Source of the DNA: Saprospiraceae bacterium
Lineage (GTDB): Bacteria; Bacteroidota; Bacteroidia; Chitinophagales; Saprospiraceae
DNA: 64,000 bases
Direction: 5' to 3'
NCBI GenBank assembly: GCA_020631235.1
Contig: JAHDHQ010000007.1
Location: 1-64,000, forward strand
The stretch's first letter is position 1. Every line of letters begins with the position of its first letter. The translations under genes were made by a program, and so were the position numbers. The notes under the pieces were generated by a model, which was not told the origin of the DNA, made no database searches, and saw only the letters and a program-made list of their open reading frames with translations. Shown one piece after another: positions 1 through 64,000 of the stretch.

Positions 1-174
1 TTGACCATCCATGATGTAAGTGGTAAAGTGATTAGAGTAATCAGTGGAGAGTATGTGCGAGGTATGAACACTATTACTTTAGACGAAACTGATGTAAGTG
101 CATCAGGTGTATACTATTACACATTGAGTAGCGGAGAGTTTAGTCAGACGAATAAGATGATATTGATAGATTAG
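1..174 (+). CDS. C-terminal end of a T9SS type A cargo protein (partial)
   Basis: The reading frame is open from base 1 to a TAG stop at 172-174, so only the last 57 residues of a gene starting outside the window are seen. The fragment has the beta-sandwich pattern of a type IX secretion type A sorting domain: a D-V-S-G-K-V-I turn near the start, then SGVYYYTLSSG and the ending KMILID. In the family this domain directs a protein across the outer membrane by T9SS and is removed or used for anchoring. The function of the rest of the protein cannot be told. A strong hairpin follows 55 bases downstream, so this is probably the last gene of its transcript. Confidence 0.85.
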   Translation: MTIHDVSGKVIRVISGEYVRGMNTITLDETDVSASGVYYYTLSSGEFSQTNKMILID

Positions 175-228
175 AAGCCTTTAAACTGAGGTCTTCTATG
201 CGAAGAATTTTATTTCAATAGGATTGAG

Positions 229-262
229 AAAGAGGCTGATAATTTTATCAGTCTCTTCTTTT
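229..262 (+). terminator. Rho-independent terminator
   Basis: An 11-base-pair stem (230-240 AAGAGGCTGAT with 247-257 ATCAGTCTCTT, one G-T pair) closes a six-base loop and is followed by CTTTT. It sits between the stop of the preceding T9SS cargo gene and the next gene on the same strand. Confidence 0.75.
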
Positions 263-282
263 AACACCCAAATATTATCATT

Positions 283-3200
283 TTGAGAAATATATTTTAC
301 ATACTTGGATATTGTTTTTTGATATTGATTAGTAATAATGTCATGGCTTATACGGATGTAACCACGACGGTATGTAAAACTGTTTCGGACGGTATTGGAC
401 AAGATAGAAATAATTATGGTGGTGATTTAAGTGAGGGTTATTATCACAATTTTGATGTACCGCCTAACACTTCGACATGCGGTGACGCCTATGTAAGCCA
501 AGCAGAAATTGAGATAACACTGAATAGCTTTACAAATACTTTGCCCCCAGAATGTATATTTTTTAATTTTTTTGGAAATGTATTATCTGATCCTGGAGTA
601 TTGCCTTTAAGTGCGGATTGCTGTCAAGTACACGATGAGGTTTTTTCAGGGTGTTCAGGATTTAATGGAACCCAAACTTTGGGAACGTATACGCTGGATG
701 TAGCAAATTGCCCCAATACTCCATTATACCCAGGAGGAACTATAGGTGTTGATCTTATCGCTGTTATGTCATTTCAAGGTGGGTGTGGTTCGAATGAAAC
801 GGCGATTACCGATGGATTTATTTCGGTGGATTATGAAATTTGTGTAACTATAACTACAAGCAGTCCTGAAGAACCAACTGTGGATGCAGGCCCCGATTTA
901 ATAGCTGATTGTTCACCCATTTTGATAGGTGGTGATCCTGTCGGCATTGATTTCGATGATACTTGGACTTATGAATGGAGTGATGGCCAGTCAGGTAATT
1001 TTGATCCTGATAATGGTCAAGTGACGATTACCCCTAATGCTTCAGGAACATATACAGTCACTGTCTATGGAGAAGGTGGTTGTTCGGCCACTGACGAAAT
1101 GGAAATTACACTTGTTCCAGATCCTGGATGTAATACGGATATTTGTTTAGGGGATACAGAGATCGTAGATCCAGCGGACCCTTGCAATTGTATTGTAGAT
1201 GAAGTACAAATCTTAGGGTGTACGATGCCGAGTTCTTGCAACTACAATCCAGCAGCGAACTGTGATGATGGTTCTTGTATGCCGCAACCAGATTGTAACA
1301 TGGATATTTGTGCTGGGAATACTGAAATGGTAGACCCATCTGATCCTTGCAATTGTATTTTAGATGAAGTACAAATATTAGGATGCACTGACCCTACAGC
1401 TTGTAATTTTGACCCTACAGCAAACTGTGATGATGGTTCTTGTATGCCACAACCCGTATGTAATACAGATATATGTTTAGGAGATACAGAAATTATAGAT
1501 CCTAGTGACCCATGTGCATGTGTTATAGATGAAGTACAAGTGCTTGGCTGTACAGACCCAAATTCATGTAATTATTTACCTTCAGCCAATTGTGATGATG
1601 GCTCGTGTTTACCGATGCCAGATTGCAATGATGATATATGTCTTGGCGACACCTTCATCCCTGATCCATCTAATCCATGTGTTTGCATTTTAGATGAAGA
1701 ACAAATGTTAGGATGTACAGATCCAAGTGCCTGCAATTATAATCCTGCAGCGAATTGTGATGACGGTTCTTGCATGGAAACACCAACTTGCAATACGGAT
1801 ATATGTGCTGGAGATACCGAAATCATCGATCCGACAGATGGTTGCTCTTGCATCGTGGATGAAATACAAGTTTTAGGTTGTACCGATCCTAATGCTTGTA
1901 ATTATAATAGTATGGCTAATTGTGATGATGGTTCTTGTATGCCACAACCCAATTGTAACATGGATATATGCTTAGGGGATACTGAAGTAGTAGATCCTAA
2001 TGATCCTTGTGCTTGTATTATTGATGAAATTCAAATATTAGGCTGTACTAATCCCAATTCTGATAATTATAATCCAGACGCTAATTGTGACGATGGTTCT
2101 TGCGATTGTGTCCCTGATGGCTGTACTAATCCGGCATCTTGCAATTACGATCCATTAGCTACTTGTGATGATGGCTCGTGTTTACCTGTGCCCGATTGTA
2201 ACACAGACATATGTGCTGGTGATACGGAAATAATAGATCCTAATGATCCTTGTGCATGCGTCGTAGATATTGTTCAAGTTGTAGGATGCACAGATCCCAA
2301 TTCATGTAACTATTTACCTAATGCGAACTGCGACGATGGTTCTTGTTTGCCAATGCCGGTTTGTAACACGGATATATGTGCTGGTGATACAGAAATCATA
2401 AATCCTAATGATCCTTGTGCATGTGTTATAGATGTAGTACAAGTGCTTGGCTGCACAGACCCCAATTCTGAAAACTACAATCCAGATGCTAATTGTGATG
2501 ATGGTTCTTGTGATTGTGTGCCGGATGGATGCACGGACCCGACAGCCTGTAACTATGATCCCAATGCTACATGCAATGATGGTTCTTGTTTGCCTATGCC
2601 AGATTGTAATACGGATATATGCTTAGGAGATACGGAAATCATAGATCCTAACGATGCATGTAACTGCATAATAGACGAAGTTCAGGTACTAGGTTGTACA
2701 AACCCTAATGCATCTAACTATAATCCAGATGCTAATTGTGATGACGGTTCGTGTGATTGTGTTCCGGACGGCTGCACAGACCCTAATGCTTGTAACTTTG
2801 ACCCTAGTGCCACATGTGATGATGGTTCTTGTTTGCCAATGCCGAACTGCAACACTGACATATGTATCGGTGATACGGAAATCATAGACCCGAACGACCC
2901 ATGCAGTTGTATCGTGGATGAGGTGCAAGCTTTTGGTTGCACGGATCCTACTTCTTGCAATTATGATCCATTGGCAAATTGTGATGATGGTTCATGCTTG
3001 CCAGTACCGGCTTGTAATACAGACATTTGTCTAGGAGATACAGAAATCATAGATCCTAATGATCCATGTGCTTGTATAATTGATGAGATTCAAGTATTAG
3101 GTTGCACCGATCCTGCTTCTTGTAATTACGATCCAGATGCTAATTGTGATGATGGTTCGTGTATATCCAATGAAGATCCGGGAACTTGTAATACGGATTG

Positions 3201-4374
3201 TCTACTTGGAGATGTAGAAGTATGGAATGAGATAACTTGTATGTGTGATGTAGATATTGTAAGCCTATTAGGTTGTACAGATCCGACAGCTAATAATTAT
3301 AATCCAAACGCAAATTGTGAAGACGGGTCTTGTATGTATGATTGTCCGGCTGTAGCAGAAGCTGGGCCAGTTTTGGAACTTCCATGCTTGGAAGCTATGA
3401 TTAGTTTGGATGGAACAGGCAGCTCAGAAGGCTCTAATTTTAGCTATAGCTGGTCTACTAATACTGGTAATATAATAGGAGGGGAGATGAGTTTATTTCC
3501 AGTTGTAAATACTCCTGGCATCTATTATTTATTAGTGACTGATACCGATTTAGATTGTAGTGTATTAGATTCAGTTGAAGTGATTTTAGGCATGGATGGA
3601 GTTACGGGAATCCAGTTTGAAACAGCTTCACCCCTGTGTGCTGGTGATGCGAATGGTACGATTTTCATTTCTATGGTCGAAGGTGGACTCAGCCCTTATA
3701 CCTTTTCTTTATCTAATGGAGAAACAAACAATACTGGTGACTTCCAAAGTTTAATAGCAGCTGATTATGAAATTACTGTAACGGATATTAATGGATGTAG
3801 CTATAGTACAATGATTGAAGTACTACCTACGCCTCCTTTAAGCCTGATGGCCAATCTCTTGGAAATAGAAGGAGAAATAGGAGAGACTTATGACATTGAT
3901 TTAAGCACTAATATTGATGTTACAAATATCCAATCAGTGACATGGTCACCTCAAACTTGGATGGATTGTCAAGACTGTTTGTCACAGATTGTGTCTCCTA
4001 CAATGTCAGGTCAAATAGAAGTAATCTTGACGGACATCTTTGGCTGTGAAACTAGCTTAATATTAAATGTGACGATTGATACGAATAATGATGTTTATCT
4101 GGGCAATGTATTTAGTCCTACCGAAGGATCACAATCTTTCTTTGTACAATCAGGTTCAGGAGTTGCTGAAGTCAAGTCTTTTGCTATTTATGATCGATGG
4201 GGAAATCAGGTGTTTGCTAATGAAAATTTCCCAACTAATGACCCTAACCAAGGTTGGGATGGCACCGTAAATGGTGCTGATGCCACTAGTGGTGTTTATG
4301 TATATCGGATAGTATTAGAAGACATTGCCGGAATAGAACAGATGCTCATAGGAGATGTAACCCTAATTAGGTAA
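283..4374 (+). CDS. Large cysteine-rich repeat protein, T9SS type B cargo
   Basis: This 1363-residue secreted protein begins at a TTG codon; the frame closes upstream at 262-264 and has no ATG that keeps the signal peptide (residues 1-22, hydrophobic core YILGYCFLILI, ending NVMA). Residues about 23-195 match nothing I recognise; about 197-280 look like an Ig/PKD-like domain. Residues 283-1022 are a tandem array of 15 modules that begin GCTDPxxCNYxPxANCDDGSC, most joined by a linker CNTDIC-GDTEIIDP-DPCxC. A second Ig-like domain and a SprB-like repeat (C-AGDANGT…GG-PY…D-NGC) follow, and the last about 95 residues are a type B sorting domain with YDRWGNQVF, GWDGTVNG, GVYVYRI and ending GDVTLIR. 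Family knowledge places it on the cell surface or outside the cell through T9SS; adhesin or matrix function is inference. Confidence 0.85.
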   Translation: MRNIFYILGYCFLILISNNVMAYTDVTTTVCKTVSDGIGQDRNNYGGDLSEGYYHNFDVPPNTSTCGDAYVSQAEIEITLNSFTNTLPPECIFFNFFGNVLSDPGVLPLSADCCQVHDEVFSGCSGFNGTQTLGTYTLDVANCPNTPLYPGGTIGVDLIAVMSFQGGCGSNETAITDGFISVDYEICVTITTSSPEEPTVDAGPDLIADCSPILIGGDPVGIDFDDTWTYEWSDGQSGNFDPDNGQVTITPNASGTYTVTVYGEGGCSATDEMEITLVPDPGCNTDICLGDTEIVDPADPCNCIVDEVQILGCTMPSSCNYNPAANCDDGSCMPQPDCNMDICAGNTEMVDPSDPCNCILDEVQILGCTDPTACNFDPTANCDDGSCMPQPVCNTDICLGDTEIIDPSDPCACVIDEVQVLGCTDPNSCNYLPSANCDDGSCLPMPDCNDDICLGDTFIPDPSNPCVCILDEEQMLGCTDPSACNYNPAANCDDGSCMETPTCNTDICAGDTEIIDPTDGCSCIVDEIQVLGCTDPNACNYNSMANCDDGSCMPQPNCNMDICLGDTEVVDPNDPCACIIDEIQILGCTNPNSDNYNPDANCDDGSCDCVPDGCTNPASCNYDPLATCDDGSCLPVPDCNTDICAGDTEIIDPNDPCACVVDIVQVVGCTDPNSCNYLPNANCDDGSCLPMPVCNTDICAGDTEIINPNDPCACVIDVVQVLGCTDPNSENYNPDANCDDGSCDCVPDGCTDPTACNYDPNATCNDGSCLPMPDCNTDICLGDTEIIDPNDACNCIIDEVQVLGCTNPNASNYNPDANCDDGSCDCVPDGCTDPNACNFDPSATCDDGSCLPMPNCNTDICIGDTEIIDPNDPCSCIVDEVQAFGCTDPTSCNYDPLANCDDGSCLPVPACNTDICLGDTEIIDPNDPCACIIDEIQVLGCTDPASCNYDPDANCDDGSCISNEDPGTCNTDCLLGDVEVWNEITCMCDVDIVSLLGCTDPTANNYNPNANCEDGSCMYDCPAVAEAGPVLELPCLEAMISLDGTGSSEGSNFSYSWSTNTGNIIGGEMSLFPVVNTPGIYYLLVTDTDLDCSVLDSVEVILGMDGVTGIQFETASPLCAGDANGTIFISMVEGGLSPYTFSLSNGETNNTGDFQSLIAADYEITVTDINGCSYSTMIEVLPTPPLSLMANLLEIEGEIGETYDIDLSTNIDVTNIQSVTWSPQTWMDCQDCLSQIVSPTMSGQIEVILTDIFGCETSLILNVTIDTNNDVYLGNVFSPTEGSQSFFVQSGSGVAEVKSFAIYDRWGNQVFANENFPTNDPNQGWDGTVNGADATSGVYVYRIVLEDIAGIEQMLIGDVTLIR
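1129..3348 (+). repeat. Coding tandem array: 15 Cys/Asp-rich modules of about 54 residues
   Basis: The array codes for 15 GCT(D/N)P…C(D/N)DGSC modules. A full unit (module plus linker) is about 162 bases. Three of them (starting GCTNPNSDNY, GCTDPNSENY and GCTNPNASNY) lack the linker, use a short CDCVPD joint instead and have lost the CNY cysteine. The full unit has eight cysteines at constant spacing, which suggests internal disulfides. The modules are similar but not identical in DNA sequence. Confidence 0.85.
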
Positions 4375-4378
4375 GGCT

Positions 4379-5086
4379 TTAGCAGCGGGCAGACTTTCTT
4401 TTCTTACCAATTCTGTCCTTGTCTATGACTTTTTGGATATAGGTTTCGGCTAAAGGAACTTTACAGGTTGTACCATCCATATCCACACTTACCTTCCCAA
4501 TAGACTTGGCTGTTTGTTTAGCTTGTTTTGTTAATCCTTTTACATAAGTACCTATAGCTATCACAAATCCATTTTGGACATACCTTACACGATTAGGAGA
4601 TTCGTGTATACTCGTTTTTATCTTTTCTAAACAGGATTGATAAAAATCAAGATCTAGTTCCTCATCTGGATAAAGAGAAGCAATACTGGCTAAGGTAGAC
4701 CAACCAGCTGCTACTATATGTTCTTCATTGGATAGTAACCAGGATTTAGCCAATTTGAAACCAAAAGAGGTTTCTGCAGCAACCCATGGAACAGTATATT
4801 CACTGAGATAGTACCAATATGCTTTCGACGCCCATTCTTGGAGAATTTCTTCGGTCATTTGTGTTTCATCTGCCATCAATCCAGCTAAATACATAGCATC
4901 GGTATTTCCCGTAGCATAAAGCTGAATGGATAGAGAATGATTCTTTTTTGTTTGCTTCAGTATTTTTTTAAGGTCTTGAACTTTGACGCCAAAACAAGGT
5001 TCTTTAGCACCATGTTTCATTAAGGTTTTTTTGGTTTGAGGATTACCATATTCCTCAAGGGCTTTCATGACTTCTGTACATTCCAT
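4379..5086 (-). CDS. AlkD-like DNA alkylation repair protein
   Basis: The 235-residue product fits the DNA alkylation repair (AlkD, HEAT-like repeat) family in length and pattern: the N-terminal GNPQTKKTLMKHGAKEPCFGVKV segment, the middle AGLMADETQMTEEILQEW and WSTLASIASLYPDEEL helices, and NRVRYVQNGFVIAIGTYVKGL near the C-terminus. Family members excise bulky or cationic alkylated bases without base flipping; here the substrate is not known. There is no signal peptide, so it acts in the cytoplasm. Its ATG follows directly after the TAA of the upstream phosphatase gene, with no base between, so it is the last gene of a four-gene operon. It ends four bases from the convergent repeat-protein gene, leaving no room for a terminator. 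Confidence 0.8.
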   Translation of the reverse strand: MECTEVMKALEEYGNPQTKKTLMKHGAKEPCFGVKVQDLKKILKQTKKNHSLSIQLYATGNTDAMYLAGLMADETQMTEEILQEWASKAYWYYLSEYTVPWVAAETSFGFKLAKSWLLSNEEHIVAAGWSTLASIASLYPDEELDLDFYQSCLEKIKTSIHESPNRVRYVQNGFVIAIGTYVKGLTKQAKQTAKSIGKVSVDMDGTTCKVPLAETYIQKVIDKDRIGKKRKSARC

Positions 5087-6199
5087 TTATTTCAATTGGA
5101 GCGCTTTACGCATTTTATCATAAATAGCGGTATTCTCATAGATACCAGCAAATAGTTCACTACCTGGCCCATAGGCAAATACAGGAATCATAGTCGCCGT
5201 ATGGTGGGTAGAAATAAATTCTATATCTAAACTATCCATGGTGGAGTTTTCTCGAATGGACAGGCCTCCTGTTTCATGATCTGCGGTTACGACGACTAGT
5301 GTTTCGCCATCTTTTTTTGCCCAATCTAGTACTTCCTGAATAACTAAATCAAACTCATAAAATTCGGTAAGTACATAGCTCGGTATATTAGCATGGCCTC
5401 CCCAATCAATTTGAGAACCTTCGATCATAAGAAACAAACCGTTTTCTCCGTGATTATCTAAAAAGGAAAGTCCCGCTTTGCTAGCATCAAGTAAATAGTC
5501 TCGACCTTGATCATAAGGCAATGGGTCTTTATCTGCGCTGAAGTAAGCAAAATTACCTGTATCAGGAATGTTACAATCCTTAAAATCTGTAAGGTATGTT
5601 TCTACTGTATAATCTCTAGCTTCTAACTCTTCGATTAAATTTCGCTCGTCCTCACGGCGATCAAAAAACTTTTTCCCTCCACCCACAAAGTAATCAACTT
5701 CGGTATCTAGGAAATCTAATGCTATATCTTCATAGTTTTTACGATATTCATTGTGGGCTATAAAACTGGCTGGGGTAGCGTGTACGATTGTGGATGTTGC
5801 AATCAGTCCCGTAGAATAGCCAAGATCTTCTAATTCTTCCAAAATGGTTTGTACAGGAGTAGAATCAGCTCGCACGCCTATGGCTCCATTGTAAGTTTTT
5901 TCACCACAAGCAAAAGCTGTAGCACCCGCGGCTGAATCTGTCACCAATTTGTTAGAGGCATGACACTTATGAATACCAATGACAGGAAATCCTTCCAAGG
6001 CTGTTTTATTACCATTAAAATAATTTCCGGCAGTAATTTGTGACAAACCCATGCCATCTCCGATAAGTAAAACCACATTTTTAGGCTTAAGGACAGGATT
6101 TACTTCTTCTCTCACTGTTGTTTCAGTGACACTTACTGCGCTTTTAGGCGCATTGCAGGCCATACAAACAAGAAAAAGATATATCGGTAAATATTTCAT
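5087..6199 (-). CDS. Alkaline phosphatase, lipoprotein
   Basis: This 370-residue protein belongs to the PhoA-type alkaline phosphatase family. The metal-binding IGDGMG motif (D48) and the nucleophile motif TDSAAGATA (serine 89) are both present, followed by EGSQIDWGGHAN and VVVTADHETGGL, which carry metal ligands. It hydrolyses phosphate monoesters outside the cytoplasmic membrane. The N-terminus MKYLPIYLFLVCMAC ends in a cysteine at residue 15 that suits a lipoprotein signal, though the residue before it (C-M-A) is not the ideal lipobox. At 370 residues it is shorter than E. coli PhoA (about 470). It lies ten bases after dprA and abuts the alkD-like gene. No Pho box could be recognised. Confidence 0.9.
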   Translation of the reverse strand: MKYLPIYLFLVCMACNAPKSAVSVTETTVREEVNPVLKPKNVVLLIGDGMGLSQITAGNYFNGNKTALEGFPVIGIHKCHASNKLVTDSAAGATAFACGEKTYNGAIGVRADSTPVQTILEELEDLGYSTGLIATSTIVHATPASFIAHNEYRKNYEDIALDFLDTEVDYFVGGGKKFFDRREDERNLIEELEARDYTVETYLTDFKDCNIPDTGNFAYFSADKDPLPYDQGRDYLLDASKAGLSFLDNHGENGLFLMIEGSQIDWGGHANIPSYVLTEFYEFDLVIQEVLDWAKKDGETLVVVTADHETGGLSIRENSTMDSLDIEFISTHHTATMIPVFAYGPGSELFAGIYENTAIYDKMRKALQLK

Positions 6200-6209
6200 G
6201 ACTCAGTTT

Positions 6210-7310
6210 TTATGCTAAAATATACCTTTTGCCGGGAAGAGTTTTTATTATTCCATTGAATTCCAGATTTAATAGTAAAGCAGATAATACCGAAGGCGTC
6301 AATGCAAGGGTATTTTGCAATAAGTCTATATGAGCTTCTTCGTTTTCTGATAAATAATTAATAATTAATGCTTCATCTGGGGTCGCTTCATAAAACAAAG
6401 ATTTTTGCTTTGTAGAAGCAGATGAATGATCCCACAATAAAGCATTAATAATATCTTCTCCACTTTCGACCATAGCGGCTAAATGCTCTTTAATGAGTAA
6501 ATTACATCCCTTTGATTTAGGATCTCCTGCACGTCCCGGAATGGCTAAAACATCCTTGCTATATTCATGTGCAAATCGGGCAGTGATCATAGAACCGCCT
6601 GTCGCTTTCGATTCGATCACAACCAAACCATCAGAGATTGCAGCGATGATTCTATTGCGCATCGGAAAATGTTCACGATTAGGCTCTGTGCCTGGCAAAA
6701 ATTCACTTAGGATACCTCCGTTTTGCATCATCTGTTTAGCTAACTTCATATTGCTAGATGGATAAATTTTATCTAAGCCGTGACCCAGGATGCCAATGGT
6801 TGGAACCTGATATTTAACGGATTGTCGATGTGCTTCTGTATCAATACCATAAGCTAAACCACTAATGATACAAACACCATAATCACTTAATTCACTGATA
6901 ATCCTTTCGACCATTATTTTACCGTATTGACTCGGTTCTCTAGTGCCTACTATTCCAAGAAAACGATTTTCGTTAAGATCATAATTCCCTGAGTAAAATA
7001 AATATAAAGGAGCATCATCATAATGCTTCAGACGCTGTGGAAACCTTTGATCAAAATATGGAATGAGGTGTACTTCTGGATTGTTATCTAAATAGCTTTT
7101 TATGGGTTTGTAAATGGCCGCTGGCTTGATGCTTCTCAGATGTTGTACGGTATGAATGCCGATGCCGGGCACTTTTAGCAGTGTTTTTTTGGAAGCTTCG
7201 AAGATGGCTTTTACTCCACCGCAATAGCTGATTAATAGGCGTGCTTTTTTAGGTCCGATCTTGGGTGTTTCACCAAGCGCGACTAAAAATGGAAGTTCGG
7301 AAATGTTCAT
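6210..7310 (-). CDS. dprA: DNA-processing protein DprA (Smf)
   Basis: The 366-residue product has the three-part DprA layout. An N-terminal helix-hairpin-helix region (GPKKARLLIS…KVPGIG, residues about 18-55) comes first. The Rossmann-like core follows, with VGTREPSQYG, ISGLAYGIDTEAH and the FPMRNRIIAAISDGLVVIE and GSMITARFA signatures. A C-terminal winged-helix-like region (about 300-366) closes it. In other bacteria DprA binds incoming single-stranded DNA and loads RecA in natural transformation; its presence alone does not prove competence. The gene lies eight bases after the upstream membrane glycosyltransferase gene and ten before the phosphatase, in one operon. Confidence 0.93.
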   Translation of the reverse strand: MNISELPFLVALGETPKIGPKKARLLISYCGGVKAIFEASKKTLLKVPGIGIHTVQHLRSIKPAAIYKPIKSYLDNNPEVHLIPYFDQRFPQRLKHYDDAPLYLFYSGNYDLNENRFLGIVGTREPSQYGKIMVERIISELSDYGVCIISGLAYGIDTEAHRQSVKYQVPTIGILGHGLDKIYPSSNMKLAKQMMQNGGILSEFLPGTEPNREHFPMRNRIIAAISDGLVVIESKATGGSMITARFAHEYSKDVLAIPGRAGDPKSKGCNLLIKEHLAAMVESGEDIINALLWDHSSASTKQKSLFYEATPDEALIINYLSENEEAHIDLLQNTLALTPSVLSALLLNLEFNGIIKTLPGKRYILA

Positions 7311-7317
7311 TTATGAT

Positions 7318-9192
7318 CTATTCAAATTGTTTAGCTTTATTGTAATCACCTGCGAGCTCATAACTTTCTTTTAAAGCTTTACGAATTTTTGGATCCGAAG
7401 CTCTTAAAGAGTAGGCCTTATTGAGAAAATGGACGGCCCATTTTGGATTTCTTTTTTCTAACAGCAATACCTCATAACCTAATTCGTAATAGTAATTGGT
7501 AACTATTTCTTGCTTACCTCGTGAAATCATATAATCTGGGTATTCAGTCAAGAAGCCGATAGATGGTCGATTGGCTCCTACTTGCTTCAATGTTTCAAAC
7601 AATGCTTGGTCAGTGCCCCCTTTTTTATGAAACTCACCAGCTATTCCAGCTTTCATTAAATTAGCATTTTTGTATCCAGGTAACACCTTTAATGCCCGAT
7701 CAGCATGAAAATCTGCTCGCTTCAAAAGATCCATAATTTCCTCTACATTATCACCTTCTAAAGACTGCTGATATAAAGCGGTAGCCATGAAGGAGTTAGC
7801 TCTGGCACTATTTTTAGACACTTTTACGGCTGCAGTGTTTAAGGTCAGAGAGTTTTCCCAAACAGGCACTCGCATAAAACTGCGGCCACTAAAGGCAAAG
7901 AAAATAATCCCTAAAATAGCTAAAGGAATCGATGGAGAAAACCCATAAAATTTGGGGCCACGCTGATATAGCAAATGAACTAGTAGTACAATAATACCTA
8001 ATGAGGAAATAAAAATAAATCGCTCATTCATAAATGTACCTACGTTAAATACGATATTGGAAACAATGGAAATGGTCAACAAATAAAATAGTATGGACCA
8101 ACTAATAATAGGCCGCTTTTTCGTGTTTTTTAAGGCTATGATAAAAAGGACAATGTGCATAAAAAAGGACAGGATAACCGAAGGTTTAGCCCAATTCATA
8201 ATCGGAATATGATAAGGATAATAATCGTGAGTCAGTGGATGTGGAAAAACACTCAAGCCCAAATATTTTAATAGGGTATAAAAAATAGTGGCGTATTTTT
8301 CATGACCTTCCATACCTGCAAAAGGATTATTCATCACATCGTTAAAAGGATTGGTATTGATTAGGTAGCCTATAATGAGGTATCGTTGCAATAAATAAAG
8401 CCCTGTCACAGCCAGTAAGACATAAATCACTTTTTTGATGGACTTAAACGAACCCTTTGTCCATAAAAATAAGGTCATCGGTATCACTGCAGCAAAAGTC
8501 AACACATTCTCTTTTGCTAATAATCCTAAATAATATAAGACCGCCAGGTACATAAGCTGTTTCCAATCTTCTTTCTCCAAATAACGGATGGAGTAATACA
8601 TACTCGCCATACCGAAAATCATGGCTAAAATTTCATCTCGACCTTTTATATTAGCTACCGCTTCTACATGCACCGGATGGGCTAGAAAAATTAAACTCAC
8701 TAGAAAACTAGCAGAAAAGAACCATTTAGTCGGTTTGCTTGAAATAAACATAGACAAAACTCTGAATATCAATAAACAACATATAGCATAAAAAAATATG
8801 TTTATGATGTGATTTAAATGATAATTCAATGGTGAAATAGCATGCTCTACCGCAAACATCATAATAGACAATGGCCGATATCTACCTCCTTGAACCAAAT
8901 CTCTTTGCTTACCGAAATATCCTTCAAAACTTTCTTTCGAAAAGATATCCCATAGACCGCTTACACCTTTCTTGGTAAATTCATTATCCGCGATGACGAT
9001 TTGATCATCTAACACATAATTAAAAGGAATGCATTGATAATAAATCACAAAAGAAAGCACAAAAAATATAGGGATGGCTAAATAATGCTTTCGCCAAAAC
9101 CCATCCGTATAGTCAAAGTTGTTTTTTACTACAGGCAAATTACTTTTTGCCCGATGCCTGATTTTCTTGGTCTTTTTTTCTTTCTTCGCCAT
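7318..9192 (-). CDS. TMTC-like GT-C membrane glycosyltransferase with TPR-like tail
   Basis: This 624-residue protein starts with a basic cytoplasmic tail, then carries about ten membrane segments between residues 38 and 445, and ends in a soluble helical region with TPR-like spacing. The luminal loop after the first helix has the D-D pair (FNYVLDDQIVI) and the RYRPLS segment of GT-C enzymes. The stretch HPVHVEAVANIKGRDEILA is the hallmark of the TMTC / GT105 group, which in eukaryotes O-mannosylates proteins. A role in envelope or protein glycosylation from a lipid-linked sugar is therefore likely; donor and acceptor are unknown. It is the first gene of the operon that continues with dprA, the phosphatase and the alkD-like gene, and is divergent from the gene at 9266. 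Confidence 0.75.
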   Translation of the reverse strand: MAKKEKKTKKIRHRAKSNLPVVKNNFDYTDGFWRKHYLAIPIFFVLSFVIYYQCIPFNYVLDDQIVIADNEFTKKGVSGLWDIFSKESFEGYFGKQRDLVQGGRYRPLSIMMFAVEHAISPLNYHLNHIINIFFYAICCLLIFRVLSMFISSKPTKWFFSASFLVSLIFLAHPVHVEAVANIKGRDEILAMIFGMASMYYSIRYLEKEDWKQLMYLAVLYYLGLLAKENVLTFAAVIPMTLFLWTKGSFKSIKKVIYVLLAVTGLYLLQRYLIIGYLINTNPFNDVMNNPFAGMEGHEKYATIFYTLLKYLGLSVFPHPLTHDYYPYHIPIMNWAKPSVILSFFMHIVLFIIALKNTKKRPIISWSILFYLLTISIVSNIVFNVGTFMNERFIFISSLGIIVLLVHLLYQRGPKFYGFSPSIPLAILGIIFFAFSGRSFMRVPVWENSLTLNTAAVKVSKNSARANSFMATALYQQSLEGDNVEEIMDLLKRADFHADRALKVLPGYKNANLMKAGIAGEFHKKGGTDQALFETLKQVGANRPSIGFLTEYPDYMISRGKQEIVTNYYYELGYEVLLLEKRNPKWAVHFLNKAYSLRASDPKIRKALKESYELAGDYNKAKQFE

Positions 9193-9213
9193 AATGACTA
9201 TTCAAATTGGTGC

Positions 9214-9221
9214 TATGTTTG
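9214..9221 (+). promoter_or_regulatory. Possible -7 promoter element (TATGTTTG)
   Basis: The eight bases fit the Bacteroidota -7 consensus TAnnTTTG and lie 44 bases before the ATG of the barrel gene at 9266, in the short divergent gap. No convincing -33 TTTG is at the expected distance, so this is tentative. Confidence 0.35.
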
Positions 9222-9265
9222 CATCAAAAATATTTATAATCTTTATATCCTAGATGATAAGCTAA

Positions 9266-9964
9266 ATGAAATGTAAATATTCCATAGTTTTTTTATTCAC
9301 CTTGGTGTGTTGCTTATGCAAAACGATGCATGCACAATATAATCTTAAAGTAGGTATTGGAAGTAAATACGTGCTGGCTCCAAACTACAATGCTATGCTT
9401 GGAGTATATAATGAAGATAATGGAAGTTTATATAATTTAGAACAAGGACTCAAAAATTTAAATTTTGTCAATGGTGTACACCTAGGCATAAGAAGAAAAA
9501 CTGGACTGATCAGCTACGAATTAAGTTGGGAATACTTAAGCAGCCAATCCACCACTTTTGGAGAAGATACCTTAACCGGAGCTTTGTTCGAGCAAACACT
9601 ATATTATACTGTTATTGATACCTACTTGGGCATCGATTATTCAGCAAGTGATTTGTTTTCCTACGGCATCACATTAGGGCCAAGAAGTATGCGGATACGT
9701 CGCGACATTGGCAATTCTGATAATAAAATTAATATGACTAAAAATGGAAATCCACAATGGACTTCCAAAATATATGCTCAAATAATCTTAGGAGGACGAA
9801 GTACTATACGATTTGCGTTAAGACCTTATTTTGAATATGCTTGGACAAAGTTAGATGTAAGTACTGTTCGAGATGATCTTAATATAAATTTTACAGATAC
9901 GACAGAAGAACCTTTCCATAGTTTTGGACTAACTTTATTATTCTATAATGGACCTAAATCATGA
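9266..9964 (+). CDS. Outer-membrane beta-barrel protein, unknown function
   Basis: A 232-residue protein with a clear signal peptide (hydrophobic SIVFLFTLVCCLC, cleavage likely after THAQ-like MHAQ at residue 23). The rest alternates polar and hydrophobic residues in strands, for example ISYELSWEYL and SIRFALRPYFEYAW-like segments, and ends FGLTLLFYNGPKS, as small porin-like barrels do. I do not recognise a named family. Its stop overlaps the start of the next gene by four bases (ATGA), so the two are translationally coupled. Function cannot be given beyond an outer-membrane location, which is inference. Confidence 0.7.
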   Translation: MKCKYSIVFLFTLVCCLCKTMHAQYNLKVGIGSKYVLAPNYNAMLGVYNEDNGSLYNLEQGLKNLNFVNGVHLGIRRKTGLISYELSWEYLSSQSTTFGEDTLTGALFEQTLYYTVIDTYLGIDYSASDLFSYGITLGPRSMRIRRDIGNSDNKINMTKNGNPQWTSKIYAQIILGGRSTIRFALRPYFEYAWTKLDVSTVRDDLNINFTDTTEEPFHSFGLTLLFYNGPKS

Positions 9965-10575
9965 ATCTATATAAATTACTCATCGGCTTTTTTTGCATTT
10001 CTTTATTTTGTCAATGCACTTCTAAAGTTTTAAGAATCGCTATTGGCCAGCATAGAGAAACTGTCATTCAGGAACATCTTGAAGACGAACGTTCACCCAT
10101 AAAAGCGGATAATGTTGGGGATTTAAGATATTTTGATGCTACAGAAAAGTACATTTTTGATTGCGATTGTGAGTGGATTAGAAATGGCGAAGCACTCAAC
10201 ATTCCCACATCTAGCGGTAAGATTAAAGAGTTTCAGCGAGTAGCAAAGCTTTCGTGTGATAATAAGCTACAGCAGTTCGAATTAATGGTTTATCAAAACA
10301 CAAAATTGATAAGGATACCAGAGTATAAAGATTATTTATTTCTACCGTTTACAGATAACTCAAATGATGAAGAAACCTATGGTGGTGGACGCTATATAGA
10401 TTTAAAGCGACAAGAAATCATGGACAATAAATACACACTCGACTTTAATACTTGCTACAATCCATGGTGCGCCTACAGCGACGGATTTAATTGCCCGATA
10501 CCACCTACGGAAAACCATCTCGATTTTAAAGTCTTGGCCGGAGAAAAAATGTTTGCTGGCGAGCGAAAACACTAA
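9961..10575 (+). CDS. DUF1684 lipoprotein
   Basis: This 204-residue protein has a lipoprotein signal (LLIGFFCISLFCQC, lipid cysteine near residue 19). The body shows the DUF1684 signature: FLPFTDNSNDEETYGGGRYIDL, then LDFNTCYNPWCAYSDGFNCP and the ending ENHLDFKVLAGEKMF. The family is widespread in Bacteroidota and Actinobacteria and has no established biochemical role; three closely spaced cysteines in the CYNPWCAYSDGFNC segment could bind metal or form disulfides, which is speculation. It overlaps the upstream barrel gene by ATGA and lies four bases before the metal-receptor-like gene, so the three form an operon. Confidence 0.85.
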   Translation: MNLYKLLIGFFCISLFCQCTSKVLRIAIGQHRETVIQEHLEDERSPIKADNVGDLRYFDATEKYIFDCDCEWIRNGEALNIPTSSGKIKEFQRVAKLSCDNKLQQFELMVYQNTKLIRIPEYKDYLFLPFTDNSNDEETYGGGRYIDLKRQEIMDNKYTLDFNTCYNPWCAYSDGFNCPIPPTENHLDFKVLAGEKMFAGERKH

Positions 10576-10579
10576 ATGA

Positions 10580-11371
10580 GTGAACTATACAGATGCTTTA
10601 GGACAGGTCCTTGCATTGGACAGAAAACCGGAAAGAATCATTAGTTTAGTGCCTAGCATTACAGAACTTTTAGTAGATCTAGGTCTAGAAAAACAACTGG
10701 TAGGCATCACTAAATTTTGTGTTCATCCCAAACAACTCAAAAAGACTAAAAGCATAATCGGTGGCACCAAAACCACCCACATCGAAAAGATTAAAGCACT
10801 TTCGCCAGATCTTATCATAGCTAATAAGGAAGAAAACGTCAAAGCACAGGTCGAAGCCATGAGAGCTATCTGTCCAGTGTATATCAGTGAAGTCAAAACA
10901 CTACAAAATGCAATAGACCTCATATTGGTTCTAGGTCATATCACCCATAAAAAAAGCGAGGCTCAGCATCTTGCTAAAACTATACAAAAACTACGCAATG
11001 CCAGCACTCACGCTGCAAAGTCTGTAGCCTACATTATCTGGAAAGAACCCTTGATGTCCATCGGAAGAGATACATTCATTCATTCGATGTTAGACGAAGT
11101 AGGTTTTAATAATGTTTTTGGAGACCAATTAAGATACCCAACATTGGACAAAAAACTACTAAAAAATAAACAGCCAGACATCATTTTTCTGGCTTCTGAA
11201 CCTTATCCTTTTAAAGAAAAACACTTAGAAGAGTTTCAAGAAGCTTTTCCCCAGTCGAATATCAAACTAATCGATGGAGAAAGGGTATCTTGGTATGGAA
11301 GTCGAATGCTTAAAGGCATTCCCTATCTCCAAAGTTTAGCTGCAGAATTGGGCATAGCACAAAGATCTTAA
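10580..11371 (+). CDS. Helical-backbone metal receptor (BtuF/FhuD-like), no signal peptide
   Basis: The 263-residue product matches the periplasmic-binding-protein fold with a helical backbone used for cobalamin, heme and siderophores: [26 protein letters not shown] at the N-terminus, then [17 protein letters not shown], and [22 protein letters not shown] in the second lobe. Translation appears to start at GTG 10580, four bases after the DUF1684 stop; an ATG at 10576 is in another frame. With this start there is no signal peptide, so the protein would remain in the cytoplasm, unlike BtuF. Similar signal-less relatives occur in Bacteroidota. No permease or ATPase lies nearby. Its stop overlaps the convergent fur-like gene by four bases (TTAA). 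The ligand is unknown. Confidence 0.8.
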
Positions 11372-11832
11372 ACCTCCTGATGATCTGCACATTTACCATA
11401 TAGATTTAAGGAATGACCAGAAACTTTAAAATTCATGATATCACCAATGGTATCTTTTATCTGCTGGATTCTTGGGTCACAAAACTCTAAGACCTTCCCG
11501 CACTCTACGCAAATCATGTGATCGTGCTGCTTATATCCATAAGACTTCTCATATTGCGCAATGTTTTTACCAAATTGATGCTTAGTCACAAGGTCACAAT
11601 TAACTAATAATTCCAAAGTATTGTATACCGTAGCTCTCGATACTCGGTAGTTTTGATTCTTCATATGGATGTACAATACCTCGGCATCGAAATGATCTGT
11701 TCTCCGATAAATTTCTTCTAAAATGGCATAGCGTTCCGGGGTTTTTCGGTACTGATGTTGTTCCAGATGGGCCGAAAAGATGATTTTTACCTCATCGATG
11801 ATTTTCTCAATGGCTTCTGATGTGTGACTCAT
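11368..11832 (-). CDS. Fur-family transcriptional regulator
   Basis: This 154-residue protein has the Fur layout: a winged helix (residues about 25-90, with [14 protein letters not shown] and the recognition stretch [16 protein letters not shown]) followed by a metal-binding dimerisation domain with [15 protein letters not shown] (C108-x-x-C111). The second CxxC pair common near the C-terminus is reduced to one cysteine (YGKCADH). It could sense iron, zinc or peroxide; the sequence alone does not decide. It lies six bases after the spoT/relA gene on the same strand, a pairing seen in other Bacteroidota, and so is probably co-transcribed with the stringent-response enzyme. Confidence 0.92.
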
Positions 11833-11838
11833 ACTATA

Positions 11839-14127
11839 CTATTTTTCGATTCTATTAACTTCGTAAATACCTTCTAATTTTTCTATTGCCATCAAGGCAA
11901 TTTTTAGTTGGTCTTTATTTTTGACTAAAACGCTGACTTTACACTCAAAGTATCCTTCTTTCCCGCTTATGTTAAAGGATCGCATATTTAAACCTAATTC
12001 ATTCGAGATTACATTTGTTAATGTCTGTATAACTCCTATGCCTGAGTCGACCCCCTTGATCATTAATTCGACTACAAATTCTTTATTTCTCAATGTTGTC
12101 CATTCAGCCTTAAGCACTCGATAACCATACTTCATCAATAAATTCTCCGCATTATTACAATTTAAACGATGGATTTTTAATGCGTTTTCGGCGGTCAGAT
12201 AAGCAAATATAGGGTCTCCCTGTACTGGCTTGCAACAATTGGCAAAATCATACTTGTATAGGTCTATAGGTTCATCATTGACCATAATATTCGATTTGCC
12301 CGCTTCTTTTACTACCGTTTTTTGCGCTGTAGTTGGTTCGTCTGCGGGTGCAGGATTGCCTTTGCTCACTGGTTTAGCAGGAACAACAAGTTTTTGATTT
12401 TCAATGTCGAATATCTTTAATTCAGCCATTTTAAAATCCTCATTGGAGATGTCAAAATATAGATCAGGTCTACTTTGATAACCAAATTGCTTTACGATTG
12501 TATCGACATTTTCTTCGAAACCAACTTTCATATTTCGTAGCTTCCGCATCAAAGCTTCTTTACCCATGGCGCCTTTTTGCCGACGATCCTCCTTCATGGC
12601 AGATCTGATTTTAGATCGTGCTTTACCTGTAACCACCATCTTTAACCATGATTCTGTAGGCTTTTGGTTTTTATTGGTGATCACTGTGAGCTGGTCGCCA
12701 TTTTTAAGTTTGTATCCCATTGGGACGATCTTATCATTTACCTTAATGGCTGTGGTTTTATAGCCTACATCAGAATGTATATCAAAGGCAAAATCCAAGG
12801 CTGTGGCTCCCTTCGGCAGGACGCGCATGTCACCATTTGGAGTAAAAACATACACCTCTTCACTAAATAAATTCGTCTTGAAATCATTGATAAATTCGAT
12901 GGCATCTGAATGCTGTGTGTCCAATATTTCTCGAATATTATTAAGCCATCGGTCGTACACATTGTTACCTCCTTGGATACCTTTGTATTTCCAATGCGCC
13001 GCAAAGCCTTTCTCCGCAATATCATCCATCCTTTCAGTCCGTATTTGGACTTCTACATACTTTCCTTCTGGGCCTATCACCGTGGTATGTAGTGATTCAT
13101 ATCCATTCCCTTTCGGAGAAGTTATCCAGTCTTTTAGACGCTCAGGTATGGGCTTATAGACATCTGTGACGATACTGTAGATTTGCCAACAAATATTTTT
13201 TTCTTCCTCAGGTGGAATATCGGCTATAATACGGATGGCAAAGAGATCATAGATCTTTTCGAAAGGTACTTTCTTTGTTTTGAGTTTATTGTAAATAGAG
13301 GATATTGCTTTGGTTCGACCTAAAGTCCTGTAGTTAAAAGCTTGTTTTTTAGCTCCTTTGGAAACTGAAAAATACTCAAAACGATCATTAGTATCTTTTT
13401 TAAGTTCGTCCAACTTAGATTTGAGTGGAGCAAAGAAATCTTGGATGTAGTTCTCCCGATCTCCTTCGGTTTCTTTCAGTTTACCTAAGATGTATTGATA
13501 GTCCTCAGGTTCTTTGATTTTTAATATAATATCCTCAATTTCCTTTTTTATGTTGTATAAGCCCAGACGATGCGCTAAGGGTACGTATATATACGAGGTC
13601 TCTGCCGCAATACCGATTTGTTTGTGCCGAGGCATGGCATCTATGGTCCGCATGTTGTGCAAACGGTCAGCTAACTTAATCAGGATCACACGCACATCTT
13701 CTACGAGTGTACTGAGTACTTTCTTTAAATTGGCGGCTTGAGGCGAACTTTCTACGTTGTATAAGCCGTCGATTTTGGTTAATCCATCGACAATCTTGGA
13801 AATTTTGGGTCCAAATATCTTCAGTATATCGGCTTGGGTGACCGGAGTATCTTCGACTACATCATGCAAGATGGCTCCAATGACAGCAGTGGGACCTAAA
13901 CCAATCTCCTCAAAACAGATGCGTGCTACTTCTAAAGGATGCAGGATATATGGTTCGCCTGATTTTCGGCGTTGCTCTCCATGAGAGTCCAGCGCTAGTT
14001 TATAAGCACCACGTAAATTTTCTTCGTCATCACCATTCAGTTTAGGTTTGACTTTTGCAATGAGTTGTTCGAATACTTCATCGATCTGCGTGTATTCTGA
14101 CTGAGTTATGGCCTTAAACGTGGGCAT
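11839..14127 (-). CDS. Bifunctional (p)ppGpp synthetase/hydrolase (RelA/SpoT)
   Basis: The 762-residue protein has the full RSH layout. An HD hydrolase domain comes first (H63 in YILHPLEVA, H88-D89 in AILHDVVEDTP, and LADRLHNMRT), so hydrolase activity is probably kept. A synthetase domain follows (YDLFAIRII, SPKGNGYESLHT, VEVQIRT, AEKGFAAHWKYK), then a TGS domain (VYVFTPNGDMRVLPKGATALDFAF), a zinc-finger-like helical part with ANCCKPVQGD and a C-terminal ACT domain (about 690-762). It makes and degrades the alarmone (p)ppGpp during starvation. A Fur-family gene follows six bases downstream. The upstream gap of 239 bases holds its promoter, which I could not assign. Confidence 0.95.
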   Translation of the reverse strand: MPTFKAITQSEYTQIDEVFEQLIAKVKPKLNGDDEENLRGAYKLALDSHGEQRRKSGEPYILHPLEVARICFEEIGLGPTAVIGAILHDVVEDTPVTQADILKIFGPKISKIVDGLTKIDGLYNVESSPQAANLKKVLSTLVEDVRVILIKLADRLHNMRTIDAMPRHKQIGIAAETSYIYVPLAHRLGLYNIKKEIEDIILKIKEPEDYQYILGKLKETEGDRENYIQDFFAPLKSKLDELKKDTNDRFEYFSVSKGAKKQAFNYRTLGRTKAISSIYNKLKTKKVPFEKIYDLFAIRIIADIPPEEEKNICWQIYSIVTDVYKPIPERLKDWITSPKGNGYESLHTTVIGPEGKYVEVQIRTERMDDIAEKGFAAHWKYKGIQGGNNVYDRWLNNIREILDTQHSDAIEFINDFKTNLFSEEVYVFTPNGDMRVLPKGATALDFAFDIHSDVGYKTTAIKVNDKIVPMGYKLKNGDQLTVITNKNQKPTESWLKMVVTGKARSKIRSAMKEDRRQKGAMGKEALMRKLRNMKVGFEENVDTIVKQFGYQSRPDLYFDISNEDFKMAELKIFDIENQKLVVPAKPVSKGNPAPADEPTTAQKTVVKEAGKSNIMVNDEPIDLYKYDFANCCKPVQGDPIFAYLTAENALKIHRLNCNNAENLLMKYGYRVLKAEWTTLRNKEFVVELMIKGVDSGIGVIQTLTNVISNELGLNMRSFNISGKEGYFECKVSVLVKNKDQLKIALMAIEKLEGIYEVNRIEK

Positions 14128-14323
14128 GAGTGCTAGCTGTTTTTAATTTCATTACTAAGGTAGCTTTATGTACTAACAAATGCCAATTTTTTTAAAGTTG
14201 ACTAAATTTGCCGCGCTCTAGTCACATTGATAACTAATGAAAATTATACCTCTAAATGGTGCGTATTTGACGTTTTAGGACAATTCTAAAGTTCCAGAAA
14301 GATTCTAGTAATAACAAAATCTA

Positions 14324-14331
14324 TAGCTTTG
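14324..14331 (+). promoter_or_regulatory. Possible -7 promoter element (TAGCTTTG)
   Basis: A TAnnTTTG match 35 bases before the TTG start of the Omp85-like gene. A second match, TAAATTTG, lies at 14203-14210. Neither has a good -33 TTTG at the usual spacing, so the assignment is tentative. The remaining bases of the 239-base gap show no other structure I can name. Confidence 0.35.
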
Positions 14332-14366
14332 TTGTTTAAATGTTCAAATAAGCGATTAGATACTCT

Positions 14367-15653
14367 TTGAAGCCTAGACAATCATATATTTCACTCCTTC
14401 TTATAGCATTATGTTTTGCTTTAAATGCGCAAGAAAAAACGGATTTGCTTACGGTAGAAAGCATCACTTTTTCCGGAAATGAAAACACCAATTTGAGCTT
14501 TTTAAAGAAAGTTATTGCTTGTCAAGAAGGTATGCCTTTGGATCCGAATCTTCTAGAATTAGATATACAAAATTTAAAAAACTTACCGAGTGTGATCGAG
14601 GCGCACGCCCATGTAGACACAGCAGATACTTCGCTTAGATTAAGCTTTACGATTAAAGAAAGGAAAACGATTTTACCTATCGTAAATCTTGGGACTATAC
14701 GGACTAATTTTTGGTTTGCGCTAGGAGCAAGTGAAAATAATCTTCGAGGTAGAGGGGATAAGTTATTTGCCTATTACCAAAACAACGATGGCCGCCATGC
14801 TGGACAAATCCAATTAGAAAAATTTAGGATAAGACACTCTTCATGGGGAGCAGGTCTCAATGTATATCACTGGTCTTCCATCGAGCCGCTCTATTTCGAA
14901 GAAGGTCCTGTTGATTATAATTATGATAATACTGGTGTCGGAACCGGCTTAATAAAGAATTTTTCGGTGCGCCGAAATGTATTGTTTGGTCTTACATTGT
15001 TTCGTGAAGGATATACACAAAGAGCAGATCAAATACTGACGAAACCTCCCGGTCCAGAGCAATTTACTATAGATAAATTACTCTCTAAAATTCAATGGAA
15101 TCAAAACGAATTGAATTATCATTTTTTCTATCTCACAGGATATGCATTCAACCTAACTTATCAAAATGTGTATTCTTTTAATCAGCCTACACCTTTTAAT
15201 AGTTTTGAATGTCGATTAAAGGTTTTTTACATGCCTGATAAAAAATCAAAAATAAATTTGGCTGGTCGATTTGTGTTCGGCATGTCGACGAATGATAATT
15301 CGCCTTTTGCGCCTTTTGTGGCGGATAGCCATGTTAACTTAAGAGGTGTCGGCAACCGTATAGATCGAGGAACAGGCCAGTTAGTGCTTAATGGAGAAGT
15401 AAGATATACACTCGAGCACGAAAACAATTGGGCCGCGCAAGCCGTAGTGTTTACGGATTTTGGGACTTGGAGGAGTCCAGGTGGTTCATTAGCCGACTTT
15501 TTTGATGTGCGACAATTCAGGCAGTTTGTTGGTTTGGGAGCAAGGGTTATGTATCTAAAAATATACGGTGCCACCTTTAGAATTGATTATGGAATCGATA
15601 TTTATAATTTCCGTCAGCAAGGATTTGTGCTCGGTTTAGGACAGTATTTTTGA
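14367..15653 (+). CDS. Omp85-like outer-membrane protein with one POTRA domain
   Basis: A 428-residue protein with a signal peptide (ISLLLIALCFALNAQ). Residues about 27-95 resemble one POTRA domain: VESITFSGNENTNLSFLKKVI, then PLDPNLLELDIQNLKNLPSVIEAHAHVD. The remaining about 330 residues form a barrel with BamA/TamA/FhaC-like strands, including NLRGRGDKLFAYYQ and VNLRGVGNRIDRGTGQLVLNGEVRYTL; the latter is the usual R-G motif of the Omp85 L6 loop. Family members insert or translocate proteins at the outer membrane. One POTRA is fewer than BamA's five, so it is a small relative and not BamA itself. Translation starts at TTG 14367. The next gene overlaps its stop or begins two bases after it. 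Confidence 0.78.
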   Translation: MKPRQSYISLLLIALCFALNAQEKTDLLTVESITFSGNENTNLSFLKKVIACQEGMPLDPNLLELDIQNLKNLPSVIEAHAHVDTADTSLRLSFTIKERKTILPIVNLGTIRTNFWFALGASENNLRGRGDKLFAYYQNNDGRHAGQIQLEKFRIRHSSWGAGLNVYHWSSIEPLYFEEGPVDYNYDNTGVGTGLIKNFSVRRNVLFGLTLFREGYTQRADQILTKPPGPEQFTIDKLLSKIQWNQNELNYHFFYLTGYAFNLTYQNVYSFNQPTPFNSFECRLKVFYMPDKKSKINLAGRFVFGMSTNDNSPFAPFVADSHVNLRGVGNRIDRGTGQLVLNGEVRYTLEHENNWAAQAVVFTDFGTWRSPGGSLADFFDVRQFRQFVGLGARVMYLKIYGATFRIDYGIDIYNFRQQGFVLGLGQYF

Positions 15654-15655
15654 TC

Positions 15656-16696
15656 ATGATATTAAGGAGATATACCGTTTTTTTAGGTTCAATGTTGCTT
15701 TGCTTACAACTGGGAGCACAAAAAATAAAAGGAGTTTGCTTGGTAGGCCCATTCGAGGAGGCAGTTGACGAAAATCCATTGGGTGATGCACTTTCCTTAG
15801 GTGCTGACTGGCTAGCTTTAAGCCCTGAAGTTTCTTTGGATCGTAAAACTCTAGCTTTACAAAGTAATGCCAATACTCGTGATTCATGGACGCTCGATAG
15901 GCAAGGATACAAAGACATGATTGCTGAGGCCAAGAAATTATCATTTAAAGTATTCCTCAAACCACATGTGGTCTTAAGCAAATCTATCAATACAGGAGAT
16001 AAAATAGAGGAAGAAAGTTCTTGGAGAGGCAACATTGAACCTAAAAATCCACAGGACTGGATCACCATAGAAAATAATTATGAAGCCTATATTTTGGAAC
16101 TAGCAAATGTGGCAGAAGAAATGGGTGTAGACTTGTTTTGCATTGGAACAGAGCTCAAGTCTTTTATTGCTCAAAGGCCTTATTTCTGGATAGATATAAT
16201 ACAAAAGATCAGGCAAACATACAGTGGGCCGATCACTTACTCTGCAAACTGGGATAATTTTAATCAAGTCACTTTCTGGGATGATATGGATTATATAGGC
16301 CTCAATGCCTACTTTCCCATTGACGAAAGCAAATACCTAAGTGAGCGGAAATGTCTTCGATCATGGCAAAGCATCATCGAAGGGATTGAAGGTCTCAGCA
16401 ATAAAAAACAAAAACAAGTGATTATCACCGAGTTTGGTTATCGTAACGTCATCTATGCTGGCCATGAGCCTTGGACTCATGTAGGTGATGGAGATATTGT
16501 TTTATCCGATGAAAACCAATCCATACTATTAGCGGCTTTCTTTGCTAGTTTATGGCAAGAATCATATGTACTGGGCGGCTTTTTGTGGAATTGGAATTAT
16601 AAAACTTTGATGGAAGGGAATACGGATTTTAGTGTGCAAAATAAACCAGCCTTGAATATTGTGAAACGAGAATTTGAAGCCGCATCATCGAGATAA
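15656..16696 (+). CDS. GH113-like glycoside hydrolase, secreted
   Basis: The product (346 residues from ATG 15656; a TTG at 15650 would add two) has a signal peptide ending QLGAQ. The body reads as a TIM barrel of the GH113 beta-mannanase-like group: GADWLALSPE, LKPHVVL, DLFCIGTEL with a probable acid/base glutamate near residue 166, GLNAYFPI, and VIITEFGYRN with a probable nucleophile glutamate near residue 259, then GGFLWNWNY. Many Bacteroidota relatives are annotated only by similarity, so the substrate, a mannan or another beta-glycan, is not established. It is coupled to the Omp85-like gene, an uncommon neighbour for a hydrolase. Confidence 0.78.
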   Translation: MILRRYTVFLGSMLLCLQLGAQKIKGVCLVGPFEEAVDENPLGDALSLGADWLALSPEVSLDRKTLALQSNANTRDSWTLDRQGYKDMIAEAKKLSFKVFLKPHVVLSKSINTGDKIEEESSWRGNIEPKNPQDWITIENNYEAYILELANVAEEMGVDLFCIGTELKSFIAQRPYFWIDIIQKIRQTYSGPITYSANWDNFNQVTFWDDMDYIGLNAYFPIDESKYLSERKCLRSWQSIIEGIEGLSNKKQKQVIITEFGYRNVIYAGHEPWTHVGDGDIVLSDENQSILLAAFFASLWQESYVLGGFLWNWNYKTLMEGNTDFSVQNKPALNIVKREFEAASSR

Positions 16697-16783
16697 ACAG
16701 CACTTAAGCTTTAGAAAAATCACGATTCAAGAAATAACTGCTTTGAAAACTTAAAAATTGATAGAATTTATTCAAAATGATTT

Positions 16784-16791
16784 TATATTTG
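16784..16791 (+). promoter_or_regulatory. Probable -7 promoter element of tRNA-Leu (TATATTTG)
   Basis: A TAnnTTTG match 23 bases before the mature 5' end of tRNA-Leu. An ATTG at 16757-16760 could be the -33 element, though its 23-base spacer is longer than usual. Confidence 0.45.
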
Positions 16792-16814
16792 CATCTCTTT
16801 GAAATCAGAGTACT

Positions 16815-16896
16815 GCGGGTGTGGTGAAATTGGTAGACACGCTAGACTTAGGATCTAGTGCTTCACGGCTTGGGGGTTCGAGTCCCTCCACCCGCA
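16815..16896 (+). tRNA. tRNA-Leu (anticodon UAG)
   Basis: The 82-base sequence folds into a type II tRNA. The acceptor arms GCGGGTG (16815-16821) and CACCCGC (16889-16895) pair fully, the anticodon stem CTAGA/TCTAG encloses loop CTTAGGA with anticodon TAG at 16849-16851, a variable arm of leucine type is present, and the T arm contains GGTTCGAGTCC. It reads CUA and, by wobble, other CUN leucine codons. The 3' CCA is not encoded and must be added after transcription. The trigger factor gene begins 50 bases later. Confidence 0.96.
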
Positions 16897-16945
16897 CTTT
16901 TTTTCTCTCTTTTCATTTCATTTCTAACATTGATCTCCATACTCT

Positions 16946-18310
16946 ATGCAAATCACACAAACAGAATTAGCTCCTCTTAATCTTATGCTACACGTCAAGG
17001 TAGAAAAGAGTGACTATGAAGCTGATTATCTGAAGAAATTAAAGAAGCAACAAGCCGAAGGACATTACAAAGGATTCAGAAAGGGTAAAGCTCCTATGGG
17101 CTTTGTCAAAAAAATGTACGGTCAGCAAATTTTAGCAGAAGCTGTAAATGGTCAAATGCAACAGGCTTTGTACAAGCATATCCAAGACAATAAAATAGAT
17201 ATGCTTGGAGATCCTCTAATGGGAGAAAATCATGAGCAAATAAATTTTGATACGGCTAATCTTGATGATTACACCTTCAACTTTGAAATAGGACATGCTC
17301 CTGAATTCGAATTAAAAGGAGTAACCGATAAAGACGAGTACTTATTCCAAAAAGTAAGCATAGATGACAATATGTTATCTGATGAAATTGCAGCTGCACA
17401 AAAACGTTTTGGAGATCAAGAAGAAGTTTCTGATGGAATTCAGGAAGGTGATCGTATTGCATTATCTATTTATGAAGTAGAAAATGGTTCGCCAAAAGAA
17501 GGAGGACACGAATCAAACTTTACCGTGTTTAGTAATGATTTATCTGACGAGATCAAAGATCACGTCATGAAGTTAAAGCAAGGTGATTCTTTTGCTTTCG
17601 ATATTAATCATTTAGAGAAGGGTAGAGATGAGGCTTTTATCAGAAAGTATTTCTTAAAGTTGGAAGACGAGACCACTGAGGTAGGCAATGACTTTGAAGG
17701 CATTATAGATACCGTTTTTAGGTTGAAGGAAGCAGAGGTGGGACCTGCATTATTTGATAAAATGTATGGAGAAGGAGAAGTGAAAACGGAAGCTGAGGCC
17801 AAAGAGAAAATAAAAGCAGAGCTAGAAAAACACTATGACAAACAAAGTACAAACTTAATGTACCGTCATATTTTAGAATCTCTCGTGGAGAAAAACAACA
17901 TTGATCTACCATCAGAATTTCTAATGAAATGGTTAAAGTGGACCAATGAAAACACATCAGCTGAAGAAATAGAGGCTGGATTCGATGCTTTTCAAGATAA
18001 TTTAAGGTGGACACTCATTAAATCTAAATTGGGCAAAAAATTTGATGTACAAGTAACCGAACAAGACATCAGAGACTACGTGAGAGCTCAGGTTATGGGT
18101 TATCTAGGTGCTTATGCAACGAATGAGGATTTTATAAAGCAAATGATCGATCAAGTACTTCAGGATAAAAAACAAGTGCAAAATGCATATAGTGAAATCG
18201 AAGCAGAGCGCATTTTTGCTAAAGTTCATGAGTCTATTAAAGTCAAAGAAAAAAGTATTTCTATAGAAGAATTCAAGGAATTAGTAAAAATTACACAACA
18301 GAATAGCTAA
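16946..18310 (+). CDS. tig: Trigger factor, ribosome-associated chaperone
   Basis: This 454-residue protein matches trigger factor in length and order. The N-terminal ribosome-binding domain carries the signature GFRKGKAP (residues about 49-56), here within HYKGFRKGKAPMGFVKKMYG. A divergent peptidyl-prolyl isomerase-like middle domain follows, and a helical C-terminal arm domain (about 260-454) completes it. It binds nascent chains at the ribosome exit and aids folding. The FKBP part is poorly conserved, as is common in Bacteroidota, so isomerase activity is uncertain. It begins the tig-clpP-clpX gene order, with 28 bases before clpP, the classic arrangement. Confidence 0.93.
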   Translation: MQITQTELAPLNLMLHVKVEKSDYEADYLKKLKKQQAEGHYKGFRKGKAPMGFVKKMYGQQILAEAVNGQMQQALYKHIQDNKIDMLGDPLMGENHEQINFDTANLDDYTFNFEIGHAPEFELKGVTDKDEYLFQKVSIDDNMLSDEIAAAQKRFGDQEEVSDGIQEGDRIALSIYEVENGSPKEGGHESNFTVFSNDLSDEIKDHVMKLKQGDSFAFDINHLEKGRDEAFIRKYFLKLEDETTEVGNDFEGIIDTVFRLKEAEVGPALFDKMYGEGEVKTEAEAKEKIKAELEKHYDKQSTNLMYRHILESLVEKNNIDLPSEFLMKWLKWTNENTSAEEIEAGFDAFQDNLRWTLIKSKLGKKFDVQVTEQDIRDYVRAQVMGYLGAYATNEDFIKQMIDQVLQDKKQVQNAYSEIEAERIFAKVHESIKVKEKSISIEEFKELVKITQQNS

Positions 18311-18338
18311 CTTTTGCATTCAAACTGAAAAAGAAAAT

Positions 18339-19040
18339 ATGTTTCCGAAAGAAGAATTTAAAAAATACGCAGTAAAGCATCTGGGAATGAGTAGCCTTCA
18401 TCTAGAAGGATACATGGAAAAAGCATATGCTGCTGCTACACCAAATATAAAAGGTTTTACTCCGCAAGTGATCGAGGAACGTCAGATGAACGTTGTAGGG
18501 ATGGATGTATTCTCTCGATTGATGATGGATAGAATCATTTTCTTGGGTGTACCCATTAATGATTACGTAGCGAATGTGGTGCAAGCACAGATGTTGTTTT
18601 TAGAGTCGACCGATAATACACGAGACATCCAGATGTTTATCAATAGCCCCGGAGGAAGTGTGATTGCCGGACTAGGTATCTACGATACGATGCAGTACGT
18701 AACTCCAGACGTTGCTACGATTTGTACGGGTTTAGCTGCTTCTATGGGAGCTGTATTATTATGTGCTGGAACAAAAGGTAAAAGAACTTGTTTACACCAT
18801 AGTAGAGTGATGATACATCAGCCTTCAGGAGGTATGCAAGGACAATTTACCGATATGGAAATTTCCTATAACTTAATTAAACAATTAAGATCAGAACTCT
18901 ATCAAATCATCGCTGATCACACTGGACAAACTTTTAAAAGAATAGAAAAAGACAGTGAAAGAGATAAGTGGATGAAAGCGGTAGAAGCCAAGGAATACGG
19001 CTTAGTAGACGAAGTACTAAAACGTAAATCTAAGGGCTAA
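18339..19040 (+). CDS. clpP: ATP-dependent Clp protease proteolytic subunit
   Basis: A 233-residue serine protease subunit. The catalytic triad is visible: serine 135 in GLAASMGAVLL, histidine 160 in RVMIHQPSGG, and aspartate 209 in the EKDSERD motif, with the same 49-residue His-Asp spacing as E. coli ClpP. The MFINSPGGSV oxyanion strand is intact. An N-terminal extension of about 30-40 residues precedes the core and may be processed. It forms a tetradecamer that degrades proteins fed by ClpX, encoded 32 bases downstream. Both lie after trigger factor. Confidence 0.96.
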   Translation: MFPKEEFKKYAVKHLGMSSLHLEGYMEKAYAAATPNIKGFTPQVIEERQMNVVGMDVFSRLMMDRIIFLGVPINDYVANVVQAQMLFLESTDNTRDIQMFINSPGGSVIAGLGIYDTMQYVTPDVATICTGLAASMGAVLLCAGTKGKRTCLHHSRVMIHQPSGGMQGQFTDMEISYNLIKQLRSELYQIIADHTGQTFKRIEKDSERDKWMKAVEAKEYGLVDEVLKRKSKG

Positions 19041-19072
19041 TTAGATAGATATAACATAAAATAGACAAATTC

Positions 19073-20320
19073 GTGGCAGCAAAGAACTCAGATCAAAAAT
19101 GCTCCTTTTGTGGAAAACAAAAAGCAGATACACTTATACTCATAGCAGGTATAGATGGGCATATTTGTGAATCTTGTGTGGAACAAGCCTACGAAATTGT
19201 CGAAACAGAATTAAGCACCAAAGTCGCGCAGCCAAAAAATAAAGCTGCGCACTTTGCTTTGCCTGAAGATGTTACACCTAAAGGCATCAAAGAATATTTA
19301 GACCAATACATCATCGGTCAGCAAGATGCTAAAAAGTATTTGAGCGTAGCTGTACATAATCATTTTAAGCGCCTCAACCAGCAATCTTCGGATGATGTAG
19401 AAATAGAAAAGTCTAATATACTTTTTGTGGGAGAAACAGGAACAGGAAAAACATTATTAGCAAAAACCATTGCCAAGTTTTTAAAAGTTCCATTTGCCAT
19501 TGTCGATGCAACGGTATTTACTGAAGCAGGATATGTAGGTGAGGATGTGGAATCCATGCTCGTGCGATTACTGCAAGCTTGTGATTACAATGTAGCAGCA
19601 GCCGAACAAGGCATCGTATATATCGACGAAATAGATAAAATAGCACGGAGAGCTGATAATCCGTCCATTACCAGAGATGTATCTGGTGAAGGCGTCCAAC
19701 AAGCATTGCTGAAAGTGCTGGAAGGTGCCGTAGTTAATGTACCACCTCAAGGAGGAAGAAAGCATCCAGAACAAGCACTTATAAATATAAATACATCTAA
19801 CATTTTATTTATCTGTGGAGGAGCTTTCGCAGGTATTGAAAAAATCATCTCTAATCGTATGAATAAACAAGTCATTGGGTTTAACAATGACGAAAAAGAT
19901 ATGATAGATGATAATAATATGTTACAATATGTTAATCAGCACGATATAAAGAAGTTTGGACTTATTCCAGAGTTAATTGGGCGATTACCAGTACTCACTT
20001 ACTTAAAACCTTTGGAAAAAGAAACGCTCGTCGCCATTCTTACTCAACCCAAAAATGCGATCATCAAACAATACATAAAATTGTTTGCTATCGAAGGAGT
20101 AGAGTTGAGCTTTGATGAAGAAGTGCTGGATTTTGTAGCTGAGAAGGCCTTAGACTTTAAATTAGGAGCCAGAGGGTTACGTTCGATTATCGAAGCCATT
20201 CTCATCGACACAATGTACGAATTACCCTCACAAAAAGACATTACCAGCTTTAATGTGACTTTAGATTTTGCAAAAGCGAAATTTAGCAATGCTAAATTGC
20301 AGAAACTGAAAGTGGCCTAA
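19073..20320 (+). CDS. clpX: ATP-dependent Clp protease ATP-binding subunit ClpX
   Basis: The 415-residue AAA+ unfoldase starts at GTG 19073. It has the N-terminal C4 zinc-binding domain (CSFCGKQ and CESC, residues about 10-38), Walker A GETGTGKT, Walker [10 protein letters not shown], the GYVGEDVE pore loop, the RKH loop in GGRKHPEQ, the VIGF loop that docks on ClpP, and the sensor 2 GARGLRSI. It unfolds tagged substrates and passes them to ClpP. The Walker A second residue is E where many ClpX proteins have P (GPTGxGKT); the catalytic lysine and threonine are kept, so ATPase function should be normal. Confidence 0.96.
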
Positions 20321-20488
20321 TTGTTTATTTCTCGTTAGAACAGCATTTACATAAGGACGAAGTAGGTATTAATACATCGATTCCTTTGTATCGAATCTAG
20401 CAATACTTTACAGTCTCATAAATTCTAATAGCCTAAGAATTAAATAGGTTTTTTGGCTCCGACGCAGAGCATTGGACATAAATATAAA

Positions 20489-21100
20489 CTAAAACTGCCA
20501 ACCCACATTAAACTGAAAGAGCGTAAAACTAGGTTCAAAGTTGAAGCCGTAATTTCTGTATCTAGGCCCACTATGATTTGGGTTTTTTGATTCTGCATTG
20601 TCTATGCCAACTGTAAGTAAGTATAGTTTTGCCGAAAAAGAAATGAGATTTTTGTCTTGCCTATCCCACAAGTAAATAAACTTAGGACCCATTCTAATCG
20701 ATCCTTCTCGGATTATACTGCCAAAGGCATATGGGTGTTCAGGAGTCACATCCTGAGACGATAAAAAACCTGAGAAGAACATACCATAGGTCCAGTCATC
20801 TTCCACGTTAGCTAAATAGCGTTCTAGTTCTATAGATATTGTTTTAGAATCACTAAAGCCTTCATAAGAAAGACCTAAATATTTAAAATCCAGATTCCAA
20901 GTCTTATACTTTGCTTCATTCATTTTACCTCGTCCAAGGACAAAATGTACTGGAGAAATGTACTGATTGATTTCTGTAAAGAAACCTAATTGCACCGTAG
21001 TAAAAGAGTTAAACGTATCGTCTGCTTTATCTTGGGCAAACATGCTAGGCTGAAAAAATACTGAAATCAAAATAGATGTAAAGAAAATCCGGATTGTCAT
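20489..21100 (-). CDS. Putative outer-membrane beta-barrel protein
   Basis: A 203-residue protein with a signal peptide (IRIFFTSILISVFFQPSMFAQ). The mature part has alternating strands with many aromatic residues (FKYLGLSYEGF, WTYGMFFSGFL, FIYLWDRQ) and ends with F (FQFNVGWQF), the terminal aromatic typical of outer-membrane barrels recognised by BamA. I do not recognise a family. It stands alone, convergent with clpX; the 168-base gap between them holds only a weak hairpin near 20430-20455. Function unknown. Confidence 0.65.
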   Translation of the reverse strand: MTIRIFFTSILISVFFQPSMFAQDKADDTFNSFTTVQLGFFTEINQYISPVHFVLGRGKMNEAKYKTWNLDFKYLGLSYEGFSDSKTISIELERYLANVEDDWTYGMFFSGFLSSQDVTPEHPYAFGSIIREGSIRMGPKFIYLWDRQDKNLISFSAKLYLLTVGIDNAESKNPNHSGPRYRNYGFNFEPSFTLFQFNVGWQF

Positions 21101-21277
21101 GTGGTCCTATTATGTATGTCTAAGGTAAGTCTTGCTTGGGAATATTTAGTCAATCATAAGAAAAAATAGAAATTGAAAAACAAAAGATATATAAAGCCAC
21201 TAGCTTTTAGAAGCTTTATTTATTTTCTCATTAATATTGCGTCGAAATGTATCATTTACTCACAAATAACAATTAAA

Positions 21278-22066
21278 ATGAAGAGACTTTTACTTTTACT
21301 AGTAAGTATATTTTGTACTCAGCTAGCCATAGCACAATTAGGTACAGCACCCGACTTTATGGTGACAGATATTAATGGAGGGGAGCATCACCTTTATGAA
21401 ATCTTGGACGAAAATAAAATTGTTGTTTTAGATGTATCTACTACCTGGTGTGGTCCATGCTGGAATGTACATCAGCAGCATTTGTTGGAAGATTTGAACA
21501 CAAAGTATGGCCCTGATGGGACCGACGAAATAAGAGTGATTTTTTACGAAGCAGATGAATCAACGACCATTGATGATCTGAATGGAACAGGATCTAACAC
21601 ACAAGGCGATTGGGTAACTGGGGTAAGCTATCCTATTGTTAACGAAAATCCAGTTACTTTACCTTTAAATGTGTATGCACCCCAAGGTTATCCTACCATC
21701 AATATCATTAGACCTACAGATAGAGAAATTGTAGCCGATATGTGGGATTATTCCTTAGAAGAGATGAATGCAAAGGTGGATGAAGTACTTGCGGAAATAA
21801 CAGTATCGTCGAATCAAGATTTACTAGGTGCTGAGGAATTCAAAGCCTTTCCAAACCCAGTAGTCGGTGAGTTACAATTGACATGGAAGGATATAGATGG
21901 AATGATTAGTGTTGAGATTTTCAATGCCGTAGGACAAACCATATACGCCAGTCAAACGAACAATAATCGTTTATCGATAGATGTTTCATCGTTCGAGCAT
22001 GGAAGTTACTACGTTACTTTAAGTCAAAACAATCAGCTTATATCCAATCAACGATTTATTAAATAA
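21278..22066 (+). CDS. Secreted thioredoxin-fold protein with T9SS type A domain
   Basis: From ATG 21278 the product is 262 residues. Upstream in-frame starts would place about 35 residues before the signal peptide, and AATTAAA just before this ATG looks like a normal leader. The signal peptide MKRLLLLLVSIFCTQLAIAQ is followed by a TlpA/AhpC-TSA-like thioredoxin domain with STTWCGPCWNVHQQH, the CxxC redox pair. The last about 75 residues (FPNPVVGELQLTW…GSYYVTLS…RFIK) are a type A sorting domain, so it should be exported across the outer membrane by T9SS. A disulfide role for surface proteins is inference; cysteine-rich T9SS cargo is encoded at 283-4374. A strong terminator follows. Confidence 0.88.
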   Translation: MKRLLLLLVSIFCTQLAIAQLGTAPDFMVTDINGGEHHLYEILDENKIVVLDVSTTWCGPCWNVHQQHLLEDLNTKYGPDGTDEIRVIFYEADESTTIDDLNGTGSNTQGDWVTGVSYPIVNENPVTLPLNVYAPQGYPTINIIRPTDREIVADMWDYSLEEMNAKVDEVLAEITVSSNQDLLGAEEFKAFPNPVVGELQLTWKDIDGMISVEIFNAVGQTIYASQTNNNRLSIDVSSFEHGSYYVTLSQNNQLISNQRFIK

Positions 22067-22090
22067 GCGATTAAAATTTTAAAGAATAAT

Positions 22091-22123
22091 AAGGCGTTCC
22101 TAATCAGGAGCGCCTTTTTTTTT
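22091..22123 (+). terminator. Rho-independent terminator
   Basis: A stem of about ten base pairs (AAGGCGTTCCT with AGGAGCGCCTT, one T-G pair, loop AATC) followed by nine T residues, 24 bases after the thioredoxin-fold gene. Confidence 0.88.
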
Positions 22124-22240
22124 GAGATAACTTGTGGGAAGTCATTCAACAAAAAAAAGGAGAGATATGGACTTCAATCATTTTTTTTACCTTAGAATCA
22201 TATATCAATTTGTACTCTATTAGTAATAAATCTAATCATT

Positions 22241-22957
22241 ATGAAACAAGTAGTAATTTCTGCCATATTTCTTTTGGGTTTTGCTAGCTTGAGCATAGCT
22301 CAGCAAAGTATTCAATGGTCTGCGGGATTGGATAGGTCATATAGGATATTACGGACCGATGTAGATTCAGCACAGTTTATCATAGATAAAAGAGAAGTAG
22401 AATCTCCTAGAATCACAGGGCACTTTGGGTTCTTTTACAATAAACCCATACATAAAAAGTGGTTTTTGCGAACAGGTATAGGACTCATAACTATGGGACA
22501 TCATGGAGAAAATAGGTTTGGTTTGTTTCCAAATGGTGTATCAGCTCAATTTCAGATCAATAGTGAATATTTTTTTCTCGAAATCCCTCTAGTTCTACGC
22601 CATCAATTTATTGAGGGTCCATGGAGCCCGTTTGCGGAAATAGCTGTTAATCCGTCAATATTTTTAGTCGAAAAACGAACACAAATCTTGAATGGAAACA
22701 AAAGCAATAATTGGATAAATAATGCGGATAATGTAACCAGTACATTTAATGTATTTCAATGGAGTGCTTCGGCAGGACTCGGCATGCAATACCAACACAA
22801 TGACCAGTGGCAATTTTTTACTAAAGCGACAAGCACTGCTTTTATTACTCCTTTAGTCGATGCACCCATTAATGAGCACCCATTTTCTGTAGGAATCGAA
22901 TTGGGATGTAGAAAGATAATAGCTAATGTATATAATCAAACCAAATCAAAAATCTAA
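22241..22957 (+). CDS. PorT-like outer-membrane beta-barrel protein
   Basis: A 238-residue protein with a signal peptide (VVISAIFLLGFASLSIAQ). The mature part has the pattern of small eight-stranded outer-membrane barrels common in Bacteroidota (PorT/OMP_b-brl_2-like): ITGHFGFFYNKPIHKKWFLRTGIGLI, EYFFLEIPLVLRHQF, then WSASAGLGMQYQ and FSVGIELGCRKI. The E-I-P-L-x-L-R strand is typical of that family. It is a single gene between a terminator and the giant T9SS cargo gene. Function unknown. Confidence 0.72.
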   Translation: MKQVVISAIFLLGFASLSIAQQSIQWSAGLDRSYRILRTDVDSAQFIIDKREVESPRITGHFGFFYNKPIHKKWFLRTGIGLITMGHHGENRFGLFPNGVSAQFQINSEYFFLEIPLVLRHQFIEGPWSPFAEIAVNPSIFLVEKRTQILNGNKSNNWINNADNVTSTFNVFQWSASAGLGMQYQHNDQWQFFTKATSTAFITPLVDAPINEHPFSVGIELGCRKIIANVYNQTKSKI

Positions 22958-22970
22958 CATTTATTAGTCT

Positions 22971-23035
22971 AAAGTACCAAGTACTAAGCACTAAACTCCA
23001 AGAACTAAACAAGACAACAAATACCAAAGACTAGC
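22971..23035. repeat. Short imperfect A/C-rich repeat (AAGTACCAAGTACTAAGCAC-like)
   Basis: The stretch is made of imperfect 8-11 base units of the form AAGTACCA/AAGTACTA/AAGCACTA/AACTCCAAG. Comparable AAGTACCAAGTACTAAG repeats are scattered between genes in other Bacteroidota genomes. It lies in the 199-base gap before the giant cargo gene and appears once in this window. Confidence 0.5.
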
Positions 23036-23156
23036 AAATTTTCCCTATCTTTTCGCTGTGAAACTGCAACCAGCCCCATGCAGCTATTTTTTAATTCAAT
23101 GTATCTATATCATAAGATGCCTTGAGTTAATTAAATGAGTACTAAACAACCTTCGA

Positions 23157-26100
23157 ATGATGAGAATTGTAACAGCCTGCGTGTTTCTTTTCCTAAGCTA
23201 TATTTCTTTTGCACAGACTACAATATTAGATGATCCTACTGGTGCTTCATATACAGACATTGATGGAACACTAGGTGCAAACCCTGTGGTTGATAATTAC
23301 GATTTGGATATTTCGGATTGTACTTCCATTGAAGTCTCAATAGATTATAGTTTTAGCTTACCATGGGAAGGCAGTGGTAATATGGAAACTCCTGATGAAT
23401 GTGGAGCATGTTCTGGAGATCCCAACGATCCATTAGAAGCACCATGCGAGAATTGTTGGGATTTTATGTGGATGCAAATATTTGTCGATGGTACAGAAGA
23501 ATGTTCTGAGTTAATAGGAGATGTAGGAACAACTGATGCTGAGCAGAGTGGGACTTGGAATCCTTCACCAAAATGTGTCAATGGTGCAAGTGATGCAGAT
23601 TTTACTATTACAAACCAAAATTGGTCTGGTACCCCTCCAGTTGAAACTAATACTTTTACAAACGTTTTAGTCCTTTGCTGGGAAGCAAAACCCACTGTCA
23701 CAGCTCCACCAGCGGCTTGCGAAAGCGAAGAAATAGATTTAAATGGTTCAGTAACTAATCCTGCAGATGCAGATAGCTATAACTGGACAACAGATGGTGG
23801 CGCAATTATTACGGACCCAAGTTTGGTCAGTACCACGGCTACTGGTGCATCTGATGGTGACACTTTTACCTTGACCGTGACTGATGATAATGGTTGTACA
23901 GCATCCAGTTCGTTTACCGTAAGTTTAACGCCTGCACCTCCCATTGATGATCCGATGATCGACGAGTGTCTTTCAGATTTAGAAAATTTTGATTTAACAG
24001 AAATAGAAGGAGATGTAGGATCAGGTACAGTCACCTGGTGGGATGGACAGCCGAGTAATGGAGGCACTCAAATATTTCCTCCTCTAGATATTTCTTCGGG
24101 GAGTGGTATTGATTTATGGGTACAATTAGAAGATACTGCAACAGGTTGTCTTTCGGAAATAGAGGTTACAGTCACAGAAAGTGCAGGACCTAGTATTACC
24201 GATCCGATGATCGAAGGATGTGATAGTGAATTAATGAACTATGATCTCACTTTAGAAGATGGAAATGTGGGTACTGGCACAGTGACGTGGTGGGATGGAC
24301 AGCCAAGCAATGGAGGCACGCAGCTTTTTCCACCGGTAGATATTTCTGCCGGAAGTGGTGTTGATTTATGGGTGCAGCTTGAAGATACGGCTACAGGTTG
24401 TGTGTCAGAAATAGAAGTTACCGTTACCCAAAACCCAGGGCCTAGCATCATGGATCCCATGATTGATGGTTGTGAGGCTGAGTTAATGAATTATGATCTC
24501 ACGTTAGAAGATGGAAATGTAGGTACAGGCACCGTAACATGGTGGGATGGACAACCAAGCATGGGTGGTACTCAATTAACGCCACCTGTAGATATTTCTG
24601 CAGGTAGTGGCATAGATTTATGGGTTCAATTAGAAGATCCAGCTACAGGTTGTTTATCGGAAATACAAGTAACCATTACAGAAAATGCAGGACCGACCAT
24701 CACAGATCCGATGATCGAAGACTGCCTATCAAATCTAGAAAATTACGACCTAACTGTAGAAGATGGCAATGTAGGTACAGGCACAGTGACTTGGTGGGAT
24801 GGACAACCGAGCATGGGTGGAACTCAATTAACACCACCTGTAGATATTTCAGCGGCTAGTGGTGTTGATTTATGGGTACAGCTAGAAGACGCGGCTACGG
24901 GTTGTTTAAGCGAAATTCAAGTCACGGTAAGTGAAATTCCTGGTCCAGTCATTACGGACCCAATGATCGAAAACTGCTTGACTAATTTGCAAGATTATGA
25001 TTTAACTTCAGAAGATGGCAATGTAGGTACGGGGACAGTGACTTGGTGGAATGGACAACCAAGTATGGGAGGTGTGGAGATTACACCTGCAACCAATGTA
25101 GATATTTCTATGGCAGGAGGTATAGATTTGTGGGTGCAATTAGAAGATCCGGCGACAGGCTGTCTTTCGGAAATAGAGGTGACCGTAACAGAGGAAGATG
25201 TACCTATGGGTTGTATTTCTGGTGCTGCAGAAATTTGTGAAGGAGGATGCGGTGATTTTAATTTTAATATTTCTGGTGGTTCTGGGGATTATACGGGTTC
25301 AGTTTCTTTCTCCTTTTTAGGATTGCCTTTTGGGCCTTTTGATATTCCGATTATTGGGCTTAATTCTACTTTTACTTTGTGTTTTGATCCAGATGCTACT
25401 TTGCCGAGTTTTTCTGGTTCGACCGTTACGTTGCCTACTTGTGATCCTTTCGGGTTTAATTGTCTTGGCGAAGGTGATGTGATTACATTGACCTTAGAAG
25501 GATTAGTAGATAATGTTACTGGTTGTGACGGTATTGTAGAGCCTGCACCTTGTACGCAGGTGATTACTTTTCACGCGGCTCCTGAGGCCATGGAAGTGAC
25601 CATTGATGAGTGTGCTAATGATGCCGCCATGAATTATTTACTGAGCCTTGAAGACTTGAATGTCAGCCCTAGTGGTGAAACGGTTACTTATTTTGATGGA
25701 CAACCGAGCAATGGTGGTGTTCAAATAGGACCTACCGCAGATTTGACGGATCCAAGTTTAGAATTGTGGGCCAAGGTAGAAAATAGCTTTGGCTGTTGTT
25801 CTGAAGTTCAAATTATATTGGACCTTATGCCAGTAGCAACGGTAACCGTAGGTGGAGGGGGAGAACTTTGTCCAGGAGATTGTACAGATACTTCTCCCAC
25901 AGCCGACAACTTCACTTTTGATGTTCAAGGTGGAGTAGGACCTTTGTTTGATGTCTTTTTTGATGCGAATGGTTCTGGCTTTGTGTACCAAAATATACCC
26001 AACGGAATATCTACTTTCCAAATTTGTTTTGATGATTTAGATGGTGGCGGACCTGACATCGATAATTCAGTGGTCCCACCGTCGATAACTTTCGATACTG

Positions 26101-29100
26101 GGGGACTTATCAGTAATATTGTAGATGTTACTTCAGTGGATGATCTTGGGGCAGATTGTGATGGGATTATTCTAGAACCTTCCTTTGCAAAGTATGATCT
26201 ATTGCCTACCGCAGAAGTGGCAGAAATTGATGATCAGTTTGCCTGTGCAGATGCAAGTGGATTTGCTTGCTTTGATTTGACTGCCTTGGAGTCTGATATT
26301 GTTATCTCACCGCCTGGGTCTACGGTTTCGTGGTGGACAGGACCAGATTGTGATATTGCTATTGCGGATCCAACTAATCACTGCATTGCTGGAGATGTAT
26401 TTGTGTGCTATACTGTCGCTCACGTTTCGAGTGGTTGTGAGTCAGACCCTATTATGATTATGCTCGATTTTGAGGATGCTCCGATTTTTGATCCTATTCC
26501 AGATGTGGAGTATTGTGGGGATGATTATAACTTGCCATTCCCGACAGGTATCAATCTGACAGGCAATGAAATGTTTTTTACCGGCCCTGGAGGTACTGGC
26601 ACCTCTTACAGTCCAAATGATCTTTTTGTGCCTAGCAGTAATCCTACAACGCTCTATGTTTTTGATCCTAGCTCACCGAATTGTTCAGGCGAAATAAGTT
26701 TTGAGTTATGCATTGCTCCTCAGCCTCAAATTGTACAACCACAAGGCGAAGTGTCGGCTTGTGCTGAATATACTTTACCACCGATTGATGTTTTCAATGG
26801 AGATGGGACAACCGGGTATTTCGGCGGATCGGGCGCTACTGGAACCACCTATAGTCCAGGAACCGTCATCACTTCAGATATTACCATTTATGTGTATGCG
26901 GATAATGGTTGTGGTTGTGTGGACGAGAAAGAATTAATCATCGATATCACAGATGAGATCATTTTTGAAGTACCAGAAATTCCAGAAGCTTGTGGATTTA
27001 TTAAACTACCAGAAATTACTAATAGCACAGGAACCGCGATTTTTTCTACTTCTTCCAGTTCGGTTTCAGATCCATTCTGGTCTCCTTGTGATACTATTTT
27101 TGATACCGATGGAATAAGCACCTTATATGTTTATGATCCGAATGATACAGGATGTGTGACTAATAATGGCTTAGAGATTTTGATCAATATTGCTCCTTCT
27201 CCGATTGTCGATGCTCAAGAAGACCTTGTAGTTTGTGATTCTGTGCAGTTGTCTACGATTACGGGTATCGATTTAACAGGCAATGAAGCTTATTTCACTG
27301 GATCAAATGGGATGGGAGTTAGCTTTATGGAAGGTGACTGGATAAGTACTAATACGACATTATATATTTACGACACTAATGGGACTTGTGGTACTGAGGA
27401 TACGCTGTCGATTAGCATAGAAACCATTGATAATCCCGGGGTGGGAGATACGATTAGGATTTGTGAAGGGTTTGCTGATTTGGTGGATTTAAGTAGCTAT
27501 TTGAGTGGTGCTGATTTAGGAGGAACATGGATAGATAACTCGGGTCAAATCCTTGATTTATCTGATGCTAGCATGGTAGATCTAAGTGCACTTACCGCTC
27601 CAGGCAATTATCTTGTAGACTATGGATTTAGTAGTTTAGTTTGTGGTGATGTAAGCACATCAGTACGCATCGAAGTGTATGCTTCTCCTGTTGTCAATGT
27701 AGATCCTCTAGATCAGATATGTAGCAGTACCGATGAAGACATCATGTTGTTTGATTATATCCCTGCGTTTACTATGGGCGATTATTATACAAACAACTGG
27801 ACCGAGCTGGCGAATCCATCCTTATTTGGCATCACCGGGATGTCTAATCCAGTGGTTAATTTTATGGGTGCTCCTGCTGGTCTGTATCAATATGTATTTG
27901 AGGTCGAAAGTACCTTGGGTGATGCTTGTCCTTCTGCTTTTGATACAGTCATGATAGAGGTAATAGAACAATTAGAGGCCGGAGCTGATGTGCCGATCAC
28001 AGGCTGTGCTGGTGATGTTTTTGATTTGACATCTTTTGTGGGTACTTATGATGCTAGTTTGGGATCTTTTAATGATTTATCGAATTCTGGCGGATTATCT
28101 GGCACTGATTTTAACACAGGAAGTTTAGATCCTGATACCTATGATGTCCAGTATATAATTATGGGAGTAGGTGCTTGCGAAGCAGATACAGCATTATTAA
28201 GTATTACCGTGACTGATGTCTTAGAAGCAGGACCTGGAAATGAAATAACTGTTTGTGAAGGTACGGAAGTCGATTTAAATACTATCCTCAATGGAGGTGA
28301 TGTCGGTGGAAGTTTCATAGACAATACAACCGGAAATACGATCAGCAATCCATGGACAGCATTGAACAATACCACCTTAACTTATACCATAGGAGGAGGC
28401 TCTTGTCCAGTAGATATGGCAGAAATTACGGTGATTGTAACTCCACCGCCTACAATAAATACTATAGAACCGGCAGGTCCATTGTGTGATCAATCGTGTT
28501 TTGAATATGAAGTAAACTTGGGAGGTAGTACAGCCTATACTTTTGATATTATTATCAGTAATAATGCTGGAATATTTAGCACAGAAACCATTAATTCCAC
28601 GGGAACTTACCTGCTGACTATATGTAACTTTGATGATGTGCCAATGTTGCAAAACGATACATTGTTTGTGGATCATTCTAACTACGATGATTGGTTAATC
28701 AGCATTAATAACTTCACGAATGCAGAAGGCTGTGAAGCCACAGCATTAACTCCAGATTTTAGCTTTGAAAATTTACCTGTACTCGTGAGTGAAGTTGAGA
28801 TGAATTTATGTCCAGGTGAGAGTATTATGGTGAATGGCTCAGTGTATGATATTTCTGAGCCTACAGGTGTCGAAATCTTTGATGTAAATGGTTGTGATTC
28901 TACAGTCAGTATAAATTTGAGCTTTTTTGATCCAGCTGTTTTAGATACCGTCATTAATGCTTGCCAAGGAGACGTTGTCATGTTGGGCGGACAAACCTTT
29001 GATGAGTTCGATCTGCCGACAGGTAGTATCGACTTACCACAAGGATCGGTAAACAGTTGCGATAGTACTATAAATTATAGTTTAAATTTTGTGGAGTCGA

Positions 29101-30671
29101 TTCCACTAAGTATTGTCGGACCTTACTGCGAAGATGAAGTGGTGATCATTAATGGTAATACCTATGATTTTGATGACCCAGATGGAGTAGAGTTGATTAA
29201 CGGGGTCAATGGCGATTGTGATACCATGGTTACCATTGCTATGGAGTTTTACACAAATGTTCCGACTGATTTTACACCTGATTTTTGTACGGGGAGCGAC
29301 CCGATAGAATTAGGAGGTATGTTTTTCGATGAGGATTCACCTACAGGTACTGTAGATTTAACCAGCCAGTTTGGTTGCGATAGTACGGTTAATGTTGTTT
29401 TAAATGTATTAGAGTCGATCATCGAACCTTATGGGGTGACTGAGATTTGTCCTGGAGATACCATCGATATTGATGGAACCTTATTCTATGAAGGTAATCT
29501 CACGGGGCAGGTAAATTATCCTGGGGTAGCCTCCAATGGTTGTGACAGTATAGTTACGGTAAATTTAAATGTGATTGACCTTGATGAAGGAGAAGAAACG
29601 GGGCAGATTTGTCCAGGAGAAACCATCAATATATTGGGGATGGAATTTTCGGAAGATATGTTGACTGGTTCTGTAGTTCTAGAAAATGCTTCTGTCCAAG
29701 GTTGTGATAGTACAGTAAATATTACGGTAGAGTTGCTAGCCATTGCGCAAGGAGATTACATTGATACCTTATGTAACGGGCAGTCAGTCACTATAGGAGG
29801 AGAAGTGTTTGACGAAAATACTCCAAGTGGCCAAGTAACATTATCAGGGATGGCCGCTAATGGTTGTGATAGTTTGGTCAATGTCGCGCTCACTTTCGAA
29901 CTAGAGTATACTATAGAAGCCTATGCTCCATGTCCTGGAGATAATCAAGGTACGATGGTTATCGTATCTTCCGTTGGAGGTGAATTACCATTTACCTTAA
30001 CCATAGAAGATACACAAGCCTTGATAGAAATAACCAGTTTGCCGTACAGTTTACCTATTGCTCCTGACAATTATAATGTTACCATTACAGATGTCAATGG
30101 TTGCGAATTAACTTATGCTGTCGAGGTGCCTCAAGCAATGGCGATTGATTTTGATTTATCAGCCATTTTATCAGGTACAAATACATACGATGTAAGCATC
30201 CAATCCGACATTAACGATTTTACGAGCATTCAATGGAGCCCGAGTGATTTAGCAAGCTGTCAAGATTGTGAATCAGTAAGTTTTGAAGTTGATCAGTCGG
30301 AAACAGTCATTGTGATGGCGACCTATGGTGATGGATGTAGTGTCACGGATAGCATTACCTTAAACTTCCAAAAGGTAGTAAATGTATATATACCTAATGT
30401 CATAAATCCTAGTTTGTCAGATGATAATGGTTCTTTCTTTCCGCAGACAGATAATAATAATGACTTAATCAATTATCTACAAATATATGATCGTTGGGGA
30501 GAGCTTATATACAGTATTGAAGATGCACCTGTAAATAGACCAGATCTAGGCTGGGATGGAACATTTAAAGGACAAGATGTCGTACAAGGAGTCTATGTGT
30601 ATGTCATAGAGATTTTATATGAAGATGGTCAAACTAGACAACAGGCAGGAGATATTACGGTGATCAGATAG
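23157..30671 (+). CDS. Giant 2504-residue repeat protein, T9SS type B cargo
   Basis: The protein has a signal peptide (MMRIVTACVFLFLSYISFAQ; a second ATG follows directly at 23160) and a type B sorting domain over about the last 100 residues (YDRWGELIY, LGWDGTFKG, GVYVYVIEI, ending GDITVIR). Residues about 30-180 hold a region rich in cysteine and acidic residues; about 180-262 an Ig/PKD-like domain. Residues 265-686 are five 84-residue repeats with GTVTWWDGQPS-GGTQ and DLWVQLED-ATGC. A long series of Ig-like units follows. Residues about 1885-2255 carry seven repeats with CPGE/CPGD…NGCDSTV. A SprB-like repeat lies before the sorting domain. It should be a surface or secreted adhesin-like protein; ligand and role are unknown. 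Confidence 0.88.
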   Translation: MMRIVTACVFLFLSYISFAQTTILDDPTGASYTDIDGTLGANPVVDNYDLDISDCTSIEVSIDYSFSLPWEGSGNMETPDECGACSGDPNDPLEAPCENCWDFMWMQIFVDGTEECSELIGDVGTTDAEQSGTWNPSPKCVNGASDADFTITNQNWSGTPPVETNTFTNVLVLCWEAKPTVTAPPAACESEEIDLNGSVTNPADADSYNWTTDGGAIITDPSLVSTTATGASDGDTFTLTVTDDNGCTASSSFTVSLTPAPPIDDPMIDECLSDLENFDLTEIEGDVGSGTVTWWDGQPSNGGTQIFPPLDISSGSGIDLWVQLEDTATGCLSEIEVTVTESAGPSITDPMIEGCDSELMNYDLTLEDGNVGTGTVTWWDGQPSNGGTQLFPPVDISAGSGVDLWVQLEDTATGCVSEIEVTVTQNPGPSIMDPMIDGCEAELMNYDLTLEDGNVGTGTVTWWDGQPSMGGTQLTPPVDISAGSGIDLWVQLEDPATGCLSEIQVTITENAGPTITDPMIEDCLSNLENYDLTVEDGNVGTGTVTWWDGQPSMGGTQLTPPVDISAASGVDLWVQLEDAATGCLSEIQVTVSEIPGPVITDPMIENCLTNLQDYDLTSEDGNVGTGTVTWWNGQPSMGGVEITPATNVDISMAGGIDLWVQLEDPATGCLSEIEVTVTEEDVPMGCISGAAEICEGGCGDFNFNISGGSGDYTGSVSFSFLGLPFGPFDIPIIGLNSTFTLCFDPDATLPSFSGSTVTLPTCDPFGFNCLGEGDVITLTLEGLVDNVTGCDGIVEPAPCTQVITFHAAPEAMEVTIDECANDAAMNYLLSLEDLNVSPSGETVTYFDGQPSNGGVQIGPTADLTDPSLELWAKVENSFGCCSEVQIILDLMPVATVTVGGGGELCPGDCTDTSPTADNFTFDVQGGVGPLFDVFFDANGSGFVYQNIPNGISTFQICFDDLDGGGPDIDNSVVPPSITFDTGGLISNIVDVTSVDDLGADCDGIILEPSFAKYDLLPTAEVAEIDDQFACADASGFACFDLTALESDIVISPPGSTVSWWTGPDCDIAIADPTNHCIAGDVFVCYTVAHVSSGCESDPIMIMLDFEDAPIFDPIPDVEYCGDDYNLPFPTGINLTGNEMFFTGPGGTGTSYSPNDLFVPSSNPTTLYVFDPSSPNCSGEISFELCIAPQPQIVQPQGEVSACAEYTLPPIDVFNGDGTTGYFGGSGATGTTYSPGTVITSDITIYVYADNGCGCVDEKELIIDITDEIIFEVPEIPEACGFIKLPEITNSTGTAIFSTSSSSVSDPFWSPCDTIFDTDGISTLYVYDPNDTGCVTNNGLEILINIAPSPIVDAQEDLVVCDSVQLSTITGIDLTGNEAYFTGSNGMGVSFMEGDWISTNTTLYIYDTNGTCGTEDTLSISIETIDNPGVGDTIRICEGFADLVDLSSYLSGADLGGTWIDNSGQILDLSDASMVDLSALTAPGNYLVDYGFSSLVCGDVSTSVRIEVYASPVVNVDPLDQICSSTDEDIMLFDYIPAFTMGDYYTNNWTELANPSLFGITGMSNPVVNFMGAPAGLYQYVFEVESTLGDACPSAFDTVMIEVIEQLEAGADVPITGCAGDVFDLTSFVGTYDASLGSFNDLSNSGGLSGTDFNTGSLDPDTYDVQYIIMGVGACEADTALLSITVTDVLEAGPGNEITVCEGTEVDLNTILNGGDVGGSFIDNTTGNTISNPWTALNNTTLTYTIGGGSCPVDMAEITVIVTPPPTINTIEPAGPLCDQSCFEYEVNLGGSTAYTFDIIISNNAGIFSTETINSTGTYLLTICNFDDVPMLQNDTLFVDHSNYDDWLISINNFTNAEGCEATALTPDFSFENLPVLVSEVEMNLCPGESIMVNGSVYDISEPTGVEIFDVNGCDSTVSINLSFFDPAVLDTVINACQGDVVMLGGQTFDEFDLPTGSIDLPQGSVNSCDSTINYSLNFVESIPLSIVGPYCEDEVVIINGNTYDFDDPDGVELINGVNGDCDTMVTIAMEFYTNVPTDFTPDFCTGSDPIELGGMFFDEDSPTGTVDLTSQFGCDSTVNVVLNVLESIIEPYGVTEICPGDTIDIDGTLFYEGNLTGQVNYPGVASNGCDSIVTVNLNVIDLDEGEETGQICPGETINILGMEFSEDMLTGSVVLENASVQGCDSTVNITVELLAIAQGDYIDTLCNGQSVTIGGEVFDENTPSGQVTLSGMAANGCDSLVNVALTFELEYTIEAYAPCPGDNQGTMVIVSSVGGELPFTLTIEDTQALIEITSLPYSLPIAPDNYNVTITDVNGCELTYAVEVPQAMAIDFDLSAILSGTNTYDVSIQSDINDFTSIQWSPSDLASCQDCESVSFEVDQSETVIVMATYGDGCSVTDSITLNFQKVVNVYIPNVINPSLSDDNGSFFPQTDNNNDLINYLQIYDRWGELIYSIEDAPVNRPDLGWDGTFKGQDVVQGVYVYVIEILYEDGQTRQQAGDITVIR
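23949..25205 (+). repeat. Five coding tandem repeats of 252 bases (84 residues)
   Basis: Units start at 23949, 24201, 24453, 24705 and 24957, each exactly 252 bases apart; the last contains a two-residue insertion. Each begins D-P-M-I and contains GTVTWWDGQPS or the N variant, DIS-GSG-DLWVQLED and ATGC-SEI-VTV. DNA similarity is high between units 2, 3 and 4. Confidence 0.9.
28807..29925 (+). repeat. Seven coding repeats with a CPGD … GCDST pattern
   Basis: Seven units of roughly 45-60 residues, each with a cysteine start (CPGES, CQGDV, CEDEV, CTGSD, CPGDT, CPGET, CNGQS), a middle of the type PTG-V and a GCDS(T/I/L)V or variant before the closing strand. They differ from the five upstream repeats and are more diverged from each other. 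Confidence 0.75.
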
Positions 30672-30810
30672 ATTAAACGAATGTTATGATTTAAAGCATA
30701 GAGTAGGAATATTCTTTATAACTATGCCTTGCAGCTTTGAACATATATTTCTGAGAAAGGTTTTTTTAGAGTCTATTCTTTTGCTTGTATAAGAATTTTT
30801 CACCTAATAT

Positions 30811-30828
30811 AGACAGACTTGTCTACTT
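30811..30828. promoter_or_regulatory. Operator-like palindrome upstream of tetR
   Basis: TAGACA-GACT-TGTCTA (30810-30825) is a perfect palindrome 23 bases before the TetR start. The 18 bases AGACAGACTTGTCTACTT share 14 positions with the second site at 31432-31449. TetR regulators bind such sites, so autoregulation is likely. Confidence 0.7.
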
Positions 30829-30850
30829 TAGATAATTTGTTTACATTTGA

Positions 30851-31414
30851 ATGGTGAAAAGAATCGACATAAAAGATCACATTGTACAAACCGCTTCAGC
30901 ACTATTCTATAGAAATGGTTATAACTCAACAGGAATAAATGAGATTATAAAAGAATCTGGAATTGCCAAAGCAACACTTTACAACCACTTTAAATCCAAA
31001 GAAGAACTTTGTATTTCCTACTTGAAATATATGAATGAAAACTTCTTGAATAAGATAAGAGATTACTGCTACTCTAATACAAAGACTAAATCAAGAATTT
31101 TACTGATTTTTGACTTTTTAGAAGAGTTTTTTAATGATAAGGAATTCAATGGTTGTTGGTGTATTAAAACCATGGCAGAATTACCCAAAAATGATAGAAA
31201 AGTTAAAATCGAAATTCAAAAACAGAAAAAACAATTGATTGATTTTATTGATGATTTATCTAAAGAAAACTTCAAAGGGAAAGCATCAAAATATAGAGAT
31301 TCTAAGACACGACAAATCTATTTGTTGTATGAAAGTGCAGTGAGTGAAAGCCATTTACATCAAAAGATTTGGCCAATAAAAGAAGCAAAGAATATTTGTG
31401 CTCAAATAATCTAA
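30851..31414 (+). CDS. TetR/AcrR-family transcriptional regulator
   Basis: The 187-residue product has the N-terminal TetR helix-turn-helix: IVQTASALFYRNGYNSTGINEIIKESG, then IAKATLYNHFKSKEEL, with the usual YxHFxxKEEL ending. The C-terminal helical domain contains FNGCWCIKTMAEL, a segment seen in regulators of the NemR/YcdC-like kind; two nearby cysteines there could sense electrophiles, which is speculation. Palindromic sites flank the gene on both sides, so it probably represses itself and the cupin-SDR pair downstream. Lysine- and asparagine-rich codon use is slightly different from neighbouring envelope genes. Confidence 0.93.
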   Translation: MVKRIDIKDHIVQTASALFYRNGYNSTGINEIIKESGIAKATLYNHFKSKEELCISYLKYMNENFLNKIRDYCYSNTKTKSRILLIFDFLEEFFNDKEFNGCWCIKTMAELPKNDRKVKIEIQKQKKQLIDFIDDLSKENFKGKASKYRDSKTRQIYLLYESAVSESHLHQKIWPIKEAKNICAQII

Positions 31415-31431
31415 AAAATTTATCATTTAAA

Positions 31432-31449
31432 AGACAGACTGGTCTGTCT
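31432..31449. promoter_or_regulatory. Operator-like palindrome upstream of the cupin-SDR pair
   Basis: AGACAGAC-TG-GTCTGTCT is a perfect inverted repeat with eight-base arms, 25 bases before the cupin gene start. A -7-like TAATATTG (31449-31456) overlaps its right end, so a bound repressor would block transcription. It matches the site before tetR at 14 of 18 positions. Confidence 0.78.
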
Positions 31450-31474
31450 AATATTGTGAACTAAATATATATCA

Positions 31475-31906
31475 ATGACAAACGAATATTCAAAAATTGA
31501 TTTCGGGCCTTTCGATCAGCTTGAAGAAAGTATCTATCAACCTAAGCCCAATTTTAAGATTGAAGGAAAGCGGTTTGTGAAGCAAGAGTTAGGATTAACA
31601 AGCACCGAAATATCCTTAAACAAGATGAAGCCCCAAACTTCTATTTCCTTTTTACATAAGCATAAAGAAAATGAAGAAATATATATCGGAATTAAAGGTG
31701 AAGGGCAACTCCTACTTAATGGCACTTATATAAATATTAAAGAAGGTACTGTAGTTAGGGTTGCTACTCACACTGAGCGAGCTATTAGGAATCACAAAAT
31801 CGACGGTGCATTTGTTTTCATTGTCATACAGGCTAAAGAAAATTCTTTTAAAGGCCATACTACATCTGATGGATATGCAATTGAGAAAAAACCTAATTGG
31901 ACTTAA
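31475..31906 (+). CDS. Cupin-domain protein
   Basis: A 143-residue single-cupin protein. The first cupin motif is visible in FLHKHKENEEIYIGIKGEGQLLLNG, with two histidines and a glutamate as likely metal ligands, and the second in GTVVRVATHTERAIRNH. No signal peptide, so cytoplasmic. The enzymatic or sensory role is not evident; in this setting, between a TetR regulator and an SDR, it may act on the same small molecule. The gene lies 25 bases after the palindrome at 31432 and 25 bases before the SDR, in one operon. Confidence 0.85.
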   Translation: MTNEYSKIDFGPFDQLEESIYQPKPNFKIEGKRFVKQELGLTSTEISLNKMKPQTSISFLHKHKENEEIYIGIKGEGQLLLNGTYINIKEGTVVRVATHTERAIRNHKIDGAFVFIVIQAKENSFKGHTTSDGYAIEKKPNWT

Positions 31907-31931
31907 TCATTCTTTAAATAAATAAATACAA

Positions 31932-32678
31932 ATGACAGAATTTAAAAACAAAGTTGCCATCATCATTGGAGGCACAAGTGGAATTGGAAAAGCCACCGCG
32001 CAAGAATTACTAGAAAATGGAGCAATCGTACACATTGTTGGTAGAAATCCAGATAAGGTTTCAGATGAACCTAATTTATTCAAACATCAAGCAGATATTA
32101 CTAATAAAGTCGATGTCAATAAATTAATTGAACAAATCAGCAATTTTTCAAATGTAGATTTCTTAGTAAATGCATCAGGAATCTTTGGGCCTAAACCTTT
32201 TTTAGATCATACAACAGAAGACTATGACTCATATTTAGATTTAAATAGAGGTTTCTTTTTTTTAACACAAGCGGCAGCTAAAGCTATGCAAAAAAGTGGT
32301 GGAGGTTCAATCGTCAACGTCGGTTCCATGTGGGCAAAGCAAGCAGTAAAAGCAACTCCTTCTTCTGCATATTCAATGCAAAAAGCAGGTTTACATTCCC
32401 TGACCCAACATCTTGCCATGGAATTAGCAGATCACAACATAAGAGTCAACGCAGTTTCTCCTGCAGTTGTGAATACGCCAGTTTATCATGGCGTCTTTGG
32501 TGGTAAGGAAGAAGCTGAAGAGGCATTAAAAGGTTTTAATGGTTTTCATCCAATTGGTCGAAACGGAACTCCAAAAGATATTGCTAACAGCATAATATTC
32601 TTACTATCGAATAAATCTTCTTGGGTAACAGGTGCAATTTGGGATACGGATGGAGGTGTAATTGCGGGAAGAAATTAA
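31932..32678 (+). CDS. SDR-family NAD(P)-dependent oxidoreductase
   Basis: The 248-residue product is a classical short-chain dehydrogenase/reductase. It has the cofactor motif GGTSGIG (residues 13-19), the NASG strand near residue 80, an active-site serine region ([10 protein letters not shown]), the catalytic Y-x-x-x-K in AYSMQKAGL, and the substrate-side PAVVNTPVY and the closing [11 protein letters not shown]. It reduces or oxidises an alcohol or carbonyl; the substrate is unknown. It ends the tetR-cupin-SDR cassette and is followed by a hairpin. Confidence 0.92.
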
Positions 32679-32704
32679 AAATACATAACAATACATAAGG
32701 TGGC

Positions 32705-32734
32705 GGACTATCTTTTCGGATAGTCTTCCTTCCT
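32705..32734 (+). terminator. Probable terminator after the SDR gene
   Basis: A seven-base-pair perfect stem (GACTATC with GATAGTC, loop TTTTCG) followed by TTCCTTCCTC, 27 bases after the SDR stop. The T tract is interrupted, so efficiency may be moderate. Confidence 0.55.
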
Positions 32735-32882
32735 CATAATCGTCTGCATGTGCCCGTAAATGGTCATAATTTCGCCTATATTTTAATTAACTAAAATTTA
32801 AATTTAGACAAATCTAAAAAAATGTTTAATGCCGCTTGTTTGTGATGCAAGAGTGATTACCTTTAAGGGAAATTATAACATC

Positions 32883-33632
32883 ATGCAATACATATACATA
32901 CTATTGTTTGTTTGCTTCGTACAGGTGGCTCACACGCAAATAGTTACTGATCGACCAGATCAGACAGAAAGTTCATCTACCGTTAAATCAGGAGACTTAC
33001 AAATAGAATCGGGCTTGCTATTAGGTTTTGAAGGAGAAGGTGAACAAGCTACCAGGCAAATACTAGCTCCCACGACTTTATTTAGATATGGAATTAACCA
33101 ATGGTTCGAACTACGATTGCTCAGCCAGTTCGAAACATTAAAAAGCAATGGAATCGAAAACCAAGGCATAAGCGACATCGAAATAGGTACTAAAATCCAA
33201 CTTCTCCAAAATGAAAATATCAATACAGAAATTGCTTTCCTTTCTCATCTTGTGACTTCATCTGGTTCAGCTGGATTTAGATCTGAGCAATTAGGTACGA
33301 TAAATAAGTTATCCATATCTCACTCCATTAACGAAAATGTAGGCATTGGATACAATCTAGGATACAATTATTTCGGTACAGGATCGGGCGATTTTACTTA
33401 TTCTGTTGCTCTTGGAGTAGCTGTAAATGATAAGGTGGCTATTTACATAGAACCGTATGGAGATTTGGTCGATTTTGAAGAGCATGTGGCTAATTTCGAT
33501 GCAGGGTTTACCTACCTTGTCCATAAAGATCTACAGTTGGACTTCTCTTTTGGTACAGGCTTGAATCATACGATGAATTATCTTTCCGTAGGAGCAAGTT
33601 GGCTTATCCACAAACAAAAGGCTGAAGAATAA
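32883..33632 (+). CDS. Outer-membrane barrel protein of the MetA/phenol-degradation family
   Basis: From ATG 32883 the product is 249 residues with a signal peptide (YIYILLFVCFVQVAHTQ). An in-frame ATG at 32829 would put 18 extra residues before it and is less likely. The mature start VTDRPDQTESSSTVKSGDLQIESGL is the usual opening of the transporter-like family called putative MetA-pathway of phenol degradation (PF13557), whose members form outer-membrane barrels. Later strands include NQWFELRLLSQFE and YIEPYGDLVDFEEHVANFDAGFTYLV. The substrate is unknown and the family name does not prove phenol metabolism. Confidence 0.78.
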   Translation: MQYIYILLFVCFVQVAHTQIVTDRPDQTESSSTVKSGDLQIESGLLLGFEGEGEQATRQILAPTTLFRYGINQWFELRLLSQFETLKSNGIENQGISDIEIGTKIQLLQNENINTEIAFLSHLVTSSGSAGFRSEQLGTINKLSISHSINENVGIGYNLGYNYFGTGSGDFTYSVALGVAVNDKVAIYIEPYGDLVDFEEHVANFDAGFTYLVHKDLQLDFSFGTGLNHTMNYLSVGASWLIHKQKAEE

Positions 33633-33807
33633 GCGGCTAATAAGGTTTGAATCTTAACACAACATTGAACCATAAAAACAAAGAATGTGAGCATTCTCGC
33701 GGAACAAATAACATTTCGGCAAGAAAAAATGATCCATTTGCCAACCAAAATGAAAAACAACAAAGTCTTATTATTAAGTGACCTTTAATGTATATTTATA
33801 CTTATAG

Positions 33808-34371
33808 TTGCTTACATATACCAGAGCTTTGAAATTAGAAAAGGCCATACAAGGATGTATTGAAAATGATAGACGTAGCCAGCAGTGGTTGTACGAACGA
33901 TATTTTAATACATTGATTCCTATGTGTATGCGATATACAAAGGATCGAGATGAAGCTGTTATTTGCCTAAACAATGGCTTTTTAAAGATTTTTAAGAACT
34001 TAGGTTCTTTGCAAAAAATCGGCAGCATCGAAGCCTGGATGAAACGTATCATTTACCATTCTATTTCAGATTTTTTAAGATCGAAACAAGGTAAGATTAG
34101 GTTTCTGGAGTTAGAACACCGTGACAAAGTCGACCAAAATCAAGGTTTACAACAATTGATGATGGAAGATTTGCTAAATATTATAGACACACTTCCTGAA
34201 CAAACCGCTGATGTTTTTATCCTCTATGCTATACATGGATACAAGCATCGGGAGATTGCAGAAATTAAACAAATGTCTGAAGGTACATCTAAATGGTTGC
34301 TTTCGGAAGCTAGGAAGAGTTTGCAAAAGAAGATATTAAAGTACAGACAAGAAAACTATAATGCAGGATAA
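33808..34371 (+). CDS. ECF-type RNA polymerase sigma factor
   Basis: The 187-residue product has sigma region 2 (residues about 25-90: QWLYERYFNTLIPMCMRYTKDRDEA, then GFLKIFKNL…IEAWMKRIIYHSISDFLR) and region 4 (about 120-175: LPEQTADVFILYAIHGYKHREIAEIKQMSEGTSKWLLSEARKSLQKK). This is the layout of extracytoplasmic-function sigma factors. There is no ATG; TTG at 33808 is used here and TTG at 33829 is an alternative. The gene for a membrane protein overlaps its end by 11 bases, the position normally taken by the cognate anti-sigma factor. Confidence 0.88.
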   Translation: MLTYTRALKLEKAIQGCIENDRRSQQWLYERYFNTLIPMCMRYTKDRDEAVICLNNGFLKIFKNLGSLQKIGSIEAWMKRIIYHSISDFLRSKQGKIRFLELEHRDKVDQNQGLQQLMMEDLLNIIDTLPEQTADVFILYAIHGYKHREIAEIKQMSEGTSKWLLSEARKSLQKKILKYRQENYNAG

Positions 34372-35566
34372 GCATAAGTGGACAGACAAGGAGGTAAAGC
34401 ATGCTTGGGGTGATCTCGAAACCATGTTGGCTAAAGAAATGCCAGTTGCTGCCGAAAAGAAAGGCAGTAAAACCTGGCGATTAGCTGCACTTATGCTCTT
34501 ATCATTTGTGATGGGGATATTGGTGATGATGGCATACTACCAAAATAGTTTTAATAAGACATCTTCCATCCTCAAGCATCAAGAAAAAGTAGAAAAAGTA
34601 GCGCAAGGGCTACAAATCATGTCCATTGATCGATTTAATACAATCGATCTACAAGCCAGTAATACCCAAAGTAATGATTCGGTAAAACCTAATCATACTT
34701 CAGCTATTAAGGAACAAGTTTCTCAACATATCCAAGATGATATTTTTTCGAATAAACATTCACAATTAAGGCCATCAAGCGCAACAAAACCTTTAGTTCA
34801 AGGGTTGCCGGTAGATCAACAAGCAAGTCAAGTACAATATGAAAAAACAACAAGTAATGACCAGTTAGATCAACTTAAAACCCTTGAACTAAATCGTTTA
34901 GATCATGCCAGCAGCTTGCATTTACTGCTTAGTGCTGTCCCAACGATTCGAAATCGAGTTAGTCATGTTTTTGTGGATATGGTTAACAGCAGCAACTTGT
35001 CAAAGGACTTATTAGGTTTAAGAACAGGTGTCGGAATAGAAACTAAACTTTCAAAAAATACTTCATGGATAAAAGCCATCAATTATGAATTTGCTTATCA
35101 CCATGATGTGTTTACTGAGACAAGATTAAATGACGGGCGTACTACAGCACCTGCTCAGCCAGGAGAAGAGGAAGGCATGCCTCCTAAATACATACAGGTT
35201 GATGTAGAACGATATCACATAAGCCATGCTTTTGGATTAATGAGTGGGATCCGATATAAATTGGGTTCGAAGTTGAGTATAGCCAGCACCTTGGGTGTTG
35301 ATTACATTGCTTCTGTGTCGACCCATGAAGATGGCAATGTGCTTTCCGCTAATGCTAGAGAATATCTGACTAATAATGATGCGATAAATAACTGGCAGTT
35401 CTTATCTCATTTGAGTACAGATTATTGGTTTTCTCCTTCTTTCAGTCTAGGCTTAAATTTAGAATATCAATACAAACCACTATTTAAAGATCAGTTAAAT
35501 ATCGAAAGACCATTCGATTTAGCGGATGCACTTTCCGTTGGTTTGAGGACAAGGTATCTTTTCTAA
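34361..35566 (+). CDS. Putative anti-sigma-like trans-envelope protein with barrel-like C-terminus
   Basis: The 401-residue product begins with about 40 cytoplasmic residues (KWTDKEVKHAWGDLETMLAKEMP), then one hydrophobic helix (LAALMLLSFVMGILVMMAYY, residues about 43-65) with no cleavage site. A polar, Ser/Gln-rich linker follows (about 66-195). The last about 200 residues have alternating strands (LGLRTGVGIETKLSKNTSWIKAINYEFAY, FGLMSGIRYKLGSKLSIASTLGVDYIA, FSLGLNLEYQYKPLF) and end LRTRYLF with a terminal phenylalanine, like outer-membrane barrels. The overlap with the sigma gene suggests that the N-terminus binds the sigma factor. A protein tied to the inner membrane with a barrel-like tail is known in Bacteroidota but poorly studied. 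Confidence 0.7.
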   Translation: MQDKHKWTDKEVKHAWGDLETMLAKEMPVAAEKKGSKTWRLAALMLLSFVMGILVMMAYYQNSFNKTSSILKHQEKVEKVAQGLQIMSIDRFNTIDLQASNTQSNDSVKPNHTSAIKEQVSQHIQDDIFSNKHSQLRPSSATKPLVQGLPVDQQASQVQYEKTTSNDQLDQLKTLELNRLDHASSLHLLLSAVPTIRNRVSHVFVDMVNSSNLSKDLLGLRTGVGIETKLSKNTSWIKAINYEFAYHHDVFTETRLNDGRTTAPAQPGEEEGMPPKYIQVDVERYHISHAFGLMSGIRYKLGSKLSIASTLGVDYIASVSTHEDGNVLSANAREYLTNNDAINNWQFLSHLSTDYWFSPSFSLGLNLEYQYKPLFKDQLNIERPFDLADALSVGLRTRYLF

Positions 35567-35575
35567 CAGCATGGG

Positions 35576-37039
35576 CTAAGAAGAAAAATAAATTTCCTTC
35601 ATCATTTTCTCCATTTTTGCTCTTATGATTTTATTCTTGGCGGCATAAGCATTGATGATTATAGAAAAACTACGCCATTTTCCCGATTTACTTTTTACAT
35701 AACCTGTATAGCTCATTACATCTTTCATACTGCCGCTTTTTGCCCATATTTTGCCAGCAGCTGATGATTTAGCAAACATCGATCGGATGGTTCCAGATAC
35801 TCCTCCTTGAGGCAGGTATTTTGTACTTTGTTCAATGCCGTTTTTCAGTGCATATTTCCTTAGGAATTCTGCTAGGGTATAACTCGTTATAAAGGTACGT
35901 GCAGAGAGTCCTGAGCCATCTTCTAAGTTCATCCCAGCATAACTTACACCTAATTTTTTCATGTATCGTTTTATAGCAGATATACCTAACTGGCCCGAGC
36001 CTCCTTTTCTAACCTTAAGCCCGAGGCTTTTTAAAATAGCTTCGCTATACAAATTGTTACTTTCTAGATTATTCCTTCTAACAATGTCTGCAAGTGGTGG
36101 CGAACGAAATTCATGAATGATGGTCCCTTGGCTTTTTTTCTTTCTTGGGTTGAAATTCACCTTATAATCATTAGCCAGAATTTTATTTTTTTTCAATTCT
36201 TGGTGGACATGATAAGCTAAGAAGTAGGGCGGATCAGGAATCGAACCTTTTATAGAAAAGACACCATCGCCTGCTGGGATTGTACCTACAATTCGTTTAA
36301 TATAATTGTAAGGCCCTCCAAAAATATAGGCATTATCGCCAGTCCCAGCACTGTCTACAGCTAATTCATTAGATAGCTGTAATTTGGGAACTTGCGGATA
36401 ATAGGATTTAATGTTTGGTCTTCGGCCTACTTTGCCACGACCATCAAAGTAAATAGTGTATTGGTTTTCATTAACATTAATACCCCAAGCACCACTAGCA
36501 TAGTAGTTTCCGAGATCGTTCCATTGCCACGATGGAGAGATAGGAAAACTATTAAATACAGATTCGTCTGCTATGATAGACCCATCAATGCAAGTAATGC
36601 CTGCTGCTTTAATCACTTTAGTAATTTCATCTAAGAGTTGCTCAAAATTAGGGTATGCCGGAAATTTGGTACTCCCGAGTGTAGGATCTCCACTTCCGTA
36701 AATATACAAATCACCTTGTAGCGTTCCATCTGGGTCTAGACTTCCTTCATAGCCTATTTTAGTTGAAAATTGATAATCTGCACCCAAAATATCTAAAGCC
36801 GTTAAACTGGTAATGACTTTTAAAGAGGAAGCGGGGGTGAGGCTTTTCTTTGCACGGACATCAGCTAAAATATCGCCCGACTCGAGATCCATCACACAAA
36901 CACTCACATTACTATGCTTAAGTTCATTAGAAGCAAGCACTCGCTCTATACCAGATTGGAGTTTACTTTGAGCGATGAGGGGATTCGAATATATTAAATA
37001 AAATAATAATATGTAGATTGTCGATTTATACATCTTCAT
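35576..37039 (-). CDS. dacB: D-alanyl-D-alanine carboxypeptidase/endopeptidase (PBP4, S13)
   Basis: The 487-residue product has a signal peptide (IYILLFYLIYSNPLIAQ) and the three penicillin-binding motifs of family S13: SxxK at PASSLKVITS (serine 71, lysine 74), SxN at ESNNLYSEAIL, and KSG in IWAKSGSMKDV. It also has the large inserted domain between the first and second motifs typical of PBP4/DacB. It trims or cleaves peptidoglycan cross-links in the periplasm. It is the last gene of the minus-strand operon: its start overlaps the end of the deacylase gene by 14 bases. Confidence 0.92.
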   Translation of the reverse strand: MKMYKSTIYILLFYLIYSNPLIAQSKLQSGIERVLASNELKHSNVSVCVMDLESGDILADVRAKKSLTPASSLKVITSLTALDILGADYQFSTKIGYEGSLDPDGTLQGDLYIYGSGDPTLGSTKFPAYPNFEQLLDEITKVIKAAGITCIDGSIIADESVFNSFPISPSWQWNDLGNYYASGAWGINVNENQYTIYFDGRGKVGRRPNIKSYYPQVPKLQLSNELAVDSAGTGDNAYIFGGPYNYIKRIVGTIPAGDGVFSIKGSIPDPPYFLAYHVHQELKKNKILANDYKVNFNPRKKKSQGTIIHEFRSPPLADIVRRNNLESNNLYSEAILKSLGLKVRKGGSGQLGISAIKRYMKKLGVSYAGMNLEDGSGLSARTFITSYTLAEFLRKYALKNGIEQSTKYLPQGGVSGTIRSMFAKSSAAGKIWAKSGSMKDVMSYTGYVKSKSGKWRSFSIIINAYAAKNKIIRAKMEKMMKEIYFSS

Positions 37040-37982
37040 AACCTATGTGGAACAAGGCATCGCCTTGATTAACGACAGATGCATTATTATGACCGATGAT
37101 AAACCCATCTTTTTTAGCTACCACAGTTGCCGTTTTTGTGCCATATGGATTTTTTATGGATCCTAATGGTTCGCCTGCTTGAACATAGTTGCCAGATTTT
37201 TTAGACCAGATAAAAATACCGGAAAAAGAAGCTCTTATCCAACTGGTTTTTTTAATTCTTATGGTGTTTTGAGGGGTGATTTTATTTTCTTGGTCGACAA
37301 ACTTAAAGTGTTCCAGGATGTTTTGGATGCCTTCTTGTCCTCGACTGATAGCCAGTCCATCTAGACGAATGGATTCGCCGGCTTCGTAGACGATGACTGG
37401 AATCTCTAAATCTTTACAAACTCTTCTGAAAGAATTAGGTATCGTAGCTTTTTCAATAGTAATGGGAGCATTGAATACTTTGGCTAACTCGTAAGATTCG
37501 GTTTGTCCTTTTGTGTAGCGTATTTGTGGGTAATTATATCTAGAAGATCCACCAGTGTGGAAGTCTACTGCATAATCCACATGGGGTAATATGGTTTTGG
37601 TCAATGTTCTGGCTACTCTAGACGCTAAGGATCCTTTTGTTGTGCCTGGAAAGCTTCGATTTACGTCTTTCCCATCAGGCACATCTCGACTAAAATTGAT
37701 GAAACCAAAAACATTGAGTAGAGGTATAGCAATGACAGTGCCTCGTTGGATGTTATCAAAGTAATTTTGCTCGACACTTTTTCTAACGATCTCGACACCA
37801 TTTATTTCATCACCATGTACTCCTCCAAGAAATAAAATGGTAGGTCCTTCTTCTTTACCTCTAAAGACATGGGCGCGAATGGAAATTACATTATCAGATG
37901 GTAAACGTCCTACATTAAGCTCGATGAGCGTATTCTCATTACCTGCTATTTCTTGATTCTGAATGACTAGCGTGTCCTGCAT
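37026..37982 (-). CDS. Succinylglutamate desuccinylase/aspartoacylase-family zinc deacylase
   Basis: This 318-residue product carries the zinc-binding motif GGVHGDE (H56, E59) and the third ligand in VDFHTGG (H142), with DVNRSFPG between, as in the AstE/AspA group of carboxypeptidase-like enzymes. These remove acyl groups from amino acids or release an amino acid from a small peptide. A C-terminal biotinyl-lipoyl-like beta domain (about 230-318: SGIFIWSKKSGNYVQAGEPLGSI…DALFHIG) is recognisable. It lies between rimK (44-base overlap) and dacB (14-base overlap), so its substrate may be linked to glutamate addition; this is inference. Confidence 0.85.
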   Translation of the reverse strand: MQDTLVIQNQEIAGNENTLIELNVGRLPSDNVISIRAHVFRGKEEGPTILFLGGVHGDEINGVEIVRKSVEQNYFDNIQRGTVIAIPLLNVFGFINFSRDVPDGKDVNRSFPGTTKGSLASRVARTLTKTILPHVDYAVDFHTGGSSRYNYPQIRYTKGQTESYELAKVFNAPITIEKATIPNSFRRVCKDLEIPVIVYEAGESIRLDGLAISRGQEGIQNILEHFKFVDQENKITPQNTIRIKKTSWIRASFSGIFIWSKKSGNYVQAGEPLGSIKNPYGTKTATVVAKKDGFIIGHNNASVVNQGDALFHIGYEDV

Positions 37983-38868
37983 ATCCTTTACTTGCTCTTA
38001 CTTTTTCTTCAACTAATTCGATAATTTTACCTGCGATATCTACCCCAGATGTTTTTTCTATTCCCTCTAAGCCCGGAGAAGCATTGACTTCGATGATTTG
38101 TGGTCCTGCTTTCGCTTGCAGTATATCTACCCCTGCTACATCTAGGCCTAAGGCTTTTACCGCATTTAAAGCAGTAGTTCTTTCTTCCTCCGTGATCTTA
38201 ATCTGAGTCGAACTTCCTCCACGATGCAAATTTGATCTAAATTCGCCTTCTTTAGCTTGTCGTTTCATGCTTGCAACAACTTCTCCTCCGACTACAAAAA
38301 TACGAATATCTGCACCTTTTGACTCTTTTACAAACTCTTGAAGTATAGTTTTTTGATTAGTTTTTTGAAATGCCTCCAATAGGGTTACCGCTAACTGATG
38401 GGAATCAGCTTTTATTACTCCCACACCGTGAGTACCACTTACGAGTTTTATGATCAATGGATGATAGCCAAAGGATTTAACTAAATCCTCATACATGATG
38501 GCATTATTTGTCATAATAGTCCGCGGGACACGTATGCCATTCATGGCTAATACTTGCAGACACATGAGTTTATCCCTAGCCACAAATAATGCTTCAGGGG
38601 TTAAAGTACTCGGTATTTTCATGGCCTCAAACTGCTTGAGCACAGCAGCGCCATATCGAGTAAAACTGGCACCAATCCTTGGAATGACTGCATCAATGTT
38701 TTTGAGTACAGTACCATAATAACTTAATTTGGGCTTGTTATTTTCGACGATAATATCACAATGCTGATAGTCGATGACACGTACAAAATGATTTCTATTT
38801 CTGGCGGCCTTGATTAGGCTTTGCGTGCTGTATAAGGCTGCACTTCGGGAGAGTATTACGATATTCAC
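37939..38868 (-). CDS. rimK: RimK-type alpha-L-glutamate ligase (ATP-grasp)
   Basis: The product is 309 residues when started at GTG 38868, which gives the family start M-N-I-V-I-L-S-R; a longer in-frame reading to 39027 would add 53 residues that have no family match. ATP-grasp motifs are clear: VIPRIGAS, LEAF…ILQEFVKESKGADIRIFVVG, FRSNLHRGGSS, and IEVNASPGLEGIEKTSGVDIAGKI. E. coli RimK adds glutamates to ribosomal protein S6 and can make poly-alpha-glutamate. The C-terminal extension (VRASKGYAGHASHSES) overlaps the start of the deacylase gene by 44 bases. Confidence 0.93.
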   Translation of the reverse strand: MNIVILSRSAALYSTQSLIKAARNRNHFVRVIDYQHCDIIVENNKPKLSYYGTVLKNIDAVIPRIGASFTRYGAAVLKQFEAMKIPSTLTPEALFVARDKLMCLQVLAMNGIRVPRTIMTNNAIMYEDLVKSFGYHPLIIKLVSGTHGVGVIKADSHQLAVTLLEAFQKTNQKTILQEFVKESKGADIRIFVVGGEVVASMKRQAKEGEFRSNLHRGGSSTQIKITEEERTTALNAVKALGLDVAGVDILQAKAGPQIIEVNASPGLEGIEKTSGVDIAGKIIELVEEKVRASKGYAGHASHSESRNSR

Positions 38869-38971
38869 AAATTCATGACAAATGTGAGCGAAAAAAAGTT
38901 CCTCAAAAGGCGTATAATTTGAACGATTTTTACACCCAAATATAGCATTTGGAAAACAATACTTATCTTGG

Positions 38972-40264
38972 ATGAAAGCAAGGAAGTATATGAGTGCATC
39001 GATAGCCATTAATAATAAGAAGACCATACGTTCGTGGGCATTTTTTGATTGGGCTAATTCGGTGTATGCCTTGGTTATCTCTACGGCAGTCTTTCCGCCT
39101 TATTTTTTATCTATTACTAACGAAACGGTACCTTTCTTCGGAACAAGCATTAGTAATTCAGCCTTGTACTCTTTCATAGTTTCTTTAGCATATTTGTTGA
39201 TCTCACTGTTACTGCCTGTGCTGTCGGGCATATCTGATTTTGGTGGGAAGCGAATGATGTTTTTGAAGTTTTTTACGGTCTTAGGGAGTTTTTCTTGTTT
39301 GGCTCTATATTTTTTTACGGATGGCAGTATGTTGTGGTTAGGGTCTGTGGCTTTTTTATTAGCCACGATTGGTTTTGCGGGAGGCCTAGTATTTTATAAT
39401 GCTTATTTGCCAGAGATTGTGAGTGAAGACAGGGTGGATAAGGTTAGTGCTATGGGGTATGCCTATGGTTATGTAGGATCTGTGATTTGCTTGATTATCA
39501 TATTGGTGGTTATTCTTAAACCAGATATGTTCGGAATAGAGAACGATACTTTCCCAGTGAGATTTGGCTTTGTTTTGGTAGGTCTGTGGTGGATAGGCTG
39601 GTCGCAAATTAGCTTTAAAAACTTGCCTAAAGACAATCAAGATAAGTTGCCTGAGAATGCTATTAAAAAAGGATATTCAGAAGTTGCAAAAGTCCTTAAA
39701 CGAATCAGTAGGCAACCTATGATACGTAATTATTTGTTGGCTTTTTTCTTTTACATAGCAGGGGTGTATACGGTAATTTATGTTGCCACCGTATTTGCTA
39801 AAGAGGTGCTTAATTTTCAAAGCCAAGAAATGATCATCATTGTGCTTATCATCCAATTATTAGCGATTGGAGGCGCGTATCTTTTTGCTTATGTCTCTAA
39901 AATGTTAGGAAATAAACGATCCTTATTAATTCAGTTAATGATATGGATAGTCATTTGTTGCGCAGCTTTTTATGTGGATAATAAAACGGCCTTTTATTTT
40001 ATTGCTGGAGGAGTAGGCATGGTTATCGGTGGCATACAATCATTGTCTCGATCGAGTTACAGTAAAATGATAGAAGCAGAAGAGGAGAGTGCTAGTTACT
40101 TCAGTTTTTTCGAGTTGCTTCGAAATATAGCTACCGTTTCTGGTACATTTATTTTTGGTTTTATAGACGCAATAACCGGTGATATGCGATATTCGGTTTT
40201 AGGGCTAATTTTCTTTTTTGTAGTAGGTATGCTTCTGTTAACTAGAGTTCGTTTTGAGCATTAA
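38972..40264 (+). CDS. MFS transporter of the UMF1 (Atg22-like) group
   Basis: A 430-residue, 12-helix membrane protein. The N-terminal SWAFFDWANSVYALVISTAVFPPYF is the UMF1/Atg22 signature; GISDFGGKRMMFLKFF is the loop 2-3 motif of the major facilitator superfamily. In yeast Atg22 exports amino acids from the vacuole; the bacterial substrate is unknown. ATG 38972 and 38990 are both possible starts. The gene is divergent from rimK with 103 bases between the starts, and its stop overlaps the convergent beta-helix lipoprotein gene by four bases (TTAA). Confidence 0.88.
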   Translation: MKARKYMSASIAINNKKTIRSWAFFDWANSVYALVISTAVFPPYFLSITNETVPFFGTSISNSALYSFIVSLAYLLISLLLPVLSGISDFGGKRMMFLKFFTVLGSFSCLALYFFTDGSMLWLGSVAFLLATIGFAGGLVFYNAYLPEIVSEDRVDKVSAMGYAYGYVGSVICLIIILVVILKPDMFGIENDTFPVRFGFVLVGLWWIGWSQISFKNLPKDNQDKLPENAIKKGYSEVAKVLKRISRQPMIRNYLLAFFFYIAGVYTVIYVATVFAKEVLNFQSQEMIIIVLIIQLLAIGGAYLFAYVSKMLGNKRSLLIQLMIWIVICCAAFYVDNKTAFYFIAGGVGMVIGGIQSLSRSSYSKMIEAEEESASYFSFFELLRNIATVSGTFIFGFIDAITGDMRYSVLGLIFFFVVGMLLLTRVRFEH

Positions 40265-41757
40265 TCTTGGAATTCATAACAGCCTATATCAGGCATGTCA
40301 TCCCTCATAAAACCATCCTTATCTAGCTCAAAACCGTTCAATATTTTCCCGCGATCAATCGCAATGGCCATGGTGTCTAAATGGAAATCAAAGCTATCCG
40401 TATTTATAAACATTGAATCTGGATTATAGTCTATATCATAACATTGATTAGAAAATGTCAGAAAGTCAGGGAAACCGGCCTCATCTGTAATTTCGTCTAT
40501 GGAGTAAATGCAATGATCAAAACTGTAATTTAAATCTCCTGGATCCTCGGTTGCATCACCTAAAGTAATTTGGTCAGCACTGAATCCTACAAACAAACAA
40601 TTTCGGAAGGATCCATTTGCTGGGGCTACCAGAATATCTCCTTGACATAAAGGGTCTGTACACCTGAAGTTAGACATGGATAAACCAAAATTTTGGCTTG
40701 AAGGATTGTAGACCGTACAGTGAGTCATACGATACGTACCTCCCTGAATAAATTGGACAGCATGACTTCCTGTATTATGAAGCACAGAATTAAATATATC
40801 GACATTGGACTGAATCCCTAAAACTGCATTCCCACCCACATGACCTATTTCGCTGTTATTGATGACTAATTGGGTGGCTGAGTCAGCTCTAATACCCACG
40901 AGTGAATGATAAATTTGTGTGTGGTTTAATTGGTTGCCTACCGAACCGCTAGAAAGTATAATGCCCGACCATTGGCCTTGATCATCTTGAAAAGATTCTT
41001 CTAAACGATCTGTTCTAAAACTTACTGGCTGATCGATCGTTCCTTCTGTTACTATTTTAGCATCCCCACCGAGAATGACTAAACCATCATTGTATATTCC
41101 TAAGTCGTTATTAGCAATGCCACCGTGCACGTATACTTTGGTTCCTGCTGGCAGTCGCCAAGTACAAGAATCGATGATTAAAGAACCGTAAATAACATAT
41201 GGACGCGGATCGTCCCATACCCATTCGCCGAAATCACAACTCAAATAGGACAGACTCGAATTTTGTTTGGAAGTTGGGATGTAATTTGCGTTTTGACCCC
41301 AAGCTTGGATTAACTTTTGGTCCACACGATTGCCTGTTTTTATCGTCAGAATATTTTCAATTATAAAAGGACTGATAGAGTTAGGTTGATCTGGATCAAT
41401 GGTAGTTTCGATAAAAACGTAAATGCTATCATTTGGCAAAATGGTCACGTCTTCGATTTTATCCTGTGCTTGAAAACCATCCACGTTCATTCTGAAGAAT
41501 TCGCTAAATTGGTTCGCAAAAGAAATCTCATCGATGAGTACTCGCTGATCTTCTTCGTTGTAAATTTTAATATACTTTGTAGTACTTCCCACAGTCGTAA
41601 AAACGGTATCGAAGCTTAAAGTGTCCAGTGAATATCTCAATCGAGTTTCTGTTCCTTCATGATAACTTTTATCAATGCCGCAGGCATTAAACAAGAGCAT
41701 GAAAACACCACTGCACAGCATGGCTAAAAAAAACGATATGTTAGGCTGTTTATCCAA
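40261..41757 (-). CDS. Lipoprotein with parallel beta-helix
   Basis: A 498-residue protein. The N-terminus ends in a lipobox (FMLLFNAC, cysteine near residue 26). Residues about 40-150 form an Ig-like beta domain (LSFDTVFTTVGSTTKYIKIYN…IYVFIETTIDP). Residues about 165-440 hold repeated short strands with asparagine ladders, such as QLVINNSEIGHVGGNAVLGIQSNVDIFNSVLHN, typical of a right-handed beta-helix. The end, with DRGKILNGFELDKDGF and DIGCYEF, matches the choice-of-anchor Q motif common in such proteins. It is probably exposed on the cell surface; ligand or enzymatic function is not evident. Confidence 0.8.
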   Translation of the reverse strand: MDKQPNISFFLAMLCSGVFMLLFNACGIDKSYHEGTETRLRYSLDTLSFDTVFTTVGSTTKYIKIYNEEDQRVLIDEISFANQFSEFFRMNVDGFQAQDKIEDVTILPNDSIYVFIETTIDPDQPNSISPFIIENILTIKTGNRVDQKLIQAWGQNANYIPTSKQNSSLSYLSCDFGEWVWDDPRPYVIYGSLIIDSCTWRLPAGTKVYVHGGIANNDLGIYNDGLVILGGDAKIVTEGTIDQPVSFRTDRLEESFQDDQGQWSGIILSSGSVGNQLNHTQIYHSLVGIRADSATQLVINNSEIGHVGGNAVLGIQSNVDIFNSVLHNTGSHAVQFIQGGTYRMTHCTVYNPSSQNFGLSMSNFRCTDPLCQGDILVAPANGSFRNCLFVGFSADQITLGDATEDPGDLNYSFDHCIYSIDEITDEAGFPDFLTFSNQCYDIDYNPDSMFINTDSFDFHLDTMAIAIDRGKILNGFELDKDGFMRDDMPDIGCYEFQD

Positions 41758-41848
41758 TTCGATACAAGATTAATGAAAATTTTACATTGTCTGCTGTATA
41801 ACAAGAAAATGTATTTAAAACATCTACATTTGCTACGCAAGACGACTA

Positions 41849-42550
41849 ATGGTTAACGAAAAGAATCTCAATATTGATGTAATTATTCCAGCTTTTAATG
41901 AAGAAAAGTCAATAGGGAAAGTGATTGATGAGATTCCTAAGTTATGGGTGCGTGAGATTATTGTTTGTAATAACAATAGTAAAGACAACACGAAGGATGT
42001 TGCACGAGCACATGGAGCCACTGTAGTCGATCAGGTTTTGCCAGGGTATGGAAATGCTTGCTTAAAAGGATTAGCCCACATTGCCCAAAAGGAGGTGAAA
42101 CCTGATATTGTTGTTTTTTTGGATGGTGATTATTCTGACTATCCAAGCCAACTTCCTGCGCTTGTAAAACCTATTCTTGATGATGACATGGATTTAGTGA
42201 TTGGTAGCAGGGTGCTAGGTCGACAAGAAAAGGGTTCTTTAACCCCACAACAAGTTTTTGGAAATTGGTTGGCTACAAGTTTAATCCACTTGTTTTATAA
42301 GTATAAGTTTACTGATTTGGGGCCTTTTAGAGCTGTCAAGTACCAGTCATTACTAGACATAAATATGGTGGACAAAAATTTTGGTTGGACTGTGGAAATG
42401 CAAGTTAAAGCAGCCAAATTAGGGATGAAATGTGTGGAAGTACCTGTAGATTATAGACAACGAATTGGAGTTTCCAAAGTGTCGGGAACTGTGAGGGGAA
42501 CCATACTCGCTGGGCACAAGATATTATGGACAATATTCAAATTATTGTAA
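41849..42550 (+). CDS. Glycosyltransferase family 2, polyprenyl-phosphate sugar transferase-like
   Basis: The 233-residue product is a GT2 enzyme with the GT-A fold: IDVIIPAFNEEKSIGKVID, the nucleotide-binding IVCNNNSKDNTKD, and the metal-binding D-x-D-like FLDGDYSDYP. It has no transmembrane anchor and is short, like dolichol- or undecaprenyl-phosphate mannose/glucose synthases. It probably moves a sugar to a polyprenyl phosphate that membrane GT-C enzymes then use. It is 29 bases upstream of the large GT2 gene and is the first of a three-gene glycosyltransferase group. Confidence 0.85.
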   Translation: MVNEKNLNIDVIIPAFNEEKSIGKVIDEIPKLWVREIIVCNNNSKDNTKDVARAHGATVVDQVLPGYGNACLKGLAHIAQKEVKPDIVVFLDGDYSDYPSQLPALVKPILDDDMDLVIGSRVLGRQEKGSLTPQQVFGNWLATSLIHLFYKYKFTDLGPFRAVKYQSLLDINMVDKNFGWTVEMQVKAAKLGMKCVEVPVDYRQRIGVSKVSGTVRGTILAGHKILWTIFKLL

Positions 42551-42579
42551 TGTATAACATATTGATAAATAGATAATAA

Positions 42580-44055
42580 GTGGAGATATTTGCAATTATT
42601 GTATTGGTTTTATACATGATAGCATTGGTAGTTATCACTTTGTATTGTTTGATGCAGTTTCATTTATTGTATCATTTTATTCGTGGAGAAAAGGACGAAT
42701 TTAAAGGACTGGAAGCGCTGGATTTACCGACAGTCACCGTGCAATTGCCAATGTTTAATGAAAAATATGTCGCTAAGCGATTAATTGATAACATCGTGGC
42801 CTTGGACTACCCAAAAGAAAAGTTGGAGATTCAAGTTTTAGATGACAGCACGGATGATACAGTTGCGATATCTCAGGAGCGAGTAGATCATTATAAAGAG
42901 CAAGGATATCAAATAGAACTGCTTACTAGGACCGACCGAACAGGCTACAAGGCCGGTGCCTTAAAAGAGGCAACCCCTAAGGCAAAAGGAGACTTTATAG
43001 CAATTTTTGACGCTGATTTTTTACCCGAAAAAGATTTTTTACAAAAATGTATGCCTTTCTTCGAAGATCCAGAAATTGGCGTTGTGCAAACCAGATGGGG
43101 GCATATTAATGAAGATTATTCATTGCTCACAAGATTGCAAGCTTTCCAACTGAATGTTCATTTTACGGTCGAGCAGGCGGGTAGAGAAGGAGGTGAATTG
43201 TTGTTGCAATTTAATGGTACAGCAGGGGTATGGAGGAAAGAAACCATAGAAAGTGCTGGCGGTTGGTCTGCGGATACTTTGACAGAAGATTTAGATCTAA
43301 GTTACCGTGCTCAAATGAAGGGATGGAAGATCCGTTTCCTCGAAGAAGTGATTTCACCAGCCGAATTACCAGCCGAAATGGGAGGTTTGAAATCACAGCA
43401 ATTTAGATGGATGAAGGGAGGAGCTGAAACAGCAAGGAAAATGCTACCTACTGTATGGAAGTCCGAATTAGGGTTCTTTAAAAAATTACATGCCTCAGCA
43501 CATTTATTAAGTAGTTCTATATTCTTATGCGTCTTTGTTTTAGGTATCATGAGTGTGCCTTTGTTAGTTCTTAACCAGAATTTGCAAATTTCGATGGATA
43601 TATTGAGTGCTTTTATGATTGGGACCTTGAGTGTTTTAGTCGTGTACTTTGTGGCGAATGTATTTAATGACATAGATGGAAACCCGAGATGGAAACTCAC
43701 TTTTAAATTTTTAATAATGTTTCCCTTTTTCTTGGCGCTATCTATGGGTTTATCCTTACACAATTCCATTGCTGTATTGCAAGGCTATATGGGAAAAAAA
43801 TCGGCCTTTATACGGACACCTAAGTTTAATCTAAATACCATTAAGGACAAGGTAAATATGAAGAGTTACCTAACATTAAAATTGACGCCACTCATCTTGA
43901 TGGAAGGATTACTGTGCTTATATTTTAGTGCGGCCATTGCTTATGCTGTTTGGACGGGTAATTATCACCTAGTCTTGTTGCATGTATTGCTGGCCTTCGG
44001 CTATGGGTCTATTTTCTTTATTTCAGTCAAACATCTTTCGCTGAATAAAGGTTAA
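42580..44055 (+). CDS. Cellulose-synthase-like processive GT2 membrane glycosyltransferase
   Basis: The 491-residue product starts at GTG 42580 with one membrane helix, then a GT2 catalytic domain: VTVQLPMFNE, VLDDSTDDT, FIAIFDADFLP (D-A-D), TLTEDLDLSYRAQ and QQFRWMKGG (the Q-x-x-R-W motif of processive enzymes), then four further helices from about residue 305. Such enzymes make beta-linked glucans, mannans or glycolipids. No BcsB, BcsC or PilZ partner is present, so cellulose itself is not supported. The next gene, another membrane glycosyltransferase, begins eight bases after its stop. Confidence 0.88.
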   Translation: MEIFAIIVLVLYMIALVVITLYCLMQFHLLYHFIRGEKDEFKGLEALDLPTVTVQLPMFNEKYVAKRLIDNIVALDYPKEKLEIQVLDDSTDDTVAISQERVDHYKEQGYQIELLTRTDRTGYKAGALKEATPKAKGDFIAIFDADFLPEKDFLQKCMPFFEDPEIGVVQTRWGHINEDYSLLTRLQAFQLNVHFTVEQAGREGGELLLQFNGTAGVWRKETIESAGGWSADTLTEDLDLSYRAQMKGWKIRFLEEVISPAELPAEMGGLKSQQFRWMKGGAETARKMLPTVWKSELGFFKKLHASAHLLSSSIFLCVFVLGIMSVPLLVLNQNLQISMDILSAFMIGTLSVLVVYFVANVFNDIDGNPRWKLTFKFLIMFPFFLALSMGLSLHNSIAVLQGYMGKKSAFIRTPKFNLNTIKDKVNMKSYLTLKLTPLILMEGLLCLYFSAAIAYAVWTGNYHLVLLHVLLAFGYGSIFFISVKHLSLNKG

Positions 44056-44063
44056 TTTTAGCT

Positions 44064-45386
44064 ATGCATTGGAAAGATGTTTTAGCGATGATTAGCTTGC
44101 TAGCAGGCATTCTTTGTTGCACACTTATTCCCGAACAAAGTGATTTTTTATTCATTATCACCAGCGTATGCCTTGCTTTTGTAGGATTTAGTATCCTTAT
44201 TAGTAGAGGACAAAAGCTGAATTCATTAGCCCCTTGGGTAGCTTTAGGCTTACTGTTGCGGGTGTTGATGGTGTTTATTTTCCCCAATTTATCAGATGAT
44301 ATATTTCGCTTCATTTGGGATGGAGCGCTCTGGCATCATGGTGTGCATCCTTTTGCATGGACACCAGCTAATTATGTGGCCGAACATGGATCTCTAGCTC
44401 CATTTGCGGATCTGTTTCCTAAGCTAAATTCGCCGAGTTATTATTCTATTTATCCTCCAGTTTGTCAAGGAATATTTTATTTGATTACCTTGGTTGATGG
44501 AATAGAATACTATTGGATTTCAGTGTTTTTAAAGCTTTGTATTTTTATAGCAGAGATCATTAGTTTGATCTACTTGCTTAAGATATTACGCCACTTTCGT
44601 TTACCTGACTTTTATGCTTTAGCCTACTTTTTAAATCCTTTGATCATAATCGAACTTACGGGTAATGTGCATTTCGAAGTTTTTATGTTGTGTTTTCTCG
44701 TACTCATGATATATGCTTTATGTGTCGACCGATATTTAATAGCAGGATTATTCTTTGCTTTGTCAGTGGCAGTAAAACTGTTGCCTCTCATGTTTGTTCC
44801 TTTATTGTTTTTTTACCTGGTTGGCAAAGGCCGAGCGTTTTGGTTATTCGTCTTGAGTGCCGCACTTTCATTAATGGTTCTTTTTGTGCCGATGTTTATC
44901 GACCATTATTTAAATATTTGGCAAAGCATCGATTTATATTTTCAGCGGTTTGAATTTAATGCGAGTGTGTATTATTTAGGACGAGCTATTGGATACCTGT
45001 TTAAAGGTTATAATGTTATAGCTTTTTTAGGTCCAATGTTGAGTATTTTAGCCATGTTTGCTATCGTGTTTATTGGGCTGAGGACGTATAAAAAGAGGGT
45101 TTCGCTTTTGCATTTAATCAACTTATTTAATGTATCCTTTTTAGTTTACTTAAGCTTTGCCACGACGGTACACCCTTGGTATTTAGCAGTGCCTTTATTA
45201 TTCAATGTTTTTTCTAGATGGAAGTTTATTTGGTTGTGGTCCTTACTTATATTTCTAAGTTATAGTGCTTATCAAACTGAGCCTGTCGAAGAAATAACTT
45301 GCTTGGTCTTTTTTGAATATCTATTAGTACTATTAGCTTATATATTGGAGAGGAAAACTATACAGCAAGGCTTGCGTCATGTGTAG
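44064..45386 (+). CDS. GT-C membrane mannosyltransferase-like protein (GT87-like)
   Basis: A 440-residue integral membrane protein with about eleven helices. The first large extracytoplasmic loop carries the acidic pair LSDDIFRFIWDGALWHHGVHPFAW and the YPPVCQGIFY segment, and further on VAVKLLPLMFVPLLF; these are signatures of alpha-mannosyltransferases that use polyprenyl-phosphate mannose (GT87 and related). This fits a donor made by the GT2 enzyme at 41849. The acceptor, an envelope glycan or lipid, is unknown. Confidence 0.78.
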   Translation: MHWKDVLAMISLLAGILCCTLIPEQSDFLFIITSVCLAFVGFSILISRGQKLNSLAPWVALGLLLRVLMVFIFPNLSDDIFRFIWDGALWHHGVHPFAWTPANYVAEHGSLAPFADLFPKLNSPSYYSIYPPVCQGIFYLITLVDGIEYYWISVFLKLCIFIAEIISLIYLLKILRHFRLPDFYALAYFLNPLIIIELTGNVHFEVFMLCFLVLMIYALCVDRYLIAGLFFALSVAVKLLPLMFVPLLFFYLVGKGRAFWLFVLSAALSLMVLFVPMFIDHYLNIWQSIDLYFQRFEFNASVYYLGRAIGYLFKGYNVIAFLGPMLSILAMFAIVFIGLRTYKKRVSLLHLINLFNVSFLVYLSFATTVHPWYLAVPLLFNVFSRWKFIWLWSLLIFLSYSAYQTEPVEEITCLVFFEYLLVLLAYILERKTIQQGLRHV

Positions 45387-45434
45387 CCTTGTAAAAAGTG
45401 ATTGTTTGCTTTTAATTAAACGATATTTTAGCTT

Positions 45435-46415
45435 ATGCGCGTCTTAGTTCAGTCAAAATATGGCCCTCCTAAAGATTTACAAATACAAAGACAGGATATA
45501 CCTGAAATCGGAGAGGATGAGGTATTGATTAAGGTCAAAGCAAGCAGCATTAACCGAACAGACTGTGCCATATTAAGTGCTAAGCCGCTCATCATGAGAT
45601 TGGTGTATGGTTTATTTAAACCTCGAACAAAGGTAAGTGGAACGGACTACGCAGGAGAAGTGCTCAGTTGTGGAACTAAGGTTACGGGCATACAGAGAGG
45701 AGATAGAGTCTTTGGGTTCAGTGATATGGGCCTATCTTCGCATGCTTCACATCTTATTATACCTAAAGAGCAAACAATAGTAGCTATACCGGAAAACACT
45801 TCATTTAAAGAGGCAGTGGCTATTGCGGAAGGATTTCATTATGCATATAATACCATTAATAAGGTGCCATTGGATAGTAATCACAAAGTATTAATCAATG
45901 GAGCGACAGGTGCGATAGGAATAGCTTGTCTTCAGTTAGCCAAAGATTTAGGTGCAGAAATAACCGCTGTTTGTAATACAAAGAATATAGATCTCATACG
46001 TTCACTTGGAGCTAATACGATCATTGATTACGAGCAAGAAGATTTTACTCAACGCATAGATCAGTTTGATTACATTTTTGATGCAGTTGGGAAAAGTTCG
46101 TTTTTTGCGTGCAAGCATTTGTTAAAGCCAAATGGAGTGTATATTTCTTCAGAGTTAGGGCCAATGTTGCAGCACGTGTGGATGTCCTTATTATTCCCAG
46201 TTACGAGATTATTCAGACTTTGGCGGCGCAAAGGAGTCAAGTTTCCTATTCCTTCTAAGCCAAAAGTAAGTCTTCTAATGGCTAGCCAAATGCTTGAAGA
46301 AGGTCGATTAAAAGGTATATACGAGCGGGAATATCCATTGGAAGAATATGAGCGGGCATTTAATTATGTGGCTTCTGGGCAAAAGACCGGTGCGGTCCTA
46401 TTTAGTTTTGATTAG
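45435..46415 (+). CDS. NAD(P)-dependent MDR-family reductase (quinone oxidoreductase-like)
   Basis: The 326-residue product belongs to the medium-chain dehydrogenase/reductase family. The N-terminal GroES-like domain includes VKASSINRTDCAIL and VSGTDYAGEVLSCG; the Rossmann domain includes VLINGATGAIGIACLQLAKDLGAEIT. The structural and catalytic zinc cysteines of alcohol dehydrogenases are absent, so this is a zinc-independent quinone-reductase type enzyme. The substrate is unknown. It stands 48 bases after the glycosyltransferase genes and may share their transcript. Confidence 0.88.
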   Translation: MRVLVQSKYGPPKDLQIQRQDIPEIGEDEVLIKVKASSINRTDCAILSAKPLIMRLVYGLFKPRTKVSGTDYAGEVLSCGTKVTGIQRGDRVFGFSDMGLSSHASHLIIPKEQTIVAIPENTSFKEAVAIAEGFHYAYNTINKVPLDSNHKVLINGATGAIGIACLQLAKDLGAEITAVCNTKNIDLIRSLGANTIIDYEQEDFTQRIDQFDYIFDAVGKSSFFACKHLLKPNGVYISSELGPMLQHVWMSLLFPVTRLFRLWRRKGVKFPIPSKPKVSLLMASQMLEEGRLKGIYEREYPLEEYERAFNYVASGQKTGAVLFSFD

Positions 46416-46527
46416 TACCGAAATGTTTTTCTATTTCGACTAAAAATAGGATCTTACTGCAGGCTTTTTGGTTTCTTAAATCGTTAAAGAACAACTAGGA
46501 ATTGTGCAATAAAAGGAGTGTTAGGAT

Positions 46528-46547
46528 TAGCTCAATAGATTGAGCTA
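46528..46547. repeat. Perfect inverted repeat in a convergent gap
   Basis: TAGCTCAAT-AG-ATTGAGCTA has nine-base arms around two bases. It lies in the 257-base convergent gap (46416-46672), the longest in the window. No T run follows on either strand, so it is not a standard terminator. The rest of the gap shows no gene. Confidence 0.5.
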
Positions 46548-46672
46548 CATAAAACCAATCGAAAACTCAGTATCTGATCATGATTTTGCTATTTGATCAC
46601 CGACAAATATAATCATCACGGCATTGAATCAAAAAAACTATCAAATATCTCCGCTATTTAAGGAATAAGCGA

Positions 46673-49231
46673 TCAAAGTACCATCATGAGCAAGGTGCGA
46701 GATTGCTTCCCGTCGGACAAGTTCACCACATACTGACCACTTTCGAGTTCTCCTATCCATATGCCGCCGGCCAAATCCATTTTATCCACCTGATTTTTTC
46801 GCAATACCGTTTGTCCCTGCATATTTTGAATGTTTAGCTGATGCATACCTTCTAGTTTTTCGATGTTTTTAAAGTAAATAACATCGGATACAGGATTTGG
46901 ATAAATAGCTACATCTTCGTTTATAGGTAATTCTTTCTCTACATCTACAAATTCTTTAATCACAAAATCGAATATACCTCTACCATAAGTCCCAAATCTT
47001 GCAAGTCCCAATTCTGAGACATATTCTACAGACCAATAAACATTGGCTGGAGCACATAATTGGCTGATATCATACCATTGGCCATCTTGAACCACATACA
47101 CATAAGGACCGTTTTCCGTCGCGGCAAACAATAAACTCTCGTCATCATTAGCTGCCAAGTCATATACCAAAGTCTCTGGTAGTCCTTCCGTCATTGGTAC
47201 AAAGCTTTGTCCTTTATCTTCAGATTTAAAAACAGCATCACCACCATATCCGGCGCCGGCTACATAAACAGTTCCTTCATGTACTTTAGACACCATCAAT
47301 GCTTGACCATATAACCAACTTCCAGCATTGAGAATGGTGGATCCATTTTGCCAGTTCTGTCCTTCATCTTCTGAATAATAAAATCTTCCATTTTCAGTGA
47401 CTCCATAAAATGTTTTATCCTCTAAAGTGGATATACCTAAAGCCGTAACTAATGTTCCTGAAGCAGCCATAAAATCAAAAGGAAGATTGGTCGCCACGAT
47501 CCCTGATGGCTCGTAGTCTAATTGGATCATATAAGAGCCTGAGCCGCCATCAGCTGAACCACCCGCAGCATAGATCCTGTTTTTTGTTTGGTCTGGATCG
47601 GCAACTAAATATTGTAACCATGGCGCTTCATTGAAGGATTCGATGTTATAACCAGCAGTAAATGAGCCGTTTTGTGCGTTGAGATTTACACTAATCGAAC
47701 CAAATGGATAGGTGGTCCACATGTTCTTTCCATCATTGGTAAAAACAATATGACCGTAATCTCCAGAAATGTATTGTTCTAAATATAACTGATCTTCTTC
47801 AGCAAAGGAGAAACCTCGTTGAAAACCTTGGTCTTGCGAGCCTGCAAATACAAGTTCAGGTAAGTCTGGACTTGTTCTAACGCTATAATATTGGCTTACA
47901 TTTAATCCTTCTAAGGATAGGTTTTGTTTGGTGACCATTTCATCATAAGAGATACTCAAGCCACCGTGGTTACTGATAAGTGTAAAATATTCTCCATCAT
48001 TAGAGATAAAATTTTCGAAATACATAATATCCGCATGAAGGGCAAATTCTACATTGTCATAATATTCCCACCATTCATTGACTGCTACCCATGTAGCTCC
48101 TCCATCTGTACTTCGGTGACAGTTTACTTCTCCCATATAAATTATATCTGGGTATTGTGGCGATATGTGGAGTCCTACAGCCCATGGATTAACTGGAAAA
48201 CTTCCTTTTTGAGTCCAAGTATTACCAAAATCCTCGGTCATGTATATAACATTTGCTGAGTTGTATGCATAAAATCGAGTGATGGTATCGTTGTACAGTA
48301 TACCGTCTAAATCAGATCGCAAGGAAAAATCTAAATTTGAATATGTTGATAAGGTGTCCATATCCATATTTTCAAAATTCCACTGATACATGTGAGAAAA
48401 AGTACCCCCTTTACGTTCGATAATGTACAACTCTTCCGAATTGTATGGCTTGTTAATCGATAATCGGTTTAAATCACCCGTATTAAATGATTTAGCCGTT
48501 TGAAAACTAGCCCCATGATCTACAGAATAAACTAAATCCAAATTTTGACCGGCTCCTTTTTTATTGAGCATGATGAGATACTCCAGCGAATCTTTTTTAA
48601 AGGTAAATACATCGTCTTGTTGTCCACCAGAAGCATTGTCTATACCTTCGCTTTTATTCCAGGAAATACCATCGTCATCCGAATAATGTGGATTTCCATT
48701 AATGCATGATACTATTCTTTTTTGATCATCTGCGGGTCTTAGTAGTTTAAGTAGGCCTCTAGAGAATTGAAAATCTTGGTTGATAATTTCCCATTCGTTC
48801 CCCGATCTTGGACCTTTAAACAAAGTACCTCCATCTGAAACTACATAGATTAAATCTTCTACTGGGTCATAATCTGTATCGTGCACACTTCCCGCTTGAT
48901 TAATACTACCTTTTTCAATCCATTTTGCTTGGATGTTATCGTTGGCATAAGACTCTACTTCATCACAATTTCCAGATCTCGTTTCGAGCATTTCCAGTTT
49001 TGCTTGATGCTTTTTCCATTGATTTTTATACTCTATATCGCGCCAATCGATGCCATCTGGCGCTCTATGTATATCTTCAAACCAAGCTTTACGAATATCT
49101 TTTAGCCCATGTTCATCTTGGTGCTCAGCCACTTGTGTAGGTTGTGGTAAAAAGGCATTGTTTTCATTGTTTATACAGCTAAATAAACAGGTGCAACTAA
49201 TAAAAACCAGAGTATAGATTAAGCTTTTCAT
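46673..49231 (-). CDS. BNR beta-propeller lipoprotein with T9SS type A domain
   Basis: The 852-residue protein contains several BNR/sortilin-like repeats with the S-x-D-x-G-x-x-W pattern: SDDDGISWNK, TEDFGNTWTQ, STDGGATWVA and SEDEGQNWQN, plus SEDKGQSFVP. These form beta-propellers seen in sialidases and Vps10-like proteins. The catalytic residues of sialidases could not be recognised, so enzymatic function is not claimed. The N-terminus LVFISCTCLFSC looks like a lipoprotein signal, while the last about 75 residues (YPNPVSDVIYFKN…SGQYVVNLS…LLMMVL) are a type A sorting domain; the combination is unusual. A paralogous module order is not seen elsewhere in the window. Confidence 0.85.
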   Translation of the reverse strand: MKSLIYTLVFISCTCLFSCINNENNAFLPQPTQVAEHQDEHGLKDIRKAWFEDIHRAPDGIDWRDIEYKNQWKKHQAKLEMLETRSGNCDEVESYANDNIQAKWIEKGSINQAGSVHDTDYDPVEDLIYVVSDGGTLFKGPRSGNEWEIINQDFQFSRGLLKLLRPADDQKRIVSCINGNPHYSDDDGISWNKSEGIDNASGGQQDDVFTFKKDSLEYLIMLNKKGAGQNLDLVYSVDHGASFQTAKSFNTGDLNRLSINKPYNSEELYIIERKGGTFSHMYQWNFENMDMDTLSTYSNLDFSLRSDLDGILYNDTITRFYAYNSANVIYMTEDFGNTWTQKGSFPVNPWAVGLHISPQYPDIIYMGEVNCHRSTDGGATWVAVNEWWEYYDNVEFALHADIMYFENFISNDGEYFTLISNHGGLSISYDEMVTKQNLSLEGLNVSQYYSVRTSPDLPELVFAGSQDQGFQRGFSFAEEDQLYLEQYISGDYGHIVFTNDGKNMWTTYPFGSISVNLNAQNGSFTAGYNIESFNEAPWLQYLVADPDQTKNRIYAAGGSADGGSGSYMIQLDYEPSGIVATNLPFDFMAASGTLVTALGISTLEDKTFYGVTENGRFYYSEDEGQNWQNGSTILNAGSWLYGQALMVSKVHEGTVYVAGAGYGGDAVFKSEDKGQSFVPMTEGLPETLVYDLAANDDESLLFAATENGPYVYVVQDGQWYDISQLCAPANVYWSVEYVSELGLARFGTYGRGIFDFVIKEFVDVEKELPINEDVAIYPNPVSDVIYFKNIEKLEGMHQLNIQNMQGQTVLRKNQVDKMDLAGGIWIGELESGQYVVNLSDGKQSRTLLMMVL

Positions 49232-49347
49232 CTTAGGAATGTTTGGTAACTAAATGTACAACTTTTCGATATTTTTGTCTGTGCATTAAGCCGACAGTTT
49301 ACCAATGTTCTAATGGGAAAAACTATATTTATTAAAAAAAACAAAGT

Positions 49348-49755
49348 ATGACCGAAGTATTTTTAGAAACCGATGGGTCGCTTCATCGATATAAAGCCAC
49401 AAATAAAAGAGGAGATAGCCTCATCTTAGGCAATGATGGCCAATCAGTAGGGCCAATGGAGTCGGTATTAATGGCGCTAGGCGGATGCAGTACCATTGAT
49501 ATAGTTATGATTTTAGAAAAGATGAGACAATCTATAGATCATATAGAACTAAGGATTAAAGGTAAACGCAGGGAAGATTTACCCAAGATTTACACTGAAG
49601 TGGAAGCCCATTTTACCCTGTATGGTGACATTAAAGAAACTAAAGCAGCCCAGGCCATTGCTTCTTCATTTGAGAAGTATTGTTCGGTATCTGCAATGAT
49701 AGAAAAGTCAGCATCGATTAGTTATAGTTTTGAAATTTTACCAGTACGGAGTTAA
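49348..49755 (+). CDS. OsmC/Ohr-family protein
   Basis: The 135-residue product matches the OsmC family, with the two redox cysteines at C47 (LMALGGCSTID) and C112 (EKYCSVSAM). Family members reduce organic or fatty-acid hydroperoxides with these thiols; the YhfA-like branch has no proven activity. Cytoplasmic, no signal peptide. It lies two bases before truA on the same strand and 116 bases from the divergent propeller gene. Confidence 0.9.
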   Translation: MTEVFLETDGSLHRYKATNKRGDSLILGNDGQSVGPMESVLMALGGCSTIDIVMILEKMRQSIDHIELRIKGKRREDLPKIYTEVEAHFTLYGDIKETKAAQAIASSFEKYCSVSAMIEKSASISYSFEILPVRS

Positions 49756-49757
49756 CT

Positions 49758-50501
49758 ATGCCTAGATATTTTTTCAAAATTGCTTTTCGAGGCACTAACT
49801 ATTCTGGATGGCAAATCCAGCCGAATAGTCACACGGTTCAGGCTGAAATCGAACGATGCTTGAGTCAGTTAATGGCAAAACCAATTAGTATTATGGGTTG
49901 TGGCAGAACGGATGCTGGAGTCCATGCCAGTTGCTATTATTTTCATACTGATCTTCCAGAGGATAGTGACGAAGAATCTATTAAATACAAACTTAATCAC
50001 ATGCTTTCTAAAGATATTGCGGTATATGATTGCCAAAAAATGAAAGCAGATGATCATGCAAGGTTCAGTGCACGTCGTCGTAGCTACACCTATCATTTAC
50101 ATACGATTAAGCATCCGTTTTTAAACGAATCTTCTTTTTACTATACGTGGAAAAAAGAACTCAATCTAGATACATTTTTTGTGCTTAGTCAATATTTAGA
50201 ACAGCAATCGCTCTTTGAACCTTTATGCAAATCCAACAGTGGTAACGAACATTTTCGATGTCATTTGTATAAAGCTGGTTGGCAACAATTGGGTGAAGGT
50301 CACTATAGATTTGATGTAGAAGCCAATCGTTTTTTACGTGGGATGATTCGATTAATGGTAGGGATGTACCTAAATCTTGAAAGAGAAAAAATTAATATGA
50401 ATCAGATTAAACATGCATTTGACACTCAAAAACAGTTAGATATCAGCTGGAGTGTGCCAGCTGTGGGTTTAAGTTTAAGTGATGTTATTTACGATTTTTA
50501 A
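49758..50501 (+). CDS. truA: tRNA pseudouridine(38-40) synthase TruA
   Basis: A 247-residue protein with the TruA signatures [13 protein letters not shown] and the catalytic [11 protein letters not shown] (aspartate 52), then [12 protein letters not shown] and [14 protein letters not shown]. It converts uridines 38-40 in the anticodon arm of tRNAs to pseudouridine. It follows the osmC-like gene by two bases; its stop overlaps the convergent glyA gene by four bases. Confidence 0.95.
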
Positions 50502-51775
50502 ACAGTAGCATGGATAGGGTAGTCCGCCATTTTTTGGATTACTTTGGCTTTGACTTCCTTAAGCATGTATTCATTATCTGCATTTTTCAATACTTGATCC
50601 ATCCAATCCACAATTTCGATACAATCTCCTTCTCTAAGTCCTCTGCTTGTGATGGCTGCAGTACCTATTCTGATACCAGAAGTAACAAAAGGACTTTTAT
50701 CATCAAAAGGCACCATATTTTTATTAACGGTGATGTCTGCTTGTCCTAAAGCTTTTTCTGCTTCTTTGCCAGTTATGGATAAATTTGCTCTCAAATCGAT
50801 GAGCATTAAATGATTTTTAGTGTTACCGGAAATAATCTTGTATCCTCGATCCATTAAAGCCGAAGACATAGCCTGGGCATTAGCGATAATTTGCTTTCCA
50901 TAGGCTTTAAATCCAGGTTGTAGTGCTTCATAGAAAGCCACTGCTTTAGCTGCAATCACATGTTCGAGCGGCCCACCTTGCATGCCTGGGAATACTCCAC
51001 TATTTAGGATTGAAGACATTTTTATAGTGTTACCTTTTTTGGTTGTTCGTCCCCATGGATTTTCAAAATCTTTACCCATCATGATGATTCCACCTCTAGG
51101 ACCTCTTAGGGTTTTATGTGTAGTAGAACTCACAATATGACAATGATCCATAGGGTTATTAAGCAAGTTGGTTGCTATAAGTCCTGCTGGATGTGCAATA
51201 TCAGCGAGTAGCAATGCACCTACTTCATCAGCAATGGCTCTAAATGAAGCATAATCCCAATCTTGCGAGTAGGCGGATGCACCACAAATAATCAGTTTAG
51301 GTTTATGTTTAACTGCTTGTTCCCGAACCTTCTCCATGTTTATCATTCCAGTCTCTTTTTCTACCCCATAAAATACTGGGTTGTAGACCTTACCAGAATA
51401 ATTTACTGGCGATCCGTGAGAAAGATGACCACCATGCGATAAATCAAAGCCTAAAACTGTATCTCCTGGGCTCAGGGTAGCCAGAAAAATGGCTGCATTT
51501 GCTTGTGCGCCTGAGTGGGGCTGCACATTGGCATATTCTGCCCCAAAAAGTGATTTTAATCGTTCAATCGCCAAAGATTCTACTTCATCTACCACTTCAC
51601 ATCCACCATAATACCTTTTAGAAGGGTATCCTTCGGCGTATTTATTGGTTAATTCAGAGCCCATAGCTTCCATTACTTGCTGAGATACATAGTTTTCTGA
51701 AGCAATTAATTCTATACCATTACGCTGTCTCTCCTGTTCTAGGCGAATTAGATCAAATATTCTTGGGTCTTTCAC
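50498..51775 (-). CDS. glyA: Serine hydroxymethyltransferase
   Basis: The 425-residue product has the full SHMT pattern: [43 protein letters not shown], the pyridoxal-phosphate lysine region [13 protein letters not shown] and the [12 protein letters not shown] loop. It interconverts serine and glycine with tetrahydrofolate, supplying one-carbon units. The start is GTG 51775. A good Bacteroidota promoter lies just upstream at 51796-51825. Confidence 0.97.
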
Positions 51776-51795
51776 GATTCTAGTTTTATTATCAG

Positions 51796-51825
51796 CAAAT
51801 GTAACATAGAATATGAATATTCAAA
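51796..51825 (-). promoter_or_regulatory. Promoter of glyA (TTTG-N18-TACATTTG)
   Basis: On the minus strand TTTG (51825-51822) is followed by 18 bases and TACATTTG (51803-51796), matching the Bacteroidota -33/-7 consensus. Transcription would start about 15 bases before the GTG start codon of glyA. Confidence 0.65.
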
Positions 51826-51834
51826 AGAAAGTAT

Positions 51835-51867
51835 AAAAAAAGCCCCACTCAAAATTGAGCGGGGCTT
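51835..51867 (-). terminator. Rho-independent terminator of the 23-residue-repeat OmpA gene
   Basis: Read on the minus strand, AGCCCCGCTCA and TGAGTGGGGCT pair around a short AT loop (one mismatch or wobble), followed by seven T residues. It lies 24 bases after the stop of the gene at 51891-55175. Confidence 0.88.
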
Positions 51868-51890
51868 CCATTTATCTAAGAGATATTAGA

Positions 51891-54800
51891 TTATCTAATA
51901 CCTAAAGCTTTTAGTGTTTCAAAGTCTAAGTTACCGATAGGTAAACCATTAGCTTTTTGGAATTTAACCAATGCTGCTTTTGTAGATGGACCGAAATCAT
52001 TATCAGCACCAGCAGGTCCTACATCGTATCCTCTAGAGATTAATGCATTCTGTACTTGTCTGATTAATTGAGGTGTTACAGCACCATCACAAACAACTTC
52101 TCTCCATTCAGTAAATCCACCTGGAGTTACTAATTGTCTCTTGCTAATTGTTTGGTATTTAGCAGGTACATCAACCGTATTCGTTGTTGCAGGAGAAGCA
52201 AGTCTTTGGTAAGATCTTGTTTCGTACTTTGCAGGAATCTCGTTTGAAGTAGTTGCTGCAGGGGAAGCTAATCTTTGGTAAGATCTGCTTTGGTACTGAG
52301 CAGGAACCTCCGTAGAGTTAGTTCCAGCTGGAGTAGCCAATCTTTGGTAAGATCTTGTTCCGTATTTAGCAGGTACATCATTAGAAGTAGTTGTTGCAGG
52401 AGAAGCTAATCTTTGGTAAGATCTAGTTTCGTATTTAGCAGGTACTTCATTTGAAGTAGTTGTTGCTGGAGAAGATAATCTTTGGTAAGATCTAGTTGTG
52501 TATTTTGCAGCGATGTCACTTGAACTTGCAGCAGCTGGAGTAACCAATCTTTGGTAAGTTCTAGTTGTATATTCGTCACAATCTCCACCACCACCTGAAG
52601 TAGTTCCGTAAGAAATCATTTCAGTTCTTCTGTTTTGTCTCTTACCAGCAGCTGTTGCGTTACTAGCAATTGGTGAAGATTCACCCATTCCTTCGTAGCT
52701 TACTCTGTTAGCAGAGATTCCTTTAGCGATTACTGCATCATATACAGCTTTTGCTCTGTTGTTAGAAAGAGTTCTGTTACTCGCTTCAGAACCATCGCTA
52801 TCTGTGTGACCTACAAATTTTGCAGTCATATTTGGATCAGCATTCATCATAGAAACAACTCTGTCAATTTCTGCACTTGAAGAAGCAGTTAATACTGCAG
52901 AAGCCGTTTCGAAATTGATGTTGTTTAATACAGCAGATGACCCTTTAGAATTACAAGGACCTTCGTTAACGCTAGCAGCGTTAGTTAATCGCTTGTATGT
53001 TCTTGTTGTATACTGAGCAGGCACTTCAACAACTTCAGTGGTTGCAGGAGAAGCAAGTCTTTGGTAAGATCTAGTCTCATATCTAGCAGGTACATCCGTT
53101 GTAGTAGTTGTAGGACCAGAAACTAATTTTTGGTAAGTTCTTGTTTGGTATGCAGCGTCTACATTTTGAGTAGCTGTAGCAGCAGACAAGATTAATCTGT
53201 CATAAGTTCTAGTTCCGTATTTAGCAGCTACTTCGTTTGAATTAGTAGTTGCAGGAGAAACTAGTCTTTGGTAAGTTCTAGTTCCGTATTTAGCAGCCAC
53301 TTCATTTGAAGTTGTAGCAGCAGGAGTAACCAATCTTTGGTAAGATCTAGTTCCATATTTTGCAGGTACTTCAGTTTGAGTAGTCGATGCAGGAGAAACT
53401 AATCTTTGGTAAGATCTAGTTCCATATTTTGCAGGTACTTCAGTTTGAGTAGTAGTTGCAGGAGAAACTAATCTTTGATAAGTTCTAGTAGTGTACTGAG
53501 CAGGAACATCAACTGTTCTTACACAGTCATCACCCATATCAGTATAACCAGCTTCACAAGCCATTTTAACTTTCTTGCTGATTGTTCTTGTTTGCTCAGG
53601 GATTTCCACTAAACACCAAGTTAAACAATCTTCTGGGTTAGCAGAAAGACAGTTTTTATCCGCTTTTTTCTTTTCCCACTTAGTTGAAGATGGTGCTACA
53701 ACGATAGTTTCAGTAACTGTTTCATATTGAGCAGGTCTTTTTTCTATAGTAGTTCCAGCTTCTTTAACTAATACTTCTTCAGTAACTGTTTCGTATTGAG
53801 CAGGAACAACACTTAATGTTGTGTAAGCATCTTTTTCTAATACTTCTTCAGTAACTGTTTCGTATTGAGCAGGAATAGTTTGTATAGTTGTGTAAGCTTC
53901 TTTTTCTAATACTTCTTCAGTAACTGTTTCGTACTGAGCAGGACTTACAGATAAAGTTGAGTAAGCTTCTTTTTCTAATACTTCTTCAGTAACTGTTTCG
54001 TACTGAGCAGGACTTACAGATAAAGTTGAGTAAGCTTCTTTTTCTAATACGGTCTCAGTAATAGTTGCATATACGTTACCATACTCGTCAGCTTTTAATC
54101 TAACGCTTCCAGTTCCGTTTCCAGCACCATTTCCACCAGCACCTAAAGAACCTGCTCCAGAACCACCATTTGATCCTCCGCCATTAGCGAAAGCTCTTAT
54201 GCTTCTTAAAGCTTCTAATTCAGTTGGTGTGAAATTTCTTACGATACCGCTTCCGTTTCCAGCTCCAGCACCAATACCTAACACTTGTCCTCCGCTAGAT
54301 AAAGTCATAGAACTTGCACCGCTATCAAGCATTTCGTATAAAGCATTTAAATCAGTAACAGCCGGTACTTTTACAACAGTAGTATAAGCATCTTTAGCTA
54401 GTACTTCTTCTGTAATTGTCTCATACTGAGCAGGTACTACTGATAATGTAGTATAAGAGTCTTGAACTAACACCTCTTCGGTAACAGTTTCAAATGTAGC
54501 AGGTACTACTCTTAATTCAGTGTAAGCTTCTTTAACAAGTACTTCTTCTGTTACTGTCTCAAATTGAGCAGGAGATACAGAAAGAGTTGGAGCTCCTTCC
54601 TTAACAAGAACTTGTTCTGAGACTGTCTCGAACTGAGCCGCGCTCGTAGCAACAGAAATACCAGCTTCTCTACTTAATACTTCTTCTGTTACAGTTTCGA
54701 ATTGTGCAGGTACTACACTTAGTACAGATGAAGCATCTTTTGCAAGTACTTCTTCAGTTACTGTTTCAAATTGTGCAGGTACAACACTCAATACAGTAGA

Positions 54801-55175
54801 AGCTTCTTTTTCTAGCACTTCTTCTGTTACAGTTTCGAACTGAGCAGCAGTAGCGGATAGAGTTGTTGATGCTTCTTTAGTTAGTACTTCCTCACTTACA
54901 GTTTCGAACTGAGCAGGTACAACACTCAAAGAAGATGACGCATCTTTAGCTAATACTTCTTCGGTTACTGTCTCATATTGAGCAGGAACGATATCTACTC
55001 TCGTAGATGCAGCTTGAGTTTGGATTTCCTCGGTAATAGTTTCATATACATCTTGTATAAGGCATTTTGCATAACACTTACCTGGTTCAGATGGCATACC
55101 TGCCTCAGGTTGAGCGTAAGCCACACAAGCGAACAAAACTAAAACAGAAGTAAGAATTGTGTTTAGTTTCCTCAT
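51891..55175 (-). CDS. OmpA-family protein made of about 31 copies of a 23-residue repeat
   Basis: The 1094-residue protein has a signal peptide (ILTSVLVLFACVAYAQ). Residues 44-273 are ten units of the type YETVTEEVLAKDASxxLSVVPAQ, each exactly 23 residues. A Gly-rich insert (about 274-355) comes next, then six more such units (369-506, the last degenerate). After a cysteine-containing spacer, residues 561-741 are eight units of a second type, YGTRSYQRLVSPATTxxxEVPAK, also 23 residues. An OmpA/Pal peptidoglycan-binding domain (750-857: NFETASAVL, GHTDSDG, NRTLSNNRAKAV, RQNRRTEM) follows, then seven more second-type units (869-1029). A peptidoglycan-binding type 1 domain ends it (1030-1094: QLIRQVQNALISRGYDVG…FGPSTKAALVKFQ). 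It should tie the outer envelope to the wall; a scaffold role is inference. Confidence 0.87.
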   Translation of the reverse strand: MRKLNTILTSVLVLFACVAYAQPEAGMPSEPGKCYAKCLIQDVYETITEEIQTQAASTRVDIVPAQYETVTEEVLAKDASSSLSVVPAQFETVSEEVLTKEASTTLSATAAQFETVTEEVLEKEASTVLSVVPAQFETVTEEVLAKDASSVLSVVPAQFETVTEEVLSREAGISVATSAAQFETVSEQVLVKEGAPTLSVSPAQFETVTEEVLVKEAYTELRVVPATFETVTEEVLVQDSYTTLSVVPAQYETITEEVLAKDAYTTVVKVPAVTDLNALYEMLDSGASSMTLSSGGQVLGIGAGAGNGSGIVRNFTPTELEALRSIRAFANGGGSNGGSGAGSLGAGGNGAGNGTGSVRLKADEYGNVYATITETVLEKEAYSTLSVSPAQYETVTEEVLEKEAYSTLSVSPAQYETVTEEVLEKEAYTTIQTIPAQYETVTEEVLEKDAYTTLSVVPAQYETVTEEVLVKEAGTTIEKRPAQYETVTETIVVAPSSTKWEKKKADKNCLSANPEDCLTWCLVEIPEQTRTISKKVKMACEAGYTDMGDDCVRTVDVPAQYTTRTYQRLVSPATTTQTEVPAKYGTRSYQRLVSPASTTQTEVPAKYGTRSYQRLVTPAATTSNEVAAKYGTRTYQRLVSPATTNSNEVAAKYGTRTYDRLILSAATATQNVDAAYQTRTYQKLVSGPTTTTTDVPARYETRSYQRLASPATTEVVEVPAQYTTRTYKRLTNAASVNEGPCNSKGSSAVLNNINFETASAVLTASSSAEIDRVVSMMNADPNMTAKFVGHTDSDGSEASNRTLSNNRAKAVYDAVIAKGISANRVSYEGMGESSPIASNATAAGKRQNRRTEMISYGTTSGGGGDCDEYTTRTYQRLVTPAAASSSDIAAKYTTRSYQRLSSPATTTSNEVPAKYETRSYQRLASPATTTSNDVPAKYGTRSYQRLATPAGTNSTEVPAQYQSRSYQRLASPAATTSNEIPAKYETRSYQRLASPATTNTVDVPAKYQTISKRQLVTPGGFTEWREVVCDGAVTPQLIRQVQNALISRGYDVGPAGADNDFGPSTKAALVKFQKANGLPIGNLDFETLKALGIR
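52089..52571 (-). repeat. Seven coding 69-base repeats, second type (after the OmpA domain)
   Basis: Seven units of 23 codons (residues 869-1029), pattern Y-x-(T/S)-R-(S/T)-Y-Q-R-L-x-(S/T)-P-A; the last unit is degenerate and leads into the peptidoglycan-binding domain. Confidence 0.87.
52953..53495 (-). repeat. Eight coding 69-base repeats, second type (before the OmpA domain)
   Basis: Eight units of 23 codons (residues 561-741), the last truncated to 20. Two neighbouring units near 53330-53460 are nearly identical in DNA over most of their length. Confidence 0.87.
53658..54071 (-). repeat. Six coding 69-base repeats, first type (second block)
   Basis: Six units of 23 codons (residues 369-506). 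Two units between 53940 and 54060 are identical in DNA over more than 60 bases, which points to recent duplication. The sixth unit is degenerate. Confidence 0.87.
54357..55046 (-). repeat. Ten coding 69-base repeats, first type (first block)
   Basis: Ten units of 23 codons (residues 44-273), pattern (Y/F)-E-T-(V/I)-(T/S)-E-(E/Q)-(V/I)-L, then a variable middle and (P/A)-A-Q. They are more diverged from each other than those of the second block. Confidence 0.87.
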
Positions 55176-55221
55176 GATTTACTTAAGGTTTACTTAATAA
55201 AAAATTTAATAAATATGCTAA

Positions 55222-56424
55222 TCAGGCGCGAAAGTAGTCATTATTCGGGAAACATATATAATTTTTATTAATAGATATTTCCGAGGAATAATTTACTAGA
55301 TAATCCGAGACTGGTTTAACGTTTTTCGATTTATCAATGATGCATATTTCGTCTTTACTTATATGCGATTTGATCTTTTCTACTCCGGTTAAAATGAAAT
55401 ATTTGATTTCGTCTTCTTTCAAATTTAACCTTTGAACAACTTTTTGACGACATTCCTTAACAAAGTCACTTGTTATTTCGTCTTCACTTAAATATATATT
55501 AAATATATGTCTATTTACTATGCATCGCGATAAATACCTTAAAATCGGGTCTTCGTCGCTCATTTTACTCTTTAAAAGTTGCATTACATCTACATCATCT
55601 AACAATAGAAATGTATCAATTACGGGCAGTTTTTGGGCATATAAGTCAAACAGGAGTGTAAAGTTATTATTTTCTAGTGTCTTTCCCAAAATATATTGTT
55701 CATTATAGCGTTGTAAAAAGCTTATTAACATTTGGTCAATCGCAATGACGGTTTTGTGTAAATACACTTGACTATACATTAATCTCCTTGCAATCAAAAA
55801 TTTCTCAATGGAATACTTGCCTTTCTCTTCTACAACTAATCGGTTGTTCTGTACATTGATCATGTGTAAGATCCGATCATAGCCAATGACTCCTTCCGCT
55901 ACACCAGTAAAAAAACTATCTCTATTTAAATAATCTAAACGATCTACATCTAACTCACTTGCTACCAGCTGGCTTAAAAACTGTTTGTGATACTCGCCTT
56001 TGAAGATGGCAATGGCTAAATCTAATCGGCCATTAAAGGCGAGATTTAATTTTTGCATTATAGCTAAAGAAATTTCTTCATGCGATTCTTTTATAAAAGT
56101 ATGTTCTAGCACGTGAGAATATGGTCCATGTCCAATGTCGTGAAGCAATATGGCAATTTTTGCCCCTTCAGATTCTTCATCTGTAATGATCACTCCTTTG
56201 TTTTTCAAGGTTTGCAATGCCTTAGACATGAGGTGCAAAGCTCCGAGGGCGTGTTGAAATCTAGAATGCGTAGCGCCGGGATACACATAATTAGATAGAC
56301 CCAATTGTGAAATTCTTCTGAGTCTTTGGAAATAAGGATGCTCTATGAGTTCATACAAGATTTCTTCTTCAAATTGTATTAATCCGTAAATAGGGTCGTT
56401 AAATAACTTTTTTTTATTTTTCAT
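55222..56424 (-). CDS. HD-domain phosphohydrolase (dGTPase/SAMHD1-like)
   Basis: The 400-residue product shows the HD-superfamily metal site: GATHSRFQHALGALHL, LLHDIGHGPYSHVLEH with the H-D pair, SHEEIS, and ELDVDRLDYLNRDSFFTG. The opening NDPIYGLIQFEEEILYELIEHPYFQRLRRISQLG is the usual N-terminus of this group, which resembles SAMHD1 and bacterial dGTPases. Whether it acts on dNTPs or other nucleotides is not known. It is 46 bases from the repeat-protein gene on the same strand and divergent from porX. Confidence 0.87.
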   Translation of the reverse strand: MKNKKKLFNDPIYGLIQFEEEILYELIEHPYFQRLRRISQLGLSNYVYPGATHSRFQHALGALHLMSKALQTLKNKGVIITDEESEGAKIAILLHDIGHGPYSHVLEHTFIKESHEEISLAIMQKLNLAFNGRLDLAIAIFKGEYHKQFLSQLVASELDVDRLDYLNRDSFFTGVAEGVIGYDRILHMINVQNNRLVVEEKGKYSIEKFLIARRLMYSQVYLHKTVIAIDQMLISFLQRYNEQYILGKTLENNNFTLLFDLYAQKLPVIDTFLLLDDVDVMQLLKSKMSDEDPILRYLSRCIVNRHIFNIYLSEDEITSDFVKECRQKVVQRLNLKEDEIKYFILTGVEKIKSHISKDEICIIDKSKNVKPVSDYLVNYSSEISINKNYICFPNNDYFRA

Positions 56425-56542
56425 AAATATGTAATAATGAAAGATTCAGTATCGTTTCATTGTATCTTTTCGAATAAGTTGTTATTTCGCAGGTAATCAA
56501 TATTAAGTACTGAGAAATAAAAATTAAAATTAATAATAATAT

Positions 56543-58099
56543 ATGACCGCAATAAAAATCCTTTGGGCCGATGATGAAATTGATTTGTTGAAACCTCAGT
56601 TGTTTTTTCTGGAAAAGAAAGGCTACGAAGTTATTACTGTAACCAATGGACATGATGCACTCGATCGTTTAGAAGAAGAAAATGATATAGATGTTGTGTT
56701 TTTAGATGAGTCAATGCCGGGAATCACTGGCTTGGAAACCCTAGAAAGAATAAAAGTAAAATCCAGTAATTTGCCTGTGGTCATGATTACCAAAAATGAG
56801 GCAGAAAACATTATGGAGGAAGCCATCGGTTCGCAAATCGATGATTATTTAATAAAACCGGTCAATCCAAATCAAATATTATTGACCCTTAAAAAAATAG
56901 TGGACAACAAACGTTTAGTCTCTGAGAAAACAGCTAGTGGTTACCAGCAGGATTTTAGAAACATCAGTTTAGACATAAGCGCTCATCAGGACAAAGAATC
57001 TTGGGTCGATTTGTATAAGAAAATCATTAATTGGGAACTAAGATTAGATCAATCTGATAATTCTGAGTTATTCGGTATTCTAAACACCCAGAAAACCGAA
57101 GCGAATAGAGAGTTTTCAAAATATATAGAAAAACATTATCACGCTTGGCTGTCCGGTCAAGAGGAAGGACCGACATTGAGCCATCAACTCTTCCGTCAAA
57201 AAATTGCACCTGAAGTAAACAAAGGTCAGCCTGTTGTCTTTTTATTATTAGATAATCTAAGGTATGATCAGTGGAAGATATTGGAGCCTATCATTACCGA
57301 ATATTATAAAATAAATAAAGAGGATCATTTTTATTCGATTCTTCCTACGTCTACCCAGTACAGTCGCAATGCTATTTTTGCTGGATTATTGCCAGAAGAT
57401 ATTAAACAATCTTATCCTGATAAATGGGTTCATGATCACGAAAAAGGTGGCAAGAACATGCATGAAGCGTTTTTTCTAGAAGAGCAATTAAATCGGTTGT
57501 TCAGAGAACCTGTAAGGATGCAATATAAAAAGATAACCAAGGTGGATCAAGCTAAAGCATTGAATGAAAATATCATGAATGCTACGAACTATGATCTGAC
57601 GGTCATAGTCTACAATTTTATAGATATGCTTTCTCATGCACGTACCGAAATGGAAGTGCTCAAGGAATTAGCTAAAGACGAAAAAGCTTACAGATCTTTA
57701 ACCAAGTCTTGGTTTTTAAATTCGCCATTATGGGAAGCTTTACAAAAATTAGCAACTAAGGATATACGTCTGGTGATAGGGACTGATCACGGTACCATTA
57801 AAGTAAATACTCCGTCAAAGGTTATTGGAGACAGAGACACAACCACAAATTTGAGGTACAAAGTGGGTAGGAACTTAAACTTTAAAAAATCGGATGTTCT
57901 GGCGGTAGAAAACCCTAAAAAAGTGGGGCTTCCTATGCCCAATATCAGTTCGACCTACATCTTTGCTAAAGAGGAGAAATTCTTTTTGTACCCAAACAAT
58001 TACAATTACTACAATAATTTATTTCAAGATACTTTCCAGCACGGAGGGATCTCTTTAGAAGAGATTATTTGTCCGATCGTGACATTGACTTCAAAGTAA
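56543..58099 (+). CDS. porX: PorX: response regulator with PglZ domain, T9SS regulator
   Basis: The 518-residue product has an N-terminal receiver domain with the acidic pair D10-D11, phospho-acceptor D55 (VVFLDESMPG), T83 and K105. A helical linker follows and a PglZ/alkaline-phosphatase-like domain (from about 230: VVFLLLDNLRYDQWKI, then LPTSTQYSRNAIFAGLLPEDI, and VIGTDHGTIKV, HGGISLEEIICPIV). This is the PorX architecture. In Porphyromonas gingivalis PorX, with the PorY kinase, controls T9SS genes, and its PglZ domain is reported to be a zinc-dependent phosphodiesterase. The porY gene is not in this window. Its 3' end overlaps the convergent small membrane protein gene by 35 bases. Confidence 0.93.
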   Translation: MTAIKILWADDEIDLLKPQLFFLEKKGYEVITVTNGHDALDRLEEENDIDVVFLDESMPGITGLETLERIKVKSSNLPVVMITKNEAENIMEEAIGSQIDDYLIKPVNPNQILLTLKKIVDNKRLVSEKTASGYQQDFRNISLDISAHQDKESWVDLYKKIINWELRLDQSDNSELFGILNTQKTEANREFSKYIEKHYHAWLSGQEEGPTLSHQLFRQKIAPEVNKGQPVVFLLLDNLRYDQWKILEPIITEYYKINKEDHFYSILPTSTQYSRNAIFAGLLPEDIKQSYPDKWVHDHEKGGKNMHEAFFLEEQLNRLFREPVRMQYKKITKVDQAKALNENIMNATNYDLTVIVYNFIDMLSHARTEMEVLKELAKDEKAYRSLTKSWFLNSPLWEALQKLATKDIRLVIGTDHGTIKVNTPSKVIGDRDTTTNLRYKVGRNLNFKKSDVLAVENPKKVGLPMPNISSTYIFAKEEKFFLYPNNYNYYNNLFQDTFQHGGISLEEIICPIVTLTSK

Positions 58100-58547
58100 A
58101 ATATTGGAAGTTTTCGGGATACTTTTCAAGATATGCATTGAAGGTTGCTGCGTTTAAAAGGAAGAATGGTTTTCTACCCATTTTTCCTTTTTCTTTTAAA
58201 ACCAGTCGTACCACATTGATAATACCAAAATCTAATTCTTTAGTGGTTTCAATGTCTTCTAATTTATATCTATATGATTTAAAATAGTTAGATATATATA
58301 TGTGTTCCTTCGAAGCGTCCACACGCTTTAAACTCATTATGGTAAAGTAGAACAAAAGAAAGAATACAAAAAACAAAGCTAAAATGGATATACGTACTGT
58401 GGTTTGTCTAAAAAAAGGCATGGTTTCTTCTGGGATGACAATGGCCATAATACAAAACATGCCGAAAAAAACAATCCAGAATGTAGGCAAAAATATCTTT
58501 AAAAAGAGTGTGATATTACTGGATAATCTAAACGTTTTATCCATCAT
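58065..58547 (-). CDS. Small membrane protein with PH-like domain, unknown
   Basis: A 160-residue protein with two membrane helices (ITLFLKIFLPTFWIVFFGMFCIMAIVI and ISILALFFVFFLLFYFTIM) followed by about 75 residues of beta strands and one helix (HIYISNYFKSYRYKLEDIETTKELD…VRLVLKEKG…PFFLLNAATFNAYLE), which resemble a bacterial PH-like domain. Two adjacent ATG codons (58547, 58544) could start it. It overlaps the tatC gene end by 11 bases, so it is co-transcribed with it, and overlaps porX by 35 bases on the opposite strand. Function unknown. Confidence 0.78.
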   Translation of the reverse strand: MMDKTFRLSSNITLFLKIFLPTFWIVFFGMFCIMAIVIPEETMPFFRQTTVRISILALFFVFFLLFYFTIMSLKRVDASKEHIYISNYFKSYRYKLEDIETTKELDFGIINVVRLVLKEKGKMGRKPFFLLNAATFNAYLEKYPENFQYFTLKSMSRSDK

Positions 58548-59382
58548 TTTTTTGTTTGTTTTTAAGTGTGCGTTTAGATATTAAAATACTGATTTCATAA
58601 AGTATAAATACAGGAACACCTATTAAAAATTGAGTCACTATATCCGGCGGTGTAATGATGGCAGCCATGATTAAAATTACAATCACAGCGTGTCTTCGGT
58701 ACTTCCGCATAAAATCAGGGGTAATTAAACCAATTTTAGTTAAAAAATACACCACAATAGGTAACTCAAAAAGTAAACCTGTTGGTATCGTAAACATAGT
58801 CAGATAATTAACATATGAGGCAAGAGTAGGACTCGTTGTAGCTTCCAATCCGACGCTATAATTAGCTAAAAAAGTAATGGCAAACGGCGCTATGATGTAA
58901 TACCCAAAAAGCACACCAGCGCTAAATAGAAAGGAGCATACAAAAACAACACCTCGGGCAGCCTTTCGCTCACTGTCATACAAGCCAGGTTTAATAAATT
59001 TCCAAAATTCCCAAAAGATCAATGGGAAAGCCACAATTACTCCCATCCAAATGGAAACTTTTAGATGAACAAAAAATTGTTCGCCCATTTCTCGAGTAAT
59101 TAAGTCAAATTTTGGGGGTTTAAAACAGGTTTTTTCGCTTAAAGAACAGAAAAATTGATAGGTAGGAAACCACTCTTTTTTAGGGCCAAAAATGATGGTT
59201 TCGAAAACAAATTTTTTGGAAGCAAAAACGACGATGGCTACGGCAACTACAGATAAGATGGAACGGATTATGTGCCACCTGAGTTCTTCCAGGTGGTCTA
59301 AAAAACTCATTTCTTTTTCATCCGTGTTATCCTGAGGAATTATATCTGTCACTTCCTTAATCTTTGCTTTTCTGCCATGCAA
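58537..59382 (-). CDS. tatC: Sec-independent protein translocase TatC
   Basis: The 281-residue product has six membrane helices and the TatC signatures: MSFLDHLEELRWHIIRS at the cytoplasmic N-terminus, FVHLKVSIWMGVIVAFPLIFWEFWKFIKPGLYDSERKAA, and FELPIVVYFLTKIGLITPDFMRKYRRHAVI. It is the twin-arginine signal receptor that exports folded proteins. The first periplasmic loop is longer than in E. coli TatC and has two cysteines (FFCSLSEKTC). No tatA or tatB gene lies in the window. It precedes the small PH-like gene and overlaps it. Confidence 0.95.
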   Translation of the reverse strand: MHGRKAKIKEVTDIIPQDNTDEKEMSFLDHLEELRWHIIRSILSVVAVAIVVFASKKFVFETIIFGPKKEWFPTYQFFCSLSEKTCFKPPKFDLITREMGEQFFVHLKVSIWMGVIVAFPLIFWEFWKFIKPGLYDSERKAARGVVFVCSFLFSAGVLFGYYIIAPFAITFLANYSVGLEATTSPTLASYVNYLTMFTIPTGLLFELPIVVYFLTKIGLITPDFMRKYRRHAVIVILIMAAIITPPDIVTQFLIGVPVFILYEISILISKRTLKNKQKNDG

Positions 59383-59464
59383 ATATAGACATAGATTAAC
59401 AGTTAAGTAGGTCTAGAACATATTTAAATTTTGTACATTTGTTGTTTATAATAAAAAGATTGAT

Positions 59465-60394
59465 TTGAGTGGATTATTAGTGTATATTTTACTTTTTGCG
59501 GTAAGCTTAGCAGTGCTTTTATTTGCTTCAGATAAGTTTATCGAATCTGCCGAAAAAATTGGCCTTTCCTTGGGTATTTCGCCATTCATAATTGGAGTTA
59601 CCATAGTAGCTTTTGGTACATCACTGCCTGAGTTAGCCACATCGTTAGCTTCTGTCTTTAGCGGCTCTTCTGAGGTGGTTGTAGGTAATGTGATAGGCTC
59701 TAATATCACTAATATTTTGTTGGTTTTAGGGGCTACTGGTATTATTCATAAGTCATTCACGATGGATTTTGACATTATGGATGTAGACATGCCTTTGCTG
59801 TTAATTTCTTGTTTTCTCTTATTCTTTGCTTTGAGTGACCATCATATTAGTTTTGGTGAAGTCATCATATTCTTGGCAGCATTGGTTGTGTTTTTAATAA
59901 ATTCTGTACAGGGAGCAGGAAGTGATGAAGAAGAGCGCCCATCGGTGGGAATTAAGGATTATTTGATGGTTGTGGCGGGAATCTTTTTTGTTTTTTTAGG
60001 AGCGCACTTTACTATCCACTACATTGAATTGATAAGTTTAGCATTAAAAATCAATCCAGAATTGATTGCTTTAACTGTGGTAGCTTTGGGTACTAGTTTG
60101 CCAGAAGTCATAGTAAGCATAGCAGCTGCAAGGCGAGGTAAGCATGCTATTGCAGTTGGTAATATTTTGGGTTCAAATATTTTTAATACCTATGCGGTTA
60201 TGGGTATACCCGCTCTGTTTGGGGATCTAAAAATACCTGAAGGTATAACTGATTTTGGTTTACCATTTATGGTGGTTGTTACAATCATATTTGCCTTAGT
60301 TACGTTTTCAAAGAGGGTGACTAGATGGGAAGCCTGTATGTTATTACTTTTATATGGTTTTTATCTAATGGAATTAATTAAGAGAGGTTATTAA
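59465..60394 (+). CDS. Calcium/sodium antiporter (YrbG-like, CaCA family)
   Basis: The 309-residue membrane protein has the two inverted alpha repeats of CaCA antiporters: VAFGTSLPELATS with VGNVIGSNITNI in the first half and VALGTSLPEVIVS with VGNILGSNIFNT in the second, with about ten helices in all. It exchanges cations across the cytoplasmic membrane; Ca/Na specificity is by family. The start is TTG 59465. The ybaB-like gene follows nine bases after its stop. Confidence 0.92.
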   Translation: MSGLLVYILLFAVSLAVLLFASDKFIESAEKIGLSLGISPFIIGVTIVAFGTSLPELATSLASVFSGSSEVVVGNVIGSNITNILLVLGATGIIHKSFTMDFDIMDVDMPLLLISCFLLFFALSDHHISFGEVIIFLAALVVFLINSVQGAGSDEEERPSVGIKDYLMVVAGIFFVFLGAHFTIHYIELISLALKINPELIALTVVALGTSLPEVIVSIAAARRGKHAIAVGNILGSNIFNTYAVMGIPALFGDLKIPEGITDFGLPFMVVVTIIFALVTFSKRVTRWEACMLLLLYGFYLMELIKRGY

Positions 60395-60403
60395 TCGATT
60401 AAT

Positions 60404-60718
60404 ATGTTTGGGAATATGTTTGGTGGTATCAAAGAGAAACAAGCTTTAGCGGACGAAGAATTGCGGAAAATGCGATTAGAAGAGGAAGTGGATGGTGGAG
60501 CGATAAAACTTGTTTTTGATGGCAAAGGAGAGTGGAAAGATATTAGCATCGCACCGACGGTCTTGAAAGATGCGGACCAACTGGAAGATTTACTTATATC
60601 ATTAGCCGGCAAAGTACAGTCTGTAGCTTTAGAAAAGCAGCAAGTAATCCAGCAGAAAATGCTACAAGATATATTGCCAGGTGGTATGGGATTAGATAGT
60701 TTAAAAGATTTATTTTAA
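60404..60718 (+). CDS. YbaB/EbfC-family nucleoid-associated protein
   Basis: The 104-residue product begins MFGNMFGGIKEKQALADEEL and ends QKMLQDILPGGMGLDSLKDLF. The middle KLVFDGKGEWKDISIAPTVLKDADQLEDLLISL matches the YbaB DNA-binding family in length and strand-helix order. Family members are small dimers that bind DNA. The common dnaX-ybaB-recR context is absent; here the gene lies between an antiporter and a T9SS cargo gene. Confidence 0.85.
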   Translation: MFGNMFGGIKEKQALADEELRKMRLEEEVDGGAIKLVFDGKGEWKDISIAPTVLKDADQLEDLLISLAGKVQSVALEKQQVIQQKMLQDILPGGMGLDSLKDLF

Positions 60719-60739
60719 GTTGTGACTACAAATAAGCCA

Positions 60740-61939
60740 ATGAAACAACCTTTGTCTTTAATTATTATAGTATGTTGCTTGTTTGTTGGACAAATAAACG
60801 GCCAAGGATTTTATTACAATTTTGATAATTGTAATTTGATGGATAGCAACAACCAATCAAATGATTTAACAAGTGTAAATGACACGATTTGTGCTTGTGG
60901 GGTGGTTGATCAATCCTTGTTTTTAGACGGTTTTACGGATACTTTTTTCATGCCTGACATGAACAAATCTTTTTTTCAGCAAGATTATACTTTTGGGTTT
61001 TATTTCTCTCCAGATATTACTACAGGAAACCAAGCTTTATTTGCTATTCAAGACTCATGCAATAGAGATTCTATACTTACTATTAGATATTTAGCGAGTG
61101 TGAACGAGCTGGAGCTTAACGTTGCCGAAAAGCTAGGCAAAGCCTGGTCTACAAGGGGAGAGTTAAAAGAAAATGCATGTTGGCATCGAGTGGTCTTAAC
61201 CAAGGAAGGGAATATTTATAATTTTTACTTGGATGGGGAGTTTATCGAGCAGTTTGATTTTTTCAATGCCTATCCATTTTCGGAGAATGCGCGGATTTAT
61301 ATTGGCAGTTCTCCGTGTGTTGCGGTAAACGATATCCAGTTTGGTGGTAAAATCGATGAGGTGTTTTTAGATGATCGAGCCTGGTCTTTTGGAGAGATTA
61401 AAGCGTCGGATTTTTTACCGGATCAAATCATCAGTCCAGATACAACTATTTTTATGGGTGATTTTGTGGATATCATAGCTGGGAATGTGTGCGCCAATTC
61501 ATTTTTTTGGAGCCCTTTGGATAATATTACGGATGAAGATACTACGATGCCTTCGGTAAGTCCTGAGGAATCTACCACTTACTATTTCGAAACGACTCAA
61601 GCAAATTGTGCGACATTGGACAGCATAAGAATTAATGTAATAGATGAGTCGCTAATCAATTGTGAAGAATTATTGTTGCCCAATGTTTTTACGCCCAACA
61701 ATGATAATGTAAATGATGTATTCAAGATAAGTAATGCTTTTATCATAGACGAACTTTTAAGCTTTGAGATTTTTGATCGATATGGAGGTATCGTATTTAA
61801 AGGAGACTTAAAAACAAGTGCTTGGGATGGAAAGTATAAGGATGAAGACTTAATGCTAGGCATGTATCTATATAGAATTGAATATATTTGTAACGGAGAA
61901 GAAATAGCTACACAAGGCAGTTTTTCTCTTATGAGATAA
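60740..61939 (+). CDS. LamG-like secreted protein, T9SS type B cargo
   Basis: From ATG 60740 the protein is 399 residues; a GTG at 60722 would add six. A signal peptide (LIIIVCCLFVGQINGQ) is followed by a LamG/concanavalin-like jelly roll (about 20-225: FYYNFDNCNLMDSN, DQSLFLDGFTDTFFM, CWHRVVLTKEGNIYNFYLDGEF, GKIDEVFLDDRAWSFGEI). An Ig-like stretch comes next. The last about 90 residues are a type B sorting domain: LLLPNVFTPNNDNVNDVF, FEIFDRYGGIVF, AWDGKY, GMYLYRIEY, ending GSFSLMR. Sugar or protein binding outside the cell is likely; the ligand is unknown. Confidence 0.88.
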   Translation: MKQPLSLIIIVCCLFVGQINGQGFYYNFDNCNLMDSNNQSNDLTSVNDTICACGVVDQSLFLDGFTDTFFMPDMNKSFFQQDYTFGFYFSPDITTGNQALFAIQDSCNRDSILTIRYLASVNELELNVAEKLGKAWSTRGELKENACWHRVVLTKEGNIYNFYLDGEFIEQFDFFNAYPFSENARIYIGSSPCVAVNDIQFGGKIDEVFLDDRAWSFGEIKASDFLPDQIISPDTTIFMGDFVDIIAGNVCANSFFWSPLDNITDEDTTMPSVSPEESTTYYFETTQANCATLDSIRINVIDESLINCEELLLPNVFTPNNDNVNDVFKISNAFIIDELLSFEIFDRYGGIVFKGDLKTSAWDGKYKDEDLMLGMYLYRIEYICNGEEIATQGSFSLMR

Positions 61940-62033
61940 GGGGTTATTGGGAAAAGCAATGGATTTTATCCTTTGTACTTAAATATAAAATGCTAAATTT
62001 AAGCATGTCGCAATTGCGAAATACCCGGTGAAA

Positions 62034-62828
62034 ATGAAAAACGCACAAAGACTTTTTAATCCTAAATACACTTTAATCTTAGGATGCATGGTTGTATTAC
62101 TCCAATCTTGTATGATTGAAGGACCTGCCCATAAACACAAAACATCCGCAACAAAGGAGGAAGAAAAACCCCTAAACAAGGCATCGCAAATTGCACCCAT
62201 TGCATCAGAAAAAAAGTCCGAAAAAGCCATAAGTAGTACTCGTAAAGAGCTACAGAATGAAACTGACAAATCGAGTGATAGAATCCCTGCGGAAGTGAAA
62301 AAAAGCATTGCTAAAGCACTTAACGTAGAAGAAAAGCAAACGGATAAAACGTCAAAAAAACCAAGTAAAACCCAGAAAAAAGTTCAATCAAAACCTGCGC
62401 AGCAAAAGCCTAAGGAAACGCCCAAAAAGAAAGAAATACCAGATATTAAGCAAGTCGTAAGAAAGCCGATGATGAGCTTCGAAAAAACAAGTCATAATTT
62501 TGGGCGAATCGTTGCTGGCGAGACCTTCGAAACAAGCTTTACATTTGTCAACACTGGAAATGCTCCATTGGAAATTATGAATGCATCAGCTTCGTGTGGC
62601 TGCACAACACCTGTCTTTCCATTTTTGCCCATAGACCCAGGCCAAAAAGGCACCATAGGGGTACACTACGACTCAAAAGGAAAATTGGGCCAACAAAAAG
62701 CTGAAATCAAATTGATTACCAATATTTCAAAGGATCCTGTCTATGTGTACCTAGATGGCGTTGTTTTAGACAAAGCGCCTGAAGACATTAAATCAGAGGA
62801 GGCTTCAGCAAAAGATACCATCGACTAA
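62034..62828 (+). CDS. DUF1573-domain lipoprotein
   Basis: From ATG 62034 the product is 264 residues (ATG 62028 would add two). It has a lipoprotein signal (LILGCMVVLLQSC, cysteine near residue 26), a long lysine- and proline-rich disordered linker (about 30-145), and a C-terminal DUF1573 immunoglobulin-like domain (FEKTSHNFGRIVAGETFETSFTFVNTGNAPLEIMNASASCGCTTPVFP…IDPGQKG) with the C-G-C pair typical of the family. Its role in the envelope is unknown. It follows the LamG-like gene in the same direction and faces the next cargo gene. Confidence 0.88.
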   Translation: MKNAQRLFNPKYTLILGCMVVLLQSCMIEGPAHKHKTSATKEEEKPLNKASQIAPIASEKKSEKAISSTRKELQNETDKSSDRIPAEVKKSIAKALNVEEKQTDKTSKKPSKTQKKVQSKPAQQKPKETPKKKEIPDIKQVVRKPMMSFEKTSHNFGRIVAGETFETSFTFVNTGNAPLEIMNASASCGCTTPVFPFLPIDPGQKGTIGVHYDSKGKLGQQKAEIKLITNISKDPVYVYLDGVVLDKAPEDIKSEEASAKDTID

Positions 62829-63016
62829 ATATAACATTTAGTGAACCTCGCCTATAGAATCAAAATCTAGTTATTGAGGTATATTTTTCATAGAATAGAC
62901 GATACATTTCAGAGAAATTAAGCCGCATTTGTATAAGCTAAACTTGTCGCTACTTTATTCCGAATACGAAGAAAAATACAGTTGTTGTTTAGATGTTTTC
63001 TCAGTTTGTTGTTATC

Positions 63017-64000
63017 CTATCGTATTAATGTAACATCTTGCGTGAAGACGTAATCTTTACCATCTTTAAACCGAATATTTGCAATGGAAACATAAACGCC
63101 CATGACTGATTGCCTTCCATTGACAGCACCATCCCAGCCATAATTGGATGCGTCTTCTGGCAAAATATCAGTAACAGAGTACACTTCATTACCCCAGCGA
63201 TCATATACTTTATAAAAGTTAATCATTTCTGCTGAGGCTCCAGCAAACACCATGATTTTTCGATCACTTTGAGGGCCAATCGGGCTAAAAATGTTCGGCA
63301 TGAAGACATCTCTTACCTCCCTTACAAATACATTAATATCATCTTCGCCAGTACACCCATTCTCATCTGTAAGTAAGACACCATATGTAGAATTCTGGAT
63401 GGGTTCGACGGTAACTGTACTGCAATCTGCTGCTAAGCAATTAGCATCTTCTACTGGCGACCAATCAAAGCTTATGATAGCTAATGCACTAGTATAGTCA
63501 GCTTCTAGTGTTGTCGACGCGTCCCCCAAATCTACAGTGATGTCATCACCAAGGTCTACGGTAATTGGGTCGGGTTCTGGAACGCTAATGATCGTGTCCA
63601 CAGAACAACTTCCTCCATTACCATCAAATACTGAAATTCTTAGATTTTCATTAGCTCTTATTTCTACACAAGAATCAATAGGCAGGGTAGGAGGAGCATT
63701 AAATAATTGGAAAGTATAATTATCTCCTGTACCACCACTTAAATTTTCTAACTGTATACAAGTTGTTTCTCCAGCACATTGTATAGGAACAATAGGTTGT
63801 ATATCGAAACTTATAGGTTCTGGTACATTTATTTCGTGCATAACTACTCTAGAACAGCCGCCTTCATCGGTTACAGTGATGGTGTATACATTCGCCGTGA
63901 GATTATTGGCACTCATATTATCCGACACATCCGGAGACCAATTATAGGTAAAATTGATTGGATCGCCTGTTCCACCTTGTGTACTGATACGTATTCTTCC
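63017..64000 (-). CDS. C-terminal part of a T9SS type B cargo protein (partial)
   Basis: The minus-strand frame is open from the window edge at 64000 to a stop at 63017-63019, giving at least 327 residues of a larger protein. SprB-like repeats are visible (NLTANVYTITVTDEGGCSRVV; QCAGETTCIQLENLSGGTGDNYTFQL), then an Ig-like part, and the last about 95 residues are a type B sorting domain: VFMPNIFSPIGPQSDRKIMVF, YKVYDRWGNEVY, YGWDGAVNG, GVYVSIANI, ending DVTLIR. The start and most of the protein lie beyond the window. Confidence 0.88.
   Translation of the reverse strand, partial: GRIRISTQGGTGDPINFTYNWSPDVSDNMSANNLTANVYTITVTDEGGCSRVVMHEINVPEPISFDIQPIVPIQCAGETTCIQLENLSGGTGDNYTFQLFNAPPTLPIDSCVEIRANENLRISVFDGNGGSCSVDTIISVPEPDPITVDLGDDITVDLGDASTTLEADYTSALAIISFDWSPVEDANCLAADCSTVTVEPIQNSTYGVLLTDENGCTGEDDINVFVREVRDVFMPNIFSPIGPQSDRKIMVFAGASAEMINFYKVYDRWGNEVYSVTDILPEDASNYGWDGAVNGRQSVMGVYVSIANIRFKDGKDYVFTQDVTLIR

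Follow-up and report, generated by a model that had tools for sequence, protein, structure and literature searches.

A Saprospiraceae ECF sigma factor and its putative one-chain, two-membrane anti-sigma sensor

The window is a 64,000-nucleotide stretch of a Saprospiraceae bacterium genome (GenBank GCA_020631235.1, contig JAHDHQ010000007.1, positions 1 to 64,000). It contains a gene for an ECF sigma factor of 180 aa (33829 to 34371, + strand), whose product has Pfam matches above the cut-off to Sigma70_r2 and Sigma70_r4_2. Among the 25 NCBIfam matches listed, the general sigma70-ECF superfamily model is the sole one passing its cut-off. The protein is 78% identical to its ortholog in a second genome of the genus (locus L036). 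The original prediction placed the pair at 33808 to 35566. The sigma frame on the + strand is indeed open back to 33808, but the TTG at 33829 is probably the start. A TTG start is present in all three genomes of the genus (33829 in the window, 4469 in both L035 and L036). We placed the start at 33829 because the equivalent TTG is used in both relatives, with no earlier in-frame sigma start upstream of it. A TTG start in all three genomes may hold sigma translation low.

The second gene (34361 to 35566, + strand) encodes a 401-aa protein, here called the partner, and overlaps the sigma gene by 11 bases (34361 to 34371). The first 40 residues (34361 to 34480) are the best conserved part, with the pattern AW..(M/L)...L..E(M/L)P, and form a putative cytoplasmic sigma-binding segment. 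By hydropathy, the chain has a single, putatively uncleaved transmembrane helix at residues 41 to 59 (34481 to 34537), with a mean KD of 2.38. The helix leads into a putative periplasmic tether, residues 60 to 183 (34538 to 34909), which is the least conserved part; judged by composition, 71% of this linker of about 123 residues is polar, charged, Gly, or Pro. Profile homology and a model predict that residues 184 to 401 (34910 to 35563) form an 8-stranded outer-membrane β-barrel, and the chain ends in Phe (...GLRTRYLF). The overlap, the single helix, the long polar linker, and the terminal phenylalanine had all been claimed in the original prediction, and each was confirmed. In the partner, no Pfam match exceeds the cut-off. 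A PBP4-type D-Ala-D-Ala carboxypeptidase gene (window 35576 to 37039) is convergent and lies 9 bases past the barrel gene, a neighborhood that each of the three genus genomes shares.

A search with the single partner protein matched 3 of 60 genomes, the own genome included, and the pair was first read as restricted to the genus. That reading was overturned by a three-sequence profile, which matched 76 of 398 family genomes at E 0.001. Most of these matches cover about the first 150 residues only, in frames that are mostly 400 to 500 aa long. In the two genus relatives, the partner is 66% and 35% identical to that of the window, and the sigma gene and the overlap also recur. A sigma homolog lies directly upstream of the partner in 25 of 27 distant loci (phmmer 1e-37 to 1e-56), and for the remaining two the match starts at base 14 of one locus and base 80 of the other, at the edge of a contig. 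The genes overlap by 8 or 11 bases in 17 of the 25, with the start chosen by script. Because the proteins and the overlap recur in two relatives and across the family, the arrangement is not a matter of chance. A search of the phylum with a 27-row profile matched 103 of 296 genomes, mostly by the barrel half alone, and is therefore little informative on the spread of the full architecture.

We aligned 27 full-length partner proteins, 24 from distant loci and three from the genus. Mean pairwise identity is 42.8% over residues 1 to 32, 19.5% over the barrel, and 13.0% over the linker. W16, L23, and P28 are invariant, and in all 27 proteins the most hydrophobic segment of the N-terminal region begins at residue 25 to 48. 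The strict pairing and the high conservation of this segment speak for an N terminus that binds the sigma factor. Alternatively, the partner could be a structural tether between the inner and outer membranes, or a barrel that shares the operon, exerting no control over the sigma factor. Such a role would fit an N terminus that resembles no known anti-sigma Pfam domain. However, the two genes are paired across the family, with frames that overlap in most loci, and the N terminus is the partner's best conserved region. Moreover, in Bacteroides and Phocaeicola, genetic work is described as showing that a protein of this layout acts as an anti-sigma factor (PMC13088901, PMC9308784). We consider a partner without control over the sigma factor quite improbable.

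Several lines of evidence bear on the C-terminal part. At E 0.01, the Pfam family OMP_b-brl_2 is found in 20 of the 27 family members (best, 6.4e-13) and OMP_b-brl in 10. The window protein has weak barrel matches alone, with none in Pfam at E 0.01. Its barrel region and those of its two orthologs matched a profile of the 24 distant members (hhalign 98.0%, E 2.6e-13). Among solved structures, the family profile matched Opa60, a neisserial outer-membrane barrel, at E 3.8e-7. In the phylum search, the C-terminal half of the profile matched many free-standing frames of about 200 to 250 aa. We inspected 22 of them (192 to 253 aa), and all allow a reading with a hydrophobic, signal-like N terminus, their start codons having been picked by a script that favors such a reading. 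All 27 aligned proteins carry an aromatic residue among their five C-terminal positions.

The original prediction hinged on a C-terminal barrel, and structure prediction did produce one. AlphaFold of residues 183 to 401, run with three sequences, gave 8 strands in the best of five models (pLDDT 61.0, pTM 0.50); the other four had a pLDDT of 29 to 35, so that one of five was usable. The full-length prediction, also with three sequences, had a pLDDT of 33, with values under 50 from residue 54 on. Foldseek with the barrel model returned no match below E 0.001. In VIA-align 2, the model aligned to OmpA with Z 11.6 (rmsd 2.2, 122 aligned) and to OmpX with Z 9.3. The best score (Z 13.3) went to 2q03_B, a 131-residue protein from Shewanella that is uncharacterized, and barrels of the avidin type scored Z 8.5 to 9.1. 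These last two results would suit a barrel of the avidin or lipocalin type that is soluble in the periplasm and attached to an anti-sigma factor of the ordinary inner-membrane kind, in which case the chain would span one membrane. Against this stand the profile matches to outer-membrane families, the signal-like N termini readable in the free-standing matches, and the aromatic residues near the C terminus, and we regard a soluble barrel as unlikely. The profiles, the free-standing barrels, and the moderate-confidence model point to a small outer-membrane barrel, in line with the roughly 200-residue barrel proposed at the outset.

We suggest, with good confidence, that the ECF sigma factor is paired with a dedicated anti-sigma factor and sensor, a single chain that spans two membranes, and that it has an autoregulated promoter and a lipoprotein regulon. 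In this scenario, partner residues 1 to 40 would bind the sigma factor and hold it in the cytoplasm. The helix would cross the inner membrane, the roughly 123 flexible residues would cross the periplasm, and the 8-stranded barrel would sit in the outer membrane as the sensor. Disturbance of the outer membrane or the barrel, or binding of a ligand, may cause cleavage of the chain or a change in it, which would free the sigma factor. The freed sigma factor would read CCAACC-N17/18-GTCTTA at its own promoter and before small envelope lipoprotein genes. A single chain linking an outer-membrane sensor to the sigma factor was the core of the original prediction, and the architecture, the barrel evidence, and the lack of a receptor among the proteins scanned support it.

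In the FecI-FecR-FecA system, an outer-membrane signal reaches an ECF sigma factor through three proteins and TonB, whereas one chain would suffice here. RseA, which acts with sigma-E, is likewise a single-pass anti-sigma factor concerned with envelope stress, but it has no barrel, and outer-membrane proteins are sensed indirectly. An ECF sigma gene beside a membrane protein gene in a Bacteroidota genome could also mean ordinary FecI-FecR-TonB receptor signaling with a degenerate partner, and a TonB-dependent receptor barrel model does match 1 of the 27 family members. However, the partner lacks a FecR, plug, or receptor domain, and a TonB receptor is encoded by neither of the two flanking genes whose products were scanned. 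Pfam and NCBIfam found no FecR-like domain or TonB-dependent receptor in the sigma factor, the partner, or these two flanking proteins. The claim that there is no separate TonB receptor thus holds within that set, and ordinary receptor signaling is hardly credible as an explanation.

Related systems have been described in other Bacteroidota. In B. thetaiotaomicron, Dma1-3 with the Das sigma factors are described as having a dual membrane-spanning anti-sigma architecture, and Dma1 action is described as running via nigD1 (PMC13088901). By its described architecture, Dma/Das resembles the window pair, whose anti-sigma segment and barrel are predicted: an anti-sigma segment at the N terminus is followed by one helix, a long disordered tether, and a barrel at the C terminus, and an ECF sigma gene lies adjacent (PMC13088901). 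EcfO-Reo of P. vulgatus is reported to be induced by antibacterial toxins and is thought to sense outer-membrane stress (PMC9308784, PMC13114119). It is described as spanning all compartments and driving surface NigD lipoproteins (PMC13114119). As described for Phocaeicola vulgatus and Bacteroides fragilis, EcfO-Reo shares with the window pair a cytoplasm-to-surface anti-sigma factor and a lipoprotein regulon (both predicted here), and a proposed role as an outer-membrane stress sensor (PMC9308784, PMC13114119). It differs in its bacterial family and in its NigD targets. A matching architecture is thus published as Dma and EcfO-Reo, and therefore the kind is already known. Our literature searches turned up no Saprospiraceae or Flavobacteria case, which is no proof of absence. 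What is new is a distant branch across the Saprospiraceae, another 17 similarly shaped ECF pairs in the own genome, and a conserved promoter with a predicted target set. A recently described signaling architecture is thereby taken beyond gut Bacteroides and into the Saprospiraceae.

Upstream of the sigma gene is a predicted ECF-type promoter, CCAACC-N18-GTCTTA (33741 to 33770, + strand), which is putatively autoregulatory. All three genus genomes retain it, even though the DNA around it in L036 hardly aligns. The motif, with at most one mismatch, occurs within 250 nt before the sigma gene at 6 of 25 distant loci (L038, L041, L043, L050, L051, and L057, from genera g58, g91, and g93) and is absent from the other 19. 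The expectation at 25 loci was 0.025 in shuffles, and 0 sites came from either the antisense strand or the reversed text. Among the own genome's ECF loci, of which 20 of 30 were examined, a site with at most one mismatch lies upstream of the window sigma gene only; L006 has a two-mismatch site.

We then counted motif sites across the three genus genomes. Exact sites number nine, versus five for the reversed pattern; three of the nine precede this sigma gene, and six precede lipobox genes of 112 to 184 aa. Allowing one mismatch and setting the spacer to 17 bases gives 40 motif sites and 54 reversed-motif control sites. The raw count is therefore not above the control, and the difference lies in where the sites are placed. 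Of the 40, 15 are inside ORFs, 16 are intergenic and 11 to 55 nt before a lipoprotein gene, and nine are intergenic without one. By contrast, 44 of the 54 control sites are inside ORFs and 0 precede a lipoprotein gene (Fisher p 1.4e-7). A first count had taken 31 motif and 30 control sites, and all 40 and 54 later gave the same 16 and 0. Lipoproteins were classified by a crude lipobox rule that missed at least one likely case, a 903-aa product in L169 noticed by eye. Five lipoprotein families retain the motif site in two or three genus genomes. A stricter pattern, AACCNTT-N12/14-CGTCTTA, gave 9 sites in the three genomes, and little was gained.

In Pfam, eight predicted target lipoproteins included none of the NigD family and matched no family above the cut-off; one of the eight had two matches under it. 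The nine intergenic near-match sites that precede no lipoprotein gene include those before nadA (quinolinate synthase, identified for L104), 24 to 25 bases ahead of the start in two genomes, L095 and L104, and nadA is a candidate non-envelope target. The promoter and target list are testable. With a conserved sigma-side end, diverged barrels, and predicted lipoprotein outputs, the question of the Dma/Reo signal becomes approachable through barrel swaps onto one reporter.

The lipoprotein link is weak outside the genus. Three genomes from other genera gave 45 sites; of the 30 that were examined, 3 qualify as lipoprotein linked. In genus g93, which has an ortholog, the figure is 3 of 27 (p 0.10); two intergenic g93 sites precede a sigma gene that is the ortholog by eye and place. 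The motif has the general form of ECF promoters, and therefore another ECF factor could use it. The pair may thus be as we describe while a different ECF sigma factor uses the CCAACC-N17-GTCTTA sites that precede lipoprotein genes, a reading compatible with the architecture. In most of the lipoprotein sites, the spacer is 17 bases long and a C precedes GTCTTA, whereas the sigma factor's own site has 18 bases and an A. In addition, outgroup lipoprotein genes can have similar sites, and the own genome has 31 sigma matches, with the motif checked at 20 of the 30 loci retrieved. On the other hand, the motif was found at none of the other own-genome loci among those examined, and it recurs before orthologous sigma genes in g58, g91, and g93. 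We hold use of the lipoprotein sites by another sigma factor to be a serious possibility but the lesser one, and we favor the window sigma factor as their reader.

The own genome has 31 sigma matches, of which 30 were retrieved as loci. At 18 of the 30, the window included, the next gene encodes a 401- to 592-aa protein with a helix before a long remainder; the helix of the L010 partner is below the hydropathy threshold and was judged by eye. This result suggests that, among the ECF arrangements of a genome, the one-chain layout can be the most frequent. Among the other 17 partners, a match to an outer-membrane barrel family at E 0.001 is seen in 7, another 5 have weak barrel matches (E 0.009 to 0.11), and 5 have none at E 0.5. 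Ten of the 17 pairs lie close behind a co-directed lipobox gene (nine by script, one by eye). These are L168 to L172, L013, L015, L020, L022, and L030, each within about 110 bases behind a lipoprotein-like gene of 141 to 912 aa. Their placement therefore suggests lipoprotein-sigma-anti-sigma operons. The 592-aa partner (L273:154-1929, G000:C25; sigma gene at L009) has five tandem FD...W..F..KL-like repeats before its helix, which may be several sigma-binding modules on the same chain.

For comparison, three Dma proteins are described in B. thetaiotaomicron (PMC13088901), as against up to 18 such pairs here. We tentatively propose, at somewhat short of an even prospect, that Saprospiraceae carry a battery of one-chain outer-membrane sensors. 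The pairs, up to 18 in this 4.2-Mb genome, would each have a barrel wired to its own sigma factor without TonB, and together they would form a general receptor system. The lipoprotein ahead of ten of them may be a target or a ligand, and the five-module partner would be a variant within the set. If so, Bacteroides with its three Dma proteins would represent a small part of that system. At another own-genome locus, L018 (G000:C17), the ECF gene is followed by a gene for a 182-aa one-helix protein, which leaves no room for a barrel.
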